Both the position numbers and the translations under genes were made by a program. From a virus: a stretch of DNA of 33,751 bases. The stretch's first letter is position 1. Each line of letters opens with the position of its first letter. The notes beneath the pieces are model-generated. The model saw nothing but the letters and a program-made list of their open reading frames with translations. It did no database searches and had not been told where the DNA came from. The DNA lies in IMG/VR virus record IMGVR_UViG_3300042261_000245, positions 1-33,751 of that record. One strand, given 5' to 3'. This document shows positions 1 to 33,751 of this stretch, one piece after another.

Positions 1-58
1 TCGTTTTGCTGAACCGGGGGCCGATCTTGTTTCCCTTCTCAAATCTCGCTTTTGCCAT
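1..58 (-). CDS. Start of a gene truncated by the window edge
   Basis: An ATG at 58 (minus) opens a frame that runs off the left edge after 19 codons. The visible residues are basic and glycine-containing (MAKARFEKGNKIGPRF). It follows the ParB-methyltransferase gene by about 30 bases in the same direction. N-termini of this kind occur on phage small terminase-like and DUF5681-like proteins, and packaging genes would fit the gene order. Nineteen residues are too few to assign a family, so this is only a suggestion. Confidence 0.45.
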   Translation of the reverse strand, partial: MAKARFEKGNKIGPRFSKT

Positions 59-88
59 CGTCCGCTGTTTTTCTGCTGTTTTCCCGGG

Positions 89-1405
89 TTAGTTGTAGCT
101 GATCCCGTTGATGGTAATTTTCACCAGTGGGTCGAGCTCCTGCATCCGGTTGACGATCACTTGGCAGTACTTTTCGTCGAGCTCCATTCCGTAGCAATTT
201 CGGCCCATCTGGTGGGCTGCTACCATCGTGGATCCGCTTCCCAGAAAGGTGTCGAGGATGGTCTGGTTTGGCTTGCTGCTGTTTCGGACGGCCCGGCCCA
301 GCAGTCGGATGGGTTTCATCGTTGGGTGTTCCCCGTTGCGGCTGGGCTTGTCTTCGTGGATGATGGTGGTGGCGATTTTCTCGCTCAACATTTCCTCGAG
401 GAGCTTGATCATTTCCTCTTTCTTCAGCTTGCGGACGTCGATTTTGTCTTCGTAGACCGTGGTGTTTGTCCGGTCGTCGATGAAGTAGTGGCTGGCGCCG
501 TCCTTCCATCCGTAAAGGCAGGGCTCGTGTTTCCATTGGTAGTCCTGCCTTCCCATCACGAGGCTGTTCTTTACCCAGATCAGGCATTGGCGGATCTTCC
601 ATCCGGTTTCCTTTGCTGCGGCCCGGAAGTTGAAGCCCTCGCTGTCGGCGTGCCAGATGTAAAATGCCGCGCCCGGCTTGACGCTGGCGTTCATCTGGGT
701 GAAGGCGTCGATCAGAAATTGTCTGAACTGCCCGTCGCCCATGTTGTCGTTCTGGATCTTCAGTCCGGTTCCTCCTTGATAGTCGACGTTGTAAGGCGGG
801 TCGGTGATGATCAAGTCGGCCTGCTTCCCGTTCATCAGTTTGGCGACGTCTTCCGCTTTGGTGCTGTCCCCGCAGAGGAGCCGGTGGGTAATCGGTCCCC
901 GGGTAAATTCGATGATGTCGCCCTGCTTGATGTCGGTCTGGACCTCGTCTTTCTCCGGTACCTCGTAGTTGTCCTCCTCGGCTTCGATCTCGCTTCCGTC
1001 GTCTATGGCAAATTCCGGGAGGTCGATTCCCCAGCCCTCCAATTCGGCAAGGTCAAAGTTGGACGTGATCGCGTCCCAGTCCCACTCTCCGAAGCTGGCG
1101 TTATCCTTCATCATGAAAGCCCGGAGCTTGTCGGTGCTGGTCCCTTCCGGGATGACCTCGCACGTGACCTCTTTGATCCCGGCTTTCTTGCAGGCTTCGA
1201 GCCGCATATTCCCGCCTATGGTGATGAATCGTCCGTCCTGTTCATAAACGAGCAGTCCCCGGTGCTCCAGCATCTCGGGGTCCTCCTTGATCGACTTGAC
1301 CAGCTTTTCAAATTTCGCGTCCCGGATGATCCGGGGGTTTTCTGGTAGGCCGTCGATCTGTCCTGTGTTCCTGTCTATCCTGTTTAGGGGGATGATCTGT
1401 TTCAT
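89..1405 (-). CDS. ParB-domain / beta-class DNA methyltransferase fusion
   Basis: A 438-residue DNA modification methylase. Residues 1-130 form a ParB/Srx-like nuclease-fold domain, with the GGNMRLEA signature near 64-71. Residues 170-430 are the methyltransferase: the catalytic DPPY is at 202-205 and the AdoMet-binding FLGSGST motif lies near the C-terminus. Catalytic motif before AdoMet motif is the beta-class order, used by N6-adenine or N4-cytosine methyltransferases. The ParB-methyltransferase fusion is a recurrent phage architecture. It probably protects phage DNA from host restriction or marks it during replication; the target sequence cannot be read here. It lies near the end of the early operon, 12 bases after a small basic protein gene. 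Confidence 0.93.
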   Translation of the reverse strand: MKQIIPLNRIDRNTGQIDGLPENPRIIRDAKFEKLVKSIKEDPEMLEHRGLLVYEQDGRFITIGGNMRLEACKKAGIKEVTCEVIPEGTSTDKLRAFMMKDNASFGEWDWDAITSNFDLAELEGWGIDLPEFAIDDGSEIEAEEDNYEVPEKDEVQTDIKQGDIIEFTRGPITHRLLCGDSTKAEDVAKLMNGKQADLIITDPPYNVDYQGGTGLKIQNDNMGDGQFRQFLIDAFTQMNASVKPGAAFYIWHADSEGFNFRAAAKETGWKIRQCLIWVKNSLVMGRQDYQWKHEPCLYGWKDGASHYFIDDRTNTTVYEDKIDVRKLKKEEMIKLLEEMLSEKIATTIIHEDKPSRNGEHPTMKPIRLLGRAVRNSSKPNQTILDTFLGSGSTMVAAHQMGRNCYGMELDEKYCQVIVNRMQELDPLVKITINGISYN

Positions 1406-1417
1406 AGGCGGTGTCGG

Positions 1418-1603
1418 TTAAAATGGTGTGCTCATCCCGGGATTCCACGCCTCGGCTTTGGCTCCCTTCGTGGTCTTGGGCTTGATGCTGCTTTTCTGTT
1501 TCTTCCCGCCTTCGGAGTTGATGATCCCGCCGCGGGCACCTCCGCCTTTCTTGGCTTTGGTGGCTTTCGGTTTGCTGGATGCCAGCTTTACTTTCTTGGC
1601 CAT
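1418..1603 (-). CDS. Small lysine-rich basic protein
   Basis: A 61-residue protein dominated by Lys, Ala, Gly and Ser, with repeated basic blocks (KPKATKAKKGGG) and no hydrophobic core. It is probably disordered and able to bind nucleic acid, but no family is recognised. It sits between the PLD-like gene, whose stop is one base upstream, and the ParB-methyltransferase, 12 bases downstream. It is thus part of the same transcription unit and could be translationally coupled. The low-complexity sequence makes it possible that only the ORF, not the function, is conserved. Confidence 0.65.
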   Translation of the reverse strand: MAKKVKLASSKPKATKAKKGGGARGGIINSEGGKKQKSSIKPKTTKGAKAEAWNPGMSTPF

Positions 1604-1604
1604 T

Positions 1605-2357
1605 TTACTTGAGTGTTTTTCTGGTTATTAAATCCCACAGCGGCTTTACCCGGATGGGGTGGTTTATTGTCTTGTACTTGTCGAGGATCTTGCTCTGGTA
1701 GTCGGTGTAAAATTCCCAGAGCTCGGCGTTGTCTTCGATGGTGAACTGCTCGACGTTGTTGCTGCTGCGGAGGTTCGCGCTTCCGTGGATGACCATTTTC
1801 TTCCCGCCCAGGGTGTCGAATGTCACGGTCTTGGTGTGGGTCCCTGCGACCGCCAGCTGGAACCGGTCATCGATGTCGAGGGTCTTGTAAATGTAGGGCA
1901 CCAGCACTTGGCGCTCGTGGCTGTAGAAGTAGTGCGAAATGATCAGATTCAGCCGGTCCACGTATCCGCCCCTCATCAAAACCTCCAACCCGTCTATGTT
2001 CTCTTGGTTTAGGCTCAAAGTCGTGATGGTCATCGTGCCTACCTTGATGTTGTGGGTCCGTATGTAGGCTTCGATGAAATCCCCGAAGATGAAATTCCCG
2101 GCGACCACGACGTTTGCCCGCCCGCCCGGTTCGAGGTAAAGGTCCCGGGCGAGCTTGACGGCGTTGTCGTATTTGATGTTGTGCTGGGCGATGGGTCGGT
2201 ATAGCTTGGGCTTGGTGTAGCGTGTCTCCTCCGGGTCGCTGTCCTGTAGGTCGAAATCGTCGAGGTTTAGGTCGACGTCGAATTCCGGGAGGCTGCTCAA
2301 GTTGAAATCTTCAAGTCCTTCTGTCGCTTTCGTGTTCATTCGCTGGTTGTTGTTCAT
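1605..2357 (-). CDS. Phospholipase D-like (single HKD) protein
   Basis: A 250-residue protein with an acidic N-terminal tail (residues 10-45) and a C-terminal PLD-like domain. A textbook HxKx4D motif is present (H174, K176, D181), followed by GSAN at 192-195 and E203, the usual downstream GSxN...E signature. Only one HKD copy is present, so an active enzyme would have to dimerise, as Nuc-type endonucleases do. PLD-fold proteins with one HKD include nucleases, so a DNA-cleaving or processing role in the early region is plausible. The substrate cannot be deduced. A phospholipase role is less likely because no secretion signal is visible. Confidence 0.75.
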   Translation of the reverse strand: MNNNQRMNTKATEGLEDFNLSSLPEFDVDLNLDDFDLQDSDPEETRYTKPKLYRPIAQHNIKYDNAVKLARDLYLEPGGRANVVVAGNFIFGDFIEAYIRTHNIKVGTMTITTLSLNQENIDGLEVLMRGGYVDRLNLIISHYFYSHERQVLVPYIYKTLDIDDRFQLAVAGTHTKTVTFDTLGGKKMVIHGSANLRSSNNVEQFTIEDNAELWEFYTDYQSKILDKYKTINHPIRVKPLWDLITRKTLK

Positions 2358-2397
2358 ACAAAATTAACAAAGTGTTTGTAGGAAAAGCACAAACGGG

Positions 2398-2724
2398 TTA
2401 AAAAAATATCAGCGCTCTGGCTTTCCGGGCCTGCGTGGTCCGCGTCCAGAACCCGTCTATGCTGTGTTTCCGGTAGCATTTCTGGCATCGGGCCCGGAGG
2501 TTGCTGTCTTTCAAATATCCCGGGTCTGCTTTGTTGATCTTGTCCACGGAGAGGAGGATTCTGATCGCTCCCGGTTCGTCCGGGTGGCAAAGCTGCCCGG
2601 TCTTTCGGTTGACGATCGTGTAGTTCTCTGCTCCGCAATCCTCGCACTTGTTTTGTGCTCTGTCCCGGATGATCCTTCGCTGGGTCTGGATCCAGCTGGG
2701 TGGGTTTATCTTTGGTGTGTTCAA
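2398..2724 (-). CDS. HNH-like zinc protein with degenerate first histidine
   Basis: The frame encodes a Cys4 zinc-binding nuclease-like fold. From a TTG start at 2724 the pairs are CEDC (27-30) and CQKC (80-83), with the middle segment LLSVDKIN...NLRARC resembling an HNH core. The usual catalytic His after the hydrophobic strand is Asp61, so activity is doubtful. An upstream ATG at 2850 would give 150 residues but would overlap the preceding, convincing 59-residue gene by over 100 bases. The TTG start lies 11 bases after that gene's stop at 2736, so I prefer it. The product could be a structural zinc-ribbon relic of an HNH endonuclease. Confidence 0.65.
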   Translation of the reverse strand: MNTPKINPPSWIQTQRRIIRDRAQNKCEDCGAENYTIVNRKTGQLCHPDEPGAIRILLSVDKINKADPGYLKDSNLRARCQKCYRKHSIDGFWTRTTQARKARALIFF

Positions 2725-2735
2725 GGCTTTGGTTT

Positions 2736-2915
2736 TTAGTCGTCCTCCCTGTGGATCTCTTTGAAGCTGCGGTATCCAAATGGCAGGCCGGGGTTTCTTC
2801 TGTTGATGAGCGCTTCGGCTCTTTTCTCGACGATCTCGCTTTCTTCCCATTCCTCGCAGCGGACGTTGATCTCTCCGCTGTAGGTGGCGATCTGGTATTT
2901 GACTGTCGCTATCAT
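2736..2915 (-). CDS. Small conserved phage protein (59 aa)
   Basis: The ATG at 2915 overlaps the stop of the upstream Cys-rich gene as ATGA, indicating translational coupling. The 59-residue product begins MIATVKYQIATYSGEI and ends with a charged SFKEIHRED stretch. It resembles short uncharacterised proteins I associate with Bacteroidales phages (recollection, not a search). It has a short beta-rich N-terminus and an amphipathic middle, and no membrane segment or Cys cluster. A longer open frame to 3146 exists, but its extra N-terminus is a shadow of the neighbouring gene. Confidence 0.7.
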   Translation of the reverse strand: MIATVKYQIATYSGEINVRCEEWEESEIVEKRAEALINRRNPGLPFGYRSFKEIHREDD

Positions 2916-3214
2916 GGCTGCGGCTGGGTTGCGGTTTCGTGGTGCAGGAACCTCTGGCATCCTTGCTTTGCCTTGTTGACTTTCGGGTCTCTGTCGCTGC
3001 ATCCGGTTTCGTGGGCGCAGTACCCGCATCCGATCTGGGCCGGGTTTTCCTCCGCCCATACTTTGTTGCAATCCTCCGGGGAGGCGCACTCGTATCCGAG
3101 CTGCTCGCAAATTTCGAGGCTGTCTTTCCCGGAGCATCCTTCGCACAGGCCGATTGCTTCCGGGCTCTGGGGGATCAGCTTGTAGCTGGTCGCTCCGATG
3201 TTCTTCCGTTTCAT
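2912..3214 (-). CDS. Cysteine-rich zinc-binding-like protein
   Basis: A 100-residue protein with nine cysteines, including paired CEGC (24-27) and CGYC (about 63-66) motifs and further single Cys at 36, 43, 49, 72 and 86. It is probably a metal-binding fold with one or two zinc sites. Start and stop overlap the flanking genes by four bases (ATGA on both sides), which supports both ends. No enzyme motif is seen. Small zinc proteins are common in phage early operons and may modify host factors, but that is inference only. Confidence 0.75.
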   Translation of the reverse strand: MKRKNIGATSYKLIPQSPEAIGLCEGCSGKDSLEICEQLGYECASPEDCNKVWAEENPAQIGCGYCAHETGCSDRDPKVNKAKQGCQRFLHHETATQPQP

Positions 3215-3402
3215 TTGTCTCTCTTTTTTGTTGTGGTGGTTGTTACTACGTAGTGGGTCCCGTTGTCCGCCTTCACGACGACTCCGTTCTTCCCCTCGTT
3301 TATTTTCTTCTGAATTGTGCCGCCGATGGCGTAGGGGAGGTCTGGCGTGCGAATGATCACGCGGTCCCCTTTTTGCGATTGTCTGATCTCTGTTGCGGTC
3401 AT
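3211..3402 (-). CDS. Small beta-rich protein, unknown function
   Basis: From the ATG at 3402 the product is 63 residues. It has a short beta-barrel-like pattern (DRVIIRTP...GVVVKADNGTHYVV) and ends in a Thr/Lys-rich tail. An alternative ATG at 3426 adds eight residues but overlaps the upstream gene's stop at 3414. The shorter start leaves an 11-base gap, like neighbouring gene junctions. The stop overlaps the next start as ATGA. No family is recognised; the pattern resembles small SH3- or KOW-like folds, which is only a guess. Confidence 0.65.
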   Translation of the reverse strand: MTATEIRQSQKGDRVIIRTPDLPYAIGGTIQKKINEGKNGVVVKADNGTHYVVTTTTTKKRDK

Positions 3403-3413
3403 TGGTTCTGGGT

Positions 3414-3563
3414 TTAGTTTAGGCAAGTGTTAAAAACGATTGTCTCCCGGGATGTCCAGAAGTAGTAGCTCTTGTGCGGGTAGGCCGGGCGCGGCTTGGG
3501 TGCTATCCCGTACCCGCAGGCATAAAGCGTCATGATTCGGTGTGGTCTGGCTCTCTTATTCAT
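3414..3563 (-). CDS. Small protein (49 aa), unknown
   Basis: An ATG at 3563 gives 49 residues, rich in Arg, Pro, Tyr and aromatic residues (MNKRARPHRIMTLYACGYGI ...). It fills what would otherwise be a 150-base gap between two convincing genes. It starts 17 bases after the stop of the DUF2786-like gene. It has a plausible amino-acid mix but no recognised domain. The same frame extends upstream as a shadow of the DUF2786-like gene, which lowers confidence. Confidence 0.5.
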   Translation of the reverse strand: MNKRARPHRIMTLYACGYGIAPKPRPAYPHKSYYFWTSRETIVFNTCLN

Positions 3564-3580
3564 TGCTGTTGTTGTTTGTG

Positions 3581-4117
3581 TCATTCCGTTGGCTGGGCTA
3601 TCGCCTTTCTGAACTGCTTTGTCATCTTCCCTGCCATCGATTGGATCAGTTTCAGATCGATGTCCGGGCTTGGTGTCGTCTTTGGCGGCTCCGATCCCGG
3701 GTCGCGCTGTATGAAGAGGTCGTGTTTGGCGTAGTAGGCTTGGTCGAAATTGTAAAGCACCCGCTTGCGCTCCTCGGCGTAATTCTTCCGGTGGAATTCG
3801 TACATCTCGCTGATCTGGATGTATTCGTAGTCGGTGGCGTCGACCACTCTCCAGCCCCTCATTTGGGATTTCCAGACCTTGAGGTCCGGGTTTGTCTTCC
3901 GGGTGCAATGGTGTATCAAGTACTCCTCCTCCTCGTTTCTGGTCTGGAAGGACCGGGGCTTGGTCGTGTCTTGCCCGAGGTCCTCGAGGGTCAGTCCGTG
4001 TTTTGCCAGGAGCGCGGTCAGCAGTTTTTCCGCGTTGGTCTTTTCTCCTCCGACTCCCCGGGTGGCGAGGGCGAGGATCTTCTTTGCTCTTTCGATGGTC
4101 TGTTCTGTTGCTGTCAT
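3581..4117 (-). CDS. DUF2786-like protein
   Basis: A 178-residue protein from the ATG at 4117. The N-terminal 40 residues carry the DUF2786 pattern: ERAKKILALA..., GGEKTNAEKLLTALLAKHGLTLEDL. This is a short helical domain found in phage and bacterial proteins, often ahead of a variable region. The remainder is charged and helical (SEMYEFHRKNYAEERKRVLY), without catalytic motifs that I recognise. An ATG at 4138 would add seven residues and overlap the upstream stop by ten bases; the later start leaves an 11-base gap as at other junctions. Function unknown. Confidence 0.75.
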   Translation of the reverse strand: MTATEQTIERAKKILALATRGVGGEKTNAEKLLTALLAKHGLTLEDLGQDTTKPRSFQTRNEEEEYLIHHCTRKTNPDLKVWKSQMRGWRVVDATDYEYIQISEMYEFHRKNYAEERKRVLYNFDQAYYAKHDLFIQRDPGSEPPKTTPSPDIDLKLIQSMAGKMTKQFRKAIAQPTE

Positions 4118-4128
4118 GGCTTGGTTGT

Positions 4129-4326
4129 TTAGTCCCATTGGTAGTTTTGGTCGAGGTATTCGCGCAGCTCGTCGACTGCTTTCTGGATCGCTTCTGCTTT
4201 GCTGCGCAGCTCCGGGTTTTCCATCCAGCGGGTTGCCGCTTCGAATGCTTCGGCTCCGTCGCTCAATTCGTAGAATGGCTTGCGGAGCCGGGTGGTCTTT
4301 GTCTTTTCTGGGATCGGGAATGTCAT
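4129..4326 (-). CDS. Small helical protein, unknown
   Basis: A 65-residue, mostly helical and charged protein, with AEAFEAATRWMENPELRSKA at the centre and an acidic C-terminus (REYLDQNYQWD). There is no membrane segment, Cys cluster or known motif. It starts 15 bases after the stop of the PP-loop gene and belongs to the same operon. The composition and precise packing support a real gene. Function unknown. Confidence 0.7.
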   Translation of the reverse strand: MTFPIPEKTKTTRLRKPFYELSDGAEAFEAATRWMENPELRSKAEAIQKAVDELREYLDQNYQWD

Positions 4327-4341
4327 AGCGTTGTTGTTGTT

Positions 4342-5190
4342 TTAGTCGGTGCAAAACCCGGCGGTGCACCCGGATCCTGTCCCGTAGATGAAATCGTATT
4401 GAATCGGCAGGCGCTCGATCTGGGCGAGGGTCAGCTTTTCTTTGAAGGTCTTTCCCTGTAGGTCCTCTTGGATCTTGCTCCATTGCATGATCGCGTTGTC
4501 GGTGTTGAAATTTTTACGCAGCTGGGCCGGTTGCTTCCAGAAGCAGTTTAGGCAGTTGCTGTCCTCGGGAAAGTCCAGCTGTTTTCCCTGCCAGAATTGG
4601 TGGATCTGGTAGTGAAAGATCTTGTCGTCGATCAGCGGGAAGGATCCCGTGCGCCATTCGATCTCCTCCCAGCGCTGGATCCAGCGGTTTGACTTGGGCT
4701 GGTATTCGCTCCTGTTCGGGTAGCTGTAGGTCGTCCCGAAATTGCCGCGGCGTTCCTGTTCGTCGTAGCGGTACCCGATCCGCATCTCGACCGGCAGCTC
4801 GGTGTTTAGGTAGAGGTAGTCGAAAATCGGCTGCATCTTGAGGATGCTGGTGCAGAATCGCTTGGCTTGGTTCGGGATCGCCTTCTTGAGCCCGATCATT
4901 TTTTCCCAGCCCATCCCGCGTACCCAGACGATCTCCCGGCCTATCATCTGCTCGAGGTCGAACATCACCTTCAGAATTTTTGGGTCTTCGCTGGTGGCCC
5001 GGAATTCGGGCTGCCCGGGGCAGAATTTCTGGAGCTTGTCGTTCACCCGTTGTTTCATCGCTTTGTCGATGCTCCTCCCGGCGTTGTGGTCGTCTATGCA
5101 AACCAGCGCGAAGATCTCGATGTCTGCTGGGTAGTTTACCGCGATGTAGCTGCTGGTCTTCCCTCCGCTTAAGCTGTTAACTGTCTTCAT
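4342..5190 (-). CDS. PP-loop ATPase / PAPS reductase-like protein
   Basis: A 282-residue protein from the ATG at 5190. The PP-loop SGGKTSSY lies within the first 15 residues and marks the adenine-nucleotide alpha-hydrolase superfamily, which includes PAPS reductases and sulphur- or nucleotide-transfer enzymes such as DndC and tRNA thiolases. Cysteines fall in RFCTS, in CLNC (SNCLNCFWK) and near the end (GCTAGFC), the arrangement seen in Fe-S-binding phage members. Such genes are frequent in phage early regions and may serve DNA modification or sulphur chemistry; the true substrate is unknown. An upstream ATG at 5220 would overlap the preceding gene by 17 bases, so the later start is preferred. 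Confidence 0.85.
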   Translation of the reverse strand: MKTVNSLSGGKTSSYIAVNYPADIEIFALVCIDDHNAGRSIDKAMKQRVNDKLQKFCPGQPEFRATSEDPKILKVMFDLEQMIGREIVWVRGMGWEKMIGLKKAIPNQAKRFCTSILKMQPIFDYLYLNTELPVEMRIGYRYDEQERRGNFGTTYSYPNRSEYQPKSNRWIQRWEEIEWRTGSFPLIDDKIFHYQIHQFWQGKQLDFPEDSNCLNCFWKQPAQLRKNFNTDNAIMQWSKIQEDLQGKTFKEKLTLAQIERLPIQYDFIYGTGSGCTAGFCTD

Positions 5191-5203
5191 CTCGTTTCTG
5201 CGC

Positions 5204-5428
5204 TTATGGTAAAACTTCAACCAGAACGATCCGCTTCACTCCGCCGATCTCGCTTTTCATTTCCCGGCAGGCTTTCGACCTGGCCTCTGGCAGGGATCCG
5301 TAGGCGCTGTATTCGCCTTTTGTGTACCTTCCTTTGTTATCGGTCCCGGTGATCTTAAACATCCACATTCCTGTTCCTTTCGGCTGGCGTCCGTGGGTGG
5401 CTTCGTAGTTTCTGGTGCTTGTTTCCAT
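5204..5428 (-). CDS. Small protein (74 aa), unknown
   Basis: The start at 5428 is preferred over an ATG at 5494, because the latter lies on the -33 element of a candidate promoter. The 74-residue product has a central beta pattern (GMWMFKITGTDNKGRYTKGE) and a helical stretch with SLPEARSKACREM, then KRIVLVEVLP. This resembles a small alpha/beta fold of unknown family. It is the first gene after the promoter at 5464-5494, so it opens the most distal early transcription unit. Confidence 0.7.
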   Translation of the reverse strand: METSTRNYEATHGRQPKGTGMWMFKITGTDNKGRYTKGEYSAYGSLPEARSKACREMKSEIGGVKRIVLVEVLP

Positions 5429-5463
5429 CTGGTTTCTGGTGTTTTTTGTCCTTGTTTGTAGCT

Positions 5464-5494
5464 CTAATTTAACACTAAAACCCGGAACACGCAA
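5464..5494 (-). promoter_or_regulatory. Bacteroidota-type promoter (shared -33 element)
   Basis: On the minus strand TTGCGTG runs from 5494 to 5488. After the TTG come 20 bases, then TAAATTAG (5471-5464), a near match to TAnnTTTG. A start of transcription near 5457 would leave a leader of about 30 bases before the ATG at 5428. The same -33 heptamer with the same spacing occurs at 11966-11996 and 15625-15655. Confidence 0.6.
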
Positions 5495-5506
5495 GCTCTT
5501 TTGTTT

Positions 5507-5523
5507 GTTTTATTGAATAAAAC
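5507..5523. repeat. 17-bp AT-rich palindrome
   Basis: A perfect inverted repeat, GTTTTATT and AATAAAAC around a single central base. It lies between the stop of the HNH gene (5536) and the promoter at 5464-5494. It could be a weak hairpin that slows transcription from the upstream unit, or an operator for the promoter. It lacks the GC-rich stem of a strong terminator. Confidence 0.4.
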
Positions 5524-5535
5524 GCGTATTTTCTG

Positions 5536-5808
5536 TTATTTGGACCGGTTCTTCTTTGCGGCGTGCTGGGCCAGAAACCGGTCGTGGATCTCCTGTGCTT
5601 CTGCCTTTTTGATCCGCTCGGCGTGGCAGTCGTCGTGCTTCTCCCGGGTGAGGGCCATCAAGTTTTCGATGACGTCCTTCCCTTTTCCCCGGCCCCGGAT
5701 GTGGTGGATGTCGTTTGCTCGCTGCCCGGTGATCTCGCATCGGACGTCTTCCGGGATCTGGTACCCGAAGTGGGCCATGTAGATCCGGGTGTGGTTTGGT
5801 ATGCTCAT
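5536..5808 (-). CDS. HNH endonuclease-like protein
   Basis: A 90-residue small HNH protein. The core NDIHHIRGRGKGKD (32-45) gives the first His pair, N49 follows in IENLMAL, and HDDCH (58-62) supplies the last histidines. Small phage HNH proteins nick or cut DNA and often support packaging or recombination. The ATG at 5808 overlaps the stop of the PD-(D/E)XK nuclease as ATGA, so the two nucleases are coupled. An in-frame extension to 6048 is a shadow of the upstream gene. A single Cys (C24) and no CxxC pair suggest no zinc finger. Confidence 0.85.
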   Translation of the reverse strand: MSIPNHTRIYMAHFGYQIPEDVRCEITGQRANDIHHIRGRGKGKDVIENLMALTREKHDDCHAERIKKAEAQEIHDRFLAQHAAKKNRSK

Positions 5809-6206
5809 TCGGTGAATTCCTTGATCGGGTCGATGGCTTCCCGGAGTAGGTCGAAGGTCTGGGCCCTCATCAGCTTCTCTGGCTCCGCCCGGAAAACGCG
5901 CCAGCCCATTAGCGCGGCTGTGTTGTATTTCTCGATGTCGGCCCGGAAACCGGCCCCTCGGTTGTGCCGCCCGCCGCCGGGCTTCCAGATCCCTCCTTCC
6001 ACCTCGATGGCAATCTTCAGCTCCGGGATGGCGTAGTCGAATCGCCACATTCGCGTCGGGTGGAACCGGACCTCTTTTTGGACCTCGATTTTAAACAGGG
6101 ATTTACAAGCGAGACAGAACGCGTCTGTCTTTGCGCGTTCTGCCTTCAAATTTGCTGTTTTTGGTTTCGGGTTGGGTTGTCGCCTCACTCTGGATTCAGA
6201 ATTCAT
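5805..6206 (-). CDS. PD-(D/E)XK-type endonuclease-like protein
   Basis: A 133-residue protein with a restriction-endonuclease-like core: D57 in WRFDYAIP, IAIEVEGG giving E68 and E70, then K93 in the helix DIEKYNTAALMGW. This pattern is close to the DUF559/Vsr-like class of small nucleases. The N-terminal 30 residues are basic. Likely roles are Holliday-junction or branched-DNA cleavage, or DNA repair. It overlaps the upstream DUF4406-like gene by 11 bases and the HNH gene by four, so the three are probably co-translated. Confidence 0.75.
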   Translation of the reverse strand: MNSESRVRRQPNPKPKTANLKAERAKTDAFCLACKSLFKIEVQKEVRFHPTRMWRFDYAIPELKIAIEVEGGIWKPGGGRHNRGAGFRADIEKYNTAALMGWRVFRAEPEKLMRAQTFDLLREAIDPIKEFTE

Positions 6207-6552
6207 CGTAGGCGTTTATTTCGTGGAAGACGCTAACGTCGTCCGGGATGATCAGCTCCGGGATTTTAAGCCAGCTGGCTATGGTGTGTTCGACGAATCC
6301 TCCCGGGGTGGTGTGTGGTTCGTCGAGTGTGGCGTAATAGTCGCACCCGCAAAGGGCCGGGACGCATTTCCGCATCGCGGTGTGCCACTCGTCGTCCGGG
6401 TCGCAGATCTCTGTCGGGATGACCGGCTCGAATCCGAGGCTCTCGAATCTGGCCTTCGCGTTTCTGTATTTCATCTGGACCAGCTCGGTCGGCAGTCCTG
6501 TAACTTTGGCAATGAGGTATACCCTCTCTGGCTTGTATTGGTTGTGTGTCAT
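6196..6552 (-). CDS. DUF4406-like (nucleoside deoxyribosyltransferase-related) protein
   Basis: A 118-residue protein from the ATG at 6552, which overlaps the upstream stop as ATGA. VYLIAKVTGLP near residues 10-20, an ARFESLGFEPVIPTE segment, the DDEWHTAMRKCVPALCGCD block and the late HTIASWLKIPE match the DUF4406 family. That family is related to nucleoside 2-deoxyribosyltransferases and is common in phages. A role in nucleotide metabolism is inferred from the fold. A longer frame to 6594 has an unlikely N-terminus. Confidence 0.8.
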   Translation of the reverse strand: MTHNQYKPERVYLIAKVTGLPTELVQMKYRNAKARFESLGFEPVIPTEICDPDDEWHTAMRKCVPALCGCDYYATLDEPHTTPGGFVEHTIASWLKIPELIIPDDVSVFHEINAYDEF

Positions 6553-6767
6553 TGGGCGATTTTGATTGATGAAAGAGGGAGGGTGCGCTTCCACCCTCCG
6601 CTCTCTCGTTCTTTTAGTGTTCTGATTCGGTGGTTCACGCAGGAAAGTCTGCGGTATTTTTCGTCGGTGAATTCCCCGGCTATCTCTGCCAGAATTGCTT
6701 CCTGTTGTGCGCGGAGCTCCTTCAATTTTGCCGCGATGTTCTCCCGCTTTTCTTGTCGTTTCCCCAT
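6549..6767 (-). CDS. Small coiled-coil protein
   Basis: A 72-residue protein from the ATG at 6767. Residues 5-32 form a strongly helical, charged coiled-coil-like segment (IAAKLKELRAQQEAILAEIA), followed by a second helix ending in HRIRTLKERES. There is no catalytic motif. It is placed directly after SSB and coupled by ATGA to the DUF4406-like gene. It could be a small DNA- or partner-binding adaptor, but that is not testable from sequence alone. Confidence 0.7.
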   Translation of the reverse strand: MGKRQEKRENIAAKLKELRAQQEAILAEIAGEFTDEKYRRLSCVNHRIRTLKERESGGWKRTLPLSSIKIAQ

Positions 6768-6790
6768 CGGTTTGTTTGGTTGGTTTTTGT

Positions 6791-7237
6791 TCAGAATGGT
6801 AGGTCGCTTTGCTCGCCTTCCGGGACGTTGGTGTACTCCTCCGGTTTGTAGGTGTGCGCTGCTGGTGCTGGTTCTCTCTGGGCCTGCTCCCGGCTCTGGC
6901 CCGGATCCGCCTGCTCCCTGTTTCCGCCGAGCATCTTGATCGTGTCTGCCAGCAGCTCGGTGGTGTAGTGCTTGACTCCGTCCTTCTCGTAGGACCGGGT
7001 TTTCCATTTGCCCTCGACGTAGACCATCTGGCCTTTGCGGATGTATTTCTCGCAAATCTCCGCCAGCTGGCGCCAAGCCACGACCGGGATCCATTCGGTG
7101 GTCGTCTGCTTCTCTCCGTTCTTGTCTTTCCAGATCTCGTTTACTGCCACCTTAAAGTTGGCCACGACGCTGGATCCTGCTTCTCTTACCTCCGGGTCGG
7201 ATCCGAGGTTCCCGATGATTTGTACCTTGTTCAGCAT
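6791..7237 (-). CDS. ssb: Single-stranded DNA-binding protein
   Basis: A 148-residue SSB. Residues 1-105 form the OB fold with the usual landmarks: MLNKVQIIGNLGSDPEVR, WIPVVAWRQLAEICEKYIRKG, and VYVEGKWKTRSYEKDGVKHY. Residues 110-140 are a Gln/Pro-rich linker and the protein ends in the acidic tip SDLPF, which recruits replication and repair partners. It coats single-stranded DNA during phage replication and the exonuclease/annealing reaction. It is 19 bases downstream of the clamp-like domain and shares the replication operon with DnaB. Confidence 0.97.
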   Translation of the reverse strand: MLNKVQIIGNLGSDPEVREAGSSVVANFKVAVNEIWKDKNGEKQTTTEWIPVVAWRQLAEICEKYIRKGQMVYVEGKWKTRSYEKDGVKHYTTELLADTIKMLGGNREQADPGQSREQAQREPAPAAHTYKPEEYTNVPEGEQSDLPF

Positions 7238-7256
7238 TGCTCTTGTTTTTATGGGT

Positions 7257-7796
7257 TTAAAAAAGGGTGTCTTCCAAAATGGCGGGCATGATGATGGCTT
7301 CTTGGTTGTCCACGCCGACCGCGTCCACGAGGATCGGTGTGTCTATCCCGGTGAACCGAAACCGGACGGCTCCGCTGGGTGTGTAGATCGCCTTGCTCAA
7401 TTTGGTGAGCAGGGCCGGTGAAATCCCGACGAAATTCAGCGCCGTGTTCGGTCTCTGGACTGAAAAAATCGAATCGTAGTTTGGCTGGTCGCCCTCCAGC
7501 TTCTGGTATTCAAAGAAGGCGGTCCTTCCGTCGATGTCCTTGCAGGAGATCCCGTCTTCGGTCGCTTCTGAAATTTCAAAAGTCATCACCGACTTGTAGT
7601 TGTCCCGGTGGAGGCTTTTCCCGTCCAGCAGCTCCGGGTTGATGATGGTGTGGTATTCCAGCGATTGGCGGATGGCGATCTTTCCGTCGGTGGCGCAGGC
7701 GTATCCGTTCATGAAATGCACGCTGTTGAAAGTCGGGCGCAGCGGGTCTGTGCTGCAGCACTCGTTCAGCTTGGTTGTGAATGTGAATTTTTCCAT
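7257..7796 (-). other. Sliding-clamp (DnaN-like) domain, possibly separately initiated
   Basis: The last 179 codons of the long frame resemble a phage-type DNA polymerase beta-clamp-like protein: an early LNECCSTDPLRPTFNSVHF block, then NGYACATDGKIAIRQSLEY, which is the clamp 'ATDG' signature, and a C-terminal beta-rich tail. An ATG at 7796 follows an A-rich AAAGACAACAAC stretch similar to the leaders of independent genes here, so a free clamp may be made. At this length it has fewer domains than bacterial DnaN (about 370 residues) and would have to oligomerise. Position beside SSB and DnaB fits a replisome role. Confidence 0.65.
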
Positions 7797-9227
7797 TGTT
7801 GTTGTCTTTAGAATTTGGTTGATAAAACTTTCTTTTTGGGGTCCGCCTTCTTTTGATATTCCAATCATCGTTGTTCTTATCCCCCTATCATAGTGATGAA
7901 ATGCACACGGGTCAGTTTCTTTTGTAAACTGTTCAAAGTTTATTATAAAACTTTCGGAGTCTTCTCCATCAATCACTGACATCCTTCTGTTGTGCAATCT
8001 TCCTACAAGTCCGTTTCCATATCGTGTTATTCCTCGTTTCATCAGCTTTTCCTCTGTTTTCATTGCTTGTTGGTTTATACCCTTGCGGGTGGTTAATTCA
8101 TACTCCTCTATTGCTTTAAATATTTGATATACAACTTGCGGAACAATTGCATTACCCCCTGCTTTTATGGATTCGTTTCTGTGTTTTGAAACGGTAATTC
8201 CAGCCAGGTTGGTGGGAAACCCATCATTTCCATTACGAACCGGGGATTGAGTTGGGAAGTTTGACCAGTCTGGGCGAAGAAATCTGGAAGGCTGTTTGTA
8301 TTGCTCCTTCCCGACTCTGCAAGTGCTTCCGATGACCTTGCTCCCTTGAAGTCCCTGGTTGCGGGGGTTGGTAGCATTCCGTAAAAATTCATGTGGTCCA
8401 GGATTGAGTTCGGTCGTGCCTCTCCATTTACCCGGCTCATCATTGTTGTTCCTCCGGCTTGTTTCAATGCTTCCACTCTCTCCGGGTGATCTCGCTGAAC
8501 TGAGGTTGGTGTCGGGAGTAGTCCTGTACTTGCTGCCATTGCCAAACTCGCACCAAACCTGGTTCTGGTTGTTTGAGATGTCCGAACAACCCTCCCGTTC
8601 TCCAATGTTGTGCAATTCGCACTCTGTCCCCTCATTCCATCTCCGGCAGTGGGGGTTGGCAAAAGCCCAAGCCCTGCAAGTCCCGAAAGCATTGATGCCG
8701 TTCCGTCCGACCTCAGTTGTCCGTGAGTATCTCCGGCTATTGGAGTAGGCAACAAACCATGTTCTGTCCCTTCGGTGGGGAGCGTTGACGGCACAAGCTG
8801 GAAGTACATACGGTTGTACCTCGTACCCTTCAGATTCCAGGTCAGACTGCACTTGGTTGAATACCAATCCCCCATCCCAATTAACAATGCCGAAAACGTT
8901 CTCGCCCACGACCCATGTCGGCTGAACTTCCCGTATACATCTAAGCATTTCTGGCCAGAGATGGCGATCATCTTCCGTGCCTTTTCTCTTTCCGGCGAGG
9001 CTGAAGGGTTGGCACGGAAAACCTCCGGTGAGTATGTCAATTCCTCCTCTGTGAATAGTGAAGTCTGTCTTTGTAATGTCTCCATAACTGATTGCATTAG
9101 GCCAGTAATACTTTAAAACTTTTTGTCCAAATTCGTTCCATTCGCAATGAAACACATTCTCCCATCCCATCCATTCGGACGCCAAATCAAACCCTCCGAT
9201 TCCTGAAAAAAGGCTTCCGTGTCTCAT
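7257..9227 (-). CDS. C5 cytosine methyltransferase fused to a small domain and a sliding-clamp-like domain
   Basis: One uninterrupted 656-codon frame. Residues 1-376 are a C5 DNA methyltransferase: SGIGGFD (8-14), catalytic PCQPFS with C72, ENV (109-111), APHRRDR (149-155) and the late GGNAIVPQ (357-364), with a variable recognition region between. An internal Met389 begins a segment of about 89 residues (KRGITRYGNGLVGRL, RRMSVIDGED). Met478 begins a 179-residue clamp-like domain (see separate entry). Normally these would be three genes; here no stop separates them. The product may be a true fusion, or the downstream parts may be made by initiation at 8063 and 7796. The methyltransferase part looks richer in A/T than its neighbours, suggesting acquisition. 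Its ATG overlaps the upstream mini-gene stop as ATGA. Confidence 0.9.
   Translation of the reverse strand: MRHGSLFSGIGGFDLASEWMGWENVFHCEWNEFGQKVLKYYWPNAISYGDITKTDFTIHRGGIDILTGGFPCQPFSLAGKRKGTEDDRHLWPEMLRCIREVQPTWVVGENVFGIVNWDGGLVFNQVQSDLESEGYEVQPYVLPACAVNAPHRRDRTWFVAYSNSRRYSRTTEVGRNGINAFGTCRAWAFANPHCRRWNEGTECELHNIGEREGCSDISNNQNQVWCEFGNGSKYRTTPDTNLSSARSPGESGSIETSRRNNNDEPGKWRGTTELNPGPHEFLRNATNPRNQGLQGSKVIGSTCRVGKEQYKQPSRFLRPDWSNFPTQSPVRNGNDGFPTNLAGITVSKHRNESIKAGGNAIVPQVVYQIFKAIEEYELTTRKGINQQAMKTEEKLMKRGITRYGNGLVGRLHNRRMSVIDGEDSESFIINFEQFTKETDPCAFHHYDRGIRTTMIGISKEGGPQKESFINQILKTTTMEKFTFTTKLNECCSTDPLRPTFNSVHFMNGYACATDGKIAIRQSLEYHTIINPELLDGKSLHRDNYKSVMTFEISEATEDGISCKDIDGRTAFFEYQKLEGDQPNYDSIFSVQRPNTALNFVGISPALLTKLSKAIYTPSGAVRFRFTGIDTPILVDAVGVDNQEAIIMPAILEDTLF
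8165..9097 (-). CDS. Overprinted ORF inside the C5 methyltransferase (LPTP-repeat protein)
   Basis: A 310-codon frame on the same strand as the methyltransferase, shifted by one base and wholly inside it. It is not random-looking. It has SLFTEEELTYSPEVF near the start, a SWARTFSALLIGMGDWYSTK block, four LPTP motifs (LLPTPIAGD, LLPTPTAGD, LLPTPTSVQ, MLPTPATRD) and a C-terminal LNPRFVMEMMGFPPTWLELP. Proteins with LPTPxxxD and LNPxFVxxMMGFPxxW signatures are frequent in phage and Bacteroidales data, often labelled methyltransferase or hypothetical (recollection). The start could be Met1 (9097) or Met5 (9085). Its early part overlaps methyltransferase motifs, so some similarity is forced by the other frame. 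Function unknown; translation is unproven. Confidence 0.6.
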   Translation of the reverse strand: MQSVMETLQRQTSLFTEEELTYSPEVFRANPSASPEREKARKMIAISGQKCLDVYGKFSRHGSWARTFSALLIGMGDWYSTKCSLTWNLKGTRYNRMYFQLVPSTLPTEGTEHGLLPTPIAGDTHGQLRSDGTASMLSGLAGLGLLPTPTAGDGMRGQSANCTTLENGRVVRTSQTTRTRFGASLAMAASTGLLPTPTSVQRDHPERVEALKQAGGTTMMSRVNGEARPNSILDHMNFYGMLPTPATRDFKGARSSEALAESGRSNTNSLPDFFAQTGQTSQLNPRFVMEMMGFPPTWLELPFQNTETNP

Positions 9228-9310
9228 TGGTTATTTGTTTTTGGTTGATAATGTCCACAGCACGGGCAAACTACCTGGAGATGCCAGTGTCCACATTTTT
9301 CGCAGATCAT
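9224..9310 (-). CDS. 28-residue zinc-ribbon mini-protein
   Basis: A 28-codon gene fitted exactly between two genes. Its ATG (9310) overlaps the stop of the 88-residue gene as ATGA, and its TGA overlaps the ATG of the methyltransferase as ATGA. The product has CEKC (residues 3-6) and CPCC (15-18) with flanking His, giving a Cys4-type zinc knuckle, and a short polar tail. The double coupling and the two Cys pairs make chance unlikely. It is too small for most gene finders. Role unknown; it may regulate or assist the coupled methyltransferase. Confidence 0.65.
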   Translation of the reverse strand: MICEKCGHWHLQVVCPCCGHYQPKTNNQ

Positions 9311-9573
9311 ATCTGAATCATTATTGTTTTGTTTTCAGGCTTCAGAAGTGACGCGGTTGCGTGTTCAACCATCTGATTCAGTTTTTGAATCCCGTAATCA
9401 TCGTAAATCTGAAAGTAGTTTACTACTGCCGAGTGCGATTTCTGGAGTATTCTGCCAAGTTCGGCTGTTGTCACCCGGTTGTTGTCGATCTGCTGGATCG
9501 TCTGGCGGATGATCTCCGCGCATTTCGGGTCTTCCATTACCTCGTGGATCGTTTCGAATTTTCTCTGTGTCAT
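9307..9573 (-). CDS. Small HTH-like protein
   Basis: An 88-residue, mainly helical protein. Residues 33-60 (VTTAELGRILQKSHSAVVNYF) read as a helix-turn-helix, with an N-terminal helical segment rich in acidic residues and a C-terminal helix. It could bind DNA as a regulator in the replication operon. The stop overlaps the zinc-ribbon mini-gene's ATG, and its own ATG is three bases after the stop of the small membrane protein. No named family is recognised. Confidence 0.7.
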   Translation of the reverse strand: MTQRKFETIHEVMEDPKCAEIIRQTIQQIDNNRVTTAELGRILQKSHSAVVNYFQIYDDYGIQKLNQMVEHATASLLKPENKTIMIQI

Positions 9574-9576
9574 TTG

Positions 9577-9690
9577 TTAAAATTTGAGGTTTTTTAAAAT
9601 GTGGTTCAGAAGGATTTCTGCTGCGATGATTCCCAAAAAAAGCAGCAGGACGTGCTTCGGGTTCGGTGGTGGTAGTCGGCTGTAGTTCAT
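9577..9690 (-). CDS. Small single-span membrane protein (37 aa)
   Basis: An ATG at 9690, 11 bases after the DnaB stop, encodes 37 residues with one hydrophobic segment (HVLLLFLGIIAAEILLNHIL, about 13-32) and basic residues at both ends. The tight spacing on both sides and a coherent transmembrane pattern support a real small gene. It may be a membrane-anchored modulator, but no function can be assigned. Confidence 0.6.
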   Translation of the reverse strand: MNYSRLPPPNPKHVLLLFLGIIAAEILLNHILKNLKF

Positions 9691-9701
9691 GGTATGCTGG
9701 T

Positions 9702-11084
9702 TTAGAATGGTTGGGCTTCGATCCGGTTGTTCGGGTTGTGAATGATCGGCATTACCGAGCTCTGGTCGAGGTCGGAGAAATGGGTCATCTGCTCGTTAGC
9801 TGCGATCTCAAACGTGCCGCAAGTGCCGCGCCTGTTCTTGGCGACGGTGATCTGGTACCGGGCTTCTTCGTCCCACCACGGGAAGATGACCACGTCAGCG
9901 TCCTGTTCGATGGCTCCAGATTCCCGGAGGTGGTGCAGCTGCGGCTTCCCTTCGCTTGCTTCCCGGTTCAGCTGGGAAAGGCAGAGGATCGGGACCTTCA
10001 TCTCGAGGGCGGTCTTTTTCAGCGTCCGGGATATCTCGCTTACTTGCTGCTCCCGGTTTGCCTTTTTGTCGGTCGGTGTCATGAGCTGGAGGTAGTCGAT
10101 GATGACCAGCCCGCAGCGTCCCTTCTTTTTGTTGCGCCGGGTGTTGGCGTTGATCTGGGCGCTGGTGATACCGGCGTTGTCGTACCAAAGGATCGGCAGG
10201 CGCTCCAGCTTGGTTGTGGCCTTGTTGATCCTGCTCCATTCTTCCTCGCTTACTTTTCCGTCACGGAGGCTGGTCCTGTCCACGCCGCTCTCTGCTGCGA
10301 TCATTATCCGCATCAAGTCCTCGCTGGTCATCTCGAGCCCGTAAAAGTTCACCCAAGTTCCCGCCTGGGCTGCTTTGATCGCGAAATGCAGGGCGAGGCT
10401 TGTCTTCCCGACTCCCGGGCGTGCTGCCAAAATGACGAGGTTGGTGTCTCGCCATCCTCCGGTGTTGCGGTTTAGGATCTTCAGTCCGGTGGTGATCCCG
10501 GCTGGCTTCCCGGATTCGGTTCTGCGGCAGTCCTCCTCGATCTCTTGGATGGATCCCGACAGGACGTCGATCTGGGTTTTCCCGGTGTGGGTGCTTATGG
10601 CGATGTTTTCGATCTCGGTGAATTTGTTCCTCAAATTCGTGAGCTGCTCCTCGATGTCGAGGCTGTTGTCAAACCCGGACCGGGCTGTTTCCCATCCGAT
10701 CCGTATCAGCTCCCTCTGGATGAATGTCTGGGCCACGATTCTGGCGTGGTGCTCGATGTTGGTCGCCCGGGCTATGTTTTTGGTGAGCATGGTCAGTCCG
10801 TAACGTCCGCCTGCTGCTTCCAGCTCTCCTGTTCTGGCCAGCTCTGTTCCTACCATGATCGGGTCGGTTGGCTTCCCGCTCTGGGCCAGCTTCTGGATGG
10901 CCTTAAAAACGATCCGGTGGTCTTCCTTGTAGAAGCAGTCCGGGTTGCTCAAAATGTTGGCGATCCTGCTGTATGCTTCGCTGTCCAGCAGCAGCCCTCC
11001 GAGGACGATTTCTTCGGCTTCGATTGCCTGCGGTGGCACGCCGTCCATCTGGATCTGGTTTGTTGTGTTGTTCTTCGGGTTCAT
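9702..11084 (-). CDS. dnaB: Replicative DNA helicase, DnaB family
   Basis: A 460-residue DnaB-type helicase. The N-terminal DnaB domain occupies about 15-125 (PPQAIEAEEIVLGGLLL...). The RecA-like ATPase follows: Walker A ARPGVGKTS at 221-229, Walker B LVIIDYLQL at 326-334, and the late LRESGAIEQDADVV arginine/sensor segment. The length matches bacterial DnaB. It unwinds phage DNA at the fork, probably loaded by the initiator encoded just upstream. It is the central gene of the replication module and starts 22 bases after the initiator stop. Confidence 0.97.
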   Translation of the reverse strand: MNPKNNTTNQIQMDGVPPQAIEAEEIVLGGLLLDSEAYSRIANILSNPDCFYKEDHRIVFKAIQKLAQSGKPTDPIMVGTELARTGELEAAGGRYGLTMLTKNIARATNIEHHARIVAQTFIQRELIRIGWETARSGFDNSLDIEEQLTNLRNKFTEIENIAISTHTGKTQIDVLSGSIQEIEEDCRRTESGKPAGITTGLKILNRNTGGWRDTNLVILAARPGVGKTSLALHFAIKAAQAGTWVNFYGLEMTSEDLMRIMIAAESGVDRTSLRDGKVSEEEWSRINKATTKLERLPILWYDNAGITSAQINANTRRNKKKGRCGLVIIDYLQLMTPTDKKANREQQVSEISRTLKKTALEMKVPILCLSQLNREASEGKPQLHHLRESGAIEQDADVVIFPWWDEEARYQITVAKNRRGTCGTFEIAANEQMTHFSDLDQSSVMPIIHNPNNRIEAQPF

Positions 11085-11106
11085 CTTTCTTGGTTTTTGT
11101 TGTTGT

Positions 11107-11805
11107 CTAAGTGAGTCGTATCTCTGTCGGGTCCTTCTTGAGTGGCTTTTGTGCCGCGGCTGGTCTGTCCTGTCCGTCTTTCTTGCGTGACTCCTCCCAA
11201 GTGCGGACGGCGGCCTTCCAATCCTTCATTTTGTTTTTGCCTACCATCCAACCCTTGCTCTGGTAAAAGTTGAAAAACTCGGAGGCTTTGATCCCGTTCC
11301 TGCGCTCGGTGCAGTATTCGGCGATCTCCTCTGTGGTTGGTATTTTGAAACCGGCGGGCCGGGGCTCTCCCTCTATAGAGTGTTCTTTTATTTCTTTATA
11401 TTCTTTAAGTGTGTTCACTCGTTGTTCGGTCGTTGTTCGGTCGTTGTTCACTTGTTGTTCAGTCGGCTGTTCGCTTATCTGGTAATCGCTCCAGCAAAGC
11501 ACTGTTATTAAGCGGTTTGTGTTGGTTTTTCGTTGTTCGATCTGTTGTTCGATTTTCTCGAATTTCGTTAGCAAACGCTCGATTTTGCTTTCACAAATTC
11601 CGGTTGCACTTGCGAGCTGCTTCCTTCCGGTGGTGAATTGTCCGGGCTGGCAGATGATCGGTTTCCCTCCCAGAAGCTCCTCTGTGGGCTTGTGGTGAGC
11701 GTTCATTAAAATGTGCAGCCAGAGGTGGACGGCCTCGCTGTCCTTCTTGTAGTATGCCTTCTCCTGTAGCTTCCTGTGGATCTTTATCCAGCCATCTATT
11801 GCCAT
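11107..11805 (-). CDS. Phage replication initiator / DnaD-like protein
   Basis: A 232-residue protein. Residues 1-105 form an N-terminal winged-helix domain of the replisome-organiser type (DGWIKIHRKLQEKAYYKKD, then GQFTTGRKQLASATGICESKIERLLTKFE). A Gln/Thr/Asn-rich linker occupies 108-135, encoded by the iteron repeats. The C-terminal part (FKIPTTEEIAEYC...FFNFYQSKGWMVGK...WKAAVRTWEE) resembles the DnaD/helicase-loader C-terminal motif. Such proteins bind the origin and bring in DnaB, encoded next. Origin-like repeats inside the gene fit that role. It lies downstream of the promoter at 11966-11996 and a structured leader. Confidence 0.8.
   Translation of the reverse strand: MAIDGWIKIHRKLQEKAYYKKDSEAVHLWLHILMNAHHKPTEELLGGKPIICQPGQFTTGRKQLASATGICESKIERLLTKFEKIEQQIEQRKTNTNRLITVLCWSDYQISEQPTEQQVNNDRTTTEQRVNTLKEYKEIKEHSIEGEPRPAGFKIPTTEEIAEYCTERRNGIKASEFFNFYQSKGWMVGKNKMKDWKAAVRTWEESRKKDGQDRPAAAQKPLKKDPTEIRLT
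11410..11475. repeat. 11-bp iteron-like array with adjacent AT-rich stretch (candidate ori)
   Basis: Units on the plus strand start at 11421, 11432, 11443 and 11454, each beginning GTTGTTC at exact 11-base steps, with degenerate flanking units at 11410 and 11465. Two further GTTGTTCG copies lie at 11532 and 11544. Next to the array, 11388-11409 is almost all A/T. Iterons beside an AT-rich unwinding region inside the initiator gene mirror the lambda ori in gene O. Confidence 0.55.
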
Positions 11806-11827
11806 TGCTCTGTCTGGTTTAGTGGTG

Positions 11828-11915
11828 AAAAAAAGCCCGCCGGGTAAGGTTGAACGGCAGAAGAATCAAGAAAACTGCTGGATTCCTTTCGGTGGATCCG
11901 GCCTTTCGGCGGGCT
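11828..11915 (-). ncRNA. Structured leader or small RNA ending in a terminator-like stem
   Basis: On the minus strand a 9-base-pair GC-rich stem (11907-11915 with 11834-11842, no mismatch) encloses 64 bases and is followed by seven Ts (11834-11828). Inside lie a GGAT...ATCC stem capped by CC-GAAA-GG (11880-11899) and a GCAG/CTGC stem. It sits between the promoter at 11966-11996 and the initiator ATG at 11805. It could be an attenuator, a riboswitch-like leader or an independent small RNA. No known RNA family is recognised. Confidence 0.5.
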
Positions 11916-11965
11916 CTTAAATGTCCTTTGTGGTGATGGCATGGTGTTCTTTTGTTTGTTCGGGT

Positions 11966-11996
11966 GCAAGATAAAAAAAATGTGTTTGTCACGCAA
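11966..11996 (-). promoter_or_regulatory. Bacteroidota-type promoter of the replication operon
   Basis: TTGCGTG (11996-11990), 20 bases after the TTG, then TATCTTGC (11973-11966), close to TAnnTTTG. A transcript starting near 11958 would carry the structured RNA at 11828-11915 before the initiator gene. The spacing is the same as at 5464-5494 and 15625-15655. Confidence 0.6.
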
Positions 11997-12000
11997 ACAC
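11973..12000 (-). terminator. Terminator of the recombination operon, overlapping a promoter
   Basis: On the minus strand GTGTTTG and CAAACAC pair perfectly around CGTGA (12000-11982), followed after one A by eight Ts (11980-11973). It lies 36 bases after the stop of the 54-residue gene and fits an intrinsic terminator. The same bases hold the -33 element of the replication promoter. Confidence 0.6.
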
Positions 12001-12035
12001 TTGCGGGTCTTTTTTTGTCCCGAAAGTGTTAAATA

Positions 12036-12200
12036 TCAGACCTTAACCGGTGGCAATTTTCGGGCTTTTGCGAGCTTCCCGATCGCGTTCTTTGCTCTGC
12101 GTCGGGTGTCGGCTGTTTTGCTGTCTATGCCCGGGATTTTGGTCAAAGCCGCGAGCAGTTTGGTGATCTCTGCTCGCTGGCTGTTGGTGATTTCGTACAT
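12036..12200 (-). CDS. Small basic helical protein (54 aa)
   Basis: An ATG at 12200 gives 54 residues: MYEITNSQRAEITKLLAALT, then a basic DTRRRAKNAIGKLAKARK stretch. It starts three bases after the exonuclease stop (12204-12206) and ends before the terminator at 11973-12000. It resembles the small helical proteins that often follow phage recombination genes, and may bind DNA. It is too short for the usual length cut-offs. No family name can be given with confidence. Confidence 0.65.
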   Translation of the reverse strand: MYEITNSQRAEITKLLAALTKIPGIDSKTADTRRRAKNAIGKLAKARKLPPVKV

Positions 12201-12203
12201 CTG

Positions 12204-13145
12204 TCATTTGAGTAAAAACCGGCGGGATCCCGGGGTGGTGATGGTGTATCTCTGGGCGATCTCCGGGTGTGCTTCTGCGAGGGCTTTGGTGTCCAGCTTC
12301 TGGCTGTCCTTCGCTGCCTTCCAAGTCGCGAGGGTCTTCCCGGAGTAGGCGATGGCTTCGGCGTCTGCAAAGGCCATCATGATTTTGCCCTCCAGCTCGC
12401 TCTTTGTCTTTTCCAGCTCTGCCAGCTCCTGCTTGACCTCCTTCAGTCGGCTGTAGGCTACGGCGATCTCCTCCGAAACCTCGACGATCTTCCCGTCGGT
12501 GTGTTTGGCGTATTTGGTTAGGATGTCGGACGCGCTGATGGCTTCCGGTTCCTTCCCACCGAGGATGTTGTCTATCCAGAATTTCTCGACCTCCTCTGCC
12601 ATCCATCCGAAAAAGTCGGGGACCAGCGCGACGTCCTTTGTTCCGAATGTGCGGCCCATCGAAAGCCAGGCGAGTGCTCCCTGCTCCGCCTCGGTCACTC
12701 CGAGGAGGTATTGAAGCTGGCAGAACCAAGTCTTCGGTAGGTCTTCCGGGTCTATGGTTAGCTGGGTTGTCTTGATCTCGAGGATCCCTTTGTTTCGTAC
12801 TGCGCGGGTCATTCCCGGGAGCCAGAAGGTCCTGTCTGGGCTGGCCCGCAGGAATGGTTTCTCTGTGTTGACCGCGATCCAATCCCCGGCTGATGCCTTG
12901 ATGACCTCGCGTCCGGTTTCTTCGCTCCAAAGCTGGCCCACGGCGTCTTCCAGAAGGTGTCCGAGTCGCATCGGCATATTCGTCTCCTTCGGTGGGTCGA
13001 TCCCCATCTTCAGTCTCCAGAGCTGATAAGGCGTCTGGTATTCGTTCAGTCCGAGGATGCTTGCCACCTCGCTGCTTCCGATTCCTGCTTTGCGGTGCTC
13101 GATCCATTCTTCGTGGCTCTTGGGCTTGATGATTGTTGTTGCCAT
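12204..13145 (-). CDS. YqaJ / lambda-exonuclease-type viral recombinase
   Basis: A 313-residue 5'-3' exonuclease of the YqaJ family. The signature residues are present in order: GIGSSE (21-26), E66 in GHLLED, SPDR with D104, LEIKT with E123 and K125, and Q143 in CQLQYLLG. These form the PD-(D/E)XK active site that resects double-stranded ends. A C-terminal coiled-coil region (about 225-265) follows. The partner annealing protein is encoded upstream (13731-14579). The ATG at 13145 is preferred; an open frame further upstream is a shadow of the previous gene. Confidence 0.93.
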   Translation of the reverse strand: MATTIIKPKSHEEWIEHRKAGIGSSEVASILGLNEYQTPYQLWRLKMGIDPPKETNMPMRLGHLLEDAVGQLWSEETGREVIKASAGDWIAVNTEKPFLRASPDRTFWLPGMTRAVRNKGILEIKTTQLTIDPEDLPKTWFCQLQYLLGVTEAEQGALAWLSMGRTFGTKDVALVPDFFGWMAEEVEKFWIDNILGGKEPEAISASDILTKYAKHTDGKIVEVSEEIAVAYSRLKEVKQELAELEKTKSELEGKIMMAFADAEAIAYSGKTLATWKAAKDSQKLDTKALAEAHPEIAQRYTITTPGSRRFLLK

Positions 13146-13159
13146 GCTGTCGTCTGGTG

Positions 13160-13675
13160 TTAAATGGTATGTTTGAGTTCCAATGTTTCCCTGCCATCCG
13201 GTTTTGCTTTTCCAGCTCTGGTGGTGGGCTTGTAGTCTGGATCTATCCTTTGGGTTTCTGTCCTCAAAATGAAGGCGGCCTCCCCGTCGTGCTCCTTTGG
13301 TGCTTTGGTTAGTTCGATGATGACCTTCGTGTCCACCGGGGTGTTGATCTTGGCGTCTTTGCAGATGGCTTCGATCCATTTCTTTTTCCCAATTTTCAGC
13401 TGCGATTCGGAGGCGTATGAAAGCTCGACTCCTTTTTCTGGTCCAAAAACGAGGAGGCTTTCCTCGAGGTAGTTGAATTGGACCAGCCGCACCTTTGTGT
13501 ACCCGGCTTGGGCCAGCTTTGTGCTTAAGTCTTGGCTTACGGAGAGCACTCTGGCTCCGTTGTTTGTGTTGGTGATTGATAGCATCAATCCTTTGATTCT
13601 GGATCCTCTGCTTCCTGTTACATTTGCCTTCTCTGCTGGCTTCTGGTATTCTTTTGTTAATTCTTGCTCGATCAT
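13160..13675 (-). CDS. Unknown protein between annealer and exonuclease
   Basis: A 171-residue protein of unknown family. Residues 25-110 look beta-rich (IKGLMLSITNTNNGARVLSVSQDL, KVRLVQFNYLEESLLVFG). The C-terminus is charged and polar. It sits between the putative annealing protein and the exonuclease, so it could be a recombination accessory or a single-strand-binding or loading factor (inference from position). No cysteine cluster or catalytic motif is seen. Confidence 0.75.
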   Translation of the reverse strand: MIEQELTKEYQKPAEKANVTGSRGSRIKGLMLSITNTNNGARVLSVSQDLSTKLAQAGYTKVRLVQFNYLEESLLVFGPEKGVELSYASESQLKIGKKKWIEAICKDAKINTPVDTKVIIELTKAPKEHDGEAAFILRTETQRIDPDYKPTTRAGKAKPDGRETLELKHTI

Positions 13676-13691
13676 TGCTGTTGTGTATTAA

Positions 13692-13720
13692 AAGCCCGGG
13701 CTTTGTCTGGTCCCGGGCTT
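13692..13720. other. GC-rich intercistronic hairpin
   Basis: A perfect 9-bp inverted repeat (AAGCCCGGG / CCCGGGCTT) around 11 bases, between the annealing-protein stop (13731) and the next start (13675). On the minus strand it is followed by TTTT, so it could be a partial terminator or an RNA-processing or stability element that sets relative expression. Confidence 0.5.
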
Positions 13721-13730
13721 GGGTTTATAA

Positions 13731-14579
13731 TCAATTGTCAGCTGGTTGCTTTTTCTCGGTGGTGGTTGCCGCTTTTTGTGCCGCGGCTACCTTGTCGGAG
13801 GCCTTTGTGCTCTTGGCTTCGGCCTCCTCCTTCTTGGCTTCTGTCGCCGGTGTTTTGAAGGTGTCGGCTATGGTGGTCGTTCCTTCCTTGATGGCATTGG
13901 AAAGGGACCGGAGCTCGAGCACCAGCTCTTTGTCGATCTCTGCCACGCTCTTGATCTCGAGGTAGGCCAGCAGCTGGGTTTCTGTTACTCCCAGCATTTT
14001 GAAATGCTGGATGGCCCTCTGGCGGCTGGTCTCGAGGTCGATGCTCTGGCCCAGCGCCACTTGCTTGATGTTGTTGATGATCTTCTTGGTCACGGCCTTC
14101 GGGATCACCTTGAGGACGGCGTTTCGGAAGGCGATCGCGCTGGCTGCGTTCCCGGTCACGACTTGCATATCCTCGCTGAAAGTCCGCCCGTATTTGTCGG
14201 TGATCCTGCGCTTGACCTCGACGCTGGTTGCAAAGTTAGTCTCGAGGTCGTGGGCGATTCCCTGCGCGGTGATGGTCCTTCCGTCGTTGCCTACGATCCG
14301 GGTCTGGACTCGGATGTTTCCCCACGCTCCTGCGAAAATCTCGGCGAGTCGGACGCTCACTCCTTCAATGACCGCGCGGTCCTCTCCGTTGCCCCGGCGC
14401 AAGGCGTAGAAGCAGTCCTCGGCTGTTTCCACGTCCATCGTGGCGTAGGTCTCGATCGTGTTCAGCACCCGGTTGATGTCTCTTGGGTACTGCTTGGCTG
14501 TTGCGATCTGGATGTCGATCTCTGCCCTGTTTAGGGCTTGCAGGCTCTCTGCGCTGCTGATTGCGATAATCTCACTCAT
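13731..14579 (-). CDS. Putative single-strand annealing protein (recombination)
   Basis: A 282-residue protein. The folded part (1-220) contains EIDIQIATAKQYPRD, TAEDCFYALRRGNG, IEGVSVRLAEIFAGAWGNI, a beta-rich VGNDGRTITAQGIAHDLETN block and DMQVVTGNAASAIAFRNAV. The C-terminal 50 residues are a low-complexity Ala/Lys/Thr tail. I recall close relatives in many Bacteroidales phages, mostly labelled hypothetical. Position one gene before a lambda-type exonuclease points to a RecT/Red-beta-like annealer. No signature motif of a named annealer family can be read, so this rests mainly on context. Confidence 0.7.
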   Translation of the reverse strand: MSEIIAISSAESLQALNRAEIDIQIATAKQYPRDINRVLNTIETYATMDVETAEDCFYALRRGNGEDRAVIEGVSVRLAEIFAGAWGNIRVQTRIVGNDGRTITAQGIAHDLETNFATSVEVKRRITDKYGRTFSEDMQVVTGNAASAIAFRNAVLKVIPKAVTKKIINNIKQVALGQSIDLETSRQRAIQHFKMLGVTETQLLAYLEIKSVAEIDKELVLELRSLSNAIKEGTTTIADTFKTPATEAKKEEAEAKSTKASDKVAAAQKAATTTEKKQPADN

Positions 14580-14611
14580 GTTGCTGTTGTTTTGTGCCGC
14601 GTGCGGCTGGT

Positions 14612-14887
14612 TTATTTTTTCCCGACCAGCTGGACTGCCAGGTCGGCGTTTACTACAATCTTGCGCCCGAATTGCTTCACGGCTTTGTCTATCTGTCCGC
14701 TATTCTTCAGCGTCTGGGCTGTTCTGCGGGAGCATCCGAAAAGGCGGGCGATCCCGTCGATCCCGTAGACGTACTTTTCTGTCTTCCCTGTGGTGAGGTC
14801 AACCACGACCGGTTGCTCTGCTCGCTTCTGGATCTCCAGAAATTCTCCGACCGTGAGGTCTATGATTCTTTTGTTAAAAATGTCCAT
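14612..14887 (-). CDS. DUF3853-like HTH protein
   Basis: A 91-residue protein. The C-terminal half is an excisionase/MerR-like winged helix-turn-helix (GIDGIARLFGCSRRTAQTLK, then IDKAVKQFGRKIVVNADLAV). The N-terminal half, LTVGEFLEIQKRA, is typical of DUF3853, a family frequent on Bacteroidales mobile elements. It may act as a DNA-bending excision or regulatory factor. Placed early in the operon, it could be the integrase's directionality factor, which is inference only. Confidence 0.85.
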   Translation of the reverse strand: MDIFNKRIIDLTVGEFLEIQKRAEQPVVVDLTTGKTEKYVYGIDGIARLFGCSRRTAQTLKNSGQIDKAVKQFGRKIVVNADLAVQLVGKK

Positions 14888-14891
14888 TTCG

Positions 14892-15152
14892 TTAGTCCTC
14901 TTGGTATTCTGGTTCGTACTCTGGTTCGTATTCTTCGGCTTCGACGATCCCGGTCCCGTGGCACGTGGAGCAGCGTTCTTCTGTTCTCTGGTCCGCTGGT
15001 GTCTGGTTGAATTGTTCCCGGGTGAGGTCGTTCCCGTCTTCGTCGTATCGGATGCATCCTTCTCCGTGGCAGTCCGGGCAAGTCTCTGTCAGCGTATGTC
15101 CGCTTCCGCAGACCGGGCAGTTTGGGTGTCCGTGGCAAATCTCGCAGCTCAT
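14892..15152 (-). CDS. DnaJ-type zinc-finger protein
   Basis: An 86-residue protein with repeated CxxC motifs: CEIC (3-6), CPVCGSGH, CPDCHGEG and CSTCHGTG. The CxxCxGxG form is that of DnaJ central zinc domains. The C-terminus is strongly acidic with repeated EPEY. There is no J domain. Small zinc proteins of this kind are common in phage early operons; a role in protein folding or in binding host factors is unproven. The ATG at 15152 overlaps the upstream stop as ATGA. Confidence 0.75.
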   Translation of the reverse strand: MSCEICHGHPNCPVCGSGHTLTETCPDCHGEGCIRYDEDGNDLTREQFNQTPADQRTEERCSTCHGTGIVEAEEYEPEYEPEYQED

Positions 15153-15328
15153 TTTTTAAGATTTTCTTTAAGGTCCTCAAAGTAGTTTTCTAATCCGTGT
15201 GCTGCTGAAATTATGTAGCACATTGCAGCCATTACCCATTGATGCGGTGCTGTTGTTAGCGCGGCGGCTGTTGCTATCAGTCCGAGTGCAAGGGTCACTC
15301 CCGCGGTTATTTTATTGATTTTCTTCAT
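15149..15328 (-). CDS. Small two-span membrane protein
   Basis: From the ATG at 15328, which overlaps the upstream stop as ATGA, the product is 59 residues. Hydrophobic segments lie at about 8-25 (AGVTLALGLIATAAAL) and 30-45 (WVMAAMCYIISAA), followed by a charged tail (ENYFEDLKENLKK). A longer start at 15385 is a shadow of the upstream gene. Early membrane proteins of this size often act in superinfection exclusion, but nothing here proves it. Confidence 0.7.
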   Translation of the reverse strand: MKKINKITAGVTLALGLIATAAALTTAPHQWVMAAMCYIISAAHGLENYFEDLKENLKK

Positions 15329-15549
15329 TTTTCTGTGGCTGCCTGTTCTGCAATCAGTTTTTGTGCTCTCTTGCGAATGGTCCAAATTGTGGAGGCGGCG
15401 TGGATCCCGTATTTTCTCATTAGGATCTGGTTGACGGCTGTTGCCATCGCTCCGGGCTGACTCATAAGTTCTTCAAATTCAGCGCGTATGGCGATGTCTT
15501 TCGCTTCTTGTTCGCGCTTAAAAAGGGTTTTGATCTCTGTGTTTTTCAT
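15325..15549 (-). CDS. First early gene, small HTH-like protein
   Basis: A 74-residue helical protein. Residues 20-65 (AIRAEFEELMSQPGAMATAV, then RKYGIHAASTIWTIRKRAQK) suggest a helix-turn-helix. It is the first gene of the leftward early operon, about 70 bases after the predicted start of transcription near 15619. By place it could be a Cro-like regulator, but the sequence does not closely match a known one. Confidence 0.7.
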   Translation of the reverse strand: MKNTEIKTLFKREQEAKDIAIRAEFEELMSQPGAMATAVNQILMRKYGIHAASTIWTIRKRAQKLIAEQAATEK

Positions 15550-15602
15550 GTTTTACAGCAGGTTTTGTTTGCAATTCAATTTTTATGTTTATTTTTATAA
15601 TG

Positions 15603-15640
15603 ATTTTCTTTCAAATCATTAGGACAAATCTAAAGAAAAT
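15603..15640. promoter_or_regulatory. Candidate operator (9-bp inverted repeat)
   Basis: ATTTTCTTT (15603-15611) and AAAGAAAAT (15632-15640) are perfect complements 20 bases apart and overlap the -7 element of the leftward promoter. AAAGAAAA recurs at 15665-15672, and TAAGAAAA at 15696-15703, in steps of 33 and 31 bases. This is a plausible binding array for the repressor. Confidence 0.45.
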
Positions 15641-15655
15641 TTTTAAGTCACGCAA
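15625..15655 (-). promoter_or_regulatory. Leftward early promoter
   Basis: TTGCGTG (15655-15649), 20 bases after the TTG, then a perfect TAGATTTG (15632-15625; consensus TAnnTTTG). Transcription would begin near 15619 and read the early operon from 15549 onward. It is the best match of the three promoters with this layout. Confidence 0.7.
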
Positions 15656-15678
15656 GCCGTTTTTAAAGAAAACCTTTA

Positions 15679-15717
15679 TTTGGACTGATTCTTTTTAAGA
15701 AAATACTTTCGTCCAAA
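15679..15717 (+). promoter_or_regulatory. Repressor promoter with flanking inverted repeat
   Basis: TTTG (15679-15682), 21 bases, then TACTTTCG (15704-15711), a fair match to TTTG/TAnnTTTG, 17 bases before the ATG at 15728. The bases TTTGGAC (15679-15685) and GTCCAAA (15711-15717) form an inverted repeat around the promoter and may be an autoregulatory operator. Confidence 0.5.
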
Positions 15718-15727
15718 TTTCTGCTAT

Positions 15728-16408
15728 ATGTTAACAAGTGTTAAAGACCGCCTCAAGGCGTTTATTCAGTACAAAAATTTAACTACGACGGCGTTTTGCT
15801 CTTCAATCGGCGTGTCGTCGGCCTTTGTGTCTTCTATGTCAAAATCAATGCAGCCGGACAAGGTCGAGCGGATCGCTGAAGCCTACCCGGAATTAAATGT
15901 TAGCTGGCTGTTAACTGGAAGCGGTGTAATGCTCAACCATTTTCCTTCTGTCAACCCAGATGGTCGTCCGTCTCAAGTTCGGAGTCGTTTTTTGTCTCCT
16001 CTGGATGGGATTCCTCTCGTATCTGATTCCGACAGCACAAATGGCCATTTTTGCAAAGAGTGCACCCGTGGTGAATGTTTGAATTGTCCCCGGTATTTAA
16101 TCCCGGACTTTCAGCGTCTCGGTGCTCAATTCCTTATTCGGGTCTCTGGCAATTCGATGTATCCCAAGTATGCCAATGGCGACGTTCTTGCGTGTCGTCT
16201 TGTCCCGAAGGTCAGCTTCCTTCAATGGGGCAAGCCGTATGTGATCGATACCGATCAGGGTGTGCTCGTTAAGCGGTTTTTTGAAACCGACAACCCGGAG
16301 CGGGTTATTTGCGTCAGCGACAACAAGTCGACCTACCCTCCCTTTGCCATGAATCGGTCTGATATCTCCGGGCTTGCTGTTGTTGTCGGAATGGTCCGGG
16401 TGGAATGA
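15728..16408 (+). CDS. CI/LexA-like repressor with S24 peptidase domain
   Basis: A 226-residue phage repressor. The N-terminal HTH occupies about 5-65 (LTTTAFCSSIGVSSAFVSSM). A C-terminal S24 serine-lysine peptidase domain has Ser143 in SGNSMYPKYANGD and Lys182 in GVLVKRF, the expected catalytic pair. It would keep lysogeny by blocking the divergent early promoter, and be inactivated by RecA-stimulated self-cleavage. No Ala-Gly bond is seen about 35 residues before Ser143, so the cleavage site is unclear. Between the two domains lies an unusual CKECTRGECLNC segment (109-120), a possible Cys4 metal site. Confidence 0.93.
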   Translation: MLTSVKDRLKAFIQYKNLTTTAFCSSIGVSSAFVSSMSKSMQPDKVERIAEAYPELNVSWLLTGSGVMLNHFPSVNPDGRPSQVRSRFLSPLDGIPLVSDSDSTNGHFCKECTRGECLNCPRYLIPDFQRLGAQFLIRVSGNSMYPKYANGDVLACRLVPKVSFLQWGKPYVIDTDQGVLVKRFFETDNPERVICVSDNKSTYPPFAMNRSDISGLAVVVGMVRVE

Positions 16409-16429
16409 AAACCTTAAATTTTTGGCGCA

Positions 16430-16672
16430 ATGGCTTATTCTATCTGTGAAATCCTTGATCTTGGTCGTGCTCTCCCGGTGATGTCATCCTGCGAGCGCAC
16501 GCTCTATGCTGCTTCCCTTTTTGATCCTTCGCTCTGTGATTTTTCTGCTGCCCAGATCTCTCGGTGGGATTCCCTTCTGGCTGCGAAAAGTGCCGCGACT
16601 GATGCCCGCTTCTTTTCTGCCTATCTTAAATCTGACCAGCTATGCAAAACTCTGAAAGTCGAAAGGTCGTGA
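16430..16672 (+). CDS. Small protein in the lysogeny region, unknown
   Basis: An 80-residue protein, helical in pattern with several Cys and Ser residues, lying between repressor and integrase on the plus strand. The start is 22 bases after the repressor stop. The end overlaps the next gene by 31 bases. No known domain. The amino-acid mix is acceptable for a real gene, but its function in lysogeny is unknown. Confidence 0.6.
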   Translation: MAYSICEILDLGRALPVMSSCERTLYAASLFDPSLCDFSAAQISRWDSLLAAKSAATDARFFSAYLKSDQLCKTLKVERS

Positions 16673-16947
16673 TCCGGTTCTTTGAAGCCCTCGCTGCGCT
16701 GAAGGCTTCCCGTGTCATCCGTGGAAAAAAAACCTTTACAAGCCGCTATGGGATCAATCGCTGGAACCTCCTAACTGTCGAATCGAATCCAGACTCCGGT
16801 ATGTTTCAGATCGCTTGGCTGGTTTTTCTGGTCAACGACTACGGCGTGTCGTCCCGGTGGTTGCTTACCGGCGAGGGTGAAATGTTCGCTAAAAAAAAAG
16901 CCCTCCTATTAAATGAACCTCAAACGCTATTTGCTCTTTCTGCTTGA
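16642..16947 (+). CDS. Small repressor-like protein upstream of integrase
   Basis: A 101-residue protein with helical, basic N-terminal segments (RKVVIRFFEALAALKASRVI) and a C-terminal VSSRWLLTGEGEMF stretch. The latter closely matches the 'SxxWLLTGxGxM' end of HTH domains in Bacteroidales S24 repressors; the repressor itself has VSWLLTGSGVML. It is thus probably an HTH-domain relative without a peptidase. It overlaps the integrase start by 35 bases, suggesting coupling. It may help regulate integration. Confidence 0.7.
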   Translation: MQNSESRKVVIRFFEALAALKASRVIRGKKTFTSRYGINRWNLLTVESNPDSGMFQIAWLVFLVNDYGVSSRWLLTGEGEMFAKKKALLLNEPQTLFALSA

Positions 16948-18253
16948 TAAGGAGCCCGGGAGGGACGACTGCAAGATCCGCCTTCGCGTCCGGTGGGTTG
17001 GTGGGCATTCTGTGACCTTTAATGTCGGTTACCGGGTGGATCCTCCGAAGTGGTCCCAAGAGACGCAGAGGTGTCGGATCTCGACCACCCACGGCCCTAA
17101 AAAAGTACAGGCAAACGTCATAAATCGGGAAATCCAAAAGTACGAGCAGTCTGCCAATTCTGTTCTGGACGCCTTCGAAGCTGCAGACCATGTTCCTTCT
17201 GTTGCTCAATTTCGGGAATCCTTCAATCGGGTTGTTGGGAAAATGGACCGGGTACCGGCTTCCGAAATGAATTCCTTCTATGTGGTCTGGGATAAGTTCA
17301 TCTCGATGATGTCCTTCCAGAATGCTTGGGTCCCGTCAACCATTACAAAGTTCAGCTCCCTCCGCACTCATCTGGAAGCGTGGAGCCCTGTTTTGTCCCT
17401 GTCTGCCTTGTCGGATGAAAAGCTATCGCAGTTCGTTCAGTTCATGCTCCAGATCCCGCTGCGAAATACCACAATCTCTAAAAATGTGAGCCTTCTGCAT
17501 TGGTTCCTTCGGTGGGCTGCTCTGCGTGGCTATTATAAGGGCCTGTGCCATGAAACCTTCCGCCCTCGATTGAAAGGTGCGGACGGGTCTTCGAAGGAGG
17601 TTATCTATTTGACCTGGGAGGAGCTGCACTTGCTTCTGAATTTCAAAGTCCCGCCAGAAAAGTCCTACCTCGAGCGGGTGCGTGATGTCTTCTGCTTTTG
17701 CTGCTTCACCGGGCTGCGCTTCTCGGATGTTAAAAAGTTGAGCCGGGCCGACATCCGGGATGGCTATCTCATGGTCGTCACCCAAAAAACCTACGACGGC
17801 CTAAAAATCGAGCTCAACGACTACGCGCGGGCGATCCTCGACAAATATGCCGCGGTCGAGTTCCCGGGCGGTCTGGCTCTCCCGGTGATCTCAAACGTGA
17901 ACACAAATGTTTATTTAAAAGAGCTCGGTGAGCTGGCGAAGCTGTCCTCTCCTCGGCGGGTGGTTTATTTTATGGGGAGCGTACGCAAGGAGGAGGTCTA
18001 TCCGCTGTACTCGCTTCTTACCACCCATTGCGCCCGGCGGACCTTCGTGGTCAATGCTCTGGCGCTTGGGATCCCTGCGGAGGTGGTTATGAAGTTCACC
18101 GGCCACTCGGATTTCAAAGCGATGAAGCCCTACGTGAAAATCGTCGACTCCCTCAAGGAGCAGGAAATGGCAAAGTTTAACCGGCCTTTTGTGGTCCCCT
18201 CTGGTGAGGAGGGTGGACCGGAAGGTGAAAATCCCGGGCTCCATGAATCTTAA
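16913..18253 (+). CDS. int: Tyrosine recombinase / integrase
   Basis: A 446-residue phage integrase. An N-terminal arm-binding domain (about 1-90), a SAM-like core-binding domain (about 110-210) and the catalytic domain follow in order. Catalytic residues: R269 in FTGLRFSD, H372 and R375 in THCARRTF, H398 in FTGHSD, and nucleophile Y407 in MKPYVKI. It integrates and, with a helper, excises the phage. The start overlaps the preceding gene by 35 bases but is needed for the first strand of the arm-binding domain. The 3' flank (18254-18602) contains repeats fitting arm-type sites. Confidence 0.96.
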   Translation: MNLKRYLLFLLDKEPGRDDCKIRLRVRWVGGHSVTFNVGYRVDPPKWSQETQRCRISTTHGPKKVQANVINREIQKYEQSANSVLDAFEAADHVPSVAQFRESFNRVVGKMDRVPASEMNSFYVVWDKFISMMSFQNAWVPSTITKFSSLRTHLEAWSPVLSLSALSDEKLSQFVQFMLQIPLRNTTISKNVSLLHWFLRWAALRGYYKGLCHETFRPRLKGADGSSKEVIYLTWEELHLLLNFKVPPEKSYLERVRDVFCFCCFTGLRFSDVKKLSRADIRDGYLMVVTQKTYDGLKIELNDYARAILDKYAAVEFPGGLALPVISNVNTNVYLKELGELAKLSSPRRVVYFMGSVRKEEVYPLYSLLTTHCARRTFVVNALALGIPAEVVMKFTGHSDFKAMKPYVKIVDSLKEQEMAKFNRPFVVPSGEEGGPEGENPGLHES

Positions 18254-18464
18254 CCTTCCCGGGTTTGGTCCCCGGGGTAAAAAAAAGGGACTAATTTCGC
18301 TGCGCTCTGGGATTCCCGTTGCTCTTTGTTGCACGGGCCGTTTTTCCTATTTGCCAATAAATCACCGGTTTTGCCCTTTGCTGCACCCTCTGAAAATGAG
18401 GGTTGTAGTACCGTCCAGACCGCATTGAAGTTTGAAAATCAGCGATTTACAAAAATCGCGGACC

Positions 18465-18501
18465 AAAAAAGGGACCAATTTAACATTAGTCCCTTTTTTT
18501 T
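18465..18501. terminator. Bidirectional terminator-like hairpin
   Basis: AAAAAAGGGACCAA (18465-18478) pairs with TTAGTCCCTTTTTT (18486-18499) with one wobble position, leaving a seven-base loop. It gives a T-run in both directions, so it can end the integrase transcript and the leftward late operon. The arms are also copies of the repeat discussed for attP. Confidence 0.65.
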
Positions 18502-18518
18502 GTGCCTTCCCGCCTGTC

Positions 18519-18559
18519 AAAAAAACAGAACCCGGAATCCTTAAAATGGGCCCGGGTCT
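18519..18559 (-). terminator. Terminator of the late operon
   Basis: On the minus strand AGACCCGG (18559-18552) pairs with CCGGGTTCT (18535-18527), with one bulged T. After G at 18526 follow seven Ts (18525-18519). It lies about 45 bases after the stop of the DUF6549-like gene. A second hairpin, CGCGCG/CGCGCG (18562-18577) with TTTT on the plus strand, may act on rightward transcription. Confidence 0.6.
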
Positions 18560-18602
18560 GTCGCGCGGTTTCGCGCGTTTTGACAACAACAACAATGTAA
18601 AA

Positions 18603-19199
18603 TTAGCGGTTTTTTTCGAGCTCTATGTACTCCGTGTAGCTTATTTTGGTGTGTGGGTTGCTATTTTTTACCTCCTGTCGGATCGATTTTGTTCCAAATT
18701 TGAAAAAAAGAAAGCGCCGCGGGACCCGGTGGACGATTTGGTGGATCGTGTCCCGGACCTCAATGGTCCCCGAATAGGTCCCTCCTTCCGTGCACCCAGC
18801 AATGGTTATGAATCTGTCCCGGTAGTCGATGCATGGGATCGTCTTCGGTTTGCCATCCCGGTAGACGATGCTGTCCCGGATCTGGGTCTTGATTTCGTAC
18901 TTTGTCTCGGTGGCTGTGGTGCTAATGCTCTGCACCCGGTTTAGCTTTATTTTCAGCGCGGCGATGGCCTCGGCGTCCCTTCCCCGGGAATCCTCCAGCT
19001 GGTCGATGGTCAGTCGGAGTCTCTCGACGCTGGCTGCGTTGGTGCTGTCGCTGGCTTTGTAAAACCGGACGCTGTGCAGAAGCGCTTCCGTGTTTGTCCG
19101 GGCTATGCTTCCTTGTTTGGCGTTCTCCCGGCATTGGTTTACCGAAATGGCCAGCGCTGCTGCCAATCCGATGATGATCAAAATCGTGTAGTTTTTCAT
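18603..19199 (-). CDS. DUF6549-like membrane-anchored coiled-coil protein
   Basis: A 198-residue protein from the ATG at 19199. A transmembrane or signal-anchor segment lies at about 4-20 (YTILIIIGLAAALAISV), followed by a coiled coil (about 50-95, NAASVERLRLTIDQLEDSRG) and a beta-rich C-terminal half ending SYTEYIELEK. The order and the CIDYRDRF...GC segment match the DUF6549 family of Bacteroidales phages as I recall it. Its spanin-like layout (membrane anchor plus coiled coil) suggests a part in lysis, but that is inference. It is the last gene of the late operon. Confidence 0.75.
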   Translation of the reverse strand: MKNYTILIIIGLAAALAISVNQCRENAKQGSIARTNTEALLHSVRFYKASDSTNAASVERLRLTIDQLEDSRGRDAEAIAALKIKLNRVQSISTTATETKYEIKTQIRDSIVYRDGKPKTIPCIDYRDRFITIAGCTEGGTYSGTIEVRDTIHQIVHRVPRRFLFFKFGTKSIRQEVKNSNPHTKISYTEYIELEKNR

Positions 19200-19219
19200 C
19201 CTGTTTCTGTTTTGGGTTT

Positions 19220-22200
19220 TTACCATAAATCGTGCGATGTCCCGTAGGCGTCCTTCGCGGCAATCTTCCCGGTCGGTCCTACGTAAAGGGTCAAGGGCGC
19301 CAGCGCGTTTACCTCGGTCTGGGACAAAGCCCGGAATTTGATATAGTCGTGGCTGGCGATCTTGGCGTTCAGCGTCGGTGTGGTGACGCTTTCCCCGTCG
19401 ATCAGCGTTTCCCCTCCGATGTTGTGGACGTGGATGTGCTTGGTTGCTCCTCCCAGCAGCTGGTATAGGTCGATCCCTGTCGCCCCTATGTCCACGGTCT
19501 TCTGCGTCGGGTTGTAGTCTCCTCCGTTGGATTCGGAGAAGCAAATACTGCCGCCGCTAATGTCGACCGAGCTCGCCGAGCTGTTGCTTCTGAAGGTGGC
19601 GTTTTGGAGCAGGGCTCCTATCCCGATAAACTGCCCGTTCTCGATCCGGGCCACCTCGATGTTGTTCGCTCCGTAAAAATGGATCGTGTTCCCGTCCATC
19701 GTGATCCTGCTCCCGTCTGGTGCTGTCTGGAAATACCGGACTGCCAAATTGTCGACGTATGCCATCTGTGCAAAAAGCAGGGCTGTTGCCACGCTGTCGA
19801 ATTGGGATCCAAATCCGTTCCATTTTGAGGAGTCGGTTGGTGTTACCCAGCTGAAGCTGCCCGCGTCTGATCTGGCCACGTAATAGGCGCCTGCGTACTC
19901 GACGATGTCCACCCGGGCCATGTTCCCGTAGTACGTTTTTGCTTGGTCGTAAAGGCCCCGAAATACGGCTGACGGGCCTATCGCTCCGTTGGTCCCGTTG
20001 GCTCCGTTCAGTCCTGTCGACCGGACCGGGCTGCTCCAATCCATGAGCACTTGTGTCCCTGCTCCGTTCTTTTTGCAAACCGAAACCCAGAGATATTCGT
20101 TGGTTGCTATCGCTGGAGGGGCGATGGTCCACCCGACCGGGTCCAGCGCCATCGATGTCGGGGCGTTGGGTGGTGTGCTGGGTGTGGTGTTTTTGAAGTA
20201 CCGGCTCTCGAAATAATCGCCCGTCGCTCCGTTGGTCCCGTTTGTTCCGTTGATCCCGTTGATCCCGTCCACGGCTGAAATGCGGACCGGCGTGCTCCAA
20301 TTTGCCAGGAGGGTTGTTCCTGTCCCGTTCTTCTTTCCGACTGTCATCCAGCAGTACTCCAGCGTCCCGAGGATCGGCAGGCTGGTGCTCCATCCGCTGG
20401 GGTTTAGGCTGGTGGTGCTCAATGTCGGAGGCGTGGTCTTGCTTCCGTTCTTGGCGTATTGATATTCGTAATAATCCCCGGCGGCTCCATCCTTCCCGTT
20501 GGTCCCGTTCACTCCGTTGATGCCATCTGTTCCCTTGATGCGGATCGGTGTTCCCCATGTCCCGGAGCTGGCGCTGGCTGCCACCTTCTGGCTGATCCAT
20601 ACGGATGTCGCTGTCGGGTTGGTATGCCATCCGCCGGTTGTTCCGTCTCCTGTCGGCAGGGATGGTGTGAGCGTTGCGACGTTGTCGTTGTAGGTAATGA
20701 AAACCGAGAGGCCGTTGGATCCGTTGGTACCGGCTGCTCCGTCGTTTCCGTCTGAAATCATCAGCTGCCATCCGGTCCCGTTGTAAATGTAGACGACTCC
20801 GTTGTCGGTGTCTCGGTATACCTCGTTTAGCTGCGGGTTGGCTGGCGGTACCGAAAGGTCGCCCTTGTAAACTATGGAGAGGCCGTCCTTCCCGTCCTTT
20901 CCGTTGATCCCATCGAGCCCGTTGGTCCCATCCAGCCCGTCTGCGGTCATCTGGTACCACGCTCCGTCTTGGTAGACGTAGGTGCGCTCTGTGGTGGTGT
21001 TTTTGTACATCCATCCGTTCTGTGGGTTGGATGGGGCTGTTACAAATTCCCCTTTAAAAACCAGCGATGTCCCGTCCTTCCCATCCTTCCCGATCACGCC
21101 GTCGGCTCCGTCAGCTCCCTTTGCGGCCTTGACCTTAAAGTACCGGGTGTCTGTCGGCATCACTCCTGCGCTCGGCGGGAGCGCTGTGGTGATGTAGCTG
21201 GATCCATCAAAGGCGAATTCGTCGCCCGGGTAGTATTGGTTGATCGTGTTCCAATCCCCGCGCCAGACTCCGATCGGGGCTGTGGTTCCGCCTGCGCTCT
21301 GGACCAGCGTTCCCCGGAGGATGAGCTGCCCGCTGGCGTCCTTGTTCCACTCGAGGCTGGAGATCTCGTCGCCAATTCTGAAGCTGTTGCTTACGAAATC
21401 CATGTAATTCTGCCCGTCGGATGAGATCACCTTGTCTGTGGTGATCCGTCCCGGCAGAATCTCGGTGAATCCGTTCAGCTGGGCGATGCTCCTGTCGTTG
21501 GCGTACTCGCTGTTGATCCCTGCTACCAGAAGGTTGTATGCGGTGTCTGTCTCAAATGGCAGGGTTGTCTTGCTCAAGAAGTAATTTGCGGCTTGGACCG
21601 GCCCGTTCTCGTTGTCCTTCGGTGCGTTTATGTAGAGGTAGTACCTCTGGCCTATGGTGTCCTCTGGGTGCATCGCGTCGTATTCTGCCGCGAGGTCTCC
21701 CAGCGCTCCGCTCTCGAAATCCGGCAGGGACCACGTGTGGTATTCCTCCTCCTTGTGCTCGCTGCTTATGTTGTCGATCCCGATGGTCATGTGCTGGATC
21801 GATCCTTCGGTGGCCTTGATCTTTTGGGTTTCCGGGTCGTAGCTTAACGCTCCGCCGTTTAAAAAGTTGAATTGCAGGGATTCGTCTCCTACCAGCATCG
21901 CCATCGTGCGGACGCTGACCGGGCTGATCCCTCCGGTGAAATTGTCGAAGGCTCCCTCCAGCATCTCGATCGTTTCCTTTGCGTCTCTGAACCTTCGCCG
22001 GGTGTATTGCACCGCGTCCTTCTGGAGCCGCTCTGCCATCACCTCGTTGGTCTCAATTTTGGCGAGGCTGCTTGCGATCCCTCTCCCGGTGGTGACGTTG
22101 CTTAATTCGATCTGTGGTTTGTACGGGTTGTTGATCAGTTCCTTGATCCCTATGATGCGGATCAGCGCTGGCGTGGTCTGGAATTGTGAATCTGTAAAGG

Positions 22201-23497
22201 CCACAAACCCGCCCAGGCGGATCCTGTACTGAATGTCGGCCCAGCGCTCTTTGGCCCATATCCCGTCAAGCTCCCCGGAAAAACTGAAGCGCGGATCCTC
22301 GTTTTCGTACAGGAATTTGCAGGCCTGTTTGAAAAGGTCCCAGCTGGCTCCGCTCTGTGTTGCGTCGTCGCAAATGTAGGCGCTCGGCAGCTGTATATTG
22401 AAGACGGCGTACTCGTCTCCCGGGTGCGGCATGAATGTGTTGTTTGGCATTGTCATCCCGTCGATCTCCTGCGGGACCAGCTTAAAGTTGCGGTGCTCGT
22501 GGTCGTAGCTCGCTTCGAGCTCCCGGCCTGCCAGCATCCCTGTCTGGAAGATGATCGTCATCGCTTCTCCTGCTGTCACGGCCTTTGAAAAGTCGAGGGC
22601 TTCCGGGATGCTCGTGTCTGTGAAATCGTAGAAGTTCTTCTTCTCGTCCACGACGACCACCGCGCTTACGTTCCCTATCCTGCTGGGGTAAATATTGGAA
22701 AGGTCGAGGCTCTCCTCCTCGTGGCTGCTCAATGCCTTATCTTCCCTCTTGATGTAAAGCCCCGCCGCGTCCGTGATGTAGGTCCGTCCTTCGTAGGTGT
22801 ATTGCTGGCTTCTGGGAAGGAGCAGCTCTTTGCTCCCGTATTTCGTCGGGTCGATGTTGCGGCTCCCTCCCTGCACGTATAGGATCTCGATGGCCCGGGA
22901 GTTGTCGGCGTTGCTTCGTACCACTCCGGTTTTGAATCCGTTTCCTTTCCCGTAGCTCAAAGCCAGCGGCGTGCTTCTGTTGTATTCCACCTTCCGCAGG
23001 CTGATCGTCTTCCCGGCTACCTCCCATTCTGTCCCGAAGGCTTCCGCCATCGATTGGAGGGCTTCAAGGCAGAAGCTGTGGCTGTAGCTGATGGTCTTCT
23101 TCGGGGCGTCGATGTACTGCCCGGCGCTCCATCCGCTGTCCCGGAGGTTCATGTTGGCGATCAGCATCGCGAGGTGGTCCTGCGGCTTCCCGGTTACTGA
23201 AAACTTGAGGGTCCCGTCCATCGTGTTTCTGAATTTGTACTTGTCGAGCTGCTTCTGTGCTCCGTCCAGCACGAGGGTGTATTCGTAGCTCCACGTGTTG
23301 TTCTTTTTGAAGTTCTGCGGTTTGGTCAGCGTGTATCGCTCCCCTCCAAAGTCCGCGTAGCTCCCGACCGGTACGTCGATGTATCCCTCCATCGTGAAAT
23401 TCAGCGTGAGGCTGTTCTCTCCCATGATGGCCCGGTAGCGGTAGCTGCTGTCGTCGACGGCTATTTCGGTGGGTGTTCCGTTTATGTTCAGAATCAT
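19220..23497 (-). CDS. Large baseplate/tail-fibre protein with collagen-like repeats
   Basis: A 1425-residue structural protein. Residues 1 to about 540 form a baseplate-hub-like part (YRYRAIMGENSLTLNF; WSYEYTLVLDG; AEAFGTEWEVAGK). A helical connector lies near 485-520 (MAERLQKDAVQYTRRRFRDA). Residues about 790-1174 contain runs of collagen-like Gly-x-Asp/Asn-Gly repeats (KGADGADGVIGKDGKDG, GINGINGTNGTNG) alternating with repeated domains of about 85 residues. The C-terminal part (about 1180-1425) resembles a fibre tip. It probably attaches to the host surface or anchors the fibre. Collagen-like repeats give trimeric stiff rods in other phages. Confidence 0.88.
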   Translation of the reverse strand: MILNINGTPTEIAVDDSSYRYRAIMGENSLTLNFTMEGYIDVPVGSYADFGGERYTLTKPQNFKKNNTWSYEYTLVLDGAQKQLDKYKFRNTMDGTLKFSVTGKPQDHLAMLIANMNLRDSGWSAGQYIDAPKKTISYSHSFCLEALQSMAEAFGTEWEVAGKTISLRKVEYNRSTPLALSYGKGNGFKTGVVRSNADNSRAIEILYVQGGSRNIDPTKYGSKELLLPRSQQYTYEGRTYITDAAGLYIKREDKALSSHEEESLDLSNIYPSRIGNVSAVVVVDEKKNFYDFTDTSIPEALDFSKAVTAGEAMTIIFQTGMLAGRELEASYDHEHRNFKLVPQEIDGMTMPNNTFMPHPGDEYAVFNIQLPSAYICDDATQSGASWDLFKQACKFLYENEDPRFSFSGELDGIWAKERWADIQYRIRLGGFVAFTDSQFQTTPALIRIIGIKELINNPYKPQIELSNVTTGRGIASSLAKIETNEVMAERLQKDAVQYTRRRFRDAKETIEMLEGAFDNFTGGISPVSVRTMAMLVGDESLQFNFLNGGALSYDPETQKIKATEGSIQHMTIGIDNISSEHKEEEYHTWSLPDFESGALGDLAAEYDAMHPEDTIGQRYYLYINAPKDNENGPVQAANYFLSKTTLPFETDTAYNLLVAGINSEYANDRSIAQLNGFTEILPGRITTDKVISSDGQNYMDFVSNSFRIGDEISSLEWNKDASGQLILRGTLVQSAGGTTAPIGVWRGDWNTINQYYPGDEFAFDGSSYITTALPPSAGVMPTDTRYFKVKAAKGADGADGVIGKDGKDGTSLVFKGEFVTAPSNPQNGWMYKNTTTERTYVYQDGAWYQMTADGLDGTNGLDGINGKDGKDGLSIVYKGDLSVPPANPQLNEVYRDTDNGVVYIYNGTGWQLMISDGNDGAAGTNGSNGLSVFITYNDNVATLTPSLPTGDGTTGGWHTNPTATSVWISQKVAASASSGTWGTPIRIKGTDGINGVNGTNGKDGAAGDYYEYQYAKNGSKTTPPTLSTTSLNPSGWSTSLPILGTLEYCWMTVGKKNGTGTTLLANWSTPVRISAVDGINGINGTNGTNGATGDYFESRYFKNTTPSTPPNAPTSMALDPVGWTIAPPAIATNEYLWVSVCKKNGAGTQVLMDWSSPVRSTGLNGANGTNGAIGPSAVFRGLYDQAKTYYGNMARVDIVEYAGAYYVARSDAGSFSWVTPTDSSKWNGFGSQFDSVATALLFAQMAYVDNLAVRYFQTAPDGSRITMDGNTIHFYGANNIEVARIENGQFIGIGALLQNATFRSNSSASSVDISGGSICFSESNGGDYNPTQKTVDIGATGIDLYQLLGGATKHIHVHNIGGETLIDGESVTTPTLNAKIASHDYIKFRALSQTEVNALAPLTLYVGPTGKIAAKDAYGTSHDLW
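19975..20520. repeat. Tandem repeated coding modules (about 255 bp)
   Basis: Two modules, seen in the protein as GDYFESRYFKN...PVGW...EYLWVSVCKKNGAGT...WSSPVR and GDYYEYQYAKN...PSGW...EYCWMTVGKKNGTGT...WSTPVR, are about 255 bases apart. They look like products of duplication within the fibre gene. Each is bounded by GxNGxNGTNG collagen-like linkers. Confidence 0.6.
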
Positions 23498-23509
23498 TGC
23501 TGTGGCTTT

Positions 23510-24514
23510 TTAGTTGTAGAATGGGTACCAAGTCTCGGTTATCTTCGCGATCCCGCGGTCGTTTACCCAGATGTCGAAAATCTCAAATCCGGGCTGGGCT
23601 GCGATCCTCTTTCCTCTCATCCAGCTGGTCTGGGATTCGATGCAGCCCACGGAAATCGCGTGCACGTTGCGCTCGTGCATCTTGACGTATTTGTGGGTAT
23701 GGCCTGCAAAAAGGGCGGACGGCTTCTCTCCTCCGGTGAAGCTCTCCACGATCTTCTGGATCCGGTAGCTCAAGGCGTAGCTGTTCCCGTCTTCCCCGTG
23801 CCATAGCTTGAGGGTGGCTTTTCCCTTTAGGCTGATGTCTCCTTCGTCGTGTCCCAAAAAAACGAAATTCGGGAGCGCCCGGGCGATGTCCTTGACCACA
23901 ATCGCTCCGTTGCTTTTTATGTACCAGCGGTCGTGGTTCCCGTCGATGGAGTAGATTGGGGTGTCGGTCCATTGGCTGAAGATTTTGATCGCGAGGTCCT
24001 TCTGGGCTTCGTATCCGATGGCGTCCAGCTCGTAAACGTGACCGGCCCGGTGGCTCATCCCTTCTGTGACGTCTCCACAATGGGTGATAAATTCCACCTT
24101 CTCTTTGTGGAATTCGTCGAAAACTTGGTAGAGCCTTTTCTCGCTGAATTTCTTGTGCCCGATGTGGGTGTCGGTTATGGCCCCGATGCGGATCCTCTCG
24201 CCTTCAAAGCTGATGATCGGCACCGGCTCAATTCCCGGGAGGATCCTTCCGCCTTTTGCGATGGCCTTCAGTTCGTCCTCGCTGTAAATCTCTGCGATTA
24301 TCTTGAGGCTCCCGTGGAGGTCTGGCTGTTTGTCGTGCTTCTTGCTGTTGCTGTTGCTGTTTCTTGGTGGTTGGTGTTGGTCTTGTTTCCTCATCCATGC
24401 GAGGTATCTTCTTACTGAATCGACGGCGAGGTTGTGTTTTTGTGCCGCAGCTATGATTCCGTGGGCTTCCACGTCGTTGTTGATTTGGATCAGTCGGTCT
24501 GTATTGAGATGCAT
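23510..24514 (-). CDS. Metallophosphoesterase with N-terminal HTH
   Basis: A 334-residue protein. The N-terminus (about 1-45) reads as a helix-turn-helix-like segment (HGIIAAAQKHNLAVDSVRRY), then a low-complexity linker rich in Asn, Ser and Gln (45-65). The calcineurin-like domain has all main motifs: D115xH117 (DTHIGH), GD (147-148), GNHD (192-195), H239 and GHTH (271-274). These bind two metals and hydrolyse phosphoester bonds. It lies between the tail fibre and the lysin, an unusual place. A nuclease, DNA-repair or peptidoglycan/lipid role is possible; the HTH-like part suggests nucleic acid. Confidence 0.85.
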   Translation of the reverse strand: MHLNTDRLIQINNDVEAHGIIAAAQKHNLAVDSVRRYLAWMRKQDQHQPPRNSNSNSKKHDKQPDLHGSLKIIAEIYSEDELKAIAKGGRILPGIEPVPIISFEGERIRIGAITDTHIGHKKFSEKRLYQVFDEFHKEKVEFITHCGDVTEGMSHRAGHVYELDAIGYEAQKDLAIKIFSQWTDTPIYSIDGNHDRWYIKSNGAIVVKDIARALPNFVFLGHDEGDISLKGKATLKLWHGEDGNSYALSYRIQKIVESFTGGEKPSALFAGHTHKYVKMHERNVHAISVGCIESQTSWMRGKRIAAQPGFEIFDIWVNDRGIAKITETWYPFYN

Positions 24515-24550
24515 CGTTGTTGGTTTTGGTTTATAACTCGGGTTGTGGTT

Positions 24551-25408
24551 TTAGTCCAAAATGTACCGCGCTATGGCGTGTACTTGGGCTGGGTCTCGCT
24601 TCTTTTTGTAGACTCCATCGCCCTCTCTGGATCCTGCTCCGTTGGTGTTCCCTTCTATGGTAATGAAGAATCCGTCCGGGTCGCTGGCTGTTAAAAATCC
24701 GACGTGGCCCACCCGTCCTAGTCGCTGGTAGTAATAGGTCAAAACGTCGCCCGGCAGCGGTTTCTTCCGCTTGTTCTTGTTGGTCCAGATAACGTCTTTC
24801 TGCTTTGCGTAGTCGGGGCTCCATGCGCTTCTCGGGTTTGGGATCCCGCACTTGGTAAGGCTGTAACTAACGAAGGCGGCGCACCACGGGGCCGGTGTGT
24901 AAACACCGACGGCCCGTAAGTATGCGCTGACCTCTGGTCCCGTATTTGGTCCCGTTTCCCGGACGTTCAGCTGGCTGGTAATGGTCTGTATCAGTTTGGT
25001 CCTTTTTTCGGTCCCCGGCTCTGTCGCCCCGGCCCGGCTAACAAGGGCCACGCTCAAAATGAAAACCAGAAAAAATGCGGCTGCGTATCTCCTCTTTTGA
25101 CTCTCCGGGATCTGGTCGAAGTGCTGGTAGAATTCTTCGGTGAGGTATTTGAAAACCGGCGGGAAGGCTACCCGCAGCCCGATCCACGCTATCACCAGCG
25201 TGGTGGTGAACGATACCAGCCGAAAGGCCAAAGTCTCGACCTGGCTGGCGAAGTCAAAGAAGGCGCTGTCTGGAAATGCCCGGCTCAATTCGTAATTCAA
25301 AACGAAAAAGAAGCCAAGCGCCAGCGGGATGGTTATCATCTCCTCTTTGAAGGTCTGGAAAAACCGGGCGGCCTTGATTGCCCTCCAAATGGTGAGGATC
25401 GTCTTCAT
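24551..25408 (-). CDS. Holin-like membrane domain fused to a CHAP-type endolysin
   Basis: A 285-residue protein. The first 127 residues hold three hydrophobic segments (about 26-42, 62-82, 107-126), a holin-like arrangement. After a polar linker (SQLNVRETGPNTGPEVSAY), the C-terminal part (about 165-285) is a CHAP/NlpC-like peptidoglycan hydrolase: C176 in APWCAAFVSY, H235 in VGHVGFL and N254 in EGNT, with the usual GDVLTYY segment. Holins and endolysins are usually separate genes. Here the lysin appears to be anchored in the membrane. The ATG overlaps the preceding stop as ATGA. Confidence 0.85.
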   Translation of the reverse strand: MKTILTIWRAIKAARFFQTFKEEMITIPLALGFFFVLNYELSRAFPDSAFFDFASQVETLAFRLVSFTTTLVIAWIGLRVAFPPVFKYLTEEFYQHFDQIPESQKRRYAAAFFLVFILSVALVSRAGATEPGTEKRTKLIQTITSQLNVRETGPNTGPEVSAYLRAVGVYTPAPWCAAFVSYSLTKCGIPNPRSAWSPDYAKQKDVIWTNKNKRKKPLPGDVLTYYYQRLGRVGHVGFLTASDPDGFFITIEGNTNGAGSREGDGVYKKKRDPAQVHAIARYILD

Positions 25409-25719
25409 TGTTCTTTCTTTAGGTGGATTATTTCTGTGTGGATCCGCTTAAGCTCTGCGGTGACTTGTTTCTTGTGGTTCTCGAGTTCTGTTTTCAAGTC
25501 GTCTGTTCTCCTTCGGTGAAATTCGCACGTCTGCTGCTGCAGCTGGTCTCTTGCGTTGAAGTCTTGGATCGCTGCTTTGAATTCTGCGACGGCTGTCGTA
25601 ATCGTCCGGGCCAGCTCCTTGTTGGTCTTGATCTGTCCTGCTATCAGCCATCCGATCACTGTCAAAAATGCGGCGTATGTCGCCACGATCAGTCCTTGTG
25701 GTAATTGTGAAAAGTCCAT
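25405..25719 (-). CDS. Membrane-anchored coiled-coil protein, possible holin or spanin partner
   Basis: A 104-residue protein with one N-terminal transmembrane segment (about 9-27, LIVATYAAFLTVIGWLIAG) and a long charged coiled-coil C-terminus (TDDLKTELENHKKQVTAELK). It is coupled to the lysin gene by ATGA. The layout fits a small lysis-module membrane protein such as a holin regulator or inner-membrane spanin. There is no signal peptide with a lipobox. Confidence 0.7.
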   Translation of the reverse strand: MDFSQLPQGLIVATYAAFLTVIGWLIAGQIKTNKELARTITTAVAEFKAAIQDFNARDQLQQQTCEFHRRRTDDLKTELENHKKQVTAELKRIHTEIIHLKKEQ

Positions 25720-25726
25720 CGGTTGG

Positions 25727-25798
25727 TCATTTAGCTTGGTTGTTGGTTATGGTTGCTGCTCTTTGGTTGTTGTTGGTTCGGGAGGATTGTCGGTTCAT
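25727..25798 (-). CDS. Possible 23-residue peptide
   Basis: A short ATG-led frame (25798 to 25727) fills the gap between two late genes and ends eight bases before the ATG at 25719. Its product is rich in Asn, Thr, Arg and Gln with no motif. It might be only a leader or spacer. I keep it as a low-confidence candidate. Confidence 0.2.
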   Translation of the reverse strand: MNRQSSRTNNNQRAATITNNQAK

Positions 25799-25817
25799 GG
25801 TTGCTTTTGTTTGGTGG

Positions 25818-26189
25818 TTAGACTCTGGGGTCTATGCTGTTCATGCAATGGTCTTTGTCTATGGCGTCGAGCAGGGCGGCAAGAGCCAGCCCAGCCCACG
25901 TGAGGGTGCGGGCCTGCTGGTTCTTCCCAAGTACCGAGCTGATCGTTTCTTTGCGGTTCCCGAATTTGTACCCGTCCTTCTGGATTAGCGTGGTGTTGAA
26001 CAAGTCCTCGCAGATGGTGTTTCCTCCTGCGTCGATGCTCGCGGCAATCTCGAAGAGCTGGCGGTCCATCTGTTTGATCGCGGTTCTGAATTTCGCGCTC
26101 AAAAGGTTACGCGTCAGCGTTGTTAGGATCCCGATCGGGTAAAGAATCGCGCTCAGTAAAAAAGCTACGGCAAAAAGTAGGAATCCCAT
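25818..26189 (-). CDS. Membrane-associated late protein, unknown
   Basis: A 123-residue protein with an N-terminal hydrophobic segment (about 3-26, FLLFAVAFLLSAILYPIGIL) and a second hydrophobic stretch near 95-108 (TWAGLALAALLDAI). The middle part is polar and contains KFRTAIKQMDRQLFEIAASI. It is located between tail fibre genes and the lysis genes. I know similar unnamed proteins from Bacteroidales phages, but no function. Confidence 0.7.
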   Translation of the reverse strand: MGFLLFAVAFLLSAILYPIGILTTLTRNLLSAKFRTAIKQMDRQLFEIAASIDAGGNTICEDLFNTTLIQKDGYKFGNRKETISSVLGKNQQARTLTWAGLALAALLDAIDKDHCMNSIDPRV

Positions 26190-26191
26190 TT

Positions 26192-26641
26192 TTAGCCAAG
26201 TATTTGCGCTGCCCTGCCTGTGGCTATGAGCCCGGCTGCTTCCAGCGTGGTTGCAAATTCAGTCGTGAGCGGGTCTGCTGTGCTGACGAAGTCTGCCATC
26301 CGCAGCATCTCCAGACCGATCCGCAGTCGGCGTGTTTCTGGTGTGCCGCTTTCTGCCGCGCCATAGACGGCGTCCAGCTCGTCCATTGTGAAGCGCCGCA
26401 TGAATTCCAGCTGTGTCAGCCGGGTTTCGTACACCACCGGGTCGGTTGGTGGTTCTGGCGTTGGTACTGCTGGCACAGCAGCGTATGGGATCATGACCCA
26501 TTCTTTCCCGGGCAGGCCTAAAAAATTAGGGTAGGATTCCCCGGTTATTTTCTCTCCGTGATCTGGTGGAGCGACTTCTGTCGTTCTCCCTTCGATAGGC
26601 TCGTCTGAGAGCCATCCGTAAATGTCAAAGCTGTAATTCAT
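26192..26641 (-). CDS. Small tail-associated protein, unknown
   Basis: A 149-residue protein. The N-terminus (MNYSFDIYGWLSDEPIEGRT) and the Pro-rich centre (VPAVPTPEPPTDPVV) precede a helical C-terminus (LEFMRRFTMDELDAVYGAAE). This order suits a small tail-fibre attachment or chaperone-like protein, as often found after fibre genes. The stop of the membrane gene follows directly. No known family can be named. Confidence 0.65.
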   Translation of the reverse strand: MNYSFDIYGWLSDEPIEGRTTEVAPPDHGEKITGESYPNFLGLPGKEWVMIPYAAVPAVPTPEPPTDPVVYETRLTQLEFMRRFTMDELDAVYGAAESGTPETRRLRIGLEMLRMADFVSTADPLTTEFATTLEAAGLIATGRAAQILG

Positions 26642-26650
26642 GGGTTTTGT

Positions 26651-28621
26651 TTAATAAGATCGTTCGTAGACTATTTCTTCTAAGTTGTTGTTTTGTGTTA
26701 TCGCGTTGGACTTGTCGGTAAACATCAAACAAAAGGAGGTACCGTTTGTCTGAACGTCTAAGTAGTTAGTTCCCACCGGAATTGTGTAATAAACCAATTC
26801 CCAATTGATACCATCCTTGCTTACCGCGTATGCTGTCGGAGCGAAAACAATAAAGTACCCGCCCAGAAATATTATGTCAGTCCATATCAGCGTTGCTGGT
26901 AGTGTTCTCTGTTGCTGTAGCGAGGCTGTTAATCCGGGGTATACCAAGTAGTAAGTGTTGTATGCAGTCGAGCTACCTGAAATCTGGATAAAAACGTCTT
27001 TCCCGAAAACGTTCCCATATGCGGCTCGCGTCGTTGTTGCACCTGATCCCTGATTGAAGAGTGCTGAGTTCACGTATTGGATCCCATCTGATTTAAAGAC
27101 GTAAACCGCGCCACAGTCATAAACGAGCCCTTTTGCAATAAACATTTTATTAAAAATGGTTGCGGATGTTAGCGTGGTTCCGTCCGTTGTTCTGTAGCTT
27201 GTGAGGGTACTTGACCATATATACATGATCCCGTTAAGCGTGTAGATTCGGTTTATTATTGTCGCTATTGTGTTCGGGTAAGTCCTTTGCGTCCACGTCA
27301 GCAAATCCGGTGATGTGTAGAATTTGGTGGTCGCTGTTGTCGTGTCTCCTTTGGCGTATCTTCCGTGTAAACAATAAAGCCCGTTTATGTATCCGATCGC
27401 CATCGGGTAAAACCCGGATGTGACGATAAAAATCGTCGACTGCCATGTCGCCCCGTCACTGGAGTAAAGTATTACTCCGTCCGCCGCGACAATAAAATAA
27501 ATCCCGTTCACGACTTGGAGGCTTTGCCACCCGGTTATCCCGAGTAATGAGATCGAATCAATGGCTATGTCTTCTGCGTTAATGACGTATTTCCTGCAAA
27601 GGTTTGCATTGGTACTAATGCCTATAAAAGTCGAATCTGCCGAAAAAAACAAGGTATTCGTGAGGTCTTGTGGATTTGGCGTCTGGTATGCGGTGAATGT
27701 TGTTGATCCGTTAAATGCCCAAATGCAGGTATAGCCTGGGATGCCTCCGTAGGCGGCGTAAATAACAGACCAATAATAACCGCCTATCGGATTTGCCACC
27801 AATTTTACCGGGTTAAAACCTACGTTAATACCGTTGTAGTCAGCCCATGCGCTACCGTTGCTCGCTCCCGTCGAAGTTTTGAGTGTGGTTTTTGTCTTGT
27901 CTAAAGCAATGTAACGGTAGTCGCTGTGTGCGCAAATTAGTGATATGTAATTCCCAGCTGGAAGCGTTTTAGCTGTCCATGTTGCTCCCGTATCTGTTGA
28001 TGCCAGAACGTTGTTTGTGTTGTAGTCGAGCATCATTAAATTGGACGGGGTGCTCGCTGGGCCACATAAGTCTTGCCAATTCCCCGTAGCAGGCAGGGTT
28101 ATTTGAGTCCATGTAAGCCCGTCCGCTGATCTAAGCAGGATGTTGGTTCCCCATGCGCACAACAACCAGAATCCGTTTACCCGGACCATTGATTTCCAAT
28201 TCGCAGATATTGGCAGGGTTATGACCGTCCAATTTCCGTAGTAATCCCGTCTGATCAACTTGTCGCTGTTTGCTGCGGCTATTATAACTCCGGTGTCGTT
28301 CCAGTTGGTGTACCATTTTCCTCCCGTTACAAATGTCACACCCGGGAGTGGGTTCGTTTCGTATGTGAACGCCGACAGGTTGGTTGTTCTCTGGATTACT
28401 TTCGTGTCATTGAAAAAATACCAACACCCTGCCTGGTTGTCCCAAATTGCAAACGAGTTATTGAACGAGCTCGGGATTGTCTCTCCCTGTTGGAGTAGCT
28501 GCGGCGCGTTGTTGTTGGCCACGATTGATAACGGCGTTTTGTTCGCTGGGTTGAAAACCTTCCTCCTTATTGGTAAGATTCCATTGGATGGACTCTTATA
28601 ATCAAATGCTCCGTTTCCCAT
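26651..28621 (-). CDS. Tail-fibre protein with beta-propeller (BNR/Asp-box) repeats
   Basis: A 656-residue protein with repeated SxDGxTW-type Asp-box motifs: SADGLTWTQITLP, STDTGATWTAKTLP, YSSDGATWQSTIF, TSPDLLTWTQRTYP and SKDGINWELVYY. These mark blades of a sialidase-like propeller, commonly used by phage tips to bind glycans. No full sialidase active-site arginine triad can be seen, so binding is more likely than cleavage. The gene is visibly richer in A/T than its neighbours, suggesting exchange as a host-range cassette. Its start overlaps the next gene's stop by one base. Confidence 0.8.
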   Translation of the reverse strand: MGNGAFDYKSPSNGILPIRRKVFNPANKTPLSIVANNNAPQLLQQGETIPSSFNNSFAIWDNQAGCWYFFNDTKVIQRTTNLSAFTYETNPLPGVTFVTGGKWYTNWNDTGVIIAAANSDKLIRRDYYGNWTVITLPISANWKSMVRVNGFWLLCAWGTNILLRSADGLTWTQITLPATGNWQDLCGPASTPSNLMMLDYNTNNVLASTDTGATWTAKTLPAGNYISLICAHSDYRYIALDKTKTTLKTSTGASNGSAWADYNGINVGFNPVKLVANPIGGYYWSVIYAAYGGIPGYTCIWAFNGSTTFTAYQTPNPQDLTNTLFFSADSTFIGISTNANLCRKYVINAEDIAIDSISLLGITGWQSLQVVNGIYFIVAADGVILYSSDGATWQSTIFIVTSGFYPMAIGYINGLYCLHGRYAKGDTTTATTKFYTSPDLLTWTQRTYPNTIATIINRIYTLNGIMYIWSSTLTSYRTTDGTTLTSATIFNKMFIAKGLVYDCGAVYVFKSDGIQYVNSALFNQGSGATTTRAAYGNVFGKDVFIQISGSSTAYNTYYLVYPGLTASLQQQRTLPATLIWTDIIFLGGYFIVFAPTAYAVSKDGINWELVYYTIPVGTNYLDVQTNGTSFCLMFTDKSNAITQNNNLEEIVYERSY

Positions 28622-29037
28622 TAGTAGTCCCCTCCATGAGCGAAAACCGTTAGGTTCTGCTGAACGGATACCGAAACGAAAAGCTGGTATGCGGCTGGCA
28701 GTACGATGCTCGCTCCATTTATAAGTTCGTAATTTTTGAAAACTTGGTAGCTGTCTGTGGTGTTGGCAGCTGTCACGGCTGGGATGTCGATTTCATCAAA
28801 AAGGTATGAGTTCGTCCCGTCGTAAATCCAAATGAATAAATTTGTTGCCACGGAAGAAGCGGACGCCTTGACCGAAATCCCGGATATCTTCTTTCCGTTT
28901 GTGCTCGCCGGGGTTAGCTGAGTTAACCCGGTTGTTCCGGTTATCTTAGCCCTGCTGGTTATCGCCGTGGGGCTTGCGAGCGAAGCGATCCCGATCACCG
29001 GGACTGCTGGGAATATTGGAGCTGTGTTTGCTGGCAT
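28621..29037 (-). CDS. Small tail-fibre-associated protein
   Basis: A 138-residue, beta-rich protein with low-complexity Ala/Thr/Ser. It has a TPASTNGKKISGISVKASAS segment and TNLFIWIYDGTNSYLFDEI, typical of small trimeric structural proteins of phage tails. It ends in a hydrophobic VSVSVQQNLTVFAHGG. It lies just before the propeller-containing fibre gene, so it may anchor or cap it. No family is named. Confidence 0.7.
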   Translation of the reverse strand: MPANTAPIFPAVPVIGIASLASPTAITSRAKITGTTGLTQLTPASTNGKKISGISVKASASSVATNLFIWIYDGTNSYLFDEIDIPAVTAANTTDSYQVFKNYELINGASIVLPAAYQLFVSVSVQQNLTVFAHGGDY

Positions 29038-29059
29038 TGCTTTGTGTTTTTATTAGTTA

Positions 29060-29320
29060 TTAAAATCCGCCGTGATTGTTGTATAAATAAAGGACTGATC
29101 CCCATGCTGCTCCTCCAGCTGCTGTCTTGAAGATCACATTCCCGGTTGTCGAGTCTTTGGTGAGCACTTGCTCCCCGGTTGCTGCGCTGGCATTGGTCAG
29201 ACCGTTAAGGGCTGCCTGCCTGTCTGCCACGTCAGAAAGGTTCGCGCTTTTCAGCATCCGCAGTTTTACCGCGTTGCCTATCGCCGTGGCTAAGCTGGTT
29301 ATTTGGCTGGTCAAGCTCAT
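29060..29320 (-). CDS. Small tail-fibre paralogue
   Basis: An 86-residue protein. The first 20 residues (MSLTSQITSLATAIGNAVK) are clearly related to the N-terminus of the next larger fibre gene (MSLTAQINSLITRIATEFK), and a GEQVLTKDSTTGNVIFKT segment resembles its repeats. It may be a short fibre or a capping protein that shares the attachment N-terminus. Ends in a Gly-rich tail, NNHGGF. Confidence 0.7.
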   Translation of the reverse strand: MSLTSQITSLATAIGNAVKLRMLKSANLSDVADRQAALNGLTNASAATGEQVLTKDSTTGNVIFKTAAGGAAWGSVLYLYNNHGGF

Positions 29321-29323
29321 GCT

Positions 29324-30343
29324 TTATGCTATTGCGGTGTTGAATGCTGCAACGAAGTCCGTTGTTGGATCTCCAATCTCTGTTTTATTGTATGCGTCGG
29401 TTATTCCAAACCCGGCGATGGTTGTTGGCTTCCCGGTCAGTTCGCTGAAGTCGACGTTTCCCCATGCTCCGCTGCCTGCTGTCGCGCCTGCTTTCAGAAC
29501 CTTATTGTTGCTGGTTGTTCCGGTTGCTGGGACGTGTAGGTTTCCGTCTCCGGTGGGATGGGTGTAGTTGGTTGCGCCTGCTGCCACTCCGTCGAGCTTG
29601 GCTTTGTCTGCTCCTGTCATGAATCCTGCTTCCCCTCCGCTGACGGCTGTCGCGTGTGCGGATCCTCCCGCTCCGAAGTGTGCGGTGATCTGGGCCTGCA
29701 ATTTCCCGATTGCTGCGAGGAAGCTGTCGGTTGCTGTCACCACCGCGTTGGTGGCTGTGGAAAGCCCTGTAATGACGACCGCCCGGACGGATGCCGCGAA
29801 GTCGCTAATCGTGGAGGCCAGCTGGGTCCCGGTGTGGTTTGTCCTGTTCAGAAGGGTGGCGTCGGTGGCGTTGGCTGTTGCCCCGGATGCGATCCCATCC
29901 ATCTTTGTTTTGTCGGTGGAGCTCATCAGACCGGCGGCGCCGGTGGTTGCGTTTCCAATGACCACGGCCCCGGTTTGTCCGTTCACAGATAAGACCTGGC
30001 CCTGCCCTCCGCCGTTCTTCCATGCGGCTGGTGTGGAGTCTGTGTCCCATACCCAGACCGTGTCGGTGATTCCGACGATGGCGTAGTCTCCTCCGTTCCC
30101 GGTTGGGTTGTTGGCGATCAGCGATTCCGGTGTGGCGTAGTAACCCTTGTTTTTATTGACGGCTCCATTGAGGGTGTTGTATCCGCTCTTGAGCTCGTTG
30201 ATAGCAGCCAGCAGGCTGGTCTTCGCTGTGGTGCTCAAACCGGAAAGGTCGCCGGTCGTGTTCCCTGCCATGAGGGTTTTGGTTGATTTAAACTCTGTGG
30301 CGATCCGGGTGATCAGGCTGTTGATTTGTGCTGTTAGGCTCAT
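29324..30343 (-). CDS. Tail-fibre protein with repeated stalk motifs
   Basis: A 339-residue protein. The N-terminus is a short coiled-coil-like attachment segment. GDYAIVGITDTVWVWDTDST (about 85-105) is a carbohydrate-binding/phage-fibre-like segment known from many phages. Two stalk repeats follow, AGLMSSTDKTKMDGIASGAT and AGFMTGADKAKLDGVAAGAT, a form widely seen in trimeric fibre stalks. The end (GFGITDAYNKTEIGDPTT) resembles a fibre tip. It probably serves as a second fibre beside the propeller protein. Confidence 0.82.
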   Translation of the reverse strand: MSLTAQINSLITRIATEFKSTKTLMAGNTTGDLSGLSTTAKTSLLAAINELKSGYNTLNGAVNKNKGYYATPESLIANNPTGNGGDYAIVGITDTVWVWDTDSTPAAWKNGGGQGQVLSVNGQTGAVVIGNATTGAAGLMSSTDKTKMDGIASGATANATDATLLNRTNHTGTQLASTISDFAASVRAVVITGLSTATNAVVTATDSFLAAIGKLQAQITAHFGAGGSAHATAVSGGEAGFMTGADKAKLDGVAAGATNYTHPTGDGNLHVPATGTTSNNKVLKAGATAGSGAWGNVDFSELTGKPTTIAGFGITDAYNKTEIGDPTTDFVAAFNTAIA

Positions 30344-30364
30344 TGTGTCTGTTTTTTGTGGTTG

Positions 30365-30673
30365 TTACAAAATTTGGTTATCAAAAAAAACGACGGGGTC
30401 AAGTTCCAGCTCTGCCTGCGATCCGTCCAGCCCTGTGTATCCTCTTGGGATCCGAAGGGTGTAGATCGATTGCTTTGCTGAAATGTTGGCTACGACCTCC
30501 GGGTCGGATTCGGGTGGGAGCATCTCAATTGCGAAACCGGCCCGGATCCCGCCGAGGAGGTTGAATTCCTCCACAACAAGGGCGGCGTCCTGCTCCTGTT
30601 CCTCCTCTATTGTGAGCGCGATTTCGAAGTATTGACTTTCGATGGTGCTCTGGGTTCCTTGTGTTTCTGCCAT
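30365..30673 (-). CDS. Small structural protein, unknown
   Basis: A 102-residue acidic protein with many Glu and Gln residues in the first 40 (ALTIEEEQEQDAALVVEEFN), then a beta-rich region (SIYTLRIPRGYTGLDGSQAE). It sits between two baseplate-like genes on the late operon. Its order and size match the small tail proteins next to fibre genes. No named family. Confidence 0.65.
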   Translation of the reverse strand: MAETQGTQSTIESQYFEIALTIEEEQEQDAALVVEEFNLLGGIRAGFAIEMLPPESDPEVVANISAKQSIYTLRIPRGYTGLDGSQAELELDPVVFFDNQIL

Positions 30674-30675
30674 TG

Positions 30676-31023
30676 TTAAAGCTGTGTTATGGATGGTGTT
30701 ATTTCAAATGGTCCGCGTGCTCTCCTCCGGGCATCTGCTGTGTTGCTGTAAATTGCGCATTCCCATTCGTAGACTCCCGCCTTGCCTACGGACAAAAAAG
30801 CCGGAATCGTCCAATTGATATACTGCCCGTTTTTCTGGAGGTAGTTGTTCTCTGTGTCCAGCGTCGAAAACTCGAGGACGACCTTTCCTCTTGGTCTGTC
30901 GCGGACCTGAATCTTTGCGTGTCTTTCGCTCATGTCGAGCGTGTCTGGCACGATGAGTCGGATCGCCTTTAGGTCCCCTTCCTTCATCGTGATCCTGTAC
31001 GGGTTTGTTACGGGTGTAGTCAT
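30676..31023 (-). CDS. Baseplate protein with immunoglobulin-like fold, putative
   Basis: A 115-residue protein with a strongly alternating, beta-sandwich-like pattern: YRITMKEGDLKAIRLIVPDT, AKIQVRDRPRGKVVLEFS, INWTIPAFLSVGKAGVYEWE. This is the style of phage baseplate-upper (BppU-like) N-terminal domains that attach fibres. Its stop is two bases before the start of the acidic gene. I give it as likely, not certain. Confidence 0.65.
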   Translation of the reverse strand: MTTPVTNPYRITMKEGDLKAIRLIVPDTLDMSERHAKIQVRDRPRGKVVLEFSTLDTENNYLQKNGQYINWTIPAFLSVGKAGVYEWECAIYSNTADARRRARGPFEITPSITQL

Positions 31024-31044
31024 CGCTTCTTGGTTTGGTGGTTT

Positions 31045-31884
31045 TTACTTTGGTATTCTGGTACCGGTGAAAACAAGGGTAATCGTGAAATCCAGCCAGA
31101 CCTTCCCTTCGGTTGGGCTGAACCTTTCCGCTGCGGCGTGGCTGTAGTAGCAGGCGTATGTCTCTCCGGTTGCTTCGCAATAAATGGCCCGGGCGTCTGG
31201 TCTGGTGAGATCGTAAAGAAGGGCCTTGTGGTTCCTCCAAAATGTCGCCAGCGTCGGGGCTACCATTGAAAGCCGCAGGGTCACCTCTTTGGATTGAAAC
31301 GCCACGTGTTGCCCGTCGTAAAAGGCCCCGGGTTTCCCGGCGTTGTTTCTCATGAGGTTTGGCTTGACCTCTGCGGCCCTGCGGATCTCCTTCTCTGTAC
31401 CTTGCAGCACCCAGACGCCGTAATCTCCCATCGGTCTTCCGTCGAGGGTAAGGGCGGATTGGCTGACTGATGTTGCGACCGGGGCTGCGTAGGTATAGTC
31501 CTTGAGTGGGCTGTCGTCCGCGAAGTTTATCGTGAAAAGCTCGAGGCCCTGCACGATCTCCCGGGAGCTCTGTCCTGTCATCCGCAGGGTGATCGTCTGG
31601 CCTATTTCCCAGAAGTTGAAATCGTGCGCGGCTCCTGTTGCCAGCTTGGTGAGGAAATCCTTCACCTTTGGCGCCCGGTGCGCGGCGAATGTGACGGCTA
31701 CCTCCCGGGTGTTCAGCACCGGGCTGGTGAGGTCCACCTCGATCCCGTCCTCCTCCTGCCAATTGTTAAAGTCCGGTTTCTTCAGCGGTGGAAATGCCGC
31801 GAGGCTGGTGTACCCTCCCTGCGTCACAAATGCGCCGTATCTGGTGTAAATGTCGAGCCCGTCTATGTAGGTTTTTCCCGTCAT
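31045..31884 (-). CDS. Distal-tail-like protein, putative
   Basis: A 279-residue protein. The first 60 residues hold IDGLDIYTRYGAFVTQGGY and a PPLKKPDFNNWQEEDG segment; the rest is beta-rich with a repeated pattern in each half (LRMTGQSSREIVQGLELFTI; VTLRLSMVAPTLATFWRNHK). Placed between tape measure and hub/fibre proteins, it occupies the position of the distal tail (Dit) protein in siphophages. The stop and start overlap with the tape-measure stop as ATGA. The family name is uncertain. Confidence 0.7.
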   Translation of the reverse strand: MTGKTYIDGLDIYTRYGAFVTQGGYTSLAAFPPLKKPDFNNWQEEDGIEVDLTSPVLNTREVAVTFAAHRAPKVKDFLTKLATGAAHDFNFWEIGQTITLRMTGQSSREIVQGLELFTINFADDSPLKDYTYAAPVATSVSQSALTLDGRPMGDYGVWVLQGTEKEIRRAAEVKPNLMRNNAGKPGAFYDGQHVAFQSKEVTLRLSMVAPTLATFWRNHKALLYDLTRPDARAIYCEATGETYACYYSHAAAERFSPTEGKVWLDFTITLVFTGTRIPK

Positions 31885-33751
31885 ACTTTTATTGTCACTC
31901 CTTTGAGGTTGATCGTATCCATTCCCTGTCTAACCGCGTTTATTTCGCTTTCAATCGCGGCCAGCCGCCCTGTATTCTTTTCGATGCCTGCCAAATGCAG
32001 GAGCATCTTGTTGCTGTTGTCTGTGAGTACCTGGACTCCTGCCCGGATCTCCGCGGTCTGTCCCTGTATGGCTGTGAATCGTCCATTCAGTTCGTTCCCG
32101 GTGTCTTGGCTCATGCTCTGGATCCCTTTGGTGGTTGCTTGTCTGGTGTCCTCGGTCTTGGGCTGTTCTGTCGGTCCGAATATGGAGAACCCGGCCTGCT
32201 CTGCTGATTGCTTCGCGTCTGCCATCCCTTGATTGAATTTCTTGATCAAGTCAGGGCTCTGCTGGTAGAAGGATTGGAAGTCGTCGAGCCAGCTCTGGTC
32301 CCCTCCCACGGCGTAGCTGGCTGCCATCGCGTCCTCGAGCTGTTTAAAGGCCCCGGCAAAGGCGGCGTTGAAAATCATGTTACTCATGATGTTTTCGAGG
32401 ACCTTCTCCACGCTCCCTTCGAAGGCTTTAGCTGCGTCGGTTCCGTCTTCGAATGCTTTTACCAGCGTGTTCCGCAAGTCGTCGCCCAGCCCTCCTGTAA
32501 GGTCGCTGATCACTCCCTTGAGCTGCTCGGTTGCTTTGTCTGCGGCTTCCTTCCACTTGATCATCGCCTCCAGCGTTTCCTTTGTGGATTCGGTGACCTT
32601 GTTGTTTTCGATAAGGGTCTTCGCCAGCGCTGCGTTGAATTCTCCGGTCTTGCTGATTAGCTCCGGGTAAGTCTCCAAAAGCGGGGCCACGACGTCTTTT
32701 TTCTTTTTGGCAAAAAGCCCGGTTAGTCCTCCGACCAGCGCTCCCACGGCTGCCCCGATCGCTGTTCCAATAACCGGCACAACGGATCCGATGCCTGCTC
32801 CCAATGCGGCCCCGGCTCCGATCCCCTTCATGATGTTGGTCCCGCTGACCGCGTTCTTCTTCCCCACGATGGCCTCGGAGCTCATGAATTTGTTCATCTC
32901 CTCGGCGTACTTTAGCTGGGCGTCGTTGTATGCTTTGGTGCTGTCGTTCAGCTTGCCTTCGTAGTCCTTGATGAAAACCGAGCCCTTGATCTCGTTGTTG
33001 ATCCGCAGCTGCTCGTTCAGCAAAATGTTGTAATCGAGCTGTTGCTTCCGGGCGCTGGCGTAGTATTCCTCCATCACCCGTTTGTTCTCCTGCGCTTGGC
33101 CTACGACCATCCCGATCAGCTGGGTAGCTCCGCTGATGGCCATGCTGATCCCTTGCGATTTGGAAATGTCGAAGCCCTTCTCTGCGATCTGCCCGAATTG
33201 CCCGGCGATGTTCGAGAGCGCTCCCAGCATCCCGCTTAACTCCTTGTTGCTGTCTCCTATGGTCTGAGCCAAAAACCCGGCGGCGTCTGCGGCGTCGTAA
33301 AAGTACCCGGCTGTTTCCTGTGTCTTCTTTGCCTGCTTTTCTGCGGCCTGTTCTGCGACGAAGTTTTGGTGAGCCTGTTCCTCGGCGTACTTGGCGGCCT
33401 GTTTCTGCATCCGCTCTTTGGCTTTGTCGATCTCGGCTTGGTTCTTGGCCTGCTTCTTGGCTGCGGCGTCGCTCAATTCCGGGAGGACCGCGTCGGCGTA
33501 TTCCTTGACGATTGATGCCTTCCCGGATCCGTCGCTTCCCATCTGGGCCCCGCTGTCCCGGACGCCGGTCATCTTTTCATTCCGGGCAATCTCCAGCGTG
33601 ATCTTGGCGATGGATTCCTGTAGTTCCTTTTCTTTCTGGAGGATGGCCAGCTTTTTTCCAATGGCTTCTATCGATGACCTGGCTGCTTCGGCTGCTGCTT
33701 TGTTTCCGTCCTTTGCGGCTTGGATCTCTTTTTTGGCTTCTGCTTCGAGCG
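31881..33751 (-). CDS. Tape-measure-like protein, 5' end beyond window
   Basis: The frame is open from the stop at 31881 to the right edge (at least 622 codons). An ATG at 33572 is internal: upstream codons keep coding for a charged coiled coil (IEAIGKKLAILQKEKELQES). In order from the right edge: a coiled-coil region rich in Ala, Lys, Glu and Gln; a hydrophobic, Gly-rich segment (about 32690-32850, GAGAALGAGIGSVVPVIG, GAAVGALVGGLTGLFAKKKK), typical of tape measures that insert into membranes; then an amphipathic C-terminus. It would set tail length and carry DNA entry. Size and place fit. Confidence 0.85.
   Translation of the reverse strand, partial: LEAEAKKEIQAAKDGNKAAAEAARSSIEAIGKKLAILQKEKELQESIAKITLEIARNEKMTGVRDSGAQMGSDGSGKASIVKEYADAVLPELSDAAAKKQAKNQAEIDKAKERMQKQAAKYAEEQAHQNFVAEQAAEKQAKKTQETAGYFYDAADAAGFLAQTIGDSNKELSGMLGALSNIAGQFGQIAEKGFDISKSQGISMAISGATQLIGMVVGQAQENKRVMEEYYASARKQQLDYNILLNEQLRINNEIKGSVFIKDYEGKLNDSTKAYNDAQLKYAEEMNKFMSSEAIVGKKNAVSGTNIMKGIGAGAALGAGIGSVVPVIGTAIGAAVGALVGGLTGLFAKKKKDVVAPLLETYPELISKTGEFNAALAKTLIENNKVTESTKETLEAMIKWKEAADKATEQLKGVISDLTGGLGDDLRNTLVKAFEDGTDAAKAFEGSVEKVLENIMSNMIFNAAFAGAFKQLEDAMAASYAVGGDQSWLDDFQSFYQQSPDLIKKFNQGMADAKQSAEQAGFSIFGPTEQPKTEDTRQATTKGIQSMSQDTGNELNGRFTAIQGQTAEIRAGVQVLTDNSNKMLLHLAGIEKNTGRLAAIESEINAVRQGMDTINLKGVTIKV

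Follow-up and report, generated by a model that had tools for sequence, protein, structure and literature searches.

Overlapping Reading Frames at the Methyltransferase Locus

The window, by which we mean the whole 33.75-kb viral record that was analyzed, encodes an integrase, a CI-like repressor, a RecE-like exonuclease, a DnaB-like helicase, an SSB, an endolysin, and tail genes, and is therefore assigned to a temperate phage. The cellular genomes that contain close relatives belong to Bacteroidota in every case. On one strand of the window, a 656-residue C5 methyltransferase ORF, here termed α, encloses the whole of a second ORF of 310 residues, termed β, that is read from the same strand in frame +1 and begins with an ATG (Table 1). 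The long second frame described in the first-pass annotation is thus real, and the four LPTP motifs, the SLFTEEELT start, and the LNPRFV..MMGFPPTW end listed for it are all found in β. The number of LPTP-like motifs ranges from 0 to 6 from phage to phage.

The α ORF continues in frame for 261 residues beyond its methyltransferase domain, and this extension has weak matches to PHROG 3007 (RusA-like resolvase) and PHROG 947 (processivity factor). In L009, the closest relative, α ends normally at 399 residues, and the extension is therefore attributed to a fusion or a lost stop codon. A second methyltransferase gene with an N terminus similar to ParB-like nucleases is located elsewhere in the window.

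Table 1. Positions of the α and β features and of other ORFs in the window
Feature	Positions	Strand	Remarks
α ORF, C5 methyltransferase	7257..9227	(-)	656 aa
α methyltransferase part, aa 1-395	8043..9227	(-)	PF00145 1.6e-45; PHROG 363 2.8e-70
α motif I	about 9212-9192	(-)	
α motif IV, GGFPCQ	9023-9006	(-)	
α motif VI, ENV	8903-8895	(-)	
α motif VIII, APHRRDRTWFVA	8783-8748	(-)	
α aa 170-331, place of the TRD in ordinary C5 methyltransferases	8235..8720	(-)	predicted unfolded
α motif X, GNAIVPQV	8133..8156	(-)	downstream of the β stop
In-frame extension of the α ORF	7257-8042	(-)	261 aa
β, candidate subunit	8165..9097	(-)	first ATG 9097, second in-frame ATG 9085; PHROG 1008 4.2e-31
β LPTP repeat region	8363..8752	(-)	LPTP at aa 116-119, 146-149, 194-197, 242-245 (nt 8752-8741, 8662-8651, 8518-8507, 8374-8363)
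β motif IX, LNPRFVMEMMGFPPTW, aa 283-298	8204..8251	(-)	hhalign best match to ordinary C5 methyltransferases
Second methyltransferase gene	89-1405	(-)	PHROG 498 2.9e-125
Shadow ORF, 384 aa	12043-13197	(-)	overlaps RecE-like gene 12204-13379; no family match
ORF, 485 aa	19557-21014	(-)	within 1425-aa tail-fibre-like gene 19220-23497; no family match

Maintenance of the β Frame in Relatives

As the coding strand contains little T and harbors additional long shadow ORFs, the length of the β ORF alone is weak evidence for a gene. One such ORF overlaps the RecE-like gene, and the 485-residue ORF within the tail-fibre-like gene is probably another shadow frame on this T-poor strand. The same two features of the window, its base composition and its further shadow ORFs, are what favors reading β as an untranslated shadow, opened by the codon choice of the methyltransferase, by base composition, or by constraint at the nucleotide level. 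Four controls reject this reading. When the codons of the window methyltransferase were shuffled synonymously, with protein and codon set fixed, the +1 frame contained a mean of 7.65 stops as compared to 0 observed, and none of 500 shuffles left it free of stops. Among 80 relatives gathered by their methyltransferase motifs or frame alone, 78 have no stop in the +1 frame over a mean of 235 codons, and the +2 frame of the same 80 contains 17.5 stops on average. In 28 ordinary C5 methyltransferases, the +1 frame has a mean of 13.6 stops and a minimum of 4. Lastly, the shadow frame of the RecE-like gene is broken by 9–12 stops in four longer matches of 64–65% identity and by 7 in a short one, and β is open in relatives far more diverged than these. 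The first-pass annotation held that β is not a bland shadow and proposed a check for stops in close relatives; the near absence of stops in the 80 methyltransferase-selected relatives, set against ordinary C5 methyltransferases, bears this out. With the conservation of β also exceeding what α imposes (see below), we regard an untranslated shadow as exceedingly unlikely.

Across 93 methyltransferase loci, the region that matches β is free of stops in 84; of the remaining nine, eight contain a single stop, located near the beginning of the match, and the ninth contains three. The β ATG is placed at α codon 38–52 in 59 of 70 loci, as compared to 23 expected from synonymous shuffles. A few loci depart from this pattern. 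In L089 and L090, two Bacteroides finegoldii plasmids (NZ_OY725930.1 and NZ_OY725938.1), α is interrupted near its start and β is open over its full length, an arrangement also seen in a few contigs; the RefSeq annotation of these two loci consists of fragments only. In the Bacteroidota genome L193, several stops in the β frame accompany an α start that looks frameshifted, consistent with joint decay. Locus L223 was excluded on account of an apparent indel that swaps the frames.

Selection on Both Frames

For 69 nonredundant homologues aligned by methyltransferase protein, the similarity of β was compared to that obtained from synonymous shuffles of each homologue, and in the reverse comparison the similarity of α was evaluated with the β codons shuffled. 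The median z values for β are 6.4 in the catalytic part, 3.8 in the variable part, and 5.2 in the last part, which contains motif IX, and those for α are 11.4, 2.2, and 3.3, respectively; the homologues share ancestry, so that these values are not independent tests. Mean identities of α and β are 0.73 and 0.52 in the catalytic part, 0.14 and 0.22 in the variable part, and 0.56 and 0.77 in the last part. Since the z values of both proteins lie beyond the constraint imposed by the other frame, both frames are under selection, which acts on α chiefly in the catalytic half and on β chiefly in the remainder. The suggestion that part of the β N terminus is simply forced by methyltransferase motifs does not hold, the median z of 6.4 being in excess of that constraint, and conservation of each frame beyond the demands of the other is in agreement with the proposal that β co-evolves with the methyltransferase.

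Complementary Motif Content of α and β

Motifs I–VIII of α align to those of ordinary C5 methyltransferases (hhalign, E 3e-40). A second, weak match is located at motif X, nothing aligns between VIII and X, and a search of α against ordinary C5 methyltransferases by hhalign found neither motif IX nor a target recognition domain (TRD). The AF2 model of α mirrors this distribution: residues 1–168 and 360–395 are folded well, whereas residues 170–331 have pLDDT values of about 30–42 nearly throughout, near 33 for the stretch as a whole, and hardly any secondary structure. The same stretch has a mean identity to homologues of 14%. The model matches M.HhaI over 167 columns (E 7e-15). Residues G358, N359, A360, and P363 of motif X are invariant (A4), and the motif forms a folded helix in the model.

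β is a member of PHROG 1008 (E 4.2e-31), a family named "DNA methyltransferase"; the name mentions neither a separate subunit nor an overlapping frame. When the β family is compared to ordinary C5 methyltransferases by hhalign, the best match falls exactly on motif IX (SQLNP.FVMEMMGFP..W against RrlTpREcaRLqgFPd.f), with a score of 26.8 that is reached by none of 150 column shuffles. For a broad set of 122 β C termini, the score is 26.4 and the null 9.7 ± 1.8 with a maximum of 17, so that none of 200 shuffles reaches the observed value. The direct match is modest, with hhalign P values of 0.01 for the window family and 0.0019 for the broad set. Pfam PF00145 gives no match at E ≤ 1 for the window β or for any of 51 β proteins, and comparison of β with Pfam, NCBIfam, PADLOC, and PDB sequences gave no matches. 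The AF2 model of β is poor (pTM 0.29). Its best-folded stretch, residues 160–190 with pLDDT 81–88, lies within the LPTP repeat region, which corresponds to the unfolded stretch of α, and a Foldseek search with this low-confidence model matched no solved structure, with nothing below E 1. A role of β in target recognition is therefore proposed here as a candidate function. In the Bacteroidota genome L191, a divergent methyltransferase with the sequence HFFAGIGGW has an overlapping PHROG 1008 frame that ends in LNPGLSRWLQGYPLTW, which is closer to ordinary motif IX.

α and β correspond, in the same order, to parts of an ordinary C5 methyltransferase and would be joined by a +1 shift past motif VIII; a programmed frameshift from α to β could thus yield one polypeptide with motifs I–VIII, a TRD, and motif IX in place of two independently started subunits. 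Such a fusion would lose motif X. Moreover, the β start ATG is conserved, and the β frame is conserved over motifs II–VIII, where it would be untranslated in a fusion made after VIII. On these grounds a frameshifted product appears very unlikely.

Relatives with Separate or Tandem Arrangements

The homologues in Streptomyces phage Samy are annotated as two neighboring genes, gp49 with motifs I–VIII and gp50, the latter related to PHROG 1008 according to a remark by its annotators. The Samy β sequence, RRLAARFAEWLMGLPDGWVTD...LHAIGNGVVP, contains motifs IX and X in a single frame. It is detected by an ordinary C5 methyltransferase HMM at motifs IX and X (E 1.2e-4, Z=1000) and by the β-family HMMs (E 2.5e-42 for the broad set and 5.7e-12 for the window family). 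Positions 424–499 of PHROG 116 match Samy β (E 2e-13), and positions 208–377 of the same family match the window α. Despite the separate annotated genes, the Samy β frame is open for 300 nt into α. In the metagenomic phages L255 and L258, one β ORF comprises a motif IX peptide followed by an α-type tail with motif X; both peptides therefore persist side by side when they are not encoded on the same bases. Genomes that encode β without any overlap, which the first-pass annotation had advised seeking, were not found among the relatives; Samy and L255/L258 come nearest.

The homology of the β C terminus to motif IX of ordinary C5 methyltransferases, together with the separately annotated homologue in Samy, speaks against β as a de novo overprinted gene, born within the methyltransferase as had been suggested. 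β is therefore taken to be a relocated half of the enzyme, at least in its C terminus.

Model for a Two-Subunit Methyltransferase

We consider it highly probable that α and β are the two subunits of one phage C5 methyltransferase, with β also supplying target recognition. In this model, both frames would be translated. α would contribute the AdoMet-binding and catalytic motifs I–VIII, followed by a long unfolded linker and motif X, and β, which would be read in frame +1 from an ATG of its own some 43 codons after the α start, would contribute motif IX at its C terminus. The LPTP repeat region lies where a TRD is expected and most likely recognizes the target sequence in DNA; the conserved N-terminal part of β, which overlaps the catalytic motifs, probably serves to dock it on α. 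By analogy with M.EcoHK31I, α and β may assemble into the working enzyme, which would methylate phage DNA, most likely as a defense against host restriction. The overlap can be tolerated since strong constraint on one frame falls mainly in regions where the other is freer to vary: the catalytic half for α, and the half with the TRD and motif IX for β.

The first-pass annotation had offered two roles for β, a methyltransferase partner or an anti-restriction factor. The former is the most likely, with motif IX present in β and missing from α, and nothing in the analysis points to an anti-restriction factor distinct from the methyltransferase. A related reading, that β is a real protein but a regulator or anti-restriction factor that overlaps α for genome economy only, would fit a pair whose joint activity is a prediction, a β model with no structural match, and the conservation of the β N terminus. 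It does not account for the motif IX match in the very region that α lacks, for the separate Samy gene that holds motifs IX and X in one frame, or for the methyltransferase that accompanies β in the loci examined, and we judge it improbable.

Distribution and Implications

The DNA pattern of β motif IX matched at least 120 stretches of phage DNA. Among the 80 loci listed, β overlaps an α that bears motif X in nearly all of those with enough flanking sequence, and the contigs of these listed loci range in GC content from 36 to 71%. The overlapping pair was read in the DNA of Paenibacillus, Lactobacillus, Mycobacterium, Klebsiella, Synechococcus, and Acinetobacter phages, and thus in viruses whose hosts are unrelated bacteria; Lactobacillus phage Lc-Nu and Paenibacillus phage Tadhana are examples with both frames. 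Annotators have noticed the overlap case by case only, as in the "g62 internal gene" of phage Lily, and papers on overlapping phage C5 methyltransferases were not found in the open literature searched, although this does not exclude their existence. Gene callers usually retain one frame, and half of the enzyme is therefore absent from most annotations.

For these phage methyltransferases, β is pointed to as the part that probably sets specificity, and cloning of α alone may yield an inactive enzyme. The overlap makes the division of labor between the frames directly testable, and the hundreds of natural examples, at 36–71% GC, show one stretch of DNA evolving under two protein constraints. Somewhat better than an even chance is given to the wider proposition that phage C5 methyltransferases include a very common class of obligate heteromers, in which the entire half that reads the sequence, an LPTP-repeat TRD together with motif IX, overlaps the catalytic half and specificity changes through the β repeats; in length, age, and spread, the pair would then rank among the foremost double-coding pairs of bacterial viruses, and would be largely misannotated.

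Comparison with Known C5 Methyltransferases

α shares its catalytic domain with single-chain C5 methyltransferases such as M.HhaI. The +1 frame of ordinary single-chain enzymes contains many stops, whereas in the window pair motif IX and, probably, the TRD reside in a second protein. Two-polypeptide C5 methyltransferases include M.EcoHK31I, which recognizes YGGCCR, and M.EaeI. The gene for the small subunit of M.EcoHK31I is reportedly located inside that for the large subunit in another frame, with both proteins needed for activity (Lee et al., 1995). The placement of β within α in frame +1 agrees with this. The small subunit of M.EcoHK31I has about 176 residues; β, at 310 residues, is longer and carries the LPTP repeat array.

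M.AquI offers a second comparison. Similar to β, its small subunit contains the distal variable region and motif IX, but it also contains motif X, which in the window pair sits in the α frame, and an M.AquI-type split was rejected for the window pair on this basis. The M.AquI layout is seen in Samy, Sebastisaurus, L255, and L258, and motifs IX and X are both found in the small subunit in the relatives L429, L426, L255, and L258.

In M.EcoHK31I, the large subunit contains motifs I–VIII and X and the small subunit only motif IX (PMC3404938). The window pair has this same layout, with motifs I–VIII and X in α and only IX in β, and is therefore grouped with M.EcoHK31I by architecture. The main differences are that the window pair is phage-borne, that no restriction enzyme is recognized in the annotated part of the window, and that the TRD of M.EcoHK31I is predicted in the large subunit, whereas the window α frame has no folded TRD. 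The overlap is unusual and under-annotated, yet it has a biochemical precedent, and its spread among phages is far wider than this precedent would lead one to expect.
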